A stretch of DNA of 56,170 bases from Verrucomicrobiota bacterium. Lineage in GTDB: Bacteria > Verrucomicrobiota > Verrucomicrobiia > Palsa-1439. Position 1 is the stretch's first letter. Every line of letters starts with the position of its first letter. Below, one piece after another: positions 1 to 56,170 of this stretch. Both the position numbers and the translations under genes were made by a program. The notes under the pieces are model-generated. The model did no database searches. It worked only from the letters and a program-made list of their open reading frames with translations, and had not been told where the DNA came from. The stretch spans positions 1-56,170 of the forward strand of contig VHCW01000022.1 of the NCBI GenBank assembly GCA_016871575.1, given 5' to 3'.

Positions 1-55
1 CAGGAGAGGTTCTGGGAAACAGACTGTTGGAGTGTTGGTGGAGTGGGTGGTTTTC

Positions 56-78
56 ATAGGTGATTGATCATCACCTAT
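56..78. repeat. Perfect 9-bp inverted repeat
   Basis: Two 9-base arms (56-64 and 70-78) are exact reverse complements around a 5-base spacer. The following stretch to about 100 has a second small hairpin built on GGCC (CCGGCC-TCCC-CGGCC-like). No reading frame in 1-130 looks like the GH127 protein found downstream; the frame used by that fragment has a TGA at 80-82. The repeat could be a terminator of a gene left of the window or a binding site; there is no T-tract. Confidence 0.5.
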
Positions 79-130
79 TTGACCGGCCTCCCCGGCCTTC
101 GTTCAATCAATCAGTGAATTATTCAGGTTA

Positions 131-205
131 GTGGGACAGGCGTCCCGCCTGTCCAACCGTAACACAGGCGGGACGCCTGTGAAAGCCGAGGCAAGCGGGA
201 CGCTT
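131..205. repeat. Array of three small hairpins with 3-nt TCC/GGA loops
   Basis: Three stem-loops follow each other: arms 134-142/146-154 around TCC, arms 163-170/174-181 around GGA, and arms 193-197/201-205 around GGA. All share the core GCG-GGA-CGC, the first in flipped orientation. This is the geometry of REP-type or dispersed palindromic repeats. The array is read in frame into the GH127 fragment that follows, giving a low-complexity leader. No second copy was seen elsewhere in the window. Confidence 0.7.
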
Positions 206-1048
206 ACCCCACCGAAGCTCGCTGTCAACGACAAGCCCGTTGCGCTCGTGTTGAAGAAAGGTTTCGCGCAAATCAAACGCACGTGGCATCCCGGCGATAC
301 CGTGACACTGGAATTGCCGATGCCCGTGCGCCGCATCGTTGCCCACCCGGCAGTGAAGGATGACGTGGACAAGTTTGCCGTCGAGCGCGGCCCGTTGGTC
401 TATTGCGCCGAGGGCGCCGACAACGACGGCAAAGTGCTCGCCAAAGTGCCCGGCACAGACGTTCGCTTCGACGTGGAACCAGAAAAGTTTTCGGAGCACG
501 GCATCACCACCGTGAAGATGCTGCCGCAAAGCACTGGCGACGCGCTGACGCTGATCCCGTATTGCCTCTGGGCGAATCGTGGCCCGAACGAAATGTCCGT
601 CTGGTTCCGCGCCAAGCCCGCGCCGCCGGAACCGTGGGCGGTTTCATTCTGTCATCCATCCGACAGTGCCGAGGCGTGTTTCGACGGCCTGTTGCCAAAG
701 AACTCCGATGACCACAGCATTCCACGCATGACGTGGTGGAACCACAAAGGCACCGCCGAGTGGGTCGAACGTTACTTCGACAAGCCGACGAAGTTCTCCG
801 CCGCCGAAGTTTATTGGTTCGACGACTCCGGCCACGGTGGCTGTCGCGTCCCGCAAAGCTGGAAGCTTCTCTACAAATCCGGCAACGACTGGAAGCCCGT
901 CGAGACCGCCGGCAACTTCGGCGTCGCCAAGGACAAGTTCAACAAAGTTGCCTTCGCGCCCGTCACCACCACCGCCCTCCGCCTCGAAGTCCAACTTCAG
1001 ACGAAGTTTTCCGGTGGAATTTTGGAGTGGAGGATGAAAGAACAGTAG
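131..1048 (+). pseudogene. 5'-truncated GH127 (DUF1680-type) C-terminal fragment
   Basis: The readable part matches the C-terminal beta-sandwich region of GH127 beta-L-arabinofuranosidase-like proteins: a segment with KGFAQIKRTW, GDTVTLELPMPVRR and RGPLVYCAEGADN, followed by a second beta-rich region ending in WRMKEQ. The family's N-terminal (alpha/alpha)6 catalytic barrel is absent. The only start (GTG at 131) lies in a palindromic repeat, the same frame is closed by TGA at 80-82, and the preceding 130 bases do not encode the missing part. I therefore read it as a remnant created by deletion or repeat insertion. An intact gene left of the window with internal rearrangement cannot be excluded. 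Assignment to GH127 rests on motif memory only. Confidence 0.7.
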
Positions 1049-1200
1049 TCCTCACGCGCCGCGCCAGGATCGCTCTGCGTAAACGGGTAAACGGGGTCTC
1101 CACTCGACACGCCGGCAGCCGGAACAAGCCGAGTCAGACGAGACGCCGAGGGTGAAGGCGGCAAACCGGAACATTTCACGGTCTCGAAGTTCGACCTTGA

Positions 1201-1239
1201 CCCGAATTTTTCGGTGGAGTTTTGGTGAGGAATGAAAAG
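1201..1239 (+). repeat. Degenerate duplicate of the GH127 fragment's 3' end
   Basis: Bases 1201-1239 resemble 1001-1040, the end of the GH127 fragment: both contain CGGTGGA, TTTTGG and ATGAAA in the same order, with one or two gaps and roughly four in five bases identical by eye. The roughly 160 bases between the copies (1041-1200) contain no convincing gene. The arrangement suggests an insertion flanked by a duplicated tail, or two copies of a dispersed intergenic element. Confidence 0.45.
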
Positions 1240-1246
1240 CGCCTGA

Positions 1247-1666
1247 TCAACTCGGCGCTGACGATGAGGACTCCACCCGCGTTTTGACTTGGGCCAACAC
1301 GGCGGCGACCTGTTGGATTTGTTGCCGCAACAGCGGCCAGTCCGGGTCATCGAGATCGAAGCCGGGATAACGGTCGGTAAAGTAGCGTTCGGCGAGCGCG
1401 GTGCAGAGGGGACGGAGTTGCGGCAGGAGGTCGGAGTGGCGTGCCTGCAATTCGCCGGCGAGTTCCTGCAAATCGTGGGTTTTGACCAGAAACCAACCGA
1501 GCCGGAGCAGTTCCGCCTTGAGAACTTTCTCCAGGACTTCCGCCAGCTTGCTGGTGCACAGCGTGTAGGCGAGTTGTTGCTCCGCCAAGGATTGGATGCC
1601 GGCCAGTTCGCTTTCGGCAATGAACAGCCAGTCGGCCGGGTTGTTCGAATCAGTTTTCCGTGGCAA
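1247..1666 (-). CDS. HEPN-domain protein, partner of MNT nucleotidyltransferase
   Basis: A 139-residue, mostly helical protein of the HEPN type: an N-terminal helix with ADWLFIAESELAG, a central amphipathic helix with KLAEVLEKVLKAELL, then KTHDLQELA and a late DRYPGF motif. HEPN proteins paired with MNT nucleotidyltransferases form toxin-antitoxin or nucleotide-transfer modules. The R-x4-6-H ribonuclease motif of toxic HEPN RNases is not evident, so this copy may be of the non-RNase class. The start is a TTG at 1666, chosen because AAGGAG lies 6 bases upstream; it overlaps the 3' end of the MNT gene by 17 bases, indicating co-translation with MNT first. Family call is firm; activity is inferred. 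Confidence 0.8.
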   Translation of the reverse strand: MPRKTDSNNPADWLFIAESELAGIQSLAEQQLAYTLCTSKLAEVLEKVLKAELLRLGWFLVKTHDLQELAGELQARHSDLLPQLRPLCTALAERYFTDRYPGFDLDDPDWPLLRQQIQQVAAVLAQVKTRVESSSSAPS

Positions 1667-2009
1667 GGAGCACTCCTTCTTGCAGGATGGTCTGGAAAAA
1701 ATGATCGCCGCAGGCTTTCTTCTCCTCCAACCGGCGCGGTGAAATCGGAATCAACGTCAGCGATGGCCGCGGCCAGATTCCCCACAACTCATCCCGGAAA
1801 TCCCGCGCGGCCTCGCACTGCCGGTCCGCGCCGTCGGCCACGATGCACAAGTCCACGTCGCTGTCGCGTTGCGCCTCGCCGCGGGCGTGCGAGCCGAACA
1901 GATAGACGGCCCGGACGTGACGGGCGCGGTTGAACGCTTCGAGACATTGCTTCAACGCCTCACGTTGGAGTTGCAACGACGCCGGCAAGTTGTCCAACAA
2001 GAGTCTCAT
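1650..2009 (-). CDS. MNT-type nucleotidyltransferase (antitoxin-like)
   Basis: A 119-residue minimal nucleotidyltransferase. The signature YLFGSHARG followed by RDSDVDL (residues about 40-53) is the GSxxxG...DxD active-site motif of the pol-beta superfamily, with a third acidic position expected near the LTLIPIS strand. In MNT-HEPN modules the MNT protein typically AMPylates or otherwise neutralises the HEPN partner. It is the first gene of a two-gene minus-strand operon; its stop overlaps the HEPN TTG start. A GGAT sequence precedes the ATG at a normal distance. The pair is divergent from the Phd-PIN module at 2.1-2.9 kb. Confidence 0.88.
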   Translation of the reverse strand: MRLLLDNLPASLQLQREALKQCLEAFNRARHVRAVYLFGSHARGEAQRDSDVDLCIVADGADRQCEAARDFRDELWGIWPRPSLTLIPISPRRLEEKKACGDHFFQTILQEGVLLATEN

Positions 2010-2121
2010 GGGATTATCCTACCTGCCGCTCTCCCGCTTGACAAGCACCGGTCGGTCGTCGGGTCGGCTCTGTAAACTATCAATTCCGGCATCAGAATCA
2101 ACCTCATTAGACGCAGTTCGC

Positions 2122-2150
2122 TTGACGGGATACTTTACGCCTACTATAAG
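2122..2150 (+). promoter_or_regulatory. Sigma70-like promoter of the Phd-PIN module
   Basis: TTGACG (2122-2127) and TATAAG (2145-2150) are separated by exactly 17 bases. Transcription would start near 2157, immediately before AAAAGGA (about 2157-2163), a good ribosome binding site 7 bases from the ATG at 2171. The leader would thus be very short. This is the best promoter match in the window and is independent of the divergent MNT-HEPN pair. Confidence 0.65.
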
Positions 2151-2170
2151 TTCCTTAAAAGGATGCATAA

Positions 2171-2464
2171 ATGAACCTGATTGCTGTGAAAGACTTGAAG
2201 GCGCCGAAGGCGTTGCGGGAGCGGCTCCAGCGGGAAGGTGAACTGTTGTTGACCAGCGACGGCAAACCGATGGCCGTGCTGGTCAACGTCGCGCCGACCG
2301 ACGACCCGGGCACCGTGATCAGCGCCGTGCGTCAGGCACGGAGCCGGATTGCGTTGAGCCATGTCCGCGAGACAGCCCGCCGCAGCGGCGCGGCAGGACT
2401 GACTGCCGAGCAGATTGAACGGGAGATCGCCGGCACTCGCGCCGCCCGCCGCCATCGCCCATGA
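2171..2464 (+). CDS. Phd/YefM-like antitoxin
   Basis: A 97-residue protein. The first half has the Phd/YefM DNA-binding pattern: a short strand-helix (MNLIAVKDLKAPKALRERL), then a strand pair with LLLTSDGKPMAVLVNV. The second half is basic and helical (AVRQARSRIALSHVRETARRS) and would wrap the toxin. The stop codon overlaps the ATG of the PIN gene (ATGA at 2461-2464), the usual antitoxin-toxin coupling. Antitoxins of this type usually repress their own promoter, here the one just upstream. Confidence 0.82.
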   Translation: MNLIAVKDLKAPKALRERLQREGELLLTSDGKPMAVLVNVAPTDDPGTVISAVRQARSRIALSHVRETARRSGAAGLTAEQIEREIAGTRAARRHRP

Positions 2465-2868
2465 ACCGCGCGGTGTTCGATACGAACGTCATTGTGGCCG
2501 GCTTCCTTTCGCCGCACGGACCACCGGGGCGGATCGTGGACTGGCTCCGCCAAGGCGCCGTGACCACCGTGCTGGATGACCGGATCGTTTACGAATACAC
2601 CGAGGTATTGGCGCGGCCGGTGTTTGGTCTGCCGCAATCTGATGTGGCCTTGGTGCTCAGCGTTATCCGGGATCATGCAGAATGGGCCGAAGCTCCGGTC
2701 GCCGTGTGTGCGACTGGCCTGCCGGATCCTGACGACGCACCGTTTCTCGAATGTGCCCGAAGCGCCGGCGTGCCGCTGGTAACCGGCAACACTCGGCATT
2801 TCCCCAAGCGTCTGTGCGCCGGTGTGGAAGTGTTGACGCCGGCTGAGTTCGTGCGGCAGTTCGAGTAA
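2461..2868 (+). CDS. PIN-domain toxin (COG1569-type, VapC-like)
   Basis: A 135-residue PIN-domain ribonuclease-like toxin. Seen: FDTNVIVAG at residues 5-13 with the first catalytic Asp, an acidic Glu around YEYTEVLARP, and a C-terminal cluster GLPDPDDAPFLECA followed by TGNTRHF, which supplies the remaining metal-binding acids. This pattern is typical of the family annotated as putative toxin-antitoxin toxin component, PIN family. The likely role is Mg-dependent cleavage of RNA, held off by the upstream Phd-like protein with which it overlaps by 4 bases. Substrate is unknown. Confidence 0.88.
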   Translation: MNRAVFDTNVIVAGFLSPHGPPGRIVDWLRQGAVTTVLDDRIVYEYTEVLARPVFGLPQSDVALVLSVIRDHAEWAEAPVAVCATGLPDPDDAPFLECARSAGVPLVTGNTRHFPKRLCAGVEVLTPAEFVRQFE

Positions 2869-2910
2869 AAAGAAATTCCCTGTCGGCATCCTAGAGCGGA
2901 GTAGAAACAA

Positions 2911-5274
2911 ATGAGACTACTAAGAAATTTAGGACTGGCATCGCTGAAGTGTCTTCGTGTCAGGGTCGTTGCGCTTGTTGCCGGTTTGCTGGTTTCAACC
3001 ACTGGTGGTCATTGCGGCGAGCTTGCCGCCGGGCTGCCGTCGCGGGATGGGATCGTTCGGGCCGCTGCCGAAAACGCCGAGCGCACTTGGCGCGGGGTCA
3101 ATCGCCAGCCGCCGACGGTCGGTTCACGCGAACTGTTCAGCGCGGCGCTCGCTTGGTGCGAGGCAAAGACACACCTCGACCGGCTCGAAAAACTCTTTGA
3201 TCTCGCCGCCCAGATGCAGGACCGCGACCCGCAGAGCCGGACGTACGGCAACTTCCGGTGGAACTGGCATCACGAGGGCGTCTGGGACCTCAACGCCGTG
3301 GATTTTTGTATGCAGATGGGTGCGTTGCTCTGGATCCATCATCAACAGACGATACCGCCCGCAGCGCGCGAGAAGCTGCGGGAGATTCTGGAGTTGGCGA
3401 TCCATGGATTGATCGGCCACCGCGTGCCGGAGACGTACACGAACATTGCGTTGATGAACGCCGGCAACCTCATTCTGCTCGGCGAGGCGATGGACAAGCC
3501 CGACGCGGCCAGCGAAGGGTATGCGCGGCTCGACCGGTTTCTGCTGGCGATGTGGGAGAGCGGCACGCACGAGTATTGCAGTCCGACCTACTACGGCGTG
3601 GACCTCGATGACCTCGTGTTGATCGAGGCGTTCGCCAGGCAGGAACGCGGCCGGCAACAGGCGCGCGTGTTGCTGGAATATTTCTGGAGGGACATCGCGC
3701 TGAACTGGTTCCCGCCCGCGCAGAAACTCGGCGGCGCGCGCAGCCGGGACTACGATTACCTGCGCGGCCTCGGTTTCCTCGACCAGCAGATGATGGCCAA
3801 CGGCTGGCTGCCGACCGATGCGAAGAATCGCGTGACCCACATTGTCAACGCCTTCACCCGCTGGCGACCGCCGGCGCGATTGAAGGAAATGAGCGAGACG
3901 CGCTTTCCCCGGCTCGTGCAGCAAATCTGGGGTTTCGAACCGGCGGAATCGCGGACGCATTACCTGTGCCGCGACGTGACGCTCAGTGTCGCCGGTGCGA
4001 ACTACCGGACGATGGACATCCCACTGAGCGCCGATTTGCCCGGACCGCGCGAGGGTGTGCGTTGTTATTTCATTCCCGACGGACGGCATGATCCCTACGG
4101 CAAAATCAGAATCCAAGAAGGCAAAGCGCATGCAAAGACGCTCCACCTTACGCCGTTCTGGGCGGCGGCCCAACGGCGCGTGGACGCGCTCGGCGTGGCG
4201 CTCTACCGCGACAAGGATGTTCCGCCGGAGACGCAGACGTTAGAGTCGCACTTCGTGATGCCGCTCGATGTGGACAGCTTCTGGATTGGCGGTCGGCGCG
4301 TGGACACCCCGAAGGACAAACCGTGGGAATTTCCACTCAACCACGGCGAGGCGCTGGTGCTGCGCAAAGGCACGGCAGCAGTCGGCGTTCGCGTTCCGTG
4401 GGCGCAGGACGATGCGCCGGTGAGCTTCGTGTTCGACGGCAACAAATTCGGCGCAGTGCGCTTGACCGTCGCGCATCAAGTCGGCTCCAGGGCCGGTGCG
4501 GCGTTCTGGGTGCGGATTGGCAGCGAGCTTCGCAATGACGCCGCGTTCGAGAAGTGGCAACGACAGTTTGCTGCTGCGCGCTCCAACGTGGAGGCCGCAG
4601 GCGAGCGGGTGCGCATCTCGGTGTCGGGCGCGGATGGCGCGGTGACGGTTGGCGCCGACGCGGCAAAATCGGCCGCGTTCGGATTGGAGCCGATGCCGCC
4701 GCGCGCGTTGCTGGCGGTGGACGGCGAGGACATCGGGCGGCGGCTGTTGCAGGATTTGGAGCCGATTCGCAGTTGGCGCGCCACAATTGCCGGGCAAACC
4801 CAGATCGCAGTGCCGAAAGGCAAAAGCGTTTACTGGGAAGCCGAGGCCGGTCGCGTGGTTCCGCCGATGACTCGGGACAAAGACGCCAAGGCGGTCGGCG
4901 GCGCGTTCGTCTGGATGCCGGCCAAGCCCGGCGAAAAGGCGGGCAGTTCAGTCGGCCACGTCGCATGGCAACTCAAGATGGCCGCGCCGGGCAAGTATTA
5001 CGTCTGGGGCCGCGTCCAGGCGCCGACACCGTCCAACGATTCGTTTTACGTCCGCCTGTTCAGCGACGAGGAAGAGATTCTCGGTCGGACCGACTGGCCG
5101 ACCGGTGTGCGCAAGGATTGGGAGTGGATTCCGCTGGCCATCGGCGGCGGGCGGGCGCCAACGGCGCTTGATTTGCCGTCAGGACTCGTCAACTTCCAAC
5201 TGCGCGTGCGCGAAGCGGGAACGAAGATGGACCGGCTATTCATCACCCCGCGCGCCGACGAACGACCGCGCTGA
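2911..5274 (+). CDS. Secreted alpha/alpha-toroid plus beta-sandwich protein, polysaccharide-lyase-like
   Basis: A 787-residue protein with an N-terminal signal-like hydrophobic stretch (VRVVALVAGLLVSTTGG, about residues 17-33). Residues about 50-330 are helix-rich with aromatic/His clusters (NFRWNWHHEGVWDLNAVDF; ESGTHEYCSPTYYGVDLDD), as in alginate-lyase or heparinase II/III-type toroids. The middle is beta-rich, and the last 150 residues (WEAEAGRVVPPM, then AAPGKYYVWGRV) look like a carbohydrate-binding jelly roll. The fold pattern suggests a uronic-acid polysaccharide lyase or related hydrolase, fitting the pectin-type genes downstream, but I do not recognise a named PL family. A GGAG sequence lies upstream of the ATG. 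Function is an inference. Confidence 0.7.
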   Translation: MRLLRNLGLASLKCLRVRVVALVAGLLVSTTGGHCGELAAGLPSRDGIVRAAAENAERTWRGVNRQPPTVGSRELFSAALAWCEAKTHLDRLEKLFDLAAQMQDRDPQSRTYGNFRWNWHHEGVWDLNAVDFCMQMGALLWIHHQQTIPPAAREKLREILELAIHGLIGHRVPETYTNIALMNAGNLILLGEAMDKPDAASEGYARLDRFLLAMWESGTHEYCSPTYYGVDLDDLVLIEAFARQERGRQQARVLLEYFWRDIALNWFPPAQKLGGARSRDYDYLRGLGFLDQQMMANGWLPTDAKNRVTHIVNAFTRWRPPARLKEMSETRFPRLVQQIWGFEPAESRTHYLCRDVTLSVAGANYRTMDIPLSADLPGPREGVRCYFIPDGRHDPYGKIRIQEGKAHAKTLHLTPFWAAAQRRVDALGVALYRDKDVPPETQTLESHFVMPLDVDSFWIGGRRVDTPKDKPWEFPLNHGEALVLRKGTAAVGVRVPWAQDDAPVSFVFDGNKFGAVRLTVAHQVGSRAGAAFWVRIGSELRNDAAFEKWQRQFAAARSNVEAAGERVRISVSGADGAVTVGADAAKSAAFGLEPMPPRALLAVDGEDIGRRLLQDLEPIRSWRATIAGQTQIAVPKGKSVYWEAEAGRVVPPMTRDKDAKAVGGAFVWMPAKPGEKAGSSVGHVAWQLKMAAPGKYYVWGRVQAPTPSNDSFYVRLFSDEEEILGRTDWPTGVRKDWEWIPLAIGGGRAPTALDLPSGLVNFQLRVREAGTKMDRLFITPRADERPR

Positions 5275-5301
5275 ACAAGAATGTGGGAGCGGCCTTCTGG
5301 C

Positions 5302-5419
5302 AAAGGGTAGTTCGTAGTGAGCCACGCAGCGAAGCGGAGTGGCGTTGTGGAGATCGTTGCGTCCAAACGATCCGCACTCCGCCCCGAAACGACACGGGGC
5401 TGCGTGCGTTACTACAAAC
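5302..5419 (+). repeat. Interspersed hairpin element, copy 1 (~118 bp)
   Basis: This stretch is closely matched by 46911-47029 in the same orientation. It contains nested inverted repeats: 5314-5330 with 5399-5415 (14 of 17 paired), 5334-5340 with 5376-5382 (exact), 5352-5358 with 5366-5372 (exact), and 5381-5386 with 5395-5400 (exact). It lies between the lyase-like gene and the glutamine amidotransferase gene. No open frame of its own and no transposase is nearby. A MITE/REP-like element or a structured RNA are both possible. Confidence 0.8.
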
Positions 5420-5514
5420 ATACTCATGGGCTTGACATATCGGGTTCGTTTTGGCACTCGGTCTTTTGTGAAAGAGATGAAAGCACACGCACGGACACGA
5501 CAGGAGTTGCCAGA

Positions 5515-6543
5515 ATGTGTGTAATCGCCGGATATGTGGGTTCGCGGCTTGCTGCGCCGGTGCTGCTGGAGATGATCGAGCGGCAGGAGGGTCTGGCGGG
5601 CGGATTCTACGCGGGACTCGCAGCGGTGGAGCCGGGCAGCCTGCACTGGGCCAAGGTCGTTGGGTTGGTGTCTGACCTCCGCAAGAAGACGAGCGCAGAA
5701 CGATTACCGGGTTGCGTGGGCATCGCGCATTCCCGCTCCAAGTCCGGCGGCGACGCGGAATGGGCGCATCCGTTTGTCGCTTGTTTCGAGTCGGTGGCGT
5801 ACGTTGCGAACGGAAGCGCCGGCGTCTGGAAGGATCATCCGAGTCGCCAGACGATTCCGAACCGCCTTGCCCGCGAAGGCCACCGGTATCACGCCATCAG
5901 CAACCGACCCGTCGGCACGTACCCCACGCTTGACGATGGGCGCTCGGTGCACGTCAGCGATGTGATGGCGCATTTCGTGGAAGATATTTTGCAGAAGACC
6001 GGCAACCCGGAAAAAGCCATTGCGACCGCGATGATCGAAATGCCTTCCGAAGTGGTTGGGCTTTTCGTGTCGCCGCATCATCCCGAAGCCGTGTACGGCG
6101 CGCGTTGGAACATGCCGGCCTGTGTGGGTGCGAATGATGATGGCGCCTACGTTGCCAGTTCGCCGGAAGGGTTTCCGTCGTCGGTGCGCTGGTGGCGATG
6201 GATTCCGCCTTGTTCCTCTTTCACGTTGATGAAGGACAGGGTCAGCATCTCGCCGATGGGGCCGCCCTCGAAGGCGATTGTGGACGACGTGGACCGGGGA
6301 CAAGCCCGCGCGGTAATCCTTGATGCGCTCGCCAAGGGCAAACCACTTGGCGTTGGCAGCTTGCTCAAGATTGTCGAGCCGTTGTCGTCCACTCCAGCGC
6401 CCAATGTCCGGTACGACCCGGTGTATGATGTGCTGCACGCGCTGATGCGTTCCGGCCAGATTCGCCGCGCGGCGACGCGAGTGGCCGGCGCTGCGGAAGG
6501 AATTGACGGCGTGCGTTTCATGCACGAACTCACGAAGGATTGA
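5515..6543 (+). CDS. Stand-alone class II glutamine amidotransferase-like protein
   Basis: A 342-residue protein that begins MCVIAGYVG, placing Cys2 where class II (Ntn) glutamine amidotransferases such as the GlmS N-terminal half have their nucleophile. Further matches are GIAHSRSKSGG (the family's HTRWAT-type Arg loop), a following HPF, and VAYVANGSAG (Asn-Gly oxyanion site). There are no SIS sugar-isomerase domains; the C-terminal 120 residues are unassigned. It could hydrolyse glutamine for an unseen partner or be a repurposed Ntn hydrolase. The start at 5515 is chosen because CAGGAG lies 8 bases upstream and Cys becomes residue 2; longer frames run into the repeat element. It ends just before the PL11 gene. 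Confidence 0.75.
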   Translation: MCVIAGYVGSRLAAPVLLEMIERQEGLAGGFYAGLAAVEPGSLHWAKVVGLVSDLRKKTSAERLPGCVGIAHSRSKSGGDAEWAHPFVACFESVAYVANGSAGVWKDHPSRQTIPNRLAREGHRYHAISNRPVGTYPTLDDGRSVHVSDVMAHFVEDILQKTGNPEKAIATAMIEMPSEVVGLFVSPHHPEAVYGARWNMPACVGANDDGAYVASSPEGFPSSVRWWRWIPPCSSFTLMKDRVSISPMGPPSKAIVDDVDRGQARAVILDALAKGKPLGVGSLLKIVEPLSSTPAPNVRYDPVYDVLHALMRSGQIRRAATRVAGAAEGIDGVRFMHELTKD

Positions 6544-6544
6544 C

Positions 6545-9479
6545 ATGACCAATCGAATGATTTCCCTGCTGCTCTTGACGGCGGCTGTTGTGACGACGGC
6601 CGCGCACGGCCAACTCCGGTTCGAGGCGGAAGATTACAGTTCGCCGCGCGATGCGTGGTTGAAGGACAAAACCGCCCCCAACCGCTGGATGCTTTGGAGC
6701 ACCGATAAAGATGCAGACAAGAAATGGTCGGGAGGCATCGTGCTCAAAAGCCCGATGGTGATGGCCGACCGCGCCACGCCGGAGGACGGCGCGCCGCCAT
6801 TGCACACCGTCCTCACGGGCATTCCCAAGGGCGTCTATAACATCCAGATCAAATGCGGCCGCGTCTTGGCAGTCTCGCTGGACGGCAAGAATTGGTCGCG
6901 GTACACGGGCGGCTGGCTCGCTCGACGCGTCCCCATCAACAACGGAACCTTCGAACTCCGGGTGGACGACCGGTTTGCCATGGAGAAAGAGCAAGCGCGC
7001 GGCACAGCCTATTACGACTGCATTTTTCTTTACCCGTGCGCGCCCATCGTCAACGGTGTGCCGAATGGCGATTTCGAAGTCGAGGCGAACGGCCTGCCCG
7101 TCGGATGGTCGTTCGCCGCGCCCGGGAACACGACCCGGTTTTCACTCGACGCTGCCGACCGCCACGCCGGTCGTTTATCTGCGCGCATTGAGTCCACCGG
7201 CGAAACCGGCTGGACGCTCGCGTGCAGCGACCCGATTCCCGTGAAGCCCGGCGATGAACTGGCCATCTCGGCCTGGGTGAAAGGCGCCGTGCAAATGGCC
7301 GCCGCCGTGCAGGTGGAAGGCTGGCACGAGGGGAAACGGATCAAGCGAATGCTCGGACGCGCGGGCGTTGACAGCGCGTCGAAGTGGACGCAAACGAAAG
7401 GCCATTTCACGGTTCCCGAACCAGTCACCGAACTGCGCCTGTTCGTGACGGGCAGCGGGCCGGCGGATGTTCGTGTGGACGACATCGCGCTCCGACGCGA
7501 GCGAATGAGTTGGCCGACGGCTCCCAAAGTCCGCGGCTGGGCAAAACAACGCGTCGAGGAAAAACTCGACCGCGGCGTGGTGGCGGCGCGGATTCCCGAG
7601 GGCGTGTATGTCGGCTGGCGGCTGCTCAAGAGCGATCCCGCCAACGCGGGCTTCGATGTGTTTCGCCAAGTCGCCAACGGCCCGTGGATCAAACTCACCG
7701 AAGCGCCTATCACTCAAACCACGGACTTCATTGATCGCCAAGCGCCGGCGGAAGGCCAGTTGAGTTACAAGGTGGAGTCAACTGTGAGTGACGTTCCGGC
7801 TCCACTTGCCGCCGACGGGGCTTCCTATGTAGGCATCAAGCTGCGCGACCCGCAGACGCGATTCTCCAAGATCGCCATTGCCGACCTCACACGGCGATGG
7901 CCGGCACGATTACGTCATCAAACAGCCGGAGAAAAACATTGACCCCGCCGGTGTTTACTGGATGCCGTCGCCAGACACTTACAAAATCGAAGCTTACTTG
8001 AGCGACGGCACGTTCCTCTGGCAGCACGACCTCGGTTGGGCCATCGAGCGCGGCATCTGGTATTCGCCGTACATCGTTTGCGATTTGACCGGCGACGGCA
8101 AGGCGGAAGTGGCCGCGAAAATCGGCGAAGGCGACCCGCGCGGCCCCGATGGCCGCGTGAAGACCGGCCCCGAATGGTTGGTGGTGTGGGACGGCATGAC
8201 CGGCAAAGAGATCGCGCGCGTGCCGTGGCCCGACCGTTCCGGTTACGGCGAATACAGCCGCACCTCGCGCAACCAAATGGCCGTGGCGTACCTCGACGGA
8301 AAAACGCCGTGCCTGTTGGCGTTGCGCGGAACGTATTGCCGGATGAAAGTGGACGCCTACCAACTGCGCAACGGCAAACTGGAGCGCCTCTGGCGGTACG
8401 ACAATAACAACCTGCCCGGCACCTATTGGGGACAAGGCGAGCACTTCACCCGCGCGCTCGACGTTGACGGCGATGGACGCGACGAAGTCATGCTCGGCAG
8501 CGCGATGCTCGATGACAACGGCACTCCGCTCTGGACCACCGGCCTCGGACACAACGATTTTGCCTACGTCGGCGACATCAACCCGCGCCGGCCGGGCTTG
8601 GAAATCTTCTACGGAATCGAAACGCGCGCTGAGAAAAACGGCATGTGCCTCGTGGACGCCGCCACGGGCAAAATCCTCTGGGGACACGACCAGCCGACCG
8701 TTCACATTCACGGCGCCGGGATGTGCGCCGACATTGATCCGACCGTTCCCGGCTTGGAAGGTTTCGGGTTGGATTGCCTGTCGAAGAAACCCGACGTGCG
8801 CAACGGCCCGTGGCTCTGGGCGGCTGACGGCACGTTGCTCTGGTTCGATAAACCGGTGTTGCCAAAAACGTTTAGCTTCACGCCGGTCTATTGGGACGCC
8901 GATTTGCAGAAGGAGCTTTTGCTGGGCGGCAAGATTTGTGATTACGACGGCGGCGTGGTCCAGAACCTTGCAGCGGGTTCGGTTGTCATCGCCGACGTGC
9001 TCGGTGATTGGCGCGAGGAAATCATCGCGTCATTCCCCGGCGAAATCCGCATCTACACAACCACCATTCCCGCCGCCGACCGTCGCGTCTGCCTGATGCA
9101 AGACCGCATTTACCAGGCCGACGCGCGAATGAACAGCATGGGCTACTACAAACCGCCGATGACCTCGTATTGCCTCGAAGCCGAATCGCCGGGCCTGAAC
9201 CTCACGGCCATGACGAACGACGCCGGCAAACCTGTTTGCCGCGTGGTCGTCTCGGCCCCGCTTCGCAAAGGCGTTGCCGGCGTCGTGCAACTGGACGGCG
9301 GCGACGGCGTTAAGCTGTCGCCGGACCAGTTCGCGGTTGACGTGAAGCCGGGCGAACGCGCCATTCGCTTCGTTGAGATTCAGGCTGGCTCGCTCTCCGC
9401 GCCGCGACTCATCCGCGCCACGCTTACCCTGAAAGACCGTGTCCTGCGCGGCCAAGTGCTGATCGTCCGAAAGAAGTAA
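6545..9479 (+). pseudogene. Rhamnogalacturonan lyase PL11, interrupted by a +1 frameshift
   Basis: Two adjacent frames together make one PL11 (YesW/YesX-type) protein of about 977 residues. The first (6545-7942) has a signal peptide, two N-terminal carbohydrate-binding-like domains (the second starting NGDFEVEANGLPVGW) and the PL11 leader region with LDRGVVAARIPEGVYVGWRLL. The second (in frame from about 7890 to 9479) has the calcium-binding beta-propeller: GDGRHDYVIKQP, DLTGDGKAEV, DVDGDGRDEV. The break is at 7886-7895, where CTC-ACAC-GGC stands for an expected CTC-AAC-GGC, one extra base; the total length (3n+1) agrees. PL11 enzymes cleave the rhamnogalacturonan I backbone. Real inactivation and a base-calling error are equally possible. 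Confidence 0.85.
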
Positions 9480-9485
9480 CCGGCC

Positions 9486-11336
9486 ATGAACGTGTTCACG
9501 CTGCTGTTCGTGTTGGCGGTTGCGACTACAGGAGTCGCGGTTGGTGACTTCACACAATGGCGCAAGGTCACGCTCACTTTCGACGGGCCGTTTGCCTGCG
9601 AGCGCGACACCGATCCGAACCCGTTCACTGATTATCGGCTCACCGTCACGTTCACGCACGAGTCGGGCGCACCACGCTACGTCGTGCCCGGCTATTTCGC
9701 CGCCGACGGCAATGCGGCTAACACGTCCGCCGATGCCGGCAACAAATGGCGCGCACATCTTTCGCCGGACAAACCGGGTCGCTGGAACTACACCGTGTCG
9801 TTCGTGCGCGGCAAACACGTTGCCGTCAGTGACGCCACCGGCGAGCCGGTGAAACCGTTCGACGGCCTGACCGGCAGTTTCAACGTCGCGCCGACCGACA
9901 AGACCGGACGCGATTTTCGCGCAAAAGGCCGCCTCCAATACGTCGGCAAACATTACCTGCGATTCGCCGGCACCGGGGAATATTTCCTGAAAGCCGGCGC
10001 CGATGCGCCGGAGACGTTGTTGGCTTACGCGGACTTCGACGGGACGGAAGCGCGCAAGAAAAACGCGCCGCTGAAAACGTGGGAGCCGCACGTCCGCGAC
10101 TGGCGCGCCGGCGACCCGACATGGAAGGACGGCAAAGGCAAAGGGTTGATCGGCGCGTTGAATTACCTCGCCGGCAAAGGTTGCAACGCCTTTTCGTTCC
10201 TGCCATACAACGCCGGCGGCGACGGCGACAACGTCTGGCCGTTTGTCGAGCGCGACGACAAACTGCATTACGACTGCTCGAAGCTCGACCAATGGGGAAT
10301 CGTGTTCGACCACGCCACCGCGCTTGGTCTTTACCTGCACTTCAAGCTTCAGGAACAAGAGATGGACGACAATCGTTGGGGCCACGAGGCCAAGGAGAAG
10401 ATCGTGCCGGAATCACTCGACGGCGGGAAACTCGGCCCTGAACGCAAGTTGTATTGCCGCGAACTAATCGCCCGGTTCGCTCATAACCTCGCGCTCAACT
10501 GGAACCTCGGCGAGGAGAACACGCAGTCCGCCGACGAGCAACGCGCAATGGCGCAATACATCCACGACACCGACCCGTATCATCATCTCATTGTGGTGCA
10601 TACTTTCCCGAAGTGGCAGGACAAAGTGTACCCCGAATTGCTCGGTGACAAATCCGTCCTCACCGGCGCGTCGTTGCAAAACGGTTGGAATCAGGCGCAT
10701 CAGCGCACGCTGCAGTGGGTCACCGAATCCGCCAAGGCCGGCAAACCGTGGGTCGTTGCCAACGACGAACAGAATCCCGCCGAACTCGGCGTGCCGCCTG
10801 ACCCCGGCTACGAAGATTTTGACGGCAAGGCCGTCGGGAAGGACGGGAAGGCTTACACGCTCCACGACATCCGCAAACTTTGTCTTTGGGGCACGCTCAT
10901 GGCTGGCGGCGCGGGCGTGGAGTATTATTTCGGCTACAAACTGCCGCAAAACGATCTGTTGTGCGAAGACTGGCGCAGCCGCGACAAGAGTTGGGACTAC
11001 TGCCGCATCGCGCTGGAGTTTTTCGCGGCCAACAAAATTCCGTTCTGGGAAATGAGCAACGCCAACGCGCTCGTCGGCAACGCCGAGAACAAGAACACGA
11101 AGTTCTGTCTTGCCAAGCCCGGTGAAATCTATCTCGTTTATCTCCCTACCGGCGGCAGCACCGACTTGGATCTCGCGACAGCGCGCGGTCAGTTCGCGGT
11201 GAAATGGTTCAACCCCCGCGTGGGCGGCGCGTTGCAGCATGGTTCCGTTACATCCGTTGCCGGTGGCAGCCAAGTTTCGCTTGGCCAACCGCCGCGCGCC
11301 CCAACTGAAGATTGGCTGATCATCGTGCGCAAATGA
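9486..11336 (+). CDS. DUF5060-containing secreted glycoside hydrolase-like protein
   Basis: A 616-residue protein with an N-terminal signal (MNVFTLLFVLAVATTGVAVG). Residues about 20-115 match DUF5060: FTQWRKVTLTFDGPF, NPFTDYRLTVTF, PGYFAADGNA, WRAHLSPDKPGRWNYTV. The centre is a TIM-barrel type catalytic region (ALNYLAGKGCNAFSFLPYN; LDQWGIVFDHATALGLYLHFKL; LNWNLGEEN, a likely acid/base region). The C-terminus (YLVYLPTGGSTDLDL...VKWFNPRVGG) resembles the putative collagen-binding or DUF5605-like sandwich found in such enzymes. Substrate unknown; the neighbouring PL11 lyase suggests pectin side chains. Its TGA overlaps the ATG of the M14 gene. Confidence 0.78.
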   Translation: MNVFTLLFVLAVATTGVAVGDFTQWRKVTLTFDGPFACERDTDPNPFTDYRLTVTFTHESGAPRYVVPGYFAADGNAANTSADAGNKWRAHLSPDKPGRWNYTVSFVRGKHVAVSDATGEPVKPFDGLTGSFNVAPTDKTGRDFRAKGRLQYVGKHYLRFAGTGEYFLKAGADAPETLLAYADFDGTEARKKNAPLKTWEPHVRDWRAGDPTWKDGKGKGLIGALNYLAGKGCNAFSFLPYNAGGDGDNVWPFVERDDKLHYDCSKLDQWGIVFDHATALGLYLHFKLQEQEMDDNRWGHEAKEKIVPESLDGGKLGPERKLYCRELIARFAHNLALNWNLGEENTQSADEQRAMAQYIHDTDPYHHLIVVHTFPKWQDKVYPELLGDKSVLTGASLQNGWNQAHQRTLQWVTESAKAGKPWVVANDEQNPAELGVPPDPGYEDFDGKAVGKDGKAYTLHDIRKLCLWGTLMAGGAGVEYYFGYKLPQNDLLCEDWRSRDKSWDYCRIALEFFAANKIPFWEMSNANALVGNAENKNTKFCLAKPGEIYLVYLPTGGSTDLDLATARGQFAVKWFNPRVGGALQHGSVTSVAGGSQVSLGQPPRAPTEDWLIIVRK

Positions 11337-12547
11337 AAACCCTGAGAATTACAGCACTCATACTCTTCCTCTTGGCGACAATGACCGCGCTTGTTCGTGC
11401 GGGTGAATTGGAGGTTGGTGATTTCACATTTGCCGGTCCGCTCGGTTCGGATGGCACCCGCATCGAGAAGGTGGCGAAGAATCATTTCCGGGTGACGCTC
11501 GCGCACGCGCCGAACCACCCGGAATGGCCAAACAAGCTGAACTTCCAGATCGTCCGCAACGCCAAGGGCAACGACCTGTGCTTGGAAGTGCTGTTCGACG
11601 GCGGCAAAAGCATGGCGTTCAACGAGTATTTTCAATCGTGGTCCTACGACGGCAAGACGTGGCAACCGATGCAGTGGGAGAAGGGTTACAAGCAATCGCC
11701 GCAGCAGGACTGGCTGACGTTCCCGGTTTTCGAACGCGACCGGGTCTTCATCGGAACACAAGTGCCGATGTCCTTCGAGGAAGTGGAGGAACTAATCCAG
11801 CGTTGGAAGAAGCATCCTGCCGTCAAGGTTCACGTCATCGGTAAATCGCTCGAAGGTCGCAGCCTTTACCGGCTGGAGATCACCGACCCGGCCCGCAAGA
11901 TTCCCCGCGAAAAACGCTGGGTTCACTACTTCGCCAACCAACATCCCGGCGAGCACAATTCGCAGTGGCGCATCGTCGGCATGGTGGATTGGATTCTCAG
12001 CAACGAGGCGGCGCAGTTCCGACGCAACAGCATTTGCCATGTCGTTCTCATGATGAGTCCCGACGGCCCGTCGCATGGCTGGTATCGGGTCAACGCCGAG
12101 GGCGTGGACATGAACCGCAGTTACCGGGCCGCCGGCTCCGACAAGAAGGAACAGGCGCACGAAGCGTTCCTTTGGCAGAAAGATTTGGAAACCCTGATGG
12201 CATCGGCCTCACCGGTCACGACCATCTGGTCCTGCCATACGTGGAGCGGAATCGTGGAGCCGTTGCTGACGCCCGGCCCGGAAATCGGCAGCCGGTTGCC
12301 GCCGTGGACGGAGTTTGCGCGGATCATGCAAGCCCACGACACGCGGTCGCTGATCAAACCGTTGAAACTCCGAACGGGCGCGACTTCCTACGGCTCGACC
12401 ACATGGACAGGCGGCCCCCACGCGCAATTCGGCATCACCGCCATCCTCTGTGAGGGTGCCGCCACGTTGTTCACGAAGGAGGAGAACGTCGAGTCCGGAA
12501 AAGTCCTCATCAAAGCCATCGCGGATTACTACTCCGGCCACAAATGA
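11333..12547 (+). CDS. Secreted M14-family zinc carboxypeptidase-like protein
   Basis: A 404-residue protein with a signal peptide ([18 protein letters not shown]). After an N-terminal beta domain, the M14 catalytic core is seen: [11 protein letters not shown] carries the H-x-x-E zinc ligands, [23 protein letters not shown] holds the substrate-binding Arg/Asn region, SCHTWSG supplies the third zinc His, and [10 protein letters not shown] is where the catalytic Glu is expected. It probably removes C-terminal amino acids or acts on peptide-like groups; deacylase-type M14 activity is also possible. The ATG at 11333 overlaps the upstream stop (ATGA), so translation is probably coupled to the DUF5060 gene. 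An extension to a start further upstream would overlap more and lacks a signal peptide start. Confidence 0.85.
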
Positions 12548-12573
12548 CCCCGGCACATCGAGATTCACTCTCC

Positions 12574-13965
12574 ATGAAAACACGAACTCTCTGTTCGCTG
12601 TTGGGTATTGCCCTTGTCGTTGGTTTTGCTGCTGTTGCTGCCGATGACGCGGATCGCATCAAGCCATGGTCGAAGAACCCGCGCTACTGGCAATACAAAG
12701 GCCAGCCGGTGCTGTTGCTGGGCGGCTCGAAAGACGACAACCTCTTTCAGATCCCCGACCTGAAGGAACATCTCGACGAAATGAAGGCCGTCGGCGCCAA
12801 CTACATCCGCAACACGATGAGCGACCGCAAGGACAAAGGGTTCGAGGTTTATCCGTTCCAACAACTGCCCAACGGCAAATACGACCTCGACCAGTGGAAC
12901 GACGAATACTGGCAACGATTCGAGAACATGCTCCGCTGGACCGCCGAGCGCGACATCATCGTGCAAATCGAAGTGTGGGACCGCTTCGATTACGCAAGGG
13001 ACAACTGGCCGCCCCATCCGTACAATCCCAGGAACAACGTCAATTACACCCCCGAACAATCCGGCTTGGCCGAGTCCTATCCCGATCATCCGGGCAGCAA
13101 CAAACAGCCGTTTTTCTTCACCACGCCGAAACAACGCAACAATACCGTCCTGCTCAAGTACCAGCAGCGATTCGTCGAGAAAATGCTCTCCCACACGCTC
13201 CGTTACAACCACGTCCTCTACTGCATGGACAACGAAACTTCCGGCGAGGAAGCGTGGGGCGCCTACTGGGCGGACTTCATCAAACAACGCGCGAAACAAG
13301 CCGGCAAGAAAGTTTGCGTGACGGAAATGTGGGACACTTGGGACCTCAAGGCCGATCAACACAAACGCACGTTCGATCACCCGGAGCGTTACGATTTCTG
13401 CGATGTCTCGCAAAACAACCACAAGAAGGGACAGGAACATTGGGACAATTTCCAGTGGGTGCGCCAGCGCATCGCGGCCAAGCCGCGCCCGTTGAACACC
13501 GTCAAAACCTACGGCGCCGACACCGGGCGCTACGGCACCAATCGCGACGGTGTGGAGCGCTGGTGGCGACACGTCATCGGCGGCGCGGCCTCGGCGCGTT
13601 TTCACCGGCCCGACTCCGGCTTGGGTTTGTCCGAGCCGGCAGCAGCCGCCATCAAGGCAGCGCGTAAACTCGAATCGCTCATCAAACTCTGGGACGTTGA
13701 ACCGGCCAACCACCTGCTCACCGACCGCGCCCCCAACGAAGCCTATCTCGCGGCGCGTCCCGGCCAAGCCTATGCGCTCTATTTTCCCAACGGCGGTTCC
13801 GTTGGTCTCGACCTCAAAGACGCGACGGGCAAGTACGAATTGCGTTGGATTGACATCGCCACCGGAGAATGGGGCAAGCGCGATACCATCACCGGCGGCA
13901 AGGTCGTGACCGTGACCGCTCCCGCCAAAGGCCACTGGGCCGCCGCCGTTGTTCAGGTTCGCTGA
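12574..13965 (+). CDS. Secreted TIM-barrel glycosidase-like protein
   Basis: A 463-residue protein with a signal peptide ([19 protein letters not shown]). The body reads as a clan GH-A-like barrel: [23 protein letters not shown] near the start, [33 protein letters not shown] (Asn-Glu, candidate acid/base) and [11 protein letters not shown] (candidate second Glu). The C-terminal 90 residues ([29 protein letters not shown]) match the small sandwich also seen at the end of the DUF5060 protein. No family number is assigned. Start at the second ATG (12574), which gives a clean signal peptide; the earlier ATG (12544) overlaps the M14 gene. Its stop overlaps the next start by one base. Confidence 0.72.
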
Positions 13966-15899
13966 TGATGAAAATGTGTCTTCTGACAATCTTGTTGCTG
14001 TTTGTTAGCCTTGCCGAAGCCGGCATGGAGGAGGCGCGTGACTACGCCCTCACCGGCGGCGGTTCTGGGTGCATCGTTCATCGCGGCAAACAAGTCCTCG
14101 CGTGGGGCGACCAGAAACAACTCTACGATTTGAAATCCACAACCAAATCCTTCGGCGTCACTGCGCTCGGCCTCGCCCTCATGGACGGCAAAGTCAAACT
14201 CGACGACCCGGCGAAAAAGTTCTTCCCGTCTTTCGGCACACCGCCGGAAGAGAACGCGCGGACCGGCTGGCTCGACAAAATCACGTTGCGGATGTTGGCG
14301 ACGCAGACCGCCGGCTTCGAGAAGCTTGGCGGGTTCGGCAAGCTATTGTTCGAGCCGGGCACGAAGTGGCATTACAGCGATGGCGGCCCGAATTGGCTCG
14401 CGGACTGTTTGACGCTCGTGTATCGGCGCGATTTGGCGGAGTTGATGTTCGAGCGCGTGTTCACCCCGCTCGGCATTGGCCGTGACGATCTGCGTTGGCG
14501 CAACAATTCTTATCGCCCGCACAAACTCGAGAGCATCCCGCGACGCGAGTTCGGCTCCGGCGTCAGCGCCAACGTCGCAGCGATGGCGAAGTTCGGCCTC
14601 CTCTATTTGCGCGAAGGCCGTTGGAACGACCGTCAGATCATTCCGTCGGATTTCGTCCGACTCGTCCGGGCGCCGGCGAAAGAACTCGCGGGTTTGCCAA
14701 CGCACGACAACATCCACGGCAATGCCTCTGCGCACTACAATCTGCTCTGGTGGAACAATGGCGACGGCGCGTTGCCCGGCGTGCCGCGCGACGCCTACTG
14801 GACGTGGGGACTTTACGACAGCCTCATCGTCGTGATTCCCAGCCTCGACATCGTTGTCGCGCGCGCCGGCAAATCTTGGCGCCGCAAGAAAGACGCCCGC
14901 CACTACGATGCGCTCAAGCCGTTCCTTGAACCAATCTGCGCTGGTGCTGGCAGGATTTGTTGGGCGCCGAAGGAAACGATCATTTGCAAAGCGAAGGGGA
15001 GCGACAACTGGCCGATGACGTGGGCCGACGACGACGCGCTGCACACGGCTTACGGCGACGGCAACGGCTTCGAGCCGTTCCTGCCGGAAAAACTCAGCAT
15101 GGGATTTGCGCGCGTCACGGGCCATCCGCCGGACATTACCGGCGTCAACATCCGCTCACCGACCGGCGAGACGCGCGGACACGGTCCCAAAGGCAAAAAA
15201 GCCAGCGGCATCCTTTGTGTGGATGGTGTGCTCTATTTGTTGGCACGCAACGCCGGCAACGCGCAGTTGGCCTGGTCGGAAGACAAAGCGAAAACGTGGA
15301 CGTGGGCGGATTGGAAATTCACGACCAGCTTCGGTTGTCCGACATTTCTGAATTTCGGGAAGAACTACGCCGGCGCGCGCGACGAGTTTGTTTACATTTA
15401 CTCGCACGACAACGACAGCGCCTACAAACCCGCCGACCGGATGGTGTTGGCGCGCGTGCCAAAGAACCGGCTACGCGAGCGTGACGCCTACGAACTTTTT
15501 GTGAAGCTCGACGCGGGCGGTCAACCGGTTTGGACGAAGGACATCGCGCAGCGCGGCGCGGTCTTCACGCATCCCGGTCGGTGTTATCGGTCTGGCATCA
15601 CCTACAACGCGCCGTTGCGCCGCTACCTCTGGGTGCAGATTCTGCCCGAAAGCCGTCATCCACAGGGAATGCGTTTCCAAGGCGGCTTCGGCGTCTATGA
15701 CGCGCCCGAACCGTGGGGACCGTGGACACGGGTCTATTTCACCGAAGACTGGGATGTCGGCCCCGGCGAAACCGCCAGTTTCCCAACCAAATGGATGAGC
15801 AGCGACGGACAAACGCTATGGCTGGTCTTTTCCGGCGACGATTCGTTCTCGGTGCGTAAGGCAACACTGACCGTGAACTCTGCGAATTTGCCCAAATGA
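13965..15899 (+). CDS. Beta-lactamase-like serine hydrolase fused to DUF4185 (BLA-DUF4185)
   Basis: A 644-residue exported protein. After a signal peptide (LLTILLLFVSLAEA), residues about 25-330 are a class C beta-lactamase/esterase-like domain: S58-T-T-K61 is the SxxK nucleophile motif, HYSDGG gives the Tyr motif, and a WTWGLYDS region stands near the third motif. Residues about 345-644 match DUF4185, a beta-propeller-like domain (DNWPMTWADDDALHTAYGDG; FGCPTFLNFGKNYAGARD; MVLARVPKNR). The substrate is unknown; an esterase acting on acylated glycans or peptidoglycan fits the setting. The next gene has the same two domains in opposite order. TGATG overlap with the upstream stop. Confidence 0.85.
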   Translation: MMKMCLLTILLLFVSLAEAGMEEARDYALTGGGSGCIVHRGKQVLAWGDQKQLYDLKSTTKSFGVTALGLALMDGKVKLDDPAKKFFPSFGTPPEENARTGWLDKITLRMLATQTAGFEKLGGFGKLLFEPGTKWHYSDGGPNWLADCLTLVYRRDLAELMFERVFTPLGIGRDDLRWRNNSYRPHKLESIPRREFGSGVSANVAAMAKFGLLYLREGRWNDRQIIPSDFVRLVRAPAKELAGLPTHDNIHGNASAHYNLLWWNNGDGALPGVPRDAYWTWGLYDSLIVVIPSLDIVVARAGKSWRRKKDARHYDALKPFLEPICAGAGRICWAPKETIICKAKGSDNWPMTWADDDALHTAYGDGNGFEPFLPEKLSMGFARVTGHPPDITGVNIRSPTGETRGHGPKGKKASGILCVDGVLYLLARNAGNAQLAWSEDKAKTWTWADWKFTTSFGCPTFLNFGKNYAGARDEFVYIYSHDNDSAYKPADRMVLARVPKNRLRERDAYELFVKLDAGGQPVWTKDIAQRGAVFTHPGRCYRSGITYNAPLRRYLWVQILPESRHPQGMRFQGGFGVYDAPEPWGPWTRVYFTEDWDVGPGETASFPTKWMSSDGQTLWLVFSGDDSFSVRKATLTVNSANLPK

Positions 15900-18073
15900 G
15901 AATGTTTTTTCATATGTTGCTCGCGCTTGCGTCGCCGTATCTGCCCAGTCCGGTGATTGAACGCGTGGAGTTCGATTTCTCCACGCACAAACGCTTCGCG
16001 CCGGGCAGCGACAATTGGCCGACGACGTGGGCCGACGACGGCCACCTCTACGCTGCGTGGGGCGATGGCGGCGGTTTCGGTGGCGACAACAAGAAAGGTC
16101 GCGTGACACTCGGTGTCGCGCGCATTGAAGGCGACGCTGCCAGTTATACCGGCCACAATGTCTGGGGCGGCTTCAACGCGGCGCATCCCGCACAGTTTGA
16201 CGGCAAGAGCTACGGGATGCTCAGCGTCGGCGGTGTGCTTTACATGTGGGTATCGCACCAGCCAAACCCTCACCTTGACAAGTGCCAGTTGGCGTTCTCG
16301 AAAGACCACGGCGCAACGTGGCAGTTGGCCGACTGGTGTTTCCGCTACACCGATCAACTCACGGTGCCGACGTTCTTGAACTTTGGATGCGACTACGCCG
16401 GCGCGCGCGACGGCTACGTCTATAGCTACTTCATCCATCCGGCGTGGGGACCGGGCAAGTCCGCGACCGGTAACTACGGCTTCGATGTCCATAAACCAGG
16501 CCGCGTTTGTCTCTCGCGCGTGCCAAAGGAGGCCATTCTCGACCGCAACCGCCACGAGTTTTTTGCCGGGCTGGCAAAGAACGGCGCGCCGAAATGGTCT
16601 GCGAAGTTGTCCGACAAACAACCGGTCTTTCAGGATGCGAACGGCGTCGGCTGGAATCTCAGCGTCAGTTTCAATCCCGGTCTGCGCCGGTATCTGCTCG
16701 TCACCGAGCACGGCGAAACCCACGCCGGCAAATTCGGCCTGTTCGACGCGCCGGAGCCGTGGGGACCGTGGACAACCGTCGCCTACGAAGATCGCTGGGG
16801 CGAAGGCCACGTCGAGGTCTCAACGTTTTACTGGAACTTCCCGACGAAGTGGCTCAGCGCCGATGGCGCGCGTTTTACGCTCGTGTTCACCGGCAAGAAC
16901 TCGAACGATTCATGGAACACGGTTGACGGGCGATTCATTCGTCGCGCGTCAGATTATTTTCCGCCGCCCGATTCCGAGGGCGGGTGGCGCACCCGTCCCA
17001 ATGACGCGCGGTTCGATGCCGCGTTCGAGTTTGCGAAGCGCACGACCAAGAACGGCGGCCTGCTCGTGCTGCACCGAGGTTGGCTCGTTTATGAACGCTA
17101 CTTTGGCCGCGCCCACCACGAGGCCAATCCGGTCAACGCCTCCATTGCCAAATCCTTCACGAGCATCGCCATCGGGATTTTGCTGCACGAGCGGCCCGAA
17201 CTGTTTCCCGACGGGCTGGACCAGCAGGTGTTCACGCCGCGTTATTTTCCCGTCGAGATGTTTCCGTTGAGCGACCCGCGCAAGGCGGACATCAAGCTCG
17301 GCCAATTGCTCGCGATGACCGCCGGCATCCGCGGCAATAACCCCGGCTCAATGGTGAATCATCAGCCTGTGACGCTCACCCCCGCCGGTCCCGACGGCCA
17401 AGTTGCCTCGACTGACGCGATGGCTTTCGGCCAAATGGATGGCAAGCTCAACGCGCGCACGCTATGGTGCGAGCCGGGCGGTGGTTACTCCTACGCGACA
17501 GCTTCGATTCATCTTGGTTCGGTGATGCTGCGCCACGTCACGGGGCGCGAGTTGAAGGATTACGTGGACGAGAAAATCGCGCGCCCGCTCGGTTGGGGGC
17601 GGTGGGAATGGCGCGACACCGGCAACCCGCACACGCCCGGCGGCGGCAACATCGCGCCGCGCCCCACGGACTTGCTGCGCTTCGGTTATCTGCTCCTCCG
17701 TGAAGGCCGCTGGCGCGACCGCCAGATTGTGCCGGCCGATTACGTCCGGCATTGCGCGAGACCCTCACCCTACAATCCGCACTACGATTACAGCCTGCAG
17801 TTCGATGTCAACGGCAACGGTCACTGGTCCGACGTGCCGCGCGACGCGTTCTGGAAATCCGGCTCCGGCGGCCACGTGCTCTACATCGTGCCGTCGCTCG
17901 ACCTCGTGGTCTATAAGATGGGCGGACGCGACAGCCAATACGCGCGGAGCCGTCCCTCGCCCACACCCGATTCGTCGCGCGAGAACTGGAAGGAAGACCG
18001 CGCGCTCGACTACGAAACCGCCAAACATGAAACGCTGAAACTCATCATCACCGCGCTAGATAATTCAAAATGA
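15896..18073 (+). CDS. DUF4185 fused to beta-lactamase-like serine hydrolase (DUF4185-BLA)
   Basis: A 725-residue protein, the mirror image of the preceding gene. Residues about 20-345 are DUF4185 (DNWPTTWADDGHLYAAWGDG; FLNFGCDYAGARDGYVY; CLSRVPKEAI). Residues about 365-725 are the beta-lactamase-like domain, with S416-I-A-K419 as SxxK, YSYATAS for the Tyr motif and SGSGGHV near the third motif. The N-terminus (MRMFFHMLLALASP) is a short, weakly basic signal, less convincing than its neighbour's. It overlaps both flanking genes by 4 bases (ATGA), implying coupled translation. The two genes probably arose by fusion of a repeated domain array or by circular shuffling; both keep the nucleophile motif. 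Confidence 0.85.
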   Translation: MRMFFHMLLALASPYLPSPVIERVEFDFSTHKRFAPGSDNWPTTWADDGHLYAAWGDGGGFGGDNKKGRVTLGVARIEGDAASYTGHNVWGGFNAAHPAQFDGKSYGMLSVGGVLYMWVSHQPNPHLDKCQLAFSKDHGATWQLADWCFRYTDQLTVPTFLNFGCDYAGARDGYVYSYFIHPAWGPGKSATGNYGFDVHKPGRVCLSRVPKEAILDRNRHEFFAGLAKNGAPKWSAKLSDKQPVFQDANGVGWNLSVSFNPGLRRYLLVTEHGETHAGKFGLFDAPEPWGPWTTVAYEDRWGEGHVEVSTFYWNFPTKWLSADGARFTLVFTGKNSNDSWNTVDGRFIRRASDYFPPPDSEGGWRTRPNDARFDAAFEFAKRTTKNGGLLVLHRGWLVYERYFGRAHHEANPVNASIAKSFTSIAIGILLHERPELFPDGLDQQVFTPRYFPVEMFPLSDPRKADIKLGQLLAMTAGIRGNNPGSMVNHQPVTLTPAGPDGQVASTDAMAFGQMDGKLNARTLWCEPGGGYSYATASIHLGSVMLRHVTGRELKDYVDEKIARPLGWGRWEWRDTGNPHTPGGGNIAPRPTDLLRFGYLLLREGRWRDRQIVPADYVRHCARPSPYNPHYDYSLQFDVNGNGHWSDVPRDAFWKSGSGGHVLYIVPSLDLVVYKMGGRDSQYARSRPSPTPDSSRENWKEDRALDYETAKHETLKLIITALDNSK

Positions 18074-19143
18074 AAACGTCACGCAGGAACTTCCTCGCCA
18101 TCTCCAGCGGCGCGTTGGTTGGCGCCGCTCTCGAAGTTGGACAACGCAATGTCGCGGCAGCCGCGCCCGACAAGCCGCTTATCATAGATTGTCAGAGCCA
18201 CTTGTTCTGCCCGGAACTGGTGGCGCTGATGGAACGGCGCGATGCCGATCCGACGGTGCGCACCCGCGACGGACAGCGCGTGATCATCATGGGCGATTGG
18301 GTGCGGAAAATCCCGCCGTCGTATCTCAGCGTGGAAACCAAACTCGCCGCCATGGACGCGAACGGCATCGCGCAAACGGCGCTGAGCATCAATGATCCCG
18401 GCCCGGAATGGTTTGGCCCGGACGGCGCAGCGGTGGCGCGACTGGCGAACAATTTTATCGCCGACGTGGCACGCCGTCATCCGTCGCGCTTTTTCGGCTT
18501 GTGCGTGTTGCCGTGGCAGGATGTGAACGCGGCGCTGGCGGAGTTGAATCGTTGCGTCGGAACACTCGGCTTCAAGGGATTGTTACTCTACACGAATCTC
18601 GCCGGGCGTTTTCCCGATGAACCGCCGTTCCGGCCGGTTCTGGCGCGCGCGGCGGAATTGGGCGTGACGGTGTTGCTGCATCCGCCGAAGCCGGTGACGA
18701 TTGAATTCGTCAAAACCTACGAAATGACGGCGGCGCTCGGCAACATGTTCGACAACACCATTGCGCTGACCCGCCTCATCATGTCCGGCGTGCTCGACGA
18801 ACTGCCCAACCTGAAATTGGTCTGTCCGCATCTCGGCGGTACGTTGCCGTACATTATCGGACGGCTGGACCATCAGACGCAGGTGCTCAAGCGCGGCCCG
18901 CGACATCTTCGGCGTGCGCCGAGCGAATATCTGAAACGGGTCTGGCTGGACATCGCGTCGCCGTTGCCACTGGCGATGAAGTTCGCCTGCGACTTCATGG
19001 GCGCCGACCGGCTGTTGTTTGCCAGCGATCATCCGTGGGTGGACCCCGGCGTGACACTCAACGCTTTTCGCAGTTTGAAACTGTCCGCCGAGGACGAAGC
19101 CCGCATCCTCGGCGGCAACGCCCGCAACCTGTTCAAAGTGTGA
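18070..19143 (+). CDS. Tat-exported amidohydrolase (amidohydrolase_2, COG2159-type)
   Basis: A 357-residue metal-dependent hydrolase of the ACMSD-like amidohydrolase_2 group. The N-terminus (SRRNFLAISSGALVGAALEVG) is a twin-arginine signal. Metal-site markers: IIDCQSHLF (the HxH position is reduced to QSH), VLLHPPK (His of strand 5), VCPHLGGTLPY (next His) and FASDHPWVDPG (final Asp). The usual first H-x-H is therefore altered to Q-x-H, which may change metal binding. The family does hydrolysis or decarboxylation of aromatic or lactone-type compounds; here a sugar lactone or an aromatic substituent is plausible. ATGA overlap with the DUF4185-BLA gene. Confidence 0.85.
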   Translation: MKTSRRNFLAISSGALVGAALEVGQRNVAAAAPDKPLIIDCQSHLFCPELVALMERRDADPTVRTRDGQRVIIMGDWVRKIPPSYLSVETKLAAMDANGIAQTALSINDPGPEWFGPDGAAVARLANNFIADVARRHPSRFFGLCVLPWQDVNAALAELNRCVGTLGFKGLLLYTNLAGRFPDEPPFRPVLARAAELGVTVLLHPPKPVTIEFVKTYEMTAALGNMFDNTIALTRLIMSGVLDELPNLKLVCPHLGGTLPYIIGRLDHQTQVLKRGPRHLRRAPSEYLKRVWLDIASPLPLAMKFACDFMGADRLLFASDHPWVDPGVTLNAFRSLKLSAEDEARILGGNARNLFKV

Positions 19144-19146
19144 CAA

Positions 19147-19179
19147 GCTTCAAGCCGGAAAGCGGGCTTGTGTTGAAGC
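19147..19179. terminator. Nested inverted repeat between operon segments
   Basis: Outer arms GCTTCAA (19147-19153) and TTGAAGC (19173-19179) enclose an inner pair of GCC/GGC bases, directly after the amidohydrolase stop. There is no T-run, so it is a weak terminator or attenuator candidate; it lies in the only gap (69 bases) in this part of the cluster. Confidence 0.35.
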
Positions 19180-19212
19180 AGGCGGACGAGTAACACTTTC
19201 CATGACGACGCC

Positions 19213-21489
19213 ATGAAACTGTTTTTCGCAAGCATCCTTCTCATCATGACCAGCACGCACGGCGAGGCGAGCTTGTTGGAGCAAACGAAGACGCTTTGTC
19301 GCGGTTACGTCGAAGGTTTCATGAGTCCGGCGACCGATCTCGCCTACGGCAAACGTCTCAACGGCCCGCGTGGCATTGCCCTGCTCGAAAGCCCAGCGGA
19401 GATTGCGCAGGGGCGCGTGTTGGGCGAACAACGTCCATACGGTTACGGCTCCGGTATCGAGGACATGGCGTACCAGACCGGGATGTTGCTGTTCGCGCTT
19501 TGCGACGCGGGGGAGGCGACGGGCGACACGTATTTCGCCGAGCTGGCCCGGCGCGCGTTCAAGGGACTCAAGCTGATGAGCACGATCAGTCCCGTGGAAG
19601 GTTTCGTGCCGCGCGGGCCGCATCCTGCCGACGGCAAGACCTACTACAAGGATTCTTCGCTCGACCAACACAGCCTCTACGTGTGCGGCCTGTGGCGCTA
19701 CTATCGGAGCCGGCTCGCGTCACCGGCGGAGAAGGAAGTCATTCGCGACATCGTCGGCAAGGTAACTCGTCGTTTGGAGAATGCGCAGTGGATCATCAAG
19801 GTCGAGGATGGCAGCGCGCCGTCAAAAGCCGGCGGCAGCATGCTCCGATGGGAGCCAACGTCGGCCACGCTGCTGTTGATGATGCTCGCGGCAGCGCACG
19901 ATGTGACCGGGGACGCGCACTGGAAAGATGAATATGACCGTTTCAGTCGCGAGCAAGACGGCCGGCGATGGGCGCTCATCGCGAAGGAGATTGATCGGAA
20001 CCGGGAGCATCGCTACACGCTGTTCATGAACCAGCACGCGTTGCGCGCGGAGACATTGCGCCGCATCGAAACGTCCGCCGAGCACAAAGCAGTTTTGCGC
20101 CGGCACCTCGAAGCGACTGCGGAGGACATGCTTTCGGCACCGTATTTCCGCGCGTGGCGCAGCCTTGATTGGCTCGGCGAAGAATCGTGGGAGGACGCAT
20201 CGAAGAAGGAAGTCGCCAACGCTTACCTGCAACCGCTCGGTGTCACGCTGGACTCGCCGGTGACTGTGATGGACTTGTGGCGGAAGTTCGACCTGAACCG
20301 TCTCTCGCCGCCAGCGTTGCGCGGCCGGCGAAACCGTTACGAACCGATCGCACTGACAACGCCTGCGATGGTCTGGCAGATTGCGTTACTCTCGCAGAAA
20401 CCGGAACTCGTGCGCCAAGTCCAAGCGGCCGTGCGCGAGATGCTGGAGCGGGTGGACTTCAACAAGATTGATCTCGGCTGGGCCAACAACTACGCCGTTC
20501 TCGCCGCGCTCTGGAACGTGGCGCAATCAGCGAACACCGGCATCAGCGTCTCCGTCACCCGGTTCCTTCTGAACGGGAAACCGTTCGATTACACCGGCGT
20601 CAGTTTCTTCAACGCCATTTACAATCCGACTTTCAACAAGAGTTCCGCGGAACGCACGCGCTGGCTGGAGAAATTCCGCCGCTACGGTATCAACGTGCTC
20701 CGCGTCTGGTGTCAGTGAGACAACAAACGCGGGTTCGTTGACGCCGGCCCGGACAGCACGATGTATCTTCCGGACGGACGACTCCGCGAAGCGCCGCTGG
20801 CGACGTTGAAAGCCATCCTCGCCGATGCCGACCGGCTTGGCATGGTGGTTGAACTGTGTTTTTTCTCGCAAGAAAGTTTTCGCGAAAACATCCGACTCGA
20901 CCGCGATCAATCCATGACAGCAGTGACCGCGTTGACTCGCGCGCTCCGGCCGCATCGCAACCTGACGTTCCAGATTTGGAATGAGCACCACGACGACAAC
21001 GTCCTTCCGCTCGTGCGCGCCATCAAGGCGCTCGACCCGCAACGGCTCGTGACCAGTTCGCCGGGATTCGCCGGGGTGTTGGGGCCGGACGACCTGAACG
21101 AAGCGCTCGACTATCCCACACCGCACACCAGCCGCCAGAACAAAGGCCGTCCGTGGGAACTGGCCCCGCGCGAGATCGCTTCGTTGCTGGAGAAGTTTCA
21201 CAAGCCCGTTGTGGACGACGAGCCGGCGCGTTGCGGCACGAGCAAGTTCGGCGGGCCGAAGGAACCAACTTCCCCGGAAGATCACATCCGGCAGATCACT
21301 GCTGTCCGCCGCATCGGCGGCTACATCACGTATCATCACGACATGTTCCAGACCGGTTACGGCAGCCCGGCGGTGCCGCCGAGCGGGATTCCCGATCCCG
21401 AGTTCAGCCCCTATCATCGCGCCGTGTTTGAGTTTATTGCCAAACACAAATGCGATGCAGACAAATTGAGACCACGGGAGATTCGATAA
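19213..21489 (+). pseudogene. GH105/GH88-like barrel fused to GH5-like domain, split by in-frame TGA
   Basis: One 759-codon frame is interrupted only by TGA at 20716-20718. Residues about 1-450 are an (alpha/alpha)6-barrel of the unsaturated glycuronyl hydrolase kind (YGSGIEDMAYQTGMLLFAL; KDSSLDQHSLYVCGLWRYY). From about residue 455 a GH5-like barrel begins (LLNGKPFDYTGVSFFNAIYN; RRYGINVLRVWCQ), then the TGA, then DNKRGFVDAGPDST, FQIWNEHHDDN (acid/base Glu) and KPVVDDEPARCG. Related sequences as I recall them have Trp at the TGA position (VWCQWD), one base from TGG. The downstream half could also restart at ATG 20761. A nonsense mutation, a sequence error or readthrough are the options. Confidence 0.78.
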
Positions 21490-21493
21490 GGTT

Positions 21494-22651
21494 ATGAACG
21501 ATACGACCAAACCGCAGCGGTTACTGTCGCTCGATGCGTTCCGCGGGTTCACGATGCTGGCGATGGCGTCCAGCGGACTCGGCATTGTGCAGATGGCCAA
21601 GAAGATGCCGGATTCCATCTGGGCAAGCATCGCGCCGCAGTTGCAACACGTGGAGTGGATCGGCTGCGCGGCGTGGGACCTGATCCAACCGGCGTTCCTG
21701 TTCATCGTCGGCGTGGCGATGCCGTTCTCGTTCGCCCGGCGCGCCGCGGAAGGCGCATCGTGGTGGCGGCAATGGGGACACGCCATTGTTCGCGCGATTG
21801 TGTTGGTGCTGCTCGGAGTGATGCTCAGCGCTCAACGCGAGCGCGCATACGTCTTCACGAACACGCTCGCGCAAATCGGTTTGGGGTACGCGTTTGTGTT
21901 CCTGCTGATCGGCCGCCACTGGCGCGTGCAGGTCGCAGCGGTGGCGACGATCCTTGTGGGGTATTGGCTGGCCTTCGCGCTTTGGCAAGTCCCACCGGCG
22001 GATTTCGACTACGCGAAGGTCGGCGCCAATGGCGGGGAAGTGTTGTCCGGTTTTTGGGCGCACTGGACAAAGAACACCAATCTCGCCGCGGCTTTTGACC
22101 GCTGGTTTCTCAATCTACTGCCGCAAGCGAAACCGTTTGCCTTCAGCAAAGGCGGCTATCACACGTTGAATTTCGTGCCGGAGATGGCCAACATGACGCT
22201 CGGCCTGATGGCGGGTGAGATGTTGCGGCGCGAGACGCACAGTGGCCGGCGATTGCGCTGGCTGCTGCTGGCCGGCGCGGCGTGCCTCGCGCTGGGTTGG
22301 GTGGCGAGCCTGACCATTTGCCCGATGATCAAGCGAATCTGGACGCCGTCGTTCGCGCTCTGGAGCGCGGGATGGACACTCTGGTTGCTGGCGGCGTTCT
22401 ACGCGGTGATTGACGCGGTGGGCCTCAAGCGATGGAGCTTCCCGCTCGTGGTCGTCGGCATGAACTCGATTGCGATTTACCTGATGGCGCAGCTCTGGCC
22501 CGGCTGGATCAAATCGTTCCTGAAAATCCACATCACTGCGAAATGTTACACCGGCCCCTATGGCCCGATGTGGGAGCAAACCGGCGTGCTGCTGGTGTTG
22601 TGGCTGATTTGCTGGTGGCTCTACCGGCAGCGCGTCTTCCTGAGAATCTAA
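21494..22651 (+). CDS. DUF5009/HGSNAT-like polytopic membrane acyltransferase
   Basis: A 385-residue membrane protein with about ten hydrophobic segments. It starts RLLSLDAFRGFTMLAMASSG, the LDxxRG motif of the heparan-alpha-glucosaminide N-acetyltransferase (HGSNAT)/NagX-like family, and has WDLIQPAFLFIVGVAMPFS and LGWVASLTICPMIKRIWTPS, where a conserved PI/KRLWTPS loop is usual. Such proteins move an acetyl group from cytoplasmic acetyl-CoA to a sugar on the other side of the membrane. In this cluster it may modify amino or neutral sugars released from polysaccharide. Starts 4 bases after the GH fusion's stop. Function is family-level. Confidence 0.85.
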   Translation: MNDTTKPQRLLSLDAFRGFTMLAMASSGLGIVQMAKKMPDSIWASIAPQLQHVEWIGCAAWDLIQPAFLFIVGVAMPFSFARRAAEGASWWRQWGHAIVRAIVLVLLGVMLSAQRERAYVFTNTLAQIGLGYAFVFLLIGRHWRVQVAAVATILVGYWLAFALWQVPPADFDYAKVGANGGEVLSGFWAHWTKNTNLAAAFDRWFLNLLPQAKPFAFSKGGYHTLNFVPEMANMTLGLMAGEMLRRETHSGRRLRWLLLAGAACLALGWVASLTICPMIKRIWTPSFALWSAGWTLWLLAAFYAVIDAVGLKRWSFPLVVVGMNSIAIYLMAQLWPGWIKSFLKIHITAKCYTGPYGPMWEQTGVLLVLWLICWWLYRQRVFLRI

Positions 22652-22655
22652 AACC

Positions 22656-23579
22656 ATGATGATTTCACGACGACATTTTCTTGCCACCGTCGCAGCGACC
22701 GCGGCCGCGGGTAAACTGTGGGGCGCTGGACGCACCAAGGACAACATCCGACTCGGCATGATGCTGCAAGGCGCTTCCGCCGCCGAACTCCACGAAAAAG
22801 CCAAGGCCGTTGCCGGCGCCGGTTTCGACACGATACAGCTCAACTTTTTCTTCCAACCGACCGCCGATGAGCTCGTTTCGCTCGCCCGCGCGCTCAACGA
22901 GTTGAAGTTGAAAACGACCGCGTTCGGCACCTACTTCAATCTGTTCCAGCCTGACAACACCGGTTTCATGCGGTCGAGCATCGCCGCGATGAAACTGGTC
23001 GCAGCGCACGCCGGGCTGTTCGATTGCCGGCAGTTCGTCACGTGGAGCGGGAGTTACGCAACGAAGTTCCGCGGCGAAGACCTGCGCAATCACACGCCCG
23101 AAGCCGTCGCACAACTGCACCGCGCCATCCGCGAAGTCGTGCTGCCGGTGATTGAACCCATCAATGGCCGCGTCGCCTTCGAACCGTTTTACCTGCACGT
23201 GGTCGGCACGCCGGAACTGGCGAGGAAAGTTGTTGAGCCGTTCCCCGTCAGCCGCGTCGGCCTGGTGCTCGACCCGCCGAACTTCGTTTCGCCGGCGCAG
23301 TATCCGAAGCGCGAAGACCTGATGCGCCGGCTCTTTCCTGAAATCGGCGACCGGGTTCAGGTTGTTCACTTCAAGGACTTCAAGCTGGGCGACAAGGGCG
23401 ACCGCGTGGACCTGCCCGGCCCCGGCGACGGCGAGATGGATTATCCGTGGTTCATCTCCGAGATCCGCAAGTTGAAGCACCCGTTGCCCTGCATCATCGA
23501 GCACATCAAACCCGACCCCGCCGAGATGTCGAAGAAAAAGGCGTGGGTCGAAGCCCGACTGGGCGCGCCAAAAAACTAG
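22656..23579 (+). CDS. Tat-exported sugar phosphate isomerase/epimerase-like TIM barrel
   Basis: A 307-residue AP-endonuclease-2-like TIM barrel. The N-terminus (ISRRHFLATVAATAAAGKLWG) is a twin-arginine signal. The barrel shows GFDTIQLNFFFQ, VAFEPFYLHVV (metal-binding Glu region), VGLVLDPPNF, VQVVHFKDFKLG (His/Lys region) and a last strand LPCIIEHIKPD with Glu-x-x. These mark the xylose-isomerase-like family used for sugar epimerisation or isomerisation. An exported copy is common in this kind of bacterium. Located 4 bases after the membrane acyltransferase. Confidence 0.82.
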   Translation: MMISRRHFLATVAATAAAGKLWGAGRTKDNIRLGMMLQGASAAELHEKAKAVAGAGFDTIQLNFFFQPTADELVSLARALNELKLKTTAFGTYFNLFQPDNTGFMRSSIAAMKLVAAHAGLFDCRQFVTWSGSYATKFRGEDLRNHTPEAVAQLHRAIREVVLPVIEPINGRVAFEPFYLHVVGTPELARKVVEPFPVSRVGLVLDPPNFVSPAQYPKREDLMRRLFPEIGDRVQVVHFKDFKLGDKGDRVDLPGPGDGEMDYPWFISEIRKLKHPLPCIIEHIKPDPAEMSKKKAWVEARLGAPKN

Positions 23580-23633
23580 CGGGCCGGTTTACGCTCGTTG
23601 CTTTTCACCGGGGGCTTGGTTAGATTGGATCCC

Positions 23634-25091
23634 GTGAAAGCTGTCACCACCGAACAAATCCGGGCGCTGGACCGGCGCGCGATGGATGCAGGCACACCGG
23701 GCAAGGTGCTGATGGATCGCGCGGGGTTGGCGGTCGCGCGCAAGGCGGCGGCGTTGTCGCGCAACGTGCTGCTGCTCACCGGCAAAGGCAACAATGGCGG
23801 CGACGCCATCGTGGCGGCGCGCCATCTCGCAGCGATGGGTTGCGAGCCGACGCTGGCATTGTTTTGCCGGCGCGACGAACTCACCGGCGATTCGCTGGCG
23901 CATTTCCAACAACTCGGCAACGTGCCGGTGTTGGAGTTTCCGCAACTCGACCACCTATCGGCGGATGTCATCGTGGACGGCTTGCTTGGCACGGGGTTGA
24001 CCGGCGACGTGCGCGAACCATTGGCGTCTGTGATCCGCTGGGTCAATGAGCAATCAGCAAAAGTGATCGCCATAGATTTGCCGTCGGGACTCGACAGCGA
24101 CACGGGCGAAGTTCACGGCGTTTGTGTGCGCGCGGATGTGACGGTGACGATGGGACTTCCAAAGATCGGTCTGCTTCGGCCACCGGCGACGGATTGGGTC
24201 GGCGAGGTTGAAGTCGCCGACATTGGATTCCCGCCGGAATTTGTTGCAGACATTTCATCGGACGTTGAGTTGTTGACGATAGACGATGTGCGCCCGTTGT
24301 TGCCGCGCCGGCGGCGGACGACGCACAAGGGCGATTACGGTCATCTGCTGGTGATTGCCGGGAGCGAAGGGTACACGGGTGCGCCGGTGTTGTGCGCGCA
24401 CGCGGCGGCGCGGTCGGGCGTGGGACTGGTGACGCTCGCGGTGCCGCGCGAAGTCTATCCAATCGTGGCGGCGAATTGCCCGCCGGAGGTGATGCCGCAA
24501 CCATGGGAGCGACTGGGAGCATTGTCGGATTACGATGCAGTGGCAGTGGGGCCGGGATTGGGGCAATCGCCGGAAGCGCAACGGTCGGTATTCAATTGGA
24601 TTTCGAGTTGCCCGCGTCCGCTGGTGGTGGATGCCGACGGCCTGAACGCGCTGGCGCGAAACATCTCGTTGTTGAACACGGTCAACGTGCCGTTGGTGTT
24701 GACGCCTCATCCGGGCGAGATGTCACGATTGTCCGGGAAGCAAGTGCGCGACGTGCAAACGCATCGCTGGGAAATCGCGAGGCAATTTGCAAAGGATCAC
24801 GGCGTGGTGCTGGCGTTGAAAGGTGCCGGCACGGTCGTGACGGATTCATCGGGCCGGTTGTGGGTGAATCTCACAGGCAATCCCGGCATGGCGAAAGGCG
24901 GGATCGGCGACGCGTTGACGGGAATCATCGGCGCGTTGCTGGCGCAAGGTTTGCCGGCGCTGGACGCGGCGCGTGCGGGCGTGTTCGTTCACGGCGTGGC
25001 CGGCGACATCGCTTGCCAACAGTGCGGTGAACGCTCGATGTTGGCGAGCGATTTGATTGCGAGTCTTGGCAAGGCGTTTGACGTGCGATAG
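23634..25091 (+). CDS. nnr: Bifunctional NAD(P)H-hydrate epimerase/dehydratase
   Basis: A 485-residue NAD(P)HX repair enzyme. Residues about 1-205 are the YjeF_N epimerase (LLLTGKGNNGGDAIVAARHLA; VIAIDLPSGLDSDTG; the usual NNGGDG is NNGGDA here). Residues about 220-480 are the ADP-dependent dehydratase of the ribokinase fold (HKGDYGHLLVIAGSEGYTGA; LVVDADGLNAL; LTPHPGEMSRL; NPGMAKGGIGDALTG). It repairs hydrated NAD(P)H in the cytoplasm and is a housekeeping gene at the end of the CAZyme run. Start taken as GTG 23634, giving VKAVTTEQIRALDRR, the normal family N-terminus; a TTG at 23598 would add 12 residues. Converges with the GH42-like gene 19 bases away. Confidence 0.92.
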   Translation: MKAVTTEQIRALDRRAMDAGTPGKVLMDRAGLAVARKAAALSRNVLLLTGKGNNGGDAIVAARHLAAMGCEPTLALFCRRDELTGDSLAHFQQLGNVPVLEFPQLDHLSADVIVDGLLGTGLTGDVREPLASVIRWVNEQSAKVIAIDLPSGLDSDTGEVHGVCVRADVTVTMGLPKIGLLRPPATDWVGEVEVADIGFPPEFVADISSDVELLTIDDVRPLLPRRRRTTHKGDYGHLLVIAGSEGYTGAPVLCAHAAARSGVGLVTLAVPREVYPIVAANCPPEVMPQPWERLGALSDYDAVAVGPGLGQSPEAQRSVFNWISSCPRPLVVDADGLNALARNISLLNTVNVPLVLTPHPGEMSRLSGKQVRDVQTHRWEIARQFAKDHGVVLALKGAGTVVTDSSGRLWVNLTGNPGMAKGGIGDALTGIIGALLAQGLPALDAARAGVFVHGVAGDIACQQCGERSMLASDLIASLGKAFDVR

Positions 25092-25110
25092 CGGAATCAA
25101 ACGGCTGCGC

Positions 25111-27966
25111 TCACGGATTCAACTTCAACAGCTTCGTCTCGGCGCGTTTCATGGTCAACGTTTCCGTGCGGCCTGACGGCAGGCGAACACGCTTCACCCC
25201 GTCGCTGGCGGCGTGGACGCCGACGAATTGGCCGTCGGTGTAGAGCGCGTCGTCGCTCTCCAACCAGATGTGGACGCCGGCGTCGCGCGCGATACGTCGG
25301 ATGAGTGAAGGCGGAAGAGTCATCGCCGCTGAGTAAATGCTTTTCCAGCCGTCCATCTTCTTGGAGACGAGACCCGGTCGTCCGCTGCCGACGAGTTTGC
25401 CGAGAACCTGTGCGGTGGGATCGTTCGCGTAGAACAACGGCGAGACTTTCAGATCGTTCGGGCCGGCAATGCCATCGAGTTGGGGTGTGCCCTCGGTGTC
25501 GTCCTTGGCGATGCGGATGCCGGTGAGCGCGCGCATATTGTCGAGCGAGAAGCCGTCGGCATCGAAGCAACCGGGCGCGTAGATGAACAGCGCGGTGGCG
25601 TTGTTGCGCTTGAGTTTATGAATGATGGCGGCGCGCTGCGCGGAGTCCACGCGGAACGCGTTGAGAAAAATGTAGAGTTTATAGTTGGGCAACCGCGCGT
25701 CGCCGATGTCGGAAAGCAGGCAGAAGTCCCACGGCGCGCCCGATTGCGGCATCGTGACGATCTGGTTCAAGACGAGCGCGGCGTTGGCCGTCGTGGAACG
25801 CATCCAGTAGAAACTTTCTGGATCGACAAACACACCAATCTCCGGCGCGAACGGTTTGCGGTGAGGAAGGCTGGTGGTTGCGATGGCGGCGGCGCGCCCC
25901 ATCTCCGCGAGGATTTGCGGATGCGAAAACCATCCGCCGTGCATGTCGAACCAGCTTACGGCGGCGCGTTTGGTCAATACCGCGGCGAACTCGCGCCAGA
26001 ACACGCCGAGCGTTTCCTCCAATGTCGAAGCCCGTCCATAACCGGCGCTGGGATCGGTCAGGTGCGTGCGATGATCGGACTCGTCAAGCCAGAGTTTGCC
26101 GCGCATCCGGAATGAGTCGGTCGCGGACATGAGCGTGCTCGTCTCTCCGGGATTGCGATGAAAGTAGTTCGGCGGACTTATCAGGAAATCAATGTCGGGC
26201 GAATCGAAGACGCGCCGCGCGGCCAGATGGCCGGAGTCTTGTTGGTTGATGCCGTGCGGGGAAAGATACGCGTAATAGGTGCCGATGAGCGACTTGCCTT
26301 CCGTGGCTTCGCGCGCGATGCGGGTGAAATGCAGGATGGCGTCAGCGGTCATGTTGTTGATGAACTCGTAGAAATCCATCGCCTGCCGCTCGGTTTTCGG
26401 GTCGCGCAACACTTGTGTCCCCGGCGGCCGGCGTTTCGACCAAAGCGGCATCTCGGCCGAGGCCAGCGTGACGTTCCCGTCGGCCCACGCGGCGCGCAGC
26501 TTCGCGTCGGTGCGGTAACGGTTTGCGAGAAACGCGCGGAACGCACGGAGCGCGGGTTGACTGTAGTCGTCGCGCGAGGACTGCCACGTGCCCCACATCT
26601 GCCATTCCGCCGTGTAACCGCTGTAAAGAATGTAGCCGATGATCCGGTCAGCGTAGGGCGCGCGGCGCAGGTGGGCGAGCAGTTTGCGCAAGTCGTCGCC
26701 CATCTCGCGTTTCCAGATTTCGGAAGCGAATGAGGTTGGCTCGCGCACGCCGTCCTCGCGCAAGCTCATTTCCTCCGGGTGCGCCTTCTGCCACCAGAGC
26801 GGCCCCGTCAGGCCGATGTGCGGCAGAAAATACGCTTCCGGGTCGAGATCGAGGATCGCGCTGAAGTAACGGTCATACTCCCCGTAGTCGTAGCGCTCCG
26901 GCCCCACGTGCCCCATGTCGCCGTGGCGCGACGTGCCAAACCAATCACTGTAAAGATGGATGCCGGCCTGCGCGGCCTCGCGGTGAAAATCCGGATGCAG
27001 TCCGCCGTGAACAAGATACATGAAGCCGGACATTGGTTTGCCGTTGACAACAATCGCCGGGTCGCCGCCGATGGGACGCAATTCACACGCGGGCGGCCTC
27101 GCCGTGCCCGCGCGGCGATTGGTCAACGCGATTTGTGCCGGCGCCGGCGCGCCGCCCAGTTCGTAACACCCGGCCTCAACGGTCAGCGTGCCAGGATTCC
27201 AGTAGCGGGACACGGGAAACGTTGCCGCAACGGTCAGTGTGTCGCCGCCGAACACGACGGGCTGCTCGATCAATGTCATCAGTGACGCGCCGTGTCGCAG
27301 CCGCACGAAAGCCGTTCCCTTCGATAAACCTTCCGGCGCCGACGTTTCAAATTCCGCCGACACGCTCAACGTGTCGCCTGCTTCGATGCTTTGTGGCGCG
27401 CGCAGCGTCTTGAGTTTCGCCGTTCCCTGCGGCTCGACGGTGACGCCTTCGACGAAACCCGGCTGCGCCGGCTCGATATGCACGCGGTCAATCATGACCC
27501 AACGCTCTGCTTGGTTGCCGGGATCGAGACGGAAAGAATTGACGCGTTGAATGGGACCACCCCATTGTTTTGAGGCATCGCCGGCAGTGGTTTCGCGCCA
27601 GTTGTTCCTCCTCAGATCCATGCGGTACGTCGCCCAGCCTTTGCGGACCGGCAGTTTTCCGCCCAGACACCAGTTCCCGTCAGGGCTGCCGTAGTAAACG
27701 TCAAGCAAGTCAGCGTCAGCGGACGAATACATTCGCACCGTCAACCACGTCAGTTCTCGCGCGTCGAGACCTTCCTTCGGCACGCGCAACGAAAAATACG
27801 GGTCCCACACCGTCGCGCCGGCGAGCGCGCCGTTGGCAACACGACCGTGCTCGATGTTGACCGTGCTGATGACCTCCGTGGGCCGGTCAAAATTCCACTC
27901 GATCGCGCCAGCCAATGCTGTCGCAACGACACTAGCCAACATAACCATGACGCACAACGTCTTCAT
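25111..27966 (-). CDS. Large secreted GH42-like beta-galactosidase-type protein
   Basis: A 951-residue protein with a signal peptide (TLCVMVMLASVVATALAGA). Residues about 22-155 are a jelly-roll-like binding domain; about 160-300 is another beta region. The barrel (about 305-690) has GFMYLVHGG, HLYSDWFGTSR, IGYILYSGYTAEWQMWG (candidate acid/base Glu) and GKLWLDESDHRTHL (candidate nucleophile Glu). After FAPEIGVFVDPESFYWM comes a Rossmann-type trimerisation-like domain (NYKLYIFLNAFRVDSAQR), as in GH42. A short beta domain closes the protein. Substrate unknown; galactan side chains of pectin fit. The ATG at 27966 overlaps the TGA of the ceramidase-like gene, forming a two-gene operon. Confidence 0.75.
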   Translation of the reverse strand: MKTLCVMVMLASVVATALAGAIEWNFDRPTEVISTVNIEHGRVANGALAGATVWDPYFSLRVPKEGLDARELTWLTVRMYSSADADLLDVYYGSPDGNWCLGGKLPVRKGWATYRMDLRRNNWRETTAGDASKQWGGPIQRVNSFRLDPGNQAERWVMIDRVHIEPAQPGFVEGVTVEPQGTAKLKTLRAPQSIEAGDTLSVSAEFETSAPEGLSKGTAFVRLRHGASLMTLIEQPVVFGGDTLTVAATFPVSRYWNPGTLTVEAGCYELGGAPAPAQIALTNRRAGTARPPACELRPIGGDPAIVVNGKPMSGFMYLVHGGLHPDFHREAAQAGIHLYSDWFGTSRHGDMGHVGPERYDYGEYDRYFSAILDLDPEAYFLPHIGLTGPLWWQKAHPEEMSLREDGVREPTSFASEIWKREMGDDLRKLLAHLRRAPYADRIIGYILYSGYTAEWQMWGTWQSSRDDYSQPALRAFRAFLANRYRTDAKLRAAWADGNVTLASAEMPLWSKRRPPGTQVLRDPKTERQAMDFYEFINNMTADAILHFTRIAREATEGKSLIGTYYAYLSPHGINQQDSGHLAARRVFDSPDIDFLISPPNYFHRNPGETSTLMSATDSFRMRGKLWLDESDHRTHLTDPSAGYGRASTLEETLGVFWREFAAVLTKRAAVSWFDMHGGWFSHPQILAEMGRAAAIATTSLPHRKPFAPEIGVFVDPESFYWMRSTTANAALVLNQIVTMPQSGAPWDFCLLSDIGDARLPNYKLYIFLNAFRVDSAQRAAIIHKLKRNNATALFIYAPGCFDADGFSLDNMRALTGIRIAKDDTEGTPQLDGIAGPNDLKVSPLFYANDPTAQVLGKLVGSGRPGLVSKKMDGWKSIYSAAMTLPPSLIRRIARDAGVHIWLESDDALYTDGQFVGVHAASDGVKRVRLPSGRTETLTMKRAETKLLKLNP

Positions 27967-29225
27967 GTTTTCATTTTGCGCAGGCAATCAGCGGCGACAG
28001 CCTCCAACCGTTCGGCGCTACCCGTCGCGACCCGGCTCCACGGGCCGGGGTTAACCTCGTAGCCGCCCTCGTCATACGCGCGGCGGATCGGAAGATAACC
28101 GAGCCAGCCGTTCGCGTAACCCACCACGAACGTCGCGCCCGCCTTCTTCAACGCGAGACCAGTCTCGACAAATGGCTCGCCCGGCAACGAGACCCAGTTC
28201 ACCGGCCCGATCCGCATCGCCTGCACCTCGGCGCGGAGTGGTTCTTTGCGGCCATCCAGCGCCACGTCAACGGAACGATGGGTGATCACCGATTCGGGGA
28301 GCGGTTTCAACTCGCGGAGTTTGCCGAGCGCGGCGCGGCCAAGCGTCTCGCCGATGAACTTCACATCGTCGAAGTTAGTCGCAACCCTGACCGTGTTCAC
28401 GTTGCCGCAGCAGCCGTTGGTGAAAAGGCAAACACTGCCGGGCAGTTCGCGCTCGACGAGTGCCGTCGCTGCGCCGGGGTAATCGGCAGAGACCTGCGGC
28501 AACAACATCGCCACGACCGGGTGCGCGGTGTAGTTCAGCAGCGTCGCGAGCGGGTCGCCGTTCTCGCGCTCGACGTGGAGAATGTTCAAGTCCTCGTCCA
28601 ACTGATACGGAACCGCAACCTCCTCCGGCGCCGGCAACGGCCCCCGACGGCTCTCCTTCCCGTTGCCTAGCCGGATGCGGCGATAGCGGGCGATGCCTTC
28701 CACCTTGGTGACACCGGCGCGGACGCGGGCCGGAACGCGATTGCGCCACGCCTCGGTGACCGTGGCCGCGAGGTCGTCGAGGTGTTTCTCAACCCACTCC
28801 GGCGCGCCGCGCACGTCGCGAAACGGCGTCAACCCGATGGTCTCCGGCGTGGAGTGCGAGTGCGTGGCGGCAAGCATCACGGCTTCGGGCTTGAGCTGCG
28901 TGGACGCGGCGATTTTGCGGCGCAGTTCGCCGGTGAAATCGCGGCCGGGGCCGAGAATGGTGTTGTCGTAGCCGATGGAATCCACCGCGAGAACCGCCAT
29001 GGCATCGCGTCCATCGTCGAGGACAAGCGCGCGGGCAAAGATGTCATCGTGGACGCCTTGAAACGGCGCGTGCGTCCCACGACCGGAGGAAGTCAGGTAC
29101 GGCACCCAGAGCGGCGGTGTGACCCGACGTTTGGCCGCGCCGGCCAGAAGTCGCGTTCCTTTGGCGGCAAACGCACGACTTCCGACAGAGGCGCAGCAAT
29201 AGGCAATGAATTCGCGCCGGTTCAT
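27963..29225 (-). CDS. Neutral/alkaline ceramidase-like exported protein (first of three)
   Basis: A 420-residue protein with a Tat-like N-terminus (NRREFIAYCCASVGSRAFA). It has the ceramidase-family landmarks LLAGAAKRRVTPP, VLAVDSIGYD and LAATHSHSTPE (zinc His-x-His), and a later NGCCGNVNTV at the position where true ceramidases have N-x-G-D-x-S-P-N with the nucleophilic Ser. That Ser is not present, so ceramide hydrolysis is doubtful; an alternative metal-dependent amidase or esterase function is more likely. First gene of a two-gene minus operon with the GH42-like gene. Similar proteins stand at 54626 and 55984. Confidence 0.8.
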   Translation of the reverse strand: MNRREFIAYCCASVGSRAFAAKGTRLLAGAAKRRVTPPLWVPYLTSSGRGTHAPFQGVHDDIFARALVLDDGRDAMAVLAVDSIGYDNTILGPGRDFTGELRRKIAASTQLKPEAVMLAATHSHSTPETIGLTPFRDVRGAPEWVEKHLDDLAATVTEAWRNRVPARVRAGVTKVEGIARYRRIRLGNGKESRRGPLPAPEEVAVPYQLDEDLNILHVERENGDPLATLLNYTAHPVVAMLLPQVSADYPGAATALVERELPGSVCLFTNGCCGNVNTVRVATNFDDVKFIGETLGRAALGKLRELKPLPESVITHRSVDVALDGRKEPLRAEVQAMRIGPVNWVSLPGEPFVETGLALKKAGATFVVGYANGWLGYLPIRRAYDEGGYEVNPGPWSRVATGSAERLEAVAADCLRKMKT

Positions 29226-29236
29226 TTCGCACAGTC

Positions 29237-29264
29237 AGTGTAGCGCGCGCAAGTTTCTTCGCAA
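29237..29264 (-). promoter_or_regulatory. Candidate promoter of the ceramidase-like/GH42 operon
   Basis: Read on the minus strand, TTGCGA (29264-29259) and TACACT (29242-29237) are 16 bases apart, placing the start of transcription within a few bases of the ATG at 29225. The leader would be almost absent, which weakens the call. It lies about 75 bases from the 40-bp palindrome at 29340-29379. Confidence 0.3.
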
Positions 29265-29339
29265 GGGCAAAGGCTCGCCGCGAGCAACAATCGCCGATTT
29301 TGACACGTTGGCGCGGCCCGCAAGGCCGACCTGTCTGTC

Positions 29340-29379
29340 TTGCCAAAAGCATGAAATAGGTATTTCACTCTTTTGGCAA
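29340..29379. promoter_or_regulatory. 40-bp near-perfect palindrome in a divergent intergenic region
   Basis: Arms 29340-29357 and 29362-29379 match as reverse complements at 16 of 18 positions around a 4-base spacer. It lies in the 264-base gap between the divergent ceramidase-like gene (minus) and rmuC (plus), the only long gap in this part. Operator, attenuator or small dispersed palindrome are possible; the rest of the gap shows no gene. Confidence 0.6.
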
Positions 29380-29489
29380 TGGCAGCGGAAGGGTTGCGCG
29401 CGCGACGAAGGGGTCGTTTCCCTTTTTCCCGCTGCGGGTGAACCGAAAACGGCTGGCCGGCTGGGCGGGAAGCTGCTAATCTTCATTGC

Positions 29490-30482
29490 ATGGAAATCGT
29501 TGGCATTGTTGTTGGTCTTGTCGCAGTCGCATTGCTGGTGGCGCTTCTGGTGCGGACCCGCCCGAAACCGGCGCAGCCGGACCAGTCGCTTCTCCTGATG
29601 CAGCAGCAACTTGGCGACCTCCAGCGGCGGCTCGACGCCTTCGGCGAGAACGTCTCCAACACGTTGCGCGATTCGACCGACAAGATGAACACGCGGCTCG
29701 ACAAGGCGGCGCAGGTTGTCGGCGATCTCCGCGAAAAAGTCGGCCAGATTCACGAAGTTGGAAAGGCGGCCGCCGAGCTGGTCAATATCATGCGCGCGCC
29801 GAAACTGCGCGGCGGCATGGGCGAACTGTTTCTCGGCGACCTGCTCGCGCAGATTCTGCCGCCGGAACATTACAAGCTCCAACACGGCTTCAAGAGCGGC
29901 GAGAAAGTGGACGCCGCCATCCGCATCGGCGAACGGCTCGTGTCGGTGGACGCCAAGTTCCCGTACGAGAACTTCCGGCGCGTCATCGAATCCGGCACCG
30001 AAGCCGAGCGGGCGGCGGCGCGCAAACAGTTTTTGCGCGACGTGAAAAAACACGTGGACGCCATTGCGACGAAGTACATCCTGCCGGACGAAGGGACTTA
30101 CGATTTCGCGTTGATGTACGTGCCGGCGGAGAATGTCTATTACGAGACGATCATCAAGGAAGAAGCCGGCGAGGAACACCAACTCCTCAGCTACGCGCTG
30201 AGCAAGCGCGTGATTCCGGTGTCGCCGAACAGTTTCTACGCCTATCTCCAGACGATTCTGCTTGGGTTGCGCGGGCTGCAAGTCGAACAGCGGGCGCAGG
30301 AAATCCTTGCCACGCTTCAGCGGTTGCGGGGCGATTTCGAACGGCTCTCGGACAACTTCCGTCTTGTCGGCAAACACTTGACCAATGCGACGGGCGCTTA
30401 TGCCGAGACTGAGAAATCGCTTACGAAGCTCGATGCCAAACTCGGACAAATCGAAGGCGGCGAAAAGCCGCAGTTGCCCTGA
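29490..30482 (+). CDS. rmuC: DNA recombination protein RmuC
   Basis: A 330-residue RmuC-family protein. It has an N-terminal transmembrane helix (IVGIVVGLVAVALLVALLV), a coiled coil (about residues 35-95: LQRRLDAFGENVSNTLRDST), and the RmuC nuclease-like core with GGMGELFLGDLLAQILPPEHY, VSVDAKFPYENF and DEGTYDFALMYVPAENVYYE. RmuC limits DNA inversions and repeat-mediated rearrangement in other bacteria. This copy is shorter than the E. coli protein but complete in the core. Its stop overlaps the start of the L,D-transpeptidase gene by one base. Confidence 0.92.
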   Translation: MEIVGIVVGLVAVALLVALLVRTRPKPAQPDQSLLLMQQQLGDLQRRLDAFGENVSNTLRDSTDKMNTRLDKAAQVVGDLREKVGQIHEVGKAAAELVNIMRAPKLRGGMGELFLGDLLAQILPPEHYKLQHGFKSGEKVDAAIRIGERLVSVDAKFPYENFRRVIESGTEAERAAARKQFLRDVKKHVDAIATKYILPDEGTYDFALMYVPAENVYYETIIKEEAGEEHQLLSYALSKRVIPVSPNSFYAYLQTILLGLRGLQVEQRAQEILATLQRLRGDFERLSDNFRLVGKHLTNATGAYAETEKSLTKLDAKLGQIEGGEKPQLP

Positions 30483-31378
30483 TGCGACAACTCTGCCTGA
30501 TGCTGTTGCTGGCGGTCGCTGCGCGCGCTGACGAAGCGACGTTGAGCTTGCAAGTCACGCTCGACCGGCTCGGTTTCTCGCCGGGAGTGATTGACGGGCG
30601 AACCGGGCCGCAGACCCGCGCGGCAGTCATGGCGTGGCAGCTTGCCAACGAAATGCCGGTCACGGGAGAGGCCACGGGCGTGTTTGCGCCGGCGCTGTTG
30701 CCGCCGGAGATGTTGTACACGAATGTCACGGTGACCGACGCTGACGTGGCGCAATTGGGCGTGTTTCCAAAAGACTGGCGGGAGCGGTCGAGGCTGGAGC
30801 GGTTGTCGTGTGAAACGGTGCCGGAACTGTTGGGGGAACGGTTCCATTGCCGGGAGTCGCTCATCTTCCGGTTGAACCCGGCGGTCTCGAACTGGACGGC
30901 GGGGGCGACGGTGAGATTGCCCAACACGCTGCCGAACACAACCCCGCCGCGCAAGGCGGCCAAGTTGCAGGTGTCGTTGGGCCAAAAATTCATTCGCGCC
31001 TACGACGCGCAAGGCCGGTTGATGGCGCATTTTCCCTGTTCGATTGCGGCGAAGCAGGAGAAACGCCCCGTGGGCACGCTGACGGTGACGACGGTGGCTC
31101 CGAATCCAAATTACACCTTCGACCCGGCCAACTTTCCGGAACTGGATGCGCAACAAAAAAGTTACGGCAAGTTGATCATCTCACCAGGGCCGAACAACCC
31201 GGTCGGCACGGCGTGGATCGGCCTCAGCCGGCCCGGCTACGGCATCCACGGCACGCCGCACCCGGACGACATCGGCAAGACCGAATCGCACGGCTGTTTC
31301 CGCCTGGCCAACTGGAACGCGGAGCGCTTGGCGCGCATGGTCGAAATCGGCGCCCCGGTGGAAGTGCTCGTGGATTAG
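30482..31378 (+). CDS. Peptidoglycan-binding L,D-transpeptidase (YkuD family)
   Basis: A 298-residue exported protein with a short signal (LCLMLLLAVAARA). Residues about 20-65 form a PG-binding-1 repeat (LQVTLDRLGFSPGVIDGRTG). Residues about 165-298 are the YkuD catalytic domain: YGIHGTP, then ESHGCFRLANW with the catalytic Cys272. It makes 3-3 crosslinks in peptidoglycan or attaches proteins to it, in the periplasm. The middle region may hold a degenerate LysM-like segment (FHCRESLIFRLNP). Start overlaps the rmuC stop; its own stop overlaps the converging ppk2 stop by 4 bases. Confidence 0.9.
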   Translation: MRQLCLMLLLAVAARADEATLSLQVTLDRLGFSPGVIDGRTGPQTRAAVMAWQLANEMPVTGEATGVFAPALLPPEMLYTNVTVTDADVAQLGVFPKDWRERSRLERLSCETVPELLGERFHCRESLIFRLNPAVSNWTAGATVRLPNTLPNTTPPRKAAKLQVSLGQKFIRAYDAQGRLMAHFPCSIAAKQEKRPVGTLTVTTVAPNPNYTFDPANFPELDAQQKSYGKLIISPGPNNPVGTAWIGLSRPGYGIHGTPHPDDIGKTESHGCFRLANWNAERLARMVEIGAPVEVLVD

Positions 31379-32184
31379 CGGACTCGAACCTTGACAAGAC
31401 CGGGGTGTGGCTTCGGGAATTGCGGGTCGAGTGATTCGAGCGTCTCGACAAGGATAGCGGAGACCGCGAGGTTGCGGAACCATTTTTTGTTGGAAGGAAT
31501 CACAAACCACGGCGCGCACTTGGCGTTGCACCGGCTAATCGCTTCCTCGTAAGCGCGCTTGTAATCGCCCCAGCGTTGGCGCTCCTCGATGTCTTCGGGA
31601 TTAAACTTCCAATTCTTGCGCGGATCATCGAGCCGTTGCTGGAGGCGTTTGCGTTGTTCCTCCTTGCTGATGTGGAGGAAGAACTTCCGGATCACGACGC
31701 CGTGGTCGGTGAGCATCCGCTCGAAATCATTGATGTGGTCGTAACGTTTTGTCCAGACGGATTTCGGGACGAGGTTGCGCACGCGCACGATGAGGACGTC
31801 CTCGTAATGGGAACGGTTGAAGATGCCGATCTCACCACGCGCCGGGACGGCGTGATGAATGCGCCAGAGAAAATCATGGCTGCGTTCGAGCGTGCTGGGC
31901 GCCTTGAAACTGGTGACCCGGCAACTTTGCGGGTTGAGGCCGCTCATGACGTGGCGGATGGTGCCGTCCTTGCCGGCGGCGTCCATGGCCTGGATGACAA
32001 CGAGCAGGGCGCGTTTGCTTTCGGCGTAGAACCGGTACTGGAGGTCCGCGAGCCGCTCGACGTTGCGGGCGAGCTGGGCTTCCGCTTCGGACTTGTCCTT
32101 GCATTCAGGGGTATCGTCAGGATCGAATTGCGAGAGGCGGACGTTGCCGCCGGGTTTGATGATGAAATGTTTGGTGAAGCTCAT
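31375..32184 (-). CDS. ppk2: Polyphosphate kinase 2 family protein
   Basis: A 269-residue PPK2 (polyphosphate:nucleotide phosphotransferase). Motifs: VIQAMDAAGKDGTIRHVMSG (Walker A), the lid region RIHHAVPARGEIGIFNRSHYEDVLIVRV (Walker B zone), and HISKEEQRKRLQQRLDDP. It transfers phosphate between polyphosphate and nucleoside mono- or diphosphates; which nucleotide cannot be told. Start set at 32184 because AGGAG lies 6 bases upstream and the ATG overlaps the stop of the lipoate ligase gene (ATGA); an in-frame start at 32202 would add six residues. Second gene of a two-gene minus operon. Confidence 0.92.
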   Translation of the reverse strand: MSFTKHFIIKPGGNVRLSQFDPDDTPECKDKSEAEAQLARNVERLADLQYRFYAESKRALLVVIQAMDAAGKDGTIRHVMSGLNPQSCRVTSFKAPSTLERSHDFLWRIHHAVPARGEIGIFNRSHYEDVLIVRVRNLVPKSVWTKRYDHINDFERMLTDHGVVIRKFFLHISKEEQRKRLQQRLDDPRKNWKFNPEDIEERQRWGDYKRAYEEAISRCNAKCAPWFVIPSNKKWFRNLAVSAILVETLESLDPQFPKPHPGLVKVRVR

Positions 32185-32834
32185 GTGATTCTCCTGTTCC
32201 ACGCCTCGGTGGCGTATTTTTCACGGGTGAGTTGTTCGGCGAGCGCGATTTCCTCCGGCATCAGCGTGTAATCGGCGAACTCGGCATCGAGCACGGAGCG
32301 GAAACCGCCGGTCAATTGTTCAACGGTCACCGTGGCGGCGATGGAGCCTTGATGAAGCATGCCGCTCTTGCCGCGCCGCTGTGCCCCGCCGGCGAGTTTC
32401 GCGCCGGCGGCGGTGACCACGTCGCCGGCGACGGGATTCTGGAAACACTCATAACTGCCACGCGGAATGGATTTGAGATTGGAGATGCTTGATTTCAAAG
32501 CGCCTGCGACAGCGCGATGAAGAAGGTTGTACGCATCTTGTGCTGTCGCCGTGTGCAGCGCGTGGCCCGGTGGTACAACAACCGTGTAGGTGGTGTCGGC
32601 CGTGTGATAGACGATGCCGCCACCGGTGGGGCGACGGATGACGGTGTACTGTGAAGCGAGATGAGCGGGAAATTTCTGGAAATAACCGAACGTGACGGCC
32701 GGTTCGCTCCAGGAGTAAATGCGCAACACCGGCCGCGAGCGCGCGCCGGCGGTGCGCAGCAGCGCCTCGTCGATCGCCATGTTACAGGCGGGATCGGCAG
32801 TCGGCGAGCGCAACAACAACCAATGTTCGGCCAT
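32181..32834 (-). CDS. Lipoate/octanoate-protein ligase-like (BPL/LplA/LipB) protein
   Basis: A 217-residue member of the biotin/lipoate ligase fold. Seen: NMAIDEALLR at the start, VTFGYFQK, VIRRPTGGGIVYH (the RRxxGGGxxYH signature) and GAKLAGGAQRRGKSGMLHQGSI with the catalytic Lys in the KxxGxAQ-type motif. It is shorter than E. coli LplA and lacks its accessory C-terminal domain, so octanoyl transfer or partner-assisted ligation is possible. Upstream of ppk2 in one operon, divergent from leuC. Confidence 0.85.
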   Translation of the reverse strand: MAEHWLLLRSPTADPACNMAIDEALLRTAGARSRPVLRIYSWSEPAVTFGYFQKFPAHLASQYTVIRRPTGGGIVYHTADTTYTVVVPPGHALHTATAQDAYNLLHRAVAGALKSSISNLKSIPRGSYECFQNPVAGDVVTAAGAKLAGGAQRRGKSGMLHQGSIAATVTVEQLTGGFRSVLDAEFADYTLMPEEIALAEQLTREKYATEAWNRRIT

Positions 32835-32907
32835 GGGCTTTTTCTACACGATCACCCGCCGAGTTTCCAGTTGCGAGTTGCGTCCGCCTTGCGTAAGGTT
32901 TCCCGCC

Positions 32908-34245
32908 ATGACATTGACTGAAAAAATACTCGCCCGCGCCGCAGGCAAACAATCCGTCCAACCCGGCGACAACGTCTGGGCCAACGTGGACGTTCTCATG
33001 ACCCACGACGTCTGCGGCCCCGGCACCATCGGCGTGTTCCACCGCGAGTTCGGCAAACACGCCAAGGTCTGGGACCCCGAAAAGATCGTCATCATCCCCG
33101 ACCACTACATCTTCACCGCCGACCAGAAGTGCAACCGCAACGTGGACATCCTCCGCGAATTCGTCCGCGACCAGGGCATCAAACACTTTTACGATGTCAT
33201 TGACGACCCCAATGGACGATGGGTATTCGATCCCGTCAAGGGCAACTACCAACGCCAGTACGGCGCCCGTTACGCCGGCGTCTGCCACACCGCGCTCGCT
33301 GCACACGGCCACACGCGGCCCGGCGAAGTCCTCCTCGGCACCGACAGCCATACCTGCATGGCCGGCGCGTTCGGCGAATTCGCCACCGGCATCGGCAACA
33401 CCGACGCCGGGTTCGTCTTCGGCACCGGCAAACTTCTCCTCAAGGTTCCCGAAACCATGCGCTTCTGGCTCGAAGGCCAGCTTCAGAAAGGCGTCATGGC
33501 CAAGGACGTCATTCTTCACGTCATCGGCGCGATCGGGTTTGACGGCGCGACGTACCGCGCCATGCAATTCGAGGGTCCCGGCGCGCACTCGCTCAGCATG
33601 GACGACCGCATGACCATCGCCAACATGGCCATCGAAGCCGGCGGCAAGAACGGCATCTTCGAACCCGACGACCAAACTTTCGCCTACGTCAACGCCCGCA
33701 CCAACAAATCGTACGACCCTGCCTTTTGCGACAAACAGCAGCAGTTCGTTTACGATAAACTCTTCGACCTCGCCGCGCTCGAACCGACCGTCGCCTGCCA
33801 TCCGAACCCCGGCAACCGCAAGCTCGCCAAACAATGCGGCGACATCGCGCTCGACCGCGCCTACATCGGCTCCTGCACCGGCGGCAAGACCAGCGACTTC
33901 GTTGCGTTCGCCGAGGTGGTTCGGGGCCGCCAAGTGAAGATTCCCGTTTTTGGCGTTCCAGCCACGCCGGAAGTCCTTCACGAGTTGCAAGCCAGCGGTG
34001 TCTGGCAAATGCTCGTCGCCGCCGGCGTCCAGATGACCGAGAACCCCGGTTGCGCCGCCTGTCTCGGCGGACCGTCCGACACGTTTGGCCGGATGGACAA
34101 ACCGCAGAAGTGCATCAGCGCCACCAACCGCAACTTCCCCGGCCGCATGGGGCATCCGGACTCGCAAGTGTTCCTCGCGTCGCCGATGACCGTCGCCGCG
34201 AGCGCATTGACTGGAAAGATCACCGACCCGCGCGAATTCCTATGA
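32908..34245 (+). CDS. leuC: 3-isopropylmalate dehydratase large subunit-like aconitase
   Basis: A 445-residue aconitase-family large subunit. Fe-S ligands and substrate loop: LLGTDSHTCMAGAFGEFATG, GSCTGGKTSDF and NPGCAACLGGP (the closing C-x-x-C). The N-terminus (TLTEKILARAAGK) and the length fit LeuC/HACN-type isomerases of the leucine pathway. No small subunit (LeuD) gene follows here; it must lie elsewhere, so homoaconitase or a related dehydratase remains possible. ATG at 32908 chosen over longer frames, which extend into the divergent lipoate ligase gene. Confidence 0.9.
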   Translation: MTLTEKILARAAGKQSVQPGDNVWANVDVLMTHDVCGPGTIGVFHREFGKHAKVWDPEKIVIIPDHYIFTADQKCNRNVDILREFVRDQGIKHFYDVIDDPNGRWVFDPVKGNYQRQYGARYAGVCHTALAAHGHTRPGEVLLGTDSHTCMAGAFGEFATGIGNTDAGFVFGTGKLLLKVPETMRFWLEGQLQKGVMAKDVILHVIGAIGFDGATYRAMQFEGPGAHSLSMDDRMTIANMAIEAGGKNGIFEPDDQTFAYVNARTNKSYDPAFCDKQQQFVYDKLFDLAALEPTVACHPNPGNRKLAKQCGDIALDRAYIGSCTGGKTSDFVAFAEVVRGRQVKIPVFGVPATPEVLHELQASGVWQMLVAAGVQMTENPGCAACLGGPSDTFGRMDKPQKCISATNRNFPGRMGHPDSQVFLASPMTVAASALTGKITDPREFL

Positions 34246-34288
34246 TTGGCGCATTGCGAACGAAAGCGGCATTTGGTATTCTGTCCTC

Positions 34289-34489
34289 GTGACAGCCACA
34301 GTTTCACATGATCGCAGCGAAGAGAGCTTGGAAGCGAAGGCGCGCTGGTTCCAGTCGCTGAGCTTGCCGGAGCGGATCGAATTGCTGTGTTCGTTCGTGG
34401 ACTTGGCTTTGGCCGTCAACCCTCAACTCGCCGACGCCCGCCATGATCAACCGATTAAAGGACGTGTTCGCGTCCTTACAGCAGCATGA
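34289..34489 (+). CDS. Small helical partner ORF of a nucleotidyltransferase (pair 1)
   Basis: A 66-residue protein starting at GTG. The core AKARWFQSLSLPERIELLCSF is followed by LALAVNPQLADA. The pattern W-[FY]-x-x-L-S-x-x-x-R, then a Leu-rich helix and an N/DP segment, matches the small protein at 43350-43580 (EWYRLSPLQRW; LALGGDLDPEPD), which also sits directly upstream of and overlaps a nucleotidyltransferase gene. The overlap here is 47 bases. I infer a toxin-antitoxin-like pair; neither function nor which part is toxic is shown by the sequence. Confidence 0.6.
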   Translation: MTATVSHDRSEESLEAKARWFQSLSLPERIELLCSFVDLALAVNPQLADARHDQPIKGRVRVLTAA

Positions 34490-34904
34490 CGTGCGGTATG
34501 TGGTGATTGGCGGAATCGCCGCCGTGCTCCACGGCGTGCCGCGCGCCACCTTCGATCTCGACTTGTTGATCGAGGCGACTACGGACAACGCACAACGCTT
34601 GTTGAAAGCCCTTCTCGCCGCCGGTTTGGGCACCGCCGCGCTGACGGATGCCGCCGATGTCCTTGCCAACGAAATCACCGTGTTCCGCGACCGGGTGCGT
34701 ATTGACGTGCAGACACGCACACCCGGCCTGAAGTTCGCCGACGCTTGGCAGCGGCGCGAAACGATGTGTTACGAAGAGCAAACTTTCCATGTGGCTTGTC
34801 GGGAAGACCTGATCGCCTCCAAGCGCGCCGCGGGACGGGTAGTGGACTTGGAAGATGTCCGCCTGCTGGAACTTGGCAAGCCCCCCGAAGAAAAGACGCT
34901 TTAA
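34443..34904 (+). CDS. Nucleotidyltransferase, AbiEii/MNT-like (pair 1)
   Basis: A 153-residue nucleotidyltransferase. VIGGIAAVLHGVPRATFDLDLLI (residues about 20-43; two overlapping parts: GG-x-A...HG and R-x-T-x-D-x-D) is the NTase core seen in AbiEii-type and DUF6036-like proteins; the third acid is probably in DRVRIDVQTR. A C-terminal helix EDLIASKRAAGR is also typical. It overlaps the upstream small ORF and is followed one base later by sixA. NTases of this kind act as toxins (tRNA or nucleotide modification) or antitoxins. Confidence 0.78.
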   Translation: MINRLKDVFASLQQHDVRYVVIGGIAAVLHGVPRATFDLDLLIEATTDNAQRLLKALLAAGLGTAALTDAADVLANEITVFRDRVRIDVQTRTPGLKFADAWQRRETMCYEEQTFHVACREDLIASKRAAGRVVDLEDVRLLELGKPPEEKTL

Positions 34905-34905
34905 T

Positions 34906-35391
34906 ATGAAACTCTACCTTGTTCGTCATGCCACCGCGTCTGACATCGCACCGAGCGATGCCGAGCGCGAGTTGACGAAAGAGGGCCGCCAGGAATCCCG
35001 CATCGCCGGCGCTGCGCTGGCCAGACTGGGCGCGAAGCCCGACCAGATTCTCAGCAGCCCGCTGTTGCGCGCCCGGCAAACCGCCGGGATCATCGCCGCC
35101 GAACTGAAGCTCGCGAACGAAGTCGCGATTTTCGATGAACTCGGCAACGGCCACTCGCTCGTTCATGTCATTCGCATTGTGAAAACATTTGCGCCGTTCC
35201 GCGAGATCGTGCTTGTCGGCCACATGCCGAGTTTCGCCGATCATCTGGCCGGGCTGCTCGGCTCCAACAATCCCGGCGCGCTTTCGATGGGCAAAGGCAG
35301 CGTCGCCTGCGTCGAACTCGCCGAACTGCGTCCCGGTCGCGGCGAACTCCGCTGGTTCCTCCGCCAGAAACAACTCCACCTCCTCGCATGA
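34906..35391 (+). CDS. sixA: Phosphohistidine phosphatase SixA-like
   Basis: A 161-residue histidine phosphatase. MKLYLVRHATASD carries the catalytic RH (usual RHG is RHA here), followed by LTKEGRQESRIAG, ILSSPLLRARQTA and the second-half VLVGHMPSFADHL with the other catalytic His. It dephosphorylates phosphohistidine on signalling or phosphotransfer proteins, cytoplasmic. ATG at 34906 chosen since it gives the family N-terminus; the preceding NTase stop is one base away and the GH5-like gene's ATG overlaps its stop. Confidence 0.9.
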   Translation: MKLYLVRHATASDIAPSDAERELTKEGRQESRIAGAALARLGAKPDQILSSPLLRARQTAGIIAAELKLANEVAIFDELGNGHSLVHVIRIVKTFAPFREIVLVGHMPSFADHLAGLLGSNNPGALSMGKGSVACVELAELRPGRGELRWFLRQKQLHLLA

Positions 35392-36419
35392 TTGCCGCCT
35401 TCTCAGCGCTGTTGTTGGTCTGCACCCACGTCACCATCACCAACGACCAGTTCCAGATCAATGGCCGGCCGACTTACGAAGGGCGCACGTGGAAAGGCCA
35501 GCGGATTCAGGGATTGCTCTTCAACTCGAGGATGGTGCAGGGCATCTTCGACGATCTCAACCCCGACACCCGCCCTCGCTGGAACTATCCCGACACCGGC
35601 CGTTGGGACGCCGATCGCAACACGCGCGAGTTCATCGCCGCCATGCCGGAGTGGCGGCGTCATGGCCTGCTCGCGTTCACCCTCAACCTCCAAGGCGGCA
35701 GTCCGCAGGGTTACTCCAAGTCCCAGCCGTGGCACAACTCCGCCTTCACCGAAACCGGCGACCTCCGCCCCGAATTCATGTCGCGCGCCGCGAAAATCCT
35801 CGACCGCGCCGACGAACTCGGCATGGTTGTCATCCTCGGCTTCTTCTACTTTGGCCAGGACCAGCGCCTTCGCGATGAAGCCGCCGTCGTGCGCGGCGTT
35901 GACAATGCCACCGAGTGGATCCTGAAACGCGGTTACCGAAACCTGCTCGTCGAAGTCAACAACGAGTGCGACGTCCGCGCCTACGACCACGCCGTCCTCA
36001 AACCCGACCGCGTCCACGAACTCATCGCGCGCGTCAAACGCCGCGGCCTGCTCGCCGGCACCAGCTACGGCGGCGGCGCCGTGCCGAGGGAGAACGTCGT
36101 GCGCGCCTCCGACTTCCTCCTGATGCACGGTAACGGCGTCAAGAATCCGGCGCGCATCGCCGAGATGGTCCGCCAAGCCCGCCAAGTCCCCGGCTACCGG
36201 CCGATGCCGATCCTGTTCAACGAGGACGACCACTTCGATTTCGACCAGCCGCAAAACAATTTCCTCGCCGCCGTCAGCGAGTACTCCTCGTGGGGCTACT
36301 TCGACCCCGGCGCGAGCAATTACTGCGACGGCTATCAATGCCCGCCGGTCAACTGGGGCCTCAACACCGACCGCAAGCGCGCCTTCTTTGACCTTGTGAA
36401 AAAAATCACCGGCGAATAA
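35388..36419 (+). CDS. GH5-like secreted glycosidase embedded in housekeeping genes
   Basis: A 343-residue protein with a short signal ([15 protein letters not shown]). Barrel markers: [61 protein letters not shown] (candidate acid/base Glu after Asn) and [11 protein letters not shown] (candidate nucleophile Glu). This is the GH5/clan GH-A arrangement, without a recognisable subfamily. It begins inside the sixA stop (ATGA) and ends 10 bases before ruvB, an odd place for a CAZyme gene, so it may be a recent insertion that became translationally coupled. Confidence 0.75.
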
Positions 36420-36429
36420 GCTGCCCGCC

Positions 36430-37440
36430 ATGCCCGAACGGTTTGTTACCCAGACGATTCACGACAAGACGCTGGACGTTTCGTTGCGCCCGAGCGCGTT
36501 CGCCGATTTCGCCGGGCAAGCGAAGGTCAAGGAGCGCCTCGAACTCGCCGTCGAGGCCGCCAAGCTCCGCAAAGAATCGCTCGACCACATTCTGCTCAGC
36601 GGCCCGCCCGGCCTCGGCAAGACCACGCTCGCCCACATCCTCGCGAAAGCGATGGGCGCCAACGTCATCGTCACCAGCGGCCCTGTCATCGAAAAAGCCG
36701 GCGACCTCGCCGGGCTGCTCACCAAACTGGAGGCGGGCGACGTGCTCTTCATTGACGAAGTTCACCGGCTCCAGAAAACCGTCGAGGAATACCTGTACCC
36801 GGCGATGGAGGATTTCCGGTTGGACATCGTGATTGACCAGGGACCGAACGCGCGCAGCGTGAAACTGCAATTGCCCCGGTTCACGCTCGTCGGCGCGACG
36901 ACGCGCAGCGGCCTGCTCACCTCGCCGATGCGCTCGCGGTTCGGGTTGACCGAGCGGCTCGATTACTACAACGCCGACGACCTCGCTCGCATCATCACCC
37001 GTGCCGCCCGGATCCTGAACGTTGACATCGCGCCCACTGGGGCGATGGAGATCGCGAGACGCAGCCGGGGCACGCCGCGCATCGCCAATAATCTCCTCAA
37101 ACGTTGCCGTGATTACGCGCAGGTGAAAGCGAACTCGGCGACCATCACCGCCGACATCGCTGACAAGGCGCTGGCGATGCTGGAGATTGACGAGCACGGC
37201 CTCGACGAGATGGACAAACGAATTCTCGAAACGCTCGTCCACAAGTTCGGCGGTAAACCGGTGGGCGTGAACTCGCTCGCCGTGGCCGTTGGCGAGGAAC
37301 CGGACACCATCGAGGAAGTGTATGAGCCGTTCCTGATCATGGAAGGCTATCTCAAGCGCACCCCGCAAGGCCGCGTCCCCACCGAGTTGACCTACAAAAA
37401 ACTCGGCGTCGCCACCCCGCGTCCCGGCGAATTGTTCTAG
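36430..37440 (+). CDS. ruvB: Holliday junction DNA helicase RuvB
   Basis: A 336-residue RuvB of normal length. [13 protein letters not shown], Walker [11 protein letters not shown], Walker B FIDEVHRL, sensor [32 protein letters not shown], and the C-terminal winged-helix region [19 protein letters not shown]. It drives branch migration with RuvA/RuvC, none of which is nearby. Followed by a strong hairpin at 37476-37505. Confidence 0.97.
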
Positions 37441-37475
37441 CTTCAAACGCGATCAACAGCCGTCTCTTGTCGTCG

Positions 37476-37505
37476 GGTGTTGTGTAACAGCTATTACACA
37501 ACACC
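37476..37505. terminator. Bidirectional hairpin between ruvB and the radical SAM operon
   Basis: Arms GGTGTTGTGTAA (37476-37487) and TTACACAACACC (37494-37505) are exact reverse complements with a 6-base loop. It lies between two converging operons 35 bases after the ruvB stop. No T-tract is present on either side, so it may act through Rho-independent pausing only weakly, but position and stability make a terminator the best guess. The rest of 37441-37548 holds no gene. Confidence 0.65.
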
Positions 37506-37548
37506 TGACGCGCCTGCGGCGTGTGCGAATGGGGTTACGGGAACGGCG

Positions 37549-38832
37549 TCAACTCCAGACGCCGGCGATCTTGGTCTGGCAGGCGGGACATTTGCCGGCG
37601 ACGAGACGATTGGCGGTGACGGCAAACACATCTCGCTCAATCACCGGTTGCCGGCAACCGGGACAAAAGGTGGTGCCCGAATCGCGCAGCCCGGCGATGT
37701 TGCCCACGTACACGTACCGCAGCCCGGCGGCGCGCGCGGCGGCCTGCGCTTGGAGCAGAATCTCAACAGGCGTCGGCGGCAGGTGCGTGAGTTTGTGTTG
37801 CGGATGGAACCGGGAAAAATGCAGCGGCATGTCCGGCCCGGCGTGTTTGGCGAGCCAGTCGCACATTCGACGGATGACGGCGACGTCGTCGGTGTAGGTG
37901 GGAACGATGAGGTTGATGATCTCGACCCAGATGCCCATTTTTTTCAGGGTCGTGATGGTGTTGAGAATGGTCTGGAGTTTGCCGGAGTTGAGTTTGCGGT
38001 AGATTTCGTCGTCGAATCCCTTGAGGTCCACGTGCGCGCCGTCCACATGCTGGGCGAGGTCGCGCAGCGGTCGTTCCTCGATGGACGCGCCGGTCACCAG
38101 CACGTTCTTGACGCCGGCGGCGCGGGCGGCCTTGCAGGAATCGTAGGTGTACTCGTAGTACGCAATCGGCTCGGTGTACGTGTACGAAATCGAGAGGCAA
38201 CCGGTCGCCTTGGCGACAGCGGCGAGATCATCGGGGAACAAACTGAGCCGCGCCATGTCTTCGGGACGCAGGCCCGCCGGAAGCGGCGGACGGAGCCGGA
38301 GTTCGGGGCCGCGCGGGTCCTTGGTCTCTTCGGGTTTGCGTTGTGAGATGTCCCAGTTCTGGCAGTTGAGGCAGCGCAGGACGCAACCAGCGGTGGCCAG
38401 CGAGAACGACCGGCTGCCGGGATAAAAATGGTAGAGCGGTTTTTTCTCGATGGGATCAATGTGCATCGAGCACGGGTTGCCGTAGGCGAGCGTGTAGAGG
38501 GTGCCGTCCTTGTTGATCTTGTTCCGGCAATGGCTGCGGTCGTCAGGCTCCAAGAGGCAGTTGTTCGGGCAGATGGTGCACTGGACGTTGCGGCCAAGCT
38601 TCATGTAATGCTGGCCTTCCTTGACCCAGCCACGTTGTTTCCAGAGTTCCCAGAGGTCGCCTTTCGGCGCATCGCCCCGGAAAACGCTGCCGATGTCGCC
38701 GCCTTTCGAGAACAAACCGCGCAACCACGCCCCGGCGCCGGCGACGACCGCGACGCCGGCGACACCGCAGGCGATCGCCTCGCGGCGCGTCAGGCGCGCA
38801 TTGATCAACGGCGTTTTCGTTTCTTGAACCAT
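37549..38832 (-). CDS. amrS: AmmeMemoRadiSam system radical SAM enzyme, with Tat-like signal
   Basis: A 427-residue radical SAM protein of the AmmeMemoRadiSam (AmrS/PflA-like) group. Cys150-x3-Cys154-x2-Cys157 is the radical SAM cluster motif (GCVLRCLNCQNWDIS). An N-terminal Cys set (Cys85, Cys88, Cys92, Cys102) and a C-terminal pair of C-P-x-C knuckles (FCPGC, KCPAC) would bind metal. Residues about 14-40 (LTRREAIACGVAGVAVVAGAG) look like a twin-arginine signal or anchor, unusual for an enzyme needing SAM. Partner Memo and AMMECR1 are fused at 47057-48592. Start chosen at ATG 38832, which makes the RR motif residues 16-17. Overlaps the 86-residue gene upstream by 28 bases. Confidence 0.88.
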   Translation of the reverse strand: MVQETKTPLINARLTRREAIACGVAGVAVVAGAGAWLRGLFSKGGDIGSVFRGDAPKGDLWELWKQRGWVKEGQHYMKLGRNVQCTICPNNCLLEPDDRSHCRNKINKDGTLYTLAYGNPCSMHIDPIEKKPLYHFYPGSRSFSLATAGCVLRCLNCQNWDISQRKPEETKDPRGPELRLRPPLPAGLRPEDMARLSLFPDDLAAVAKATGCLSISYTYTEPIAYYEYTYDSCKAARAAGVKNVLVTGASIEERPLRDLAQHVDGAHVDLKGFDDEIYRKLNSGKLQTILNTITTLKKMGIWVEIINLIVPTYTDDVAVIRRMCDWLAKHAGPDMPLHFSRFHPQHKLTHLPPTPVEILLQAQAAARAAGLRYVYVGNIAGLRDSGTTFCPGCRQPVIERDVFAVTANRLVAGKCPACQTKIAGVWS

Positions 38833-39065
38833 CGGAGCCAGGCAAAGTACGCTGCCGGCACGATGTGCGCAACCGCCACCACGATCAAGGGCGCGTGCAG
38901 CAGCAAATGCCAGTTCTTGCCTTCTTGCGCCGTCAACAGCCGCCCCACGTGAAGCCGGCCCGTCATCGCGTAGCCGCTCGCCAGGAATCCCAGCAGCAAC
39001 ACCAGCAGGCACCAGCCCGCGACGCGAAGCGTTTTCATGGCGATGTAAAGACGGGAGTGTTTCAT
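38805..39065 (-). CDS. Small His-containing membrane protein, cytochrome b-like
   Basis: An 86-residue protein with two hydrophobic segments (WCLLVLLLGFLASGYAMTG and HLLLHAPLIVVAVAHIVPAA) and a very basic C-terminus (WFKKRKRR). His residues sit at LHVGRLL, NWHLLLH and VAHIVP, a spacing reminiscent of small b-haem-binding membrane helices (DUF4405-type). I cannot assign a family with certainty. Its ATG overlaps the stop of the spermidine-synthase-like gene, and its 3' end overlaps the amrS start; all three genes therefore seem co-translated. It may pass electrons to, or anchor, the radical SAM enzyme. That role is speculation. Confidence 0.6.
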   Translation of the reverse strand: MKHSRLYIAMKTLRVAGWCLLVLLLGFLASGYAMTGRLHVGRLLTAQEGKNWHLLLHAPLIVVAVAHIVPAAYFAWLRWFKKRKRR

Positions 39066-41266
39066 CGGTGTTTCCTGCGAAGCCAGATCAAGCCCGCCGC
39101 GGCGAGGTTCAGGCCGCCGGTCAACCAGCAGGTCGCCGCGACGCCGAGCAGCGGGACCAACACCGTGCTCGCCAGCAATGCGCCGAGCGCCGCACCGGCG
39201 AAATCCGCCGTGTACAACACCGCCGCGGTCGTCGTCGGCTCGCTCCGTTCCAACTGGCCGGCGACGGGGAACTCCATGCCGACCAGCATCGCCAGGCCAA
39301 ACGTCAGCGCTGGCACCGCAGCGCGCACGGCGTCGAAACTCATCGCGCTCAGTTGCGCCAGCGCCGGCGGCAACAACACGGCGAACAAACCGAGCGCCGC
39401 CGCGAGCACGCTGAGCGAGAGCCGCCGGGAAAGCTTTTTCGGGCGATTGGCCAGCCACGCGCCGGAGGCCAGTCCCGCCATGAACACCGTCACGACAATG
39501 CCGGCCTGATGATAGAGCGAGCCGCACAGAATCTGGAACCCAAACAGCAAGATCACCTCCAGCGCCGACGCGGCAAACCCGCCGGAGAACACGACGAAGG
39601 CCCCGCCGCGCAGCAGGAATGGACACACCAATACTGCCGTCAACAACAGGCCGATGAGCAATCCGGTGCCGCGCGGGTCGCGGCTGAGCCAGTAGCGGAG
39701 ATGATAGTAGTAGAGCGCGGGGCTGAAATCCTCGTTGACCGTGGTTTTCTGGTTGATGCCCTGCTGCAGCGCCGCGAGCCGGTCGGGCGTCAGCATCGCG
39801 TCGAGGTAGTTGCGCGACATCAGGCGGACCGGCACGCCGCGCGCCGCGATCCGGGCGGCAACGTCGGCGGTCAATTCGCCGTCGGACGCGAGCACGAACA
39901 CGCGCCCGCCGGGCAACAGCAGCGTATGGCGGAACGATTGGCGCAGCGTCTGTTGCGCCGAGCCGAGCAGGCGCGCCAGTTCGGCGCTGACGAAATTCTC
40001 GTAGCGTCCCAGCGCGAACGACACCACGCCGCCGTCGCGCAGAATCCGCTTGAGTTCGGCGTAGAACTCGGCCGTGTAAAACCGGTTCAATTGCATCGTG
40101 GACGGCTCCGGCACGTCCACAATCGCCACGTCGAACCGTTCTTCGGTCTGGCGGACAAAGAGCCGTCCATCGGTGTTGACGACGCGGATGCGCGGGTCGT
40201 CGAGCGACTTCGGCAGGAATTGCCGGGCCGCCGTCACGATCAACGGGTCCAACTCGACGTAGGTGACCTGCTCGACGGTGTCGTACTGGAGGGCCTCGCG
40301 CGCCGTGCCGGTGACGCCGCCGCCGATGAGCAGCACGCGACGGGCCTCGGGCCGTTGCGCCATCGCGTAGTGGACGGTCTCCTCGACCTGCTCGGTGTTG
40401 TGGGTCGAGAACAACGGGACGCCGTTCTGGATGAAGTTGAACTGGCGCGCCGATTCGGTGACGACCAGCCGCCCGTAAGGCGAGTTGGCCCGGAACAAGA
40501 CCTGCGCCGGTTCGTGGTGAAGCTGCGTCGTCCACGCATCCATCCGCCACGAGAACGCCAGCGCCGCCAGCAACGCGAGCGCGACGAACGCGAGTTTCCG
40601 CGCCTGCCAGCGCCACGCCATCACGGCGGCCAACGCGAGATTCAGCGCCGCCGGCACGCAGAGCGCGCCGAAATGATCGAGCACCCACACCAGCCCGAAA
40701 CTGAACAGCAGTCCGCCAAGAATCGAGCCGAGACTGTCGGCGACATAGACGCGCCCGATCTCCAACACTTCCTCCCGGTACGGTGTTTTATCGGGCAAGA
40801 CTCTGGCGACGGGATCGTCGTCCTCGTCTCGCCGGGTGAGGATGGAACACGCCAGCGTGAGCATGAACCCGGAGACGATGCAAAACGGGGCGAGCACGAC
40901 GAGGCTGGCCAACACCGTTTCGCCGGCGTTGATCATGGCGCCGCGGATGAACACGACATCGCGAAGCGTGCGCAGCGCGACGACCTGCAACAGCGGCAGC
41001 ACGGCGATGAGCAGTTGCGCGGGCGGCAGCAGTCGCAACGGTTGCTTCGGCGCGCGCGCAGCCCGGCCCAGCCACGCGCCGGCGCCGGACAGCAACAGCC
41101 AGTTGCCGAGCAGGACGCCGAGCACCATCTCGTTGCCGTCGAACACCGACAACATCTCGCGCAACAGCGCGAGTTGGGTGACGACCGCGCCGATGCCGAG
41201 CGCGAACACCGACAACCACACGAGCCGGCGGTCGCCGATGTTCAATCCGTTTGAGGTCGCAGCCAT
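39062..41266 (-). CDS. Membrane-embedded spermidine-synthase-like protein
   Basis: A 734-residue protein. N-terminal and C-terminal thirds are strongly hydrophobic (six or so helices each: GDRRLVWLSVFALGIGAVV; GGFAASALEVILLFGFQILC). Between them (about residues 290-490) is a spermidine-synthase-like methyltransferase fold: LLIGGGVTGTAREAL, VTYVELDPLIVTAARQFLP, VVNTDGRLFVRQ and VAIVDVPEPSTMQLNRFYT. Such MFS-flanked synthase proteins are common and poorly characterised; aminopropyl transfer is not proven. First gene of the minus operon with the 86-residue protein and amrS. Start at ATG 41266; ATG 41281 is an alternative. Confidence 0.82.
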   Translation of the reverse strand: MAATSNGLNIGDRRLVWLSVFALGIGAVVTQLALLREMLSVFDGNEMVLGVLLGNWLLLSGAGAWLGRAARAPKQPLRLLPPAQLLIAVLPLLQVVALRTLRDVVFIRGAMINAGETVLASLVVLAPFCIVSGFMLTLACSILTRRDEDDDPVARVLPDKTPYREEVLEIGRVYVADSLGSILGGLLFSFGLVWVLDHFGALCVPAALNLALAAVMAWRWQARKLAFVALALLAALAFSWRMDAWTTQLHHEPAQVLFRANSPYGRLVVTESARQFNFIQNGVPLFSTHNTEQVEETVHYAMAQRPEARRVLLIGGGVTGTAREALQYDTVEQVTYVELDPLIVTAARQFLPKSLDDPRIRVVNTDGRLFVRQTEERFDVAIVDVPEPSTMQLNRFYTAEFYAELKRILRDGGVVSFALGRYENFVSAELARLLGSAQQTLRQSFRHTLLLPGGRVFVLASDGELTADVAARIAARGVPVRLMSRNYLDAMLTPDRLAALQQGINQKTTVNEDFSPALYYYHLRYWLSRDPRGTGLLIGLLLTAVLVCPFLLRGGAFVVFSGGFAASALEVILLFGFQILCGSLYHQAGIVVTVFMAGLASGAWLANRPKKLSRRLSLSVLAAALGLFAVLLPPALAQLSAMSFDAVRAAVPALTFGLAMLVGMEFPVAGQLERSEPTTTAAVLYTADFAGAALGALLASTVLVPLLGVAATCWLTGGLNLAAAGLIWLRRKHR

Positions 41267-41381
41267 GGCGGGGACATCCATACCGCAACCGCGCCGCCAC
41301 CGGCAAGAACGGAACAAGACTGCTTGAAATGACCTTGCCTGTGAATGGCGAGTGTCGTAGATGTTTTCCATTATGAGCTTC

Positions 41382-42728
41382 ATGATTTCCCGCCGGCGTT
41401 TTCTTCAAACCTCCGCTGCATCTTTCGCCTTTGCTGCGCTCGGTGCCCACGGACTCGACATCGTCAACAAGAAACCGCGCCGCGTTGGACTCATCGGCGC
41501 GGGCTGGTACGGCAAAAGCGATTTGTGGCGGCTCGCGCAGGTCGCGCCCATCGAGATCGTCGGCATCTGCGACGTGGACAAGCAACTGCTCGCCGGCGCG
41601 GTCGAGATCGCCCAGCAACGGACGAACAAAACGCCGCGCACGTTCCGCGACTACCGCGATTTGCTCAAGGAGAAACCGGAGATCGTTATCATCGGAACGC
41701 CCGACCATTGGCACGCGTTGCAGACGATCGCCGCCGTCGAGGCCGGCGCGGATGTCTATGTGCAGAAACCAATCAGCGTGGACGTGCTCGAAGGCGAGGC
41801 GATGGTGGCCGCGGCGCGCAAGCGCGGACGCGTCGTGCAGGTCGGCACGCAGCGCAAGAGCACGCCGCACTTGATTGACGTGAAGAAACGCGTCGTCGAG
41901 GCCGGGTTGCTCGGCACGGTTGGCCACGTCGAGATGTGCTGTTATTTCCCGATGCGCGCCAACGGCAATCCGCCGGTTGAGCCGGTGCCGGACTTTCTCG
42001 ATTACGAGATGTGGACCGGGCCGGCGCCGTTGCGGCCGTACGACGGCCTGCCGCACATCCGCTGGTGGCGCACGTTCATGGAATACGGCAACGGCATCAC
42101 CGGCGACATGTGCGTGCACATGTTCGACACGGTCCGATGGATGCTCGGCCTCGGCTGGCCGAAACGGATCAGCGCGACCGGCGGTATCCTCGTGCAGAAG
42201 GAAGGCAAATCGAACATCGCCGACACGCAAACGGCCATCTTCGAGTACGAGAAGTTCAACTGCGTCTGGCAACACCGCACATGGGGTGGCCCGGTGGACC
42301 CGGAGTATCCGTGGGCGCTGTTTATTTACGGCGACAAAGGAACGCTGAAAGCCAGCACGATGCGCGCGGATTTTATCCCGGCCGGCAAGAACAATCCCGC
42401 CAAACCGATTCATTTCGAGTGCCTCTTCGAGCGCGAGAAATACCCGGAAGACGTCACCGAAAAACGCATTGAATTGAACGCCGCACCGGCCACGCGCCGG
42501 CACATGCTGGATTTCCTCGCAGCGATCGAACGCCGCAGCCGGCCCGTTGCGGATATCGAAGATGGGCACATTTCGACAGCGAGTTGCATTCTTGCCAATG
42601 TCTCGATGGAGCTAGGCCGCCCGTTGGTCTATGACCCGCGACGGCGAATGGTCGTGAACGACCTTGTGGCCACCGATCGGCTGCGCCGCGCCTACCGCAA
42701 ACCGTGGCGGCATCCGGAAGTGGCGTGA
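41382..42728 (+). CDS. Tat-exported Gfo/Idh/MocA-type oxidoreductase
   Basis: A 448-residue dehydrogenase. The twin-arginine signal is ISRRRFLQTSAASFAFAALG. Then comes a Rossmann NAD(P) domain (RVGLIGAGWYGKSDLWRL; EIVGICDVDK), the family motif VYVQKPIS (usual EKP) and a C-terminal alpha/beta domain with GITGDMCVHMFDTVRWML. It likely oxidises or reduces sugars or cyclitols using a tightly bound NAD(P) in the periplasm. ATG at 41361 or 41373 would add a few residues before the signal. Its stop lies 37 bases inside the converging nucleotidyltransferase gene. Confidence 0.88.
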   Translation: MISRRRFLQTSAASFAFAALGAHGLDIVNKKPRRVGLIGAGWYGKSDLWRLAQVAPIEIVGICDVDKQLLAGAVEIAQQRTNKTPRTFRDYRDLLKEKPEIVIIGTPDHWHALQTIAAVEAGADVYVQKPISVDVLEGEAMVAAARKRGRVVQVGTQRKSTPHLIDVKKRVVEAGLLGTVGHVEMCCYFPMRANGNPPVEPVPDFLDYEMWTGPAPLRPYDGLPHIRWWRTFMEYGNGITGDMCVHMFDTVRWMLGLGWPKRISATGGILVQKEGKSNIADTQTAIFEYEKFNCVWQHRTWGGPVDPEYPWALFIYGDKGTLKASTMRADFIPAGKNNPAKPIHFECLFEREKYPEDVTEKRIELNAAPATRRHMLDFLAAIERRSRPVADIEDGHISTASCILANVSMELGRPLVYDPRRRMVVNDLVATDRLRRAYRKPWRHPEVA

Positions 42729-43459
42729 CGGAGTTGTTCCAGTTCACGTCGTAGCGGTAGCCAGTAACGCCGATCACGCGCGCGTTCGGCGGCTTCCTCG
42801 GCGGCGAGCGCGCGTTCCAATTTGGCGACTGCACCGGCCAACGCATGACGCAGCAGCGAGCGTTGCTTGGCTGCGCGACGGCAAGCCGCGGGACAACGTC
42901 CGGCCAGTTCAATGAGCAGTTGGGGCGTGCGCAATTCGCGGAACCAGAATCGGACCTGAGTTGGCGTCCGATGCGTTTGGTTCTGAAACCAATGAGCTTC
43001 GACCAGACGCCGCAGCATTGGCCAGTCCTTGTCGCGCTGGGTTTTCTTGGCTTGCACGAGGTCCGTCAGCGAAAGCAGATCACAGACAGTGCCATCCGCG
43101 AGTTTGATCGTGGTGCGGCGTTGCCAGAGCCGGGCAAACGGCGCGACGCCGCGCATCTTCGACATCACGTCCACGCGCAGCCGTGGGGCGTCCGGATGCC
43201 GGCAACGGAAATGAATGGCATGCCCTTTGCGAAGGTATTTCAACTCGAAGGGTGGAACGGCAATTACTTCGGCTTCCAGTTCATCGAGTGCCTTCTTTAG
43301 CCGAGCCAGATTGGCCGCGTCGGCGAGAATGGCAAAATCGGTGTCGCGGCTAAACTCGGCTGCGCCGTAGAACACGCACGCCTGTCCGCCCATGAGCAGG
43401 GCGCGGGCGCGCTGTGTGCGCATCGAAGAAAGGACTTTGCGTATCGGGTTCGGGATCAA
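42692..43459 (-). CDS. Nucleotidyltransferase-like protein (pair 2)
   Basis: A 255-residue protein. ALLMGGQACVFYGAAEFSRDTDF (two parts: GGQA...YG, then SRDTD) is the NTase GG/DxD core; APRLRVDVMSKMRGV carries the third acidic residue. A long, Ala/Arg-rich helical C-terminus (about residues 170-255) is extra compared with pair 1. Start TTG 43459 keeps the helix NPIRKVLSSMRTQ; ATG 43423 is the alternative. It overlaps the upstream small ORF by 110 bases, in a different frame, repeating the design at 34289-34904. A toxin-antitoxin-like role is inferred. The 3' end overlaps the gfo-type gene by 37 bases, convergent. Confidence 0.72.
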   Translation of the reverse strand: MIPNPIRKVLSSMRTQRARALLMGGQACVFYGAAEFSRDTDFAILADAANLARLKKALDELEAEVIAVPPFELKYLRKGHAIHFRCRHPDAPRLRVDVMSKMRGVAPFARLWQRRTTIKLADGTVCDLLSLTDLVQAKKTQRDKDWPMLRRLVEAHWFQNQTHRTPTQVRFWFRELRTPQLLIELAGRCPAACRRAAKQRSLLRHALAGAVAKLERALAAEEAAERARDRRYWLPLRRELEQLRHATSGCRHGLR

Positions 43460-43580
43460 GGTCGCCTCCCAGCGCCAGGTAAGTTTGCCAGAGTTTCTCG
43501 CTCTCCAACCAGCGTTGCAGGGGACTGAGCCGATACCACTCGGCCCACTCGGCCCCCACCAATTCTTCAGGACGTATCAT
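43350..43580 (-). CDS. Small helical partner ORF of a nucleotidyltransferase (pair 2)
   Basis: A 76-residue protein starting at ATG 43580. The N-terminal core is IRPEELVGAEWAEWYRLSP, then LQRWLESEKLWQTYLALGG, then DLDPEPDTQSPFF and a basic tail. Compare the protein at 34289-34489 (W-F-x-x-L-S-x-x-x-R, LALAVNPQL). The tail reads through the first 110 bases of the NTase gene in another frame, so the overlap is under double coding constraint. A longer frame upstream to 43967 is only the complement of the GH-like gene and is rejected. A partner or antitoxin of the NTase is inferred from position and repetition only. Confidence 0.6.
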   Translation of the reverse strand: MIRPEELVGAEWAEWYRLSPLQRWLESEKLWQTYLALGGDLDPEPDTQSPFFDAHTARPRPAHGRTGVRVLRRSRV

Positions 43581-43585
43581 GGTTG

Positions 43586-45625
43586 TCACACTTTCACCGC
43601 ACAATACCGCCCAAACGCGGGCAACGTCAACCAGCCGTCTTCGGCGGGCTGCAACGCCACGGGCGCGGCAAGATGCGGCGAGTACAATTGCGGTTTGCCT
43701 TGTGCCAGCCATTTGGCGACGCGCAGCCGGAAATCTTTCGGTTCGCCGTCGCCGTAATAGACCACGTGCGCCACGTGCGCGTCCGTCACGCGGTAAATGT
43801 CCACGAACGTCAGCGGTTGTTTCGGGTGGCCGCCTTCCAACTCGGCGGCGACACCTTCCTTTGCCAGTTCGCGCACGGCCTTGAGAATCTCCGGCGTGCG
43901 GGCCGGCATCGCGGCACGCAGACCGCGCTCGCCTTCGCCGGAAGGTTGCGAGATGCGGCCCGGACATTTCTCGAAGTAACGGACATTGGGTTTCGAGGCG
44001 AGGTCGGGCAGCGGCGAGCGCTCGCGCTGACGGAAATTCTCATCGCACTCGCCGCTGTCGCCGGTGATGATGACGCCGCACCCGGAGGCCGCAGCGGCGC
44101 GAATCGCTTCACATTCGCGGTCGCTGAGGCAGGTTTGGGCGGCGACAATCAGCACATCGCGCGGGCCAAGCTGGACAAGGTAGGGTTCCTTGGCGACTTG
44201 GTAGGCGATGCGTCCCAGCAACGCCTGCTCGAAGCCCAAGACGCTGTTGTAGGCGGTGCGATGATCGAACGCCAGCGACCAAGTCGAGTGATAGACCCAG
44301 ACGTTGGCGCAAGGTTTCGAGCCGGTGTAGAGCGATTCGTGGGCGCGGTTGAATCCCATGTAACGCTTCATCGCTTCGTGAAACGCCGGTTGCTCGAAGA
44401 ACGCCGAGCCGTCGCGTTTGTCACCGGAACGCAGTGCCCACGTTGCCGTCAACATGTGACCACCGCACGCGAGGCACTCGGCCATGTCGAGTTCGACGGG
44501 TTTCGGTTCGCTCGGCAACGTGATGCTGCCCTTGTCGGTGCGGAGCCAGTCGGTCGAGAGCGCGATGCGCCCGATGGCGTTGGCTTCCTTTAAGTGACGC
44601 ACCTTCGTCACGAGTTCGCGGTCGAGCACCTGCGGCATGTCGTGGCTCTCGGCAACAGCGAGGTCGAGATAATCGCCGTTGTCCGGCAACAACCGGGTGC
44701 GGTTCCGGCGCCACAGCGCCGGGCAATCCTCATAGGTGACCAGCGCCGCGCCGGGTTTGGTGCGGTGGGTGAGCTGGCGCAACTCACGCAGCCGCCGGCC
44801 CATCAGGTCTATGCGAAACCGGATCCACTCCTGCCAGACCGGGTCCTTGGCGTTCCATTGCACCGGAATCCGGACATGCTTGAAGTGCGGCAGGCCGAAC
44901 CGCTCGCGCGGGTTCGGGTTGTGTTCGGCGAGATAACGGCCGAACGCCATCTGGCAACTGTCGCAGTGGCACTCGTAGCTGGTGCCGTCAAACTCGACGC
45001 CGTCCATGTCGGCTTCCAACAGGCAGCGTTTCATCACGCGCTGGAGATAATCAATGAAATCGTCGTGGATCGGGCAGGCCATCCATCGCCATGCGGCGCT
45101 GCCGTAAGTGCGTTTGCTGCCGTCGGGAGCGCGTTGGATCCAATCCGCCAGCCTCGGTTCCTCGTCGCGCATCGTCTCGTAGATGACCGTGCTGAACTGG
45201 TGATAGCCGAGCACCCGGATGCCGCGCGCGTGGGCGCGCTTCGTGAAGTCCGCGGCGCGCTTCATCTCGCCATCCTCGGCTTTCAGGCCGAAGCCTTTGT
45301 AAAAATGCGTCGAGACGCAATTGACCCCGGCATCAGCGAGCTTGTCGAGAATCTCGTCGCTGTGCATTCGCTCGTACCACCGGCGCACCCAATGGCCCGT
45401 GACGCGCCCGTCGCCGATCCCCGCCCCGTAGCCGCCGCGCGCGTACAGGTCAATCGGCTCCCACAACGCCCAGACCCAGCGCAGCTTGCCCGGCGCGATC
45501 CAATCCGGCACCGCGCCAACCCACTTGCGAGTTCGACGGAGACCGCAACCGAGCGCAAGCGCGCCGGCGGCCATGGAGGAAACAACCAGAAACTCACGAC
45601 GACTGAGAGGAAGTGATGTACTCAT
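43586..45625 (-). CDS. Exported TIM-barrel hydrolase-like protein of unknown family
   Basis: A 679-residue protein with a Tat-type/lipoprotein-like N-terminus (LSRREFLVVSSMAAGALALGCG). The central part is barrel-like with KLADAGVNCVSTHFYKGFG, RVLGYHQFSTVIYE, EADMDGVEFDGTSYECHCDSC (Asp/Glu and a C-x-C-x-x-C cluster that may bind metal) and CPALWRRNRTRLLPDN. After residue about 400 comes a flavodoxin-like fold (DVLIVAAQTCLSDRECEAIR; CGVIITGDSGE) such as GH42-type trimerisation domains have, then a small beta domain. No named family fits; glycoside-hydrolase ancestry is an inference. Directly downstream of the beta-propeller gene (7 bases). Confidence 0.65.
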   Translation of the reverse strand: MSTSLPLSRREFLVVSSMAAGALALGCGLRRTRKWVGAVPDWIAPGKLRWVWALWEPIDLYARGGYGAGIGDGRVTGHWVRRWYERMHSDEILDKLADAGVNCVSTHFYKGFGLKAEDGEMKRAADFTKRAHARGIRVLGYHQFSTVIYETMRDEEPRLADWIQRAPDGSKRTYGSAAWRWMACPIHDDFIDYLQRVMKRCLLEADMDGVEFDGTSYECHCDSCQMAFGRYLAEHNPNPRERFGLPHFKHVRIPVQWNAKDPVWQEWIRFRIDLMGRRLRELRQLTHRTKPGAALVTYEDCPALWRRNRTRLLPDNGDYLDLAVAESHDMPQVLDRELVTKVRHLKEANAIGRIALSTDWLRTDKGSITLPSEPKPVELDMAECLACGGHMLTATWALRSGDKRDGSAFFEQPAFHEAMKRYMGFNRAHESLYTGSKPCANVWVYHSTWSLAFDHRTAYNSVLGFEQALLGRIAYQVAKEPYLVQLGPRDVLIVAAQTCLSDRECEAIRAAAASGCGVIITGDSGECDENFRQRERSPLPDLASKPNVRYFEKCPGRISQPSGEGERGLRAAMPARTPEILKAVRELAKEGVAAELEGGHPKQPLTFVDIYRVTDAHVAHVVYYGDGEPKDFRLRVAKWLAQGKPQLYSPHLAAPVALQPAEDGWLTLPAFGRYCAVKV

Positions 45626-45632
45626 GTCAATG

Positions 45633-46838
45633 TCAGGTTGTGCGGGGCGTCAGGCAATAGATGTTTGCCCGGCCGCTGTCGGTTTCGCCGGTGTAGATCC
45701 GGCCATCGGGCAACACGGCGATTGCGTGGAAAATGCAGAGCTTGTAGTGCGGCAGCACGACGCCGTGGTTGTCGAGCGAACGTTTCACCGGGTCATGGAT
45801 GAACAACTGCATCTGCGGGAAACCGCCAAAGCCGATGATGCGGCCATCGGGGCCTTCCGCGAGCGCCGGGATGCGCGAGGTGCGCACTGGCTGGCCGAGC
45901 AGTTCCACTTTGCCGGCGCCCGGTTTCATGCGGCAGAGGTTGGCCGGCAGCGATGTGCCGAAGTAAACCGTTCCGTCACGCGCGCAACAAGCCGAGTCGA
46001 ACCCGTTGTTCCACGATTTGTTTTTCGCGGGCGACACGGCGCGATACGGCTCGGTCGGCACCTCGATGGCCGTGCGCTCGAACGACCGTCGCTCGTGCTC
46101 GTAGCGCATCAGGTAACAGCCGTCGGTGCGCACCGGCGCGGATTCCGGCGCGAGCGCGCAGTTCCAGCAGCCCCACGTCACGCCGTTGGCATCGCAAACC
46201 ATGTTGTGATGCGCCATCTGGGAAATGCGGCCGTAGTCGGTCACCGCGTGCGTGGCGAGGTCGTGGACAAAAAACCGGTTGCCGGGAATCGTGTAGCCCG
46301 CGATATAACGGCCGCGCGTGTCCATCACCATTCCCTGAACGGCCTCGCCGCGGACCTGCGGGCCGAGGTCGGTGAACCGGCCAGTGCCGGGCTGATACCG
46401 GAACAGGCGACCGCCCTCGTAGCCGTGACTGTGAAAATCCCTCGGATATGCGTCCGAGATGTTCAGCCCCTGCCCAATGTAGAGGCTGCCGTCAGGCGCT
46501 TTCACCAGCGCGTTGTGAATCTTGTCGAGAATCCCCTGCGTCTTCGGATCATCCGGATAGACATCGCCGAGGTCCCGGAGCGAATCATCGCGCGGATCGA
46601 GCGCCACCAACACGCGCCGCTTGCCGGTCAGCCCACAATAGACAAGGCCATCATCGCCCAGCACCATTGCCGTGACCGCGTTGGCCTGCGGGACCGGCAC
46701 GCGAATCTCTTTGACGTCGTATCCCTTCGTTGAGCGTTTGACTCCGAAGCAATGCGCGCGTGGCGCAATCATCGCCGCAGCGGAAACCGCAAACGACCGC
46801 TTCAGAAAATCCCGGCGGGAGAGTGGTGGCGTTCTCAC
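45633..46838 (-). CDS. Tat-exported beta-propeller protein
   Basis: A 401-residue protein with a twin-arginine signal (LSRRDFLKRSFAVSAAAMIA). The rest consists of repeated blades with V-x-x-D-x-x-G-x-x-Y patterns (VLGDDGLVYCGLTG; KAPDGSLYIGQGL; CARDGTVYFGTSL; VLPDGRIYTGETD), as in SMP-30/NHL/Vgb-like propellers. No catalytic site is obvious; it may bind a carbohydrate or act as a lactonase-like enzyme. It is the first gene of the minus-strand segment ending in the NTase pair, and lies downstream of the hairpin element copy 2. Confidence 0.75.
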   Translation of the reverse strand: MRTPPLSRRDFLKRSFAVSAAAMIAPRAHCFGVKRSTKGYDVKEIRVPVPQANAVTAMVLGDDGLVYCGLTGKRRVLVALDPRDDSLRDLGDVYPDDPKTQGILDKIHNALVKAPDGSLYIGQGLNISDAYPRDFHSHGYEGGRLFRYQPGTGRFTDLGPQVRGEAVQGMVMDTRGRYIAGYTIPGNRFFVHDLATHAVTDYGRISQMAHHNMVCDANGVTWGCWNCALAPESAPVRTDGCYLMRYEHERRSFERTAIEVPTEPYRAVSPAKNKSWNNGFDSACCARDGTVYFGTSLPANLCRMKPGAGKVELLGQPVRTSRIPALAEGPDGRIIGFGGFPQMQLFIHDPVKRSLDNHGVVLPHYKLCIFHAIAVLPDGRIYTGETDSGRANIYCLTPRTT

Positions 46839-46910
46839 GCGAACATTCTAGCGGCCTGTCGTGCGCCCGCGCAAGAAAAACCTTGGAAGTCAAAACCAAT
46901 GCTCACATTC

Positions 46911-47029
46911 AAAGGGCAGTTCGTAGTGAGCCACGCAGCGCAGCGGAGTGGCGTTGCGAGGGATCGCTTTATCCAGACGGTCCGCACTCCGTCCCGGAAC
47001 GGCGCGGGACTGCGTGCGTTACTACAAAC
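46911..47029 (+). repeat. Interspersed hairpin element, copy 2 (~119 bp)
   Basis: Matches copy 1 (5302-5419) over its whole length, same orientation, with about a dozen and a half differences and one indel. Outer arms 46923-46939 pair with the 3' end, and GTCCCG (46991-46996) pairs exactly with CGGGAC (47005-47010), whereas copy 1 has GCCCCG/CGGGGC at the same place: a two-sided, compensated change. It fills most of the 218-base gap between the beta-propeller and Memo-AMMECR1 genes. Confidence 0.8.
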
Positions 47030-47056
47030 GCACCCTTCCGGACGTGACTGCCGGGG

Positions 47057-48592
47057 TCAATGTTCGGATTCGTGGAAGGCTTCGACGTGGTAGATGAACA
47101 CTTGCGCGCCGGGCTGGCGCCAGGCGTCGGCGGGACAACCGGCTTTCTCGGCGAGCGTGTTCAGGAACATCACCTTGTCGGGCAACTGCGCCCAGACCTG
47201 CGGCAGATACGTCGAACCCCGTCCCTGAACCTGCAATATCACGCCGTCCTTGTGGGGCCGGAGTTTCGCCAGCAGGTCGTCGGGCGAACTGAACGCGAGC
47301 GGCACTGGCGCGGTCAACACGCTGACTTCGATTTCGATCTCCTTCAATTCGGCGGCGGTCACCCGCGGGAACCGGTGGTCGCTGAGCGCGGCGCTCTTGG
47401 CGTTGTCCATGACGGCCTTGTAGAGCGGTTCCTGCGCGATGATGTGGCCGATGCAACCGCGGAGCTGGCCGCGTTTGGTCAGCGTGACAAAACAGCCGGA
47501 GTTTTCGAGGAACTTTTTCGGGAACTGTTTCTCGTCCACCTTCGGGAACTGGCCGGTGGTGACGACTTCGGAGAGCGTCTGGCGGGCGAGGCCGGTGAGT
47601 TGTTTCCGTTCGTCGCGGTTGAACCGTTCGTCCTGCGCGGCAAAAAAGGCGATGGACGCGTAGCCGACCACGCCGCCGGATTTGTTGCCGCTGGTGTCGC
47701 CGCTGTTGCGGTAATCGAGCAATTTCGGTTTCCAGCCTTTCTGTTTGGCGAGATGAACGACGGTGAGGATCGGCCCGGCGCCGCAGGCGGCTTCAGGGCT
47801 GAGGCTGGTTTCCAGATTGAGGATGCGCTGGATGCAATCGGCGTCCATCGTGCGCGCCTTGTCGTACGGATGATAATGGCTGAGGTCGGTGCTGGCCACG
47901 ATGACGCTTTGTGCGTCGAGCTTGTCGGCCAACACCTTCGCGACGTCCGCCGGGTTCACGTCGCCGAACACCACCGGCACCAACTCGAAGTTCTTGAGCA
48001 CTTTCTGCAGGAACGGCACCATGACCTCGCCGGAGTGTTCCCACGTGTCCGGTTTGTCCGCGCCTTGCGGCGGCGCCTTGGCGGGTGATTGCGACCACCA
48101 TTGCGGGCGCTGGACGTATCCCTGCATCGTGCGGGTGAATGGCGGCAGGCTGGCCAGCGCAACGGCTTTCGGTGAGACCGGCACGTCGCCGAGCGGCGTG
48201 CGATAGACATCGGCCTCGGTGATGTACGCGCCGCGGAACGCCGCGTAATGGCTTGGCGCGAGCAGGAACACCGTCTTGATGTCGCGCCCGCCGAGGAGCT
48301 TGAAACCGAACGCGGCAGTCAGCCCGGAGAACTGGTAACCGGCGTGCGGACAGATGAGGGCTTTGAGGTCGCCGACGGCTTCGGGGCGCGCATGGGCGAG
48401 GTAATGGTCAATCATGCCGTTGAGTTCCTTGGCGTTGCCCGGATAGAACAGGCCGGCGACAGCGGCCTCGCGGACTTGCGGGGGATTTTTTGTCGGCATG
48501 GCGGATGTCTCCTGTTGTGCTGTGGGCCGGCAGGCGGTCACCGACAACATTCCCGCCATGACGGCCACGATGATGCGACGGCTTGGTTTCAT
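47057..48592 (-). CDS. amrB-amrA: Memo-AMMECR1 fusion, exported lipoprotein
   Basis: A 511-residue protein with a lipoprotein signal (IIVAVMAGMLSVTAC, lipidated Cys21). Residues about 45-300 are the Memo domain (AmmeMemoRadiSam protein B): AVAGLFYPGN, ICPHAGYQFSG, FLLAPSHYAAF and VIVASTDLSHYHPYD hold its conserved His residues, and LDYRNSGDTSG follows. Residues about 330-500 are AMMECR1 (protein A), with the hallmark LRGCIG (377-382). In many genomes A and B are separate; here they are one chain and carry an export signal. The radical SAM partner is at 37549-38832. Start at ATG 48592 gives the complete signal. Confidence 0.9.
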   Translation of the reverse strand: MKPSRRIIVAVMAGMLSVTACRPTAQQETSAMPTKNPPQVREAAVAGLFYPGNAKELNGMIDHYLAHARPEAVGDLKALICPHAGYQFSGLTAAFGFKLLGGRDIKTVFLLAPSHYAAFRGAYITEADVYRTPLGDVPVSPKAVALASLPPFTRTMQGYVQRPQWWSQSPAKAPPQGADKPDTWEHSGEVMVPFLQKVLKNFELVPVVFGDVNPADVAKVLADKLDAQSVIVASTDLSHYHPYDKARTMDADCIQRILNLETSLSPEAACGAGPILTVVHLAKQKGWKPKLLDYRNSGDTSGNKSGGVVGYASIAFFAAQDERFNRDERKQLTGLARQTLSEVVTTGQFPKVDEKQFPKKFLENSGCFVTLTKRGQLRGCIGHIIAQEPLYKAVMDNAKSAALSDHRFPRVTAAELKEIEIEVSVLTAPVPLAFSSPDDLLAKLRPHKDGVILQVQGRGSTYLPQVWAQLPDKVMFLNTLAEKAGCPADAWRQPGAQVFIYHVEAFHESEH

Positions 48593-48651
48593 TCTCGGCG
48601 TTATTCTACACCGCGTCGCCGCCGTCGGCAACGCCGGCATCCAAACCGCAC

Positions 48652-48837
48652 TCAACTGGCGATGATGGGCGGCACGGCGCCGGGAGGGGCTGGTTCGGGT
48701 GTTGGCATTTTGGGGGGCAATGTGGACTGCGCGGGAATGGTGATCTGACGCTGGCAGAACGGACAGTGGATGGTCTCTCCCGCCATGTCGTCGTCGGCTT
48801 CGATGTGTTGATTGCAGTAGGGGCAGGCAAATCTCAT
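48652..48837 (-). CDS. Small zinc-ribbon protein
   Basis: A 61-residue protein beginning MRFACPYCNQHIEADDDMAG, followed by HCPFCQRQ: a C-x2-C...C-x2-C zinc ribbon of the type that opens many PVC-group membrane proteins. The remaining tail is Pro-rich (PKMPTPEPAPPG). It stands alone here and may be a truncated or stand-alone version of such a head domain. Six bases downstream of the Crp-type regulator, so probably co-transcribed. Confidence 0.7.
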   Translation of the reverse strand: MRFACPYCNQHIEADDDMAGETIHCPFCQRQITIPAQSTLPPKMPTPEPAPPGAVPPIIAS

Positions 48838-48843
48838 GGTGGT

Positions 48844-49518
48844 TTATATCCTTTCTTCGCTGCTGGCGATTTTCTCCAAGCGTACGCGGTTGAGCACGCG
48901 GAGTTGGTTGCCGCGGTACGTGAGGACGCGGGTGCGGGCGAGGCGTGCCAGGAGGCGCGACAACGTCTCCTTGGTGGTGCCGATCACTTGGGCGATGGTG
49001 GTTTTGCTGACGGACATCCGGATGGGCTGGCCGGGCGCGGCAGACAGGCTGAGCACATAGCCGGCAAAACGGGCCGGCACATCTTTCAACGTGAGATCGG
49101 TCAGCGCGTTGCGCATCACGGTAAGCCAGCGCACCAGCGTGCCCATGATCTTGAAGCTGAGTTTCGGGTTGCGGGCCAGCAATTGTTTGAAACTGTTTTT
49201 CTCAACAAAGATGACTGTCGCGGCGCTGAGCGCCTCGGCGGTGGCCGGGTAATCGTCCATGAACAATGCCGCCTCGGCAAACGTCTCGCCGGCCTCGACG
49301 ACGTGCAGCACGCGCTCCCGACCGTCGGGGGCGACGCGGAAGATTTTGACGGCGCCGGAGGCGACGACGTAGAAACCGCGTGAAGGATCGCCTTCGGTGA
49401 AAATGACCTGGCCCTTGCGAAAATCCTTGCGAAGGGCAATTGGCTGGATGGCGTCCAGTTCGCGCGCGTCGAGTTCGCTGAACAGCTTGCAACTCTTGAG
49501 CAGGTAGGTCAGGTCCAT
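48844..49518 (-). CDS. Crp/Fnr-family transcription regulator
   Basis: A 224-residue regulator. Residues about 10-125 form the cyclic-nucleotide-binding-like sensor (FRKGQVIFTEGDPSRGFYVVASGAVKIFR in two strands; GETFAEAALFMDDYPATAEAL), then a dimer helix, then the HTH_Crp domain about 150-215 with the recognition helix TIAQVIGTTKETLSRLLARL. There is no N-terminal Cys cluster, so it is not an Fe-S Fnr; a cAMP-type ligand or none is possible. It sits above the zinc-ribbon gene and just below the dehydrogenase gene and may control nearby genes, but no binding site was identified. Confidence 0.9.
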   Translation of the reverse strand: MDLTYLLKSCKLFSELDARELDAIQPIALRKDFRKGQVIFTEGDPSRGFYVVASGAVKIFRVAPDGRERVLHVVEAGETFAEAALFMDDYPATAEALSAATVIFVEKNSFKQLLARNPKLSFKIMGTLVRWLTVMRNALTDLTLKDVPARFAGYVLSLSAAPGQPIRMSVSKTTIAQVIGTTKETLSRLLARLARTRVLTYRGNQLRVLNRVRLEKIASSEERI

Positions 49519-49569
49519 GTCGTCATCGCTTTTTCTAACATCACATAAGCTGCTTGTCGAGACGATGTC

Positions 49570-50712
49570 TCAGGCGCGGGAACGGATGATGGCGGCGGCG
49601 GCGTTGCCGTCAATGTCAGCGTGCTCGCCGAAGGCGACGCCGCGCGCGATGAACCGGGCGCGGACTTTCTCGGCGGCCTCAACGGCGTTGATCTTGTAGT
49701 CGCCGAGCCGGGTCGGCATCCCGAGGTTGTGGAAAAACGATTCGGTCTTCGCGATGGCGGCAGCGGCGGTCCTCACGCCCCAGACGCGGCGGCCGTATTG
49801 TTCCAGCTTCTTCTGTTTGGCGGCGAGTTTGTATCGCCAGACGCCGGGCATGATGATGGCGAGGGTCTCGGCGTGGTCGAGGCCGTAGAACGCGGTGAGT
49901 TCGTGGCCGATCATGTGGGTGGCCCAATCCTGCGGGACGCCGCAACTGATGAGCGTGTTCAACGCGAGCGTGGCGCTCCACATGAACGAGGCGCGCGCGT
50001 CGTAATGGCGCCGCTTGGCGAGCGTGACGGGTCCGACCTCGACGAGCGTGTGCAGGATGGACTCAGCGAGACGGTCCTGCAAGGGCGCGCCGGCGGGGCA
50101 GGTCATGTATTGTTCCATCGTGTGGGCGAAGGCGTCCACGATGCCGTTGCGGATGTATTTTTTCGGGAGCGTGAAGGTCGTGGTCGGGTCGAGCACGGAG
50201 AAGACGGGGAAGGAATGCGCGGAGGTGAAATGAAGTTTCTCCTGCGTGGCTTGCCGGGAAATGACGGAATTGCCGTTGGCCTCCGTGCCGGTCGCGGGCA
50301 ACGTGAGAACAGTGCCGACCGGTAACGCGGCTTTGACACAACCGCCGGTAGTGCGGAGGATTTCCCACGGGTTGTTGCCGTCGAACACGGCCGCGGCGGC
50401 AATGAACTTCGCGGCGTCAATGACGGATCCGCCGCCGACAGCGAGGATGAAGTGGACTTGTTTGGCTTGGACGATGGCGACGGCCTTGAGACAGGTTTCG
50501 TAGAGCGGATTTGGCTCGATGCCGGGGAACTCGATGACGCGATGGTGTTTGAGCGCGATGCGGACCTGGTCGTAAACGCCGTTGCGTTTGATGGAGCCGC
50601 CGCCATAAACGAGAAGGACCGGCGCATCGGCGGGGACGCGCCCGGCGATCTCGGCGATCATGCCTTTTCCGAAAAGGATTTCGGTCGGGTTGTGAAAAGT
50701 AAAGTTTTGCAT
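49570..50712 (-). CDS. Iron-containing alcohol dehydrogenase, YqhD/BDH-like
   Basis: A 380-residue group III alcohol dehydrogenase. MQNFTFHNPTEILFGKGMI is the typical start; LLVYGGGSIKRNGVYDQV and AVGGGSVIDAAKFIAA form the NAD(P) site; metal ligands lie in NGIVDAFAHTMEQY and HMIGHELTAFYGLDHAETLA. It most resembles YqhD-type NADPH-dependent aldehyde reductases. A cytoplasmic role in aldehyde detoxification or butanol-type reduction is likely. ATG at 50712 chosen; a longer frame to 51033 is the complement of the next gene. 14 bases downstream of the HzsA-like gene. Confidence 0.92.
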   Translation of the reverse strand: MQNFTFHNPTEILFGKGMIAEIAGRVPADAPVLLVYGGGSIKRNGVYDQVRIALKHHRVIEFPGIEPNPLYETCLKAVAIVQAKQVHFILAVGGGSVIDAAKFIAAAAVFDGNNPWEILRTTGGCVKAALPVGTVLTLPATGTEANGNSVISRQATQEKLHFTSAHSFPVFSVLDPTTTFTLPKKYIRNGIVDAFAHTMEQYMTCPAGAPLQDRLAESILHTLVEVGPVTLAKRRHYDARASFMWSATLALNTLISCGVPQDWATHMIGHELTAFYGLDHAETLAIIMPGVWRYKLAAKQKKLEQYGRRVWGVRTAAAAIAKTESFFHNLGMPTRLGDYKINAVEAAEKVRARFIARGVAFGEHADIDGNAAAAIIRSRA

Positions 50713-50725
50713 GGCGCGGAGATTA

Positions 50726-53107
50726 TCAAAAGACCCTGCCAAAGTCACGTTGCTGCGGGACCGCCACGCCGCCGGGCATGTCCATGCGGGGACGCACTTG
50801 AAGCGCGGCAGCGCCTTGGACGAGCGGTTTGAGAAGGGACTGATAAACGGGATCGTTGGTGTCCTTGAAGAGCGGCGGAAGTTGTTCCTTCTTCGGCTTG
50901 GCGAGTTCGAGGCCGCCGGCTTGCTTGGCGAGATGGGCGTTGAGCAGGCGGCTGAATTCGGGGCGGGTGAGGTTGATCGCGTTGTTGAGCGGAGTGGCGT
51001 GGCAACCGGCGCAGTGTTGTCCGAAGACGGCACTGAGTTCGGCGAACCACGGTTCGGGTTGGGGTTTGACGCGCTGGTTGCCGGGAACGGAATGCCACGG
51101 ATCGCGTCCGCCGGTGGTGTACGGGCGGCTCATGTCCCACGTGGCGTAGTACTGGACGTTGGAGTCAATCCACGTAAAGACCCGGCGGCGTTCGTCGTCG
51201 GTGAGATGAACGTCGTTATGTTTGGTTTCGATGAGCGTGCTCAGGCGGCTGACCATCGAGCCGCTTTGGAGCGCGGGGAAAACGCCGGTGGGGCCGGTGT
51301 TGATGTAATAGTAGGCGACCATGTTGCGTTCGATCAGATTGTCGTAGGACATGTTGAAGAAACGGGTCTTGTCGCCGCTGAGATCGAGGCGGGCCGCCGG
51401 CGCGCGGCCGCTGTGGCAGCGAATGCAATGGCGGTCCCAAATGGGTTGGACGTGTTTGACGTAGTCAAACGGCCCGGCGCCAACCGACGGCGGTCGGATT
51501 GCATCGGGAGGACGCGTGAGGCGCGGAGGTGGCTTGATGGTGGGCGGCGGCGCCTTGAGGCGGTCATCGTGACAACCGACGCAGGAGACCTTTTCGCCGG
51601 TGGTGATCTGGGTGACGGAACCCATGCGCTGGATTTCCTTGCCGTCTTTGTCCAGCGCGATGAAATAGAGTTCGCAGTTGGACGGCGCCCGAAAATAAGC
51701 GGAACCATCGTCGTCAACGGGAACTTCGCCGAGGTTCTCCTTCACGTAGTAGCTGCCGTAGCCGACCAGCGGGTAGTGATCGTGAAAGCGCGGGCCTTCG
51801 GTGTTCCACTTCTTCGGAAGCTGGCGGCAGACGCGGAGTGATTTGACCTGGCCGCGCTGGACGCCTTGTTCGAGCAGCCCGTAGTAAACGTCTTGAACGA
51901 AAAAGGTTCCTTCGCCGGGTTCTTGCGGCGCTTCAGTGCGAATGATGTTGCGGGGCGGTTCGCGCGACGCGAGGGTAACCGGCGAAAAGAAGTTTTCACC
52001 GGCGCGGGCAAACACCACGGTGCGCGTGCCATCGTAGCGGAACAGGCAAATCCGGAATCCTTCGCCGGGCCGTGCGGCGTTGCCGACGGCGGCAAGAAAC
52101 AGGCCGTCCCGAACAGGCCAGGGGTCCGTGACAGCTTGCGGGAAGAACTTGTCGCCGGGTCTCCAATTGGTGTCGCGCCAGTCCCGGCCGCGGGTGATCT
52201 GGTACGGCGTCTCAAACGTGAGCTTGCGCATCGCGTTGGTGTTTTCAAGGCCAAGAGTGCGGCTCACGAGCGCGATGTCGCCAATGGGCGGATGATGATG
52301 CGCCGCCATGGTGACCAACACGTCGTCAGTGCCGGGGACGGGTTTGCCGCCGTAACGGGAGTTTGGGATGGTGAACGTGTTGCCGAAGTAAAGCTGGAGC
52401 TGGCGTCCGTCGGGGTGAATCGTCCAGAGTCCCTGCCATGAGAAGATGTTTTTGTCCTGATACTCCCAGCGCGTGCAGAGAATCGCGCCGCTGGGCATCA
52501 CCGCCGGCGCGCTCGTGCAAAGCGTGGTGAAATCAATCCGCCGGAGATTCGAGCCGTCCGCGTTGCAGATATACAGCGCGGAAGCGAGGTAGTCCTGGCA
52601 AACCGAGTACGACTCGACGCGCGACGAGCAGAACACGATCCGGCCATCGGGATAATAGACCGGATTGAAATCGTGGTAGGGGCCGTGTGTGATCTGTCGC
52701 AAGCCGGTGCCGTCGGTGTTGATCTCCCAGACGTGGAACGGGTCGTCGTTCTTTTCCTTGTAACTGAACACGAGTTTTGTGCCGTCCCATGACGGGCTGA
52801 TGTCCCAGACGAAGCCGTCGGCCGTTTCGAGAATGACGTTGGGCGGCTCGCCGGGTTGCGATGGGTCCCAGACGAGAATCGCTGAGCCGCGGTCGGTCCG
52901 GCGCGAAAACATCGTGCCGTTGGTGCCGCGCAAGCCGTAGGCGCGCCGCCGCACAAACGCGAGGCGCGGGAGCTGGCCCGCCAACTCGCGCTCCTCCGGC
53001 GTCATCGAATCCGCCGCGCTGGCTGTTGCCGTCTTGGGCGCCTGGCAGTCGCCATCTGGCGCGGCGACCAGCAGCAACGGGAGCAGGATGGGGAGAAGCC
53101 TTCGCAT
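50726..53107 (-). CDS. TolB-propeller protein with three c-type haem sites (HzsA-like)
   Basis: A 793-residue exported protein (signal MRRLLPILLPLLLVAAPDG). Residues about 60-400 repeat the TolB/WD40-like pattern (GFVWDISPSWDGTKLVFSY; NPVYYPDGRIVFCSSR). C-x-x-C-H sites occur at 509-513 (CVGCH), 561-565 (CIRCH) and 699-703 (CAGCH), so three covalent haems are expected. The layout matches proteins annotated as hydrazine-synthase-alpha-related, found widely outside anammox bacteria, so hydrazine chemistry should not be assumed. Electron transfer or oxidation of a periplasmic substrate is the safest statement. ATG 53107 preferred over TTG 53113. Confidence 0.85.
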   Translation of the reverse strand: MRRLLPILLPLLLVAAPDGDCQAPKTATASAADSMTPEERELAGQLPRLAFVRRRAYGLRGTNGTMFSRRTDRGSAILVWDPSQPGEPPNVILETADGFVWDISPSWDGTKLVFSYKEKNDDPFHVWEINTDGTGLRQITHGPYHDFNPVYYPDGRIVFCSSRVESYSVCQDYLASALYICNADGSNLRRIDFTTLCTSAPAVMPSGAILCTRWEYQDKNIFSWQGLWTIHPDGRQLQLYFGNTFTIPNSRYGGKPVPGTDDVLVTMAAHHHPPIGDIALVSRTLGLENTNAMRKLTFETPYQITRGRDWRDTNWRPGDKFFPQAVTDPWPVRDGLFLAAVGNAARPGEGFRICLFRYDGTRTVVFARAGENFFSPVTLASREPPRNIIRTEAPQEPGEGTFFVQDVYYGLLEQGVQRGQVKSLRVCRQLPKKWNTEGPRFHDHYPLVGYGSYYVKENLGEVPVDDDGSAYFRAPSNCELYFIALDKDGKEIQRMGSVTQITTGEKVSCVGCHDDRLKAPPPTIKPPPRLTRPPDAIRPPSVGAGPFDYVKHVQPIWDRHCIRCHSGRAPAARLDLSGDKTRFFNMSYDNLIERNMVAYYYINTGPTGVFPALQSGSMVSRLSTLIETKHNDVHLTDDERRRVFTWIDSNVQYYATWDMSRPYTTGGRDPWHSVPGNQRVKPQPEPWFAELSAVFGQHCAGCHATPLNNAINLTRPEFSRLLNAHLAKQAGGLELAKPKKEQLPPLFKDTNDPVYQSLLKPLVQGAAALQVRPRMDMPGGVAVPQQRDFGRVF

Positions 53108-53137
53108 CGTCAAAAGGGTTGCACGAAAGACAACAAC

Positions 53138-53172
53138 TTGGCAACCCGAATCACAAGATTTTCGGTTGCCAA
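53138..53172. repeat. Hairpin upstream of the HzsA-like gene
   Basis: TTGGCAACCCGAA (53138-53150) and TTCGGTTGCCAA (53161-53172) are complementary with one bulged base. It lies 30 bases upstream of the start of the HzsA-like gene (minus strand) and at the 5' edge of the DUF1080-like fragment (plus strand). It may be a regulatory site or an old insertion boundary. Confidence 0.55.
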
Positions 53173-53464
53173 CGACCTGCGCGCGGCTTTATACAGCCGC
53201 GCCATCTTCGCAGACGACTTCTCCGGCAACGGCTTCGGCCCGCGCTGGGGTCACTACAAAAGCGGCAGCGTCGTCAAGGACGGCGTTCTCGTCGGCATCA
53301 CGCCGGAGAACTCGGACCACTCGGCGGTGGACAACGTGCGGTTCCCGGCTGAACGCGACCTCGCGGTGTCGGTCAAGTTCCGCTTCGTCAGCGAGAAGGC
53401 GAAGAGCTTCAACGTCTGGTTCGACGACAAGGACTACAAAGGCTCGCACGCCGGCCAAGCGTTG
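53138..53464 (+). pseudogene. Fragment of a DUF1080/laminin-G-like secreted protein
   Basis: About 109 codons read as the N-terminal half of a known secreted family: AIFADDFSGNGFGPRWGHYK, VVKDGVLVGITPE, DLAVSVKFRFVSEKAKSFN, VWFDDKDYKGSHAG. There is no ATG and no signal peptide, the first in-frame start is a TTG inside the hairpin at 53138, and after GSHAG the expected HICRV continuation is replaced by sequence that is the complement of the neighbouring ThuA-like gene. Full-length members are about 240 residues. It is therefore a fragment left by a deletion. Confidence 0.7.
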
Positions 53465-53471
53465 AGTGGAA

Positions 53472-54347
53472 TCACTTCTTGGCCGGCACGCGGTGCTGGC
53501 CGTATTCGACGTTGAAGGTCATTTTGCCGGCGAGCTTGTCGGGCACGGGCTGGCCGAGCGCCCAGTGGATGGCGTTGATGACGAGCCGCTGGAAGGACTC
53601 AAGACGGAAATCGTCCGGGTGACCCAGCGAGGTGTAAAACGCACGTCCGCCCCATTGGTTTTTCCACGTCCACGCGACGGGACTGTCCTCGGCCGGTTTG
53701 TTTGGTTCCACGGCCTTGCCCATCAACAACTGCGTCGCATCTTTTGGCGGATACATCGGCACCACCTTGTAAAGCCACGACCGGCTGTGAAAGGTCTTGT
53801 CCACGCCTTTGAGGATCGGATTGCGCTCCGCGCCGGGCGCCATGGAAACGTCGGTGCTCGATTTGTGCCCGTAGTGCGTGTGGCCGGCCGCGCCACCCCA
53901 GCCCGGCGGTGTGCCGAGCGCGAACTCGCCGAACGCGTTCCATTTCTCCAGCGCGTGCCCCGCCGGGTACTTGAAGCTGTGCGACGTGGTGCGGAATCCC
54001 ATGACGGCTTTGCCGGTCTGCAAATAATCCATGATGAACTTGCACTGGTCTTCGGGAAGCTGGCGCCAGCGCAGGTAGAACACGGCAAGGTCGGCGGTCT
54101 TGAGCGCGTCGAGGCCGGGAATGTCCTTCTCGCCGTTGTGGTCGGGCATCGAGTAGAGCATCGTTGTCTTGATGCCGTAGTTCTTCTCCAACTCCTGCGC
54201 GACGATGGGCAGCGTCAACTCGCCGCCGTATTCGTGGTCGCCGGCGACGAACACCACGTGTTTTTTTGCCGCGCCGGCATTACCGGTGCATGCGGTCAGG
54301 ATGCACAAACTGGAAACCAAAAACCGGGACAGTGCGTTGCGAGTCAT
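53472..54347 (-). CDS. ThuA-like exported protein
   Basis: A 291-residue protein with an export signal ending at a possible lipobox (FLVSSLCILTACTG). The body is a ThuA/trehalose-utilisation-type glutamine-amidotransferase fold: KHVVFVAGDHEYGG at the start, ADLAVFYLRWRQLPEDQC, GKAVMGFRTTSHSFKYP (the position of the usual nucleophile carries no Cys), and WGGRAFYTSLGHPDDF near the end. Its biochemical role in other bacteria is unclear; carbohydrate metabolism is the usual suggestion. Its 3' end is the point where the DUF1080-like fragment is broken off. Confidence 0.8.
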   Translation of the reverse strand: MTRNALSRFLVSSLCILTACTGNAGAAKKHVVFVAGDHEYGGELTLPIVAQELEKNYGIKTTMLYSMPDHNGEKDIPGLDALKTADLAVFYLRWRQLPEDQCKFIMDYLQTGKAVMGFRTTSHSFKYPAGHALEKWNAFGEFALGTPPGWGGAAGHTHYGHKSSTDVSMAPGAERNPILKGVDKTFHSRSWLYKVVPMYPPKDATQLLMGKAVEPNKPAEDSPVAWTWKNQWGGRAFYTSLGHPDDFRLESFQRLVINAIHWALGQPVPDKLAGKMTFNVEYGQHRVPAKK

Positions 54348-54349
54348 AA

Positions 54350-54499
54350 ATGATTCTCCTTACGATTGCATCCAACCACAGGAAGCGCGCCCGTGTCAAG
54401 GTCGGGCATCGCGTCGCGTGGGAACCCGGCACGCCGGCAGAGCGGCGTGACTACAACAACAAGCTCGATGAGTTGATCAACGCCTTGAAGCGTTGGTAG
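54350..54499 (+). other. 49-codon open frame in a 278-base gap; possible 3' remnant
   Basis: An ATG at 54350 opens 49 codons ending ERRDYNNKLDELINALKRW and a TAG. The last 30 residues have the look of a natural C-terminal helix, but the beginning is basic and unstructured and no ribosome site is evident. It may be the tail of a deleted gene, since the neighbouring region also holds the DUF1080-like fragment. The rest of 54348-54625 shows no gene. Confidence 0.3.
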
Positions 54500-54625
54500 A
54501 GAGCAGAGAGCGCGGGCGAGCCGCCCGTTCCACTATTCTTCATCGCCGTGCCTGAGACCGGAGTGTCAGGTTTTGAGACGCGCGGCTCTGGCGGAAACAG
54601 GGGCGTTGCGGTAGTCTGTGAAACC

Positions 54626-55969
54626 ATGAAGACGATTTTGTTGGGAGTGATGATCGGTTGCGCAACGGGGGTTGCGATTGCCGGTGAGCCGCTGGCCGGG
54701 CAGTTGCACGTCGGTTGGGCGACGGTGGATATCACGCCGTCGGCGCGGGTGGTTCTGGACGGCAGCGGTTACAAGCGGGTGACCAAGGAGGTGGAAGATT
54801 CGGTGACGGCCACGGTGCTGGCGTTGGAGACACGGGACGGAGACCGGACAATCGAGCAGGCAATCATGGTCAGCTTCGACTTGGTCCGGATGACGAAGGA
54901 AGTCCACGAAGGGCTGCAACGCGAGGCCGCGAAGCGACTCAAGGATTTCGACAGCGCCAAGTTGTTCTGCGGCGCGACGCATACGCACTGCGGGCCGAGC
55001 ATCTCCTACGAGAAGACCGGGCCGGGGCAGTTGTACGACATCAGCAAGGAAACCGACGTGATGACGCCGCAGCAGTATATCTTGCTGCTCTACGAAAGAG
55101 TCGGCGCGGGTATCACGGAGGCGTGGCAGAACCGAAAACCCGCCGGCGTGAGCTGGGGATTGGGCCATGCGGCAGTCGGCTATAACCGGCGCCTGAGCTA
55201 CGCCGACGGCTCGGCCATCATGGGGTTCGACACCGCCCGTCCCGACTTCTCGCACATCGAAGGCTCTGAGGATCATACGGTGGAGATGTTGTTCTTCTGG
55301 GATGCGGACAAGAAACTCATGGGGATGTTGCTGAACCTCGCGTGCCCGTCGCAAGTCGGTCGCAAAGCGATCAGCGCGGATTTCTGGCATCCGATCCGCG
55401 AAGGCATCAAGGCGAAATACGGGCCGAAGGTTCACGTCTTTGGGCAATGCGGGGCGGCGGGCGACCAGTGTCCCGATCCGATCATCCACAAGAAGGCCGA
55501 GAAAATGATGACGGCGCGCCGGAAGATTCCGTGGAAACAGGAACTGGCCAACCGTGTGATTCGCGCGGTGGACGATGTCTGGCCTGTTGCACAGTCTGAT
55601 GTCCAGACGCGGCCCGTCTTCGCGCACCGGACGATCAAGGTGAAAATCCCCAACAAGAACTCCATCAACGAGGCACGCTGGATGCCCTCGCAGGTGCCCA
55701 TCGAGTTCCATGTGTTGCGGCTTGGCGACGTGGCGATGGCCACGAATCCGTTCGAGTTGTATCTGGACTACGGCGACCAGATCAAAGGGCGCAGCAAGGC
55801 CGTGTTGACGTTCATCTCCCAGTTGACGTGCGACCATCACGGATACCTGCCAACGCGGCGTGCGGTGGCGGGAGGCGATTACAGCGCCGTCAATCATACC
55901 GTCGGCCCGATTGGCGGCCGCGTGTTGGTTGACGAATCGGTCAAGGCAATCAACTCGCTCTGGCCTTGA
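54626..55969 (+). CDS. Neutral/alkaline ceramidase-like exported protein (second of three)
   Basis: A 447-residue protein with a signal peptide (TILLGVMIGCATGVAIAG). Family marks: VGWATVDITPSARVVLDGSG, SFDLVRMTKEVHEGLQ, FCGATHTHCGPS (zinc His-x-His) and VFGQCGAAGDQCPDP. The last motif takes the place of N-x-G-D-x-S-P-N of true ceramidases and has no Ser nucleophile. It may act on another amide or ester. ATG at 54626 is chosen for the signal peptide; earlier frames extend into non-coding DNA. It is followed by AAGGAG and a third family member. Confidence 0.82.
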   Translation: MKTILLGVMIGCATGVAIAGEPLAGQLHVGWATVDITPSARVVLDGSGYKRVTKEVEDSVTATVLALETRDGDRTIEQAIMVSFDLVRMTKEVHEGLQREAAKRLKDFDSAKLFCGATHTHCGPSISYEKTGPGQLYDISKETDVMTPQQYILLLYERVGAGITEAWQNRKPAGVSWGLGHAAVGYNRRLSYADGSAIMGFDTARPDFSHIEGSEDHTVEMLFFWDADKKLMGMLLNLACPSQVGRKAISADFWHPIREGIKAKYGPKVHVFGQCGAAGDQCPDPIIHKKAEKMMTARRKIPWKQELANRVIRAVDDVWPVAQSDVQTRPVFAHRTIKVKIPNKNSINEARWMPSQVPIEFHVLRLGDVAMATNPFELYLDYGDQIKGRSKAVLTFISQLTCDHHGYLPTRRAVAGGDYSAVNHTVGPIGGRVLVDESVKAINSLWP

Positions 55970-55983
55970 GAAGGAGAACGATC

Positions 55984-56170
55984 ATTTTTCCTGTAAGAAA
56001 TATATTGGCTTTGGGAGTGGTGGTGGTTCTGTTCGCCGGGGTTGGTGAGGGCCGACCGGGAGAACTGAGGGTTGGGTTCGGCCAAGCGGATATCACGCCG
56101 CCTATCGGGGCCAAGATGACTGGCCCGGCTACTCCCCGTAACGTGGGCTTGGATGATCGCTTGTGGGTCA
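55984..56170 (+). CDS. Neutral/alkaline ceramidase-like protein, third copy, cut by window end
   Basis: The frame encodes FPVRNILALGVVVVLFAGVG (a signal peptide), then ELRVGFGQADITPPIGAKM, the family's N-terminal motif, and runs off the window. AAGGAG lies at 55971-55976, but no ATG, GTG or TTG stands at the proper distance: the codons there are ATC (55981) and ATT (55984). TTG at 56005 would remove the charged start of the signal. ATT or ATC initiation, or an ATG lost by mutation or base-calling error, are the options. Position 10-15 bases after the second copy suggests one operon. Confidence 0.7.
   Translation, partial: MFPVRNILALGVVVVLFAGVGEGRPGELRVGFGQADITPPIGAKMTGPATPRNVGLDDRLWV

Follow-up and report, generated by a model that had tools for sequence, protein, structure and literature searches.

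A net one-base frame break within a PL11 rhamnogalacturonan lyase gene of a Verrucomicrobiota bacterium: recent gene decay or assembly error

Introduction

In pectin-degrading PL11 rhamnogalacturonan lyases such as Bacillus subtilis YesW (PDB 2z8r), an RGI_lyase beta-sheet domain is followed by an RGL11_C propeller. The gene considered here lies at 6545-9479 of a 56,170-nucleotide stretch (hereafter, the window) that constitutes contig C22 of a 5.19 Mb genome, 95.4% complete and divided among 257 contigs, figures from which we conclude that it is probably a metagenome assembly. This gene presents the same two domains in the same order, but differs from YesW-type lyases (i) in that its frame is broken at the first DxNxDG-type loop, and (ii) in having both a long N-terminal part that includes a CBM_4_9 domain and a C-terminal extension. 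Relatives such as L012, L017 and L045 likewise match most of the long N-terminal part.

Three published settings offer points of comparison. Disrupted beta-propellers have been reported elsewhere (PMC9218822) and likewise involve one frameshift in a gene whose relatives are intact at that place; however, they are highly repetitive forms, whereas the propeller in the window is that of an ordinary PL11 enzyme. A second study sorts frame transitions by the conservation of their position and direction, and infers recoding where the shift is adjoined by specific motifs (PMC3711429); the break in the window, in contrast, is at a non-conserved position and adjoins no motif that we recognized. Finally, many apparent bacterial pseudogenes are assembly errors according to PMC11017572, and the case at hand resembles these spurious pseudogenes in that a frame is broken by one base in draft-quality sequence, although metagenome-assembled genomes are outside that paper's assessment. 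Among the literature matches listed, no title reports the PL11 break of the window.

Results

The frame opened by the ATG at 6545 reads ...SKIAIADLTRRWPARLRHQTAGEKH and continues through ...KIAIADL to a stop codon at 7940-7942, and the frame closing at 9479 reads ...HGDGRHDYVIKQPEKNIDP. Between the two, a net single extra base in CTCACACGGC (7886-7895, plus strand) breaks the PL11 frame, and from about 7890 the homology carries on in the +1 frame, as GDGRHDYVIKQPEKNIDP, up to 9479. That one extra base splits the gene at this place had been proposed from the sequence alone, and the reading frames, codon usage and tblastn all bear it out; the total length of 6545-9479, 2935 bases, is 3n+1, as had been stated. 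Somewhere from about 7860 to about 7920, the codon-usage log-odds pass from favoring the first frame to favoring the second, and on a frame-switching Viterbi path the change falls at about 7886-7890. In tblastn comparisons with 50 loci, many matches to the upstream fragment stop at residue 448-449, and residue 5-6 is where most matches to the downstream fragment start; together these limits put the switch at about 7886-7892. This position corresponds to the ADL-(N/D)-GDG loop, the first DxNxDG-type (calcium-type) loop of PL11, in agreement with the calcium loop originally named.

The upstream fragment (6545-7942, plus strand) has a signal-peptide-like start, recognized by eye, and an N-terminal domain with no family assignment, after which profile searches place CBM_4_9 (PF02018) and, at residues 338-417, the RGI_lyase beta-sheet domain (PF18370; E 1.9e-15); the fragment ends with 16-17 out-of-frame residues ahead of its stop. 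The downstream fragment (7878-9479, plus strand), defined by profile searches and tblastn, consists of the PL11 catalytic propeller RGL11_C (PF21348; E 2.3e-82, profile positions 60-482 of 490) and a C-terminal extension, and its residues 6-434 align with residues 124-569 of YesW (E 4.2e-74). While an NCBIfam profile search assigned neither fragment to a family, the RGI_lyase, RGL11_C and YesW matches uphold the PL11 assignment made in the sequence-only reading. Judged by predicted domain content, 6545-9479 is a PL11 rhamnogalacturonan lyase gene, but one whose two domains do not lie in one open frame.

In the propeller frame, the downstream fragment first offers an ATG at 7962-7964 (plus strand), 20 bases past the upstream stop, which is a weak candidate for re-initiation. 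It is the point in favor of both pieces being functional, frame one giving a binding protein and re-initiation at this ATG a propeller, an arrangement that we nevertheless consider highly unlikely: such a propeller would be missing about 24 homologous residues, with the first calcium-type loop, as well as a signal peptide, no clear Shine-Dalgarno sequence was seen by eye, and no homologue examined is arranged in this way.

Fifty loci were compared: the record of the window itself, 46 related loci retrieved by scanning genome contigs, and three additional matches in the genome of the window. Of the 49 non-window loci, 47 reach the junction, the count excluding L013 and L049, which fall short; for 30 codons upstream, none of the 47 has a stop in the propeller frame. 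In all but one of these (46 of 47), the upstream fragment is matched in the propeller frame; the exception, L004, only weakly related at 26% identity, does not match the upstream fragment and has threonine at the junction. Elsewhere the junction residue is asparagine (34 loci) or aspartic acid (12 loci). Open frames at all of these loci, together with same-frame upstream matches at nearly all, show that the two fragments are not simply open reading frames abutting by chance. Two of the loci, L002 and L003, are PL11 paralogues within the same genome (assigned by similarity, 55-57% identity), and both are unbroken at the junction.

The sequence-only reading had singled out homologues sharing the two-gene split as the observation to look for; a search found the split at none of the 47 loci, so the reading stands. 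Since every one of these loci crosses the junction in a single frame, and none has a frame transition at the same position, both a conserved two-gene arrangement and a conserved programmed frameshift are ruled out. Absence of the lesion from homologues, one mark of a pseudogene, therefore holds at 47 of 47 loci.

Several of the loci have irregularities of their own. In the draft records of Phocaeicola sartorii JCM 17136 (L046) and Caecibacteroides pullorum AN421 (L050), the PL11 frame breaks at about 5120, some 40 residues past the junction, and changes at about 5202-5411, downstream of the junction, respectively; despite these breaks further on, the junction itself is in one frame in both. 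Two other loci, L016 (about 2584-3567) and L020 (about 2599-3567), have a second stretch resembling residues 1-317 of the upstream fragment, in another frame, before the PL11 gene. This stretch is about 1.4 kb ahead of the junction, which it does not touch, and a same-frame match is also present at both loci. A similar extra stretch, in the same frame, was found at L015.

No propeller match was detected in any of 10 other genomes of the family, which makes the PL11 gene accessory in this group. Likewise, no PL11 match was found in a congener; 11 contigs sampled from it measure 2.4-38 kb. When plasmids were searched with the upstream fragment, five records matched, none of them across 80% of the fragment.

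Folding against shuffles and comparison with homologues identified a hairpin-forming inverted repeat at 7875-7900 (plus strand), with a stem of 9-10 bp, counting G-T pairs, and an 8-nt loop; the frame break sits at the edge between the loop and the 3' side of the stem. With G-T pairs counted, the stem at the break is 10 bp in the window versus 3-8 bp in the 47 homologues. For the surrounding 101 bases, the advantage in folding over shuffled sequences is only moderate (z -1.88), and 9 of 200 shuffles fold equally well. As such a hairpin can favor replication slippage and sequencing error alike, it does not decide whether the extra base is real. A stem longer than in any of the homologues is nonetheless one of the points in favor of a consensus or assembly error, whereby the cell would carry an intact gene and the additional base would be an artefact, perhaps arising through the hairpin or through low coverage.

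The hairpin at the site, and the coding appearance of both halves by codon usage, could also be taken to suggest that programmed +1 (or -2) ribosomal frameshifting links the two frames and yields two products. We regard this as extremely improbable; the sequence-only reading called it unlikely, and the absence of the split from homologues, the two paralogues of the same genome included, lends weight to that judgment. Moreover, inspection of the break site by eye revealed no stop codon, slippery run or known +1 motif. The pairing of a slippery motif with a stimulatory element that characterizes programmed frameshifting is accordingly not seen here, and the stem overlaps the site rather than being downstream of it. 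CTC is the commonest leucine codon in the codon-usage count, and ACA, while uncommon among threonine codons (632 of 5852), is not extreme.

To gauge the preservation of the propeller, we aligned it with 44 homologues and took as near-invariant the columns at least 95% conserved. Of 107 such columns the window propeller keeps 106, and single homologues keep 90-100% of them. This test used 44 of the 50 loci (L001, L004, L013, L046, L049 and L050 were left out), two of which, L031 and L039, were cut at a stop within the matched stretch. Preservation to this degree indicates that the break is recent, or else absent from the cell altogether; an assembly error fits it equally as well as a recent mutation.

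A second gene of the window also appears to be damaged. Translation and homologue comparison indicate that the domain of a gene at 19213-21489 (plus strand), named glycoside-hydrolase-like by eye, extends beyond an in-frame TGA at 20716-20718, 13 kb from the PL11 break. The gene matched no family in Pfam or NCBIfam, and was itself matched in 7 of the 387 genomes searched, including that of the window. Five of the six other homologous loci, all distant at 25-33% identity, reach the place of the TGA; none of the five has a stop there, and in two a tryptophan is aligned with it.

At the start of the contig, a profile search identified the 3' remnant of a GH127 gene (131-1048, plus strand), comprising positions 58-95 of the 95-position middle domain, a match of 23.9 bits that is just below the cut-off of 24.2, and the C domain. 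The complementary 5' part, consisting of the catalytic domain and positions 2-57 of the same 95-position middle domain, is found at the end of another contig, C6 (L070:84-1610, minus strand). Both broken ends run into multi-copy sequence. On the window side, a repeat search of the genome showed that positions 1-131 are the end of a multi-copy element, which is present in full or in part at 21 further places, no fewer than 18 of which lie at contig ends; on the C6 side, where the shared sequence starts TAGCCCATTTGTTTCACCG, the element end recurs at 25 further places, no fewer than 22 of which lie at contig ends. Insertion into the GH127 gene of a multi-copy element, known from these two ends, is the best account of the split, the link between C6 and C22 being one that we infer, and the split could in part be an assembly artefact at the repeat.

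A palindromic repeat pair, GACAGGCGTCCCGCCTGTC, is located at 135-181. Allowing no more than two mismatches, it occurs at 14 places in the genome, both window copies included, versus one for a reversed control.

A codon-usage scan for similar lesions, trained on the same sequence, window included, was run in a loose and a strict version. The loose version flagged 31 places in 456 kb, five of them in the window; inspection was confined to places flagged by the strict rule, which leaves outside it three loose window places, at junctions near 1650, 13950 and 34240. The strict version flagged only five places in the same 456 kb, two of which are the frame break and the TGA of the window, and six more in a further 800 kb. 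In about 1.2 Mb of the genome there are thus nine strict candidates outside the window, versus both lesions flagged within it. Examined by eye from their translations, eight of the nine are ordinary neighboring genes and one is low-complexity sequence, so that none is convincing; the gene identities at these places are presumed ones, read from translations rather than from a profile search. One of the nine (C9), a same-frame stop, was taken as the boundary between two different genes, the second of which has neither an ATG nor a GTG start. The scan constitutes only moderate evidence: it is of unmeasured sensitivity, the rules it applied were drawn up with both lesions already known, and the window had been picked for the first of them, which reduces the excess in the window to one lesion beyond the given one.

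Additional features of the window include a neighboring gene pair at 13959-18073 with the same two domains in reversed order, Beta-lactamase-DUF4185 and DUF4185-Beta-lactamase, the DUF4185 match in the Beta-lactamase-first gene being below the curated cut-off. Between carbohydrate-active genes, 5515-6543 encodes a protein that stands alone and is similar to the N-terminal portion of GlmS (64 bits, far short of the family cut-off of 381), with no Pfam match. Judging from translations, we presume that 1247-2009 (minus strand) and 2461-2868 represent a possible HEPN/MNT pair and a PIN-domain gene.

Discussion

Breakage of a gene from a known family is nothing out of the ordinary, and this PL11 gene is such a case or else an error. 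We see a consensus or assembly error as a substantial prospect, if somewhat short of an even one: the assembly is in 257 contigs, the break is within a strong hairpin and the propeller is well kept, three points that also tell against decay, as do the missing start codon at candidate C9 and the chance of a repeat artefact in the GH127 split, and draft assemblies often carry spurious frameshifts (PMC11017572). Conversely, an error of this kind does not account readily for the lack of any convincing like lesion in the 1.2 Mb of the same assembly that was scanned, or for two other genes of the cluster that seem to be damaged by different means.

Taken together, the frame break, the TGA of the second gene, the GH127 split and the scan tilt the balance toward real, recent damage. 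We therefore lean, with restrained confidence, toward the extra base being real and marking the recent inactivation of a PL11 gene in a decaying polysaccharide-degradation cluster. The observed part of this account is that the frame break is absent from 47 homologous loci, that the two paralogues are unbroken, that the second gene contains a TGA and that the GH127 remnant lies beside multi-copy sequence.

Under recent inactivation, an ordinary secreted PL11 rhamnogalacturonan lyase gene would have been hit by a one-base insertion at its first calcium-type loop, the extra base would be present in the cells, and the GH127 gene would have been cut by a multi-copy element. The two PL11 paralogues in the same genome imply redundancy and could cover the function of the broken gene; this redundancy may have relaxed selection on it. 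No active enzyme would be expected from the broken gene. If the break is real, frame one would yield at most a secreted fragment, provided it is stable, with the predicted binding domains and without the propeller; this product of binding domains alone is what we infer for the broken gene, and weak re-initiation of a truncated propeller at ATG 7962 could also take place.

It is conceivable, but very improbable, that the break is not only real but kept, with the upstream piece secreted as a catalytically empty pectin-binding protein while the paralogues do the cutting and the cluster sheds enzymes through mobile-element insertion, frameshift and nonsense mutation.

In annotating this genome, the PL11 gene should be counted as active only once the reads have been checked. 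Were the lesions real, the locus would represent a small snapshot of the loss of a polysaccharide-degradation cluster by three routes: mobile-element insertion, frameshift and nonsense.
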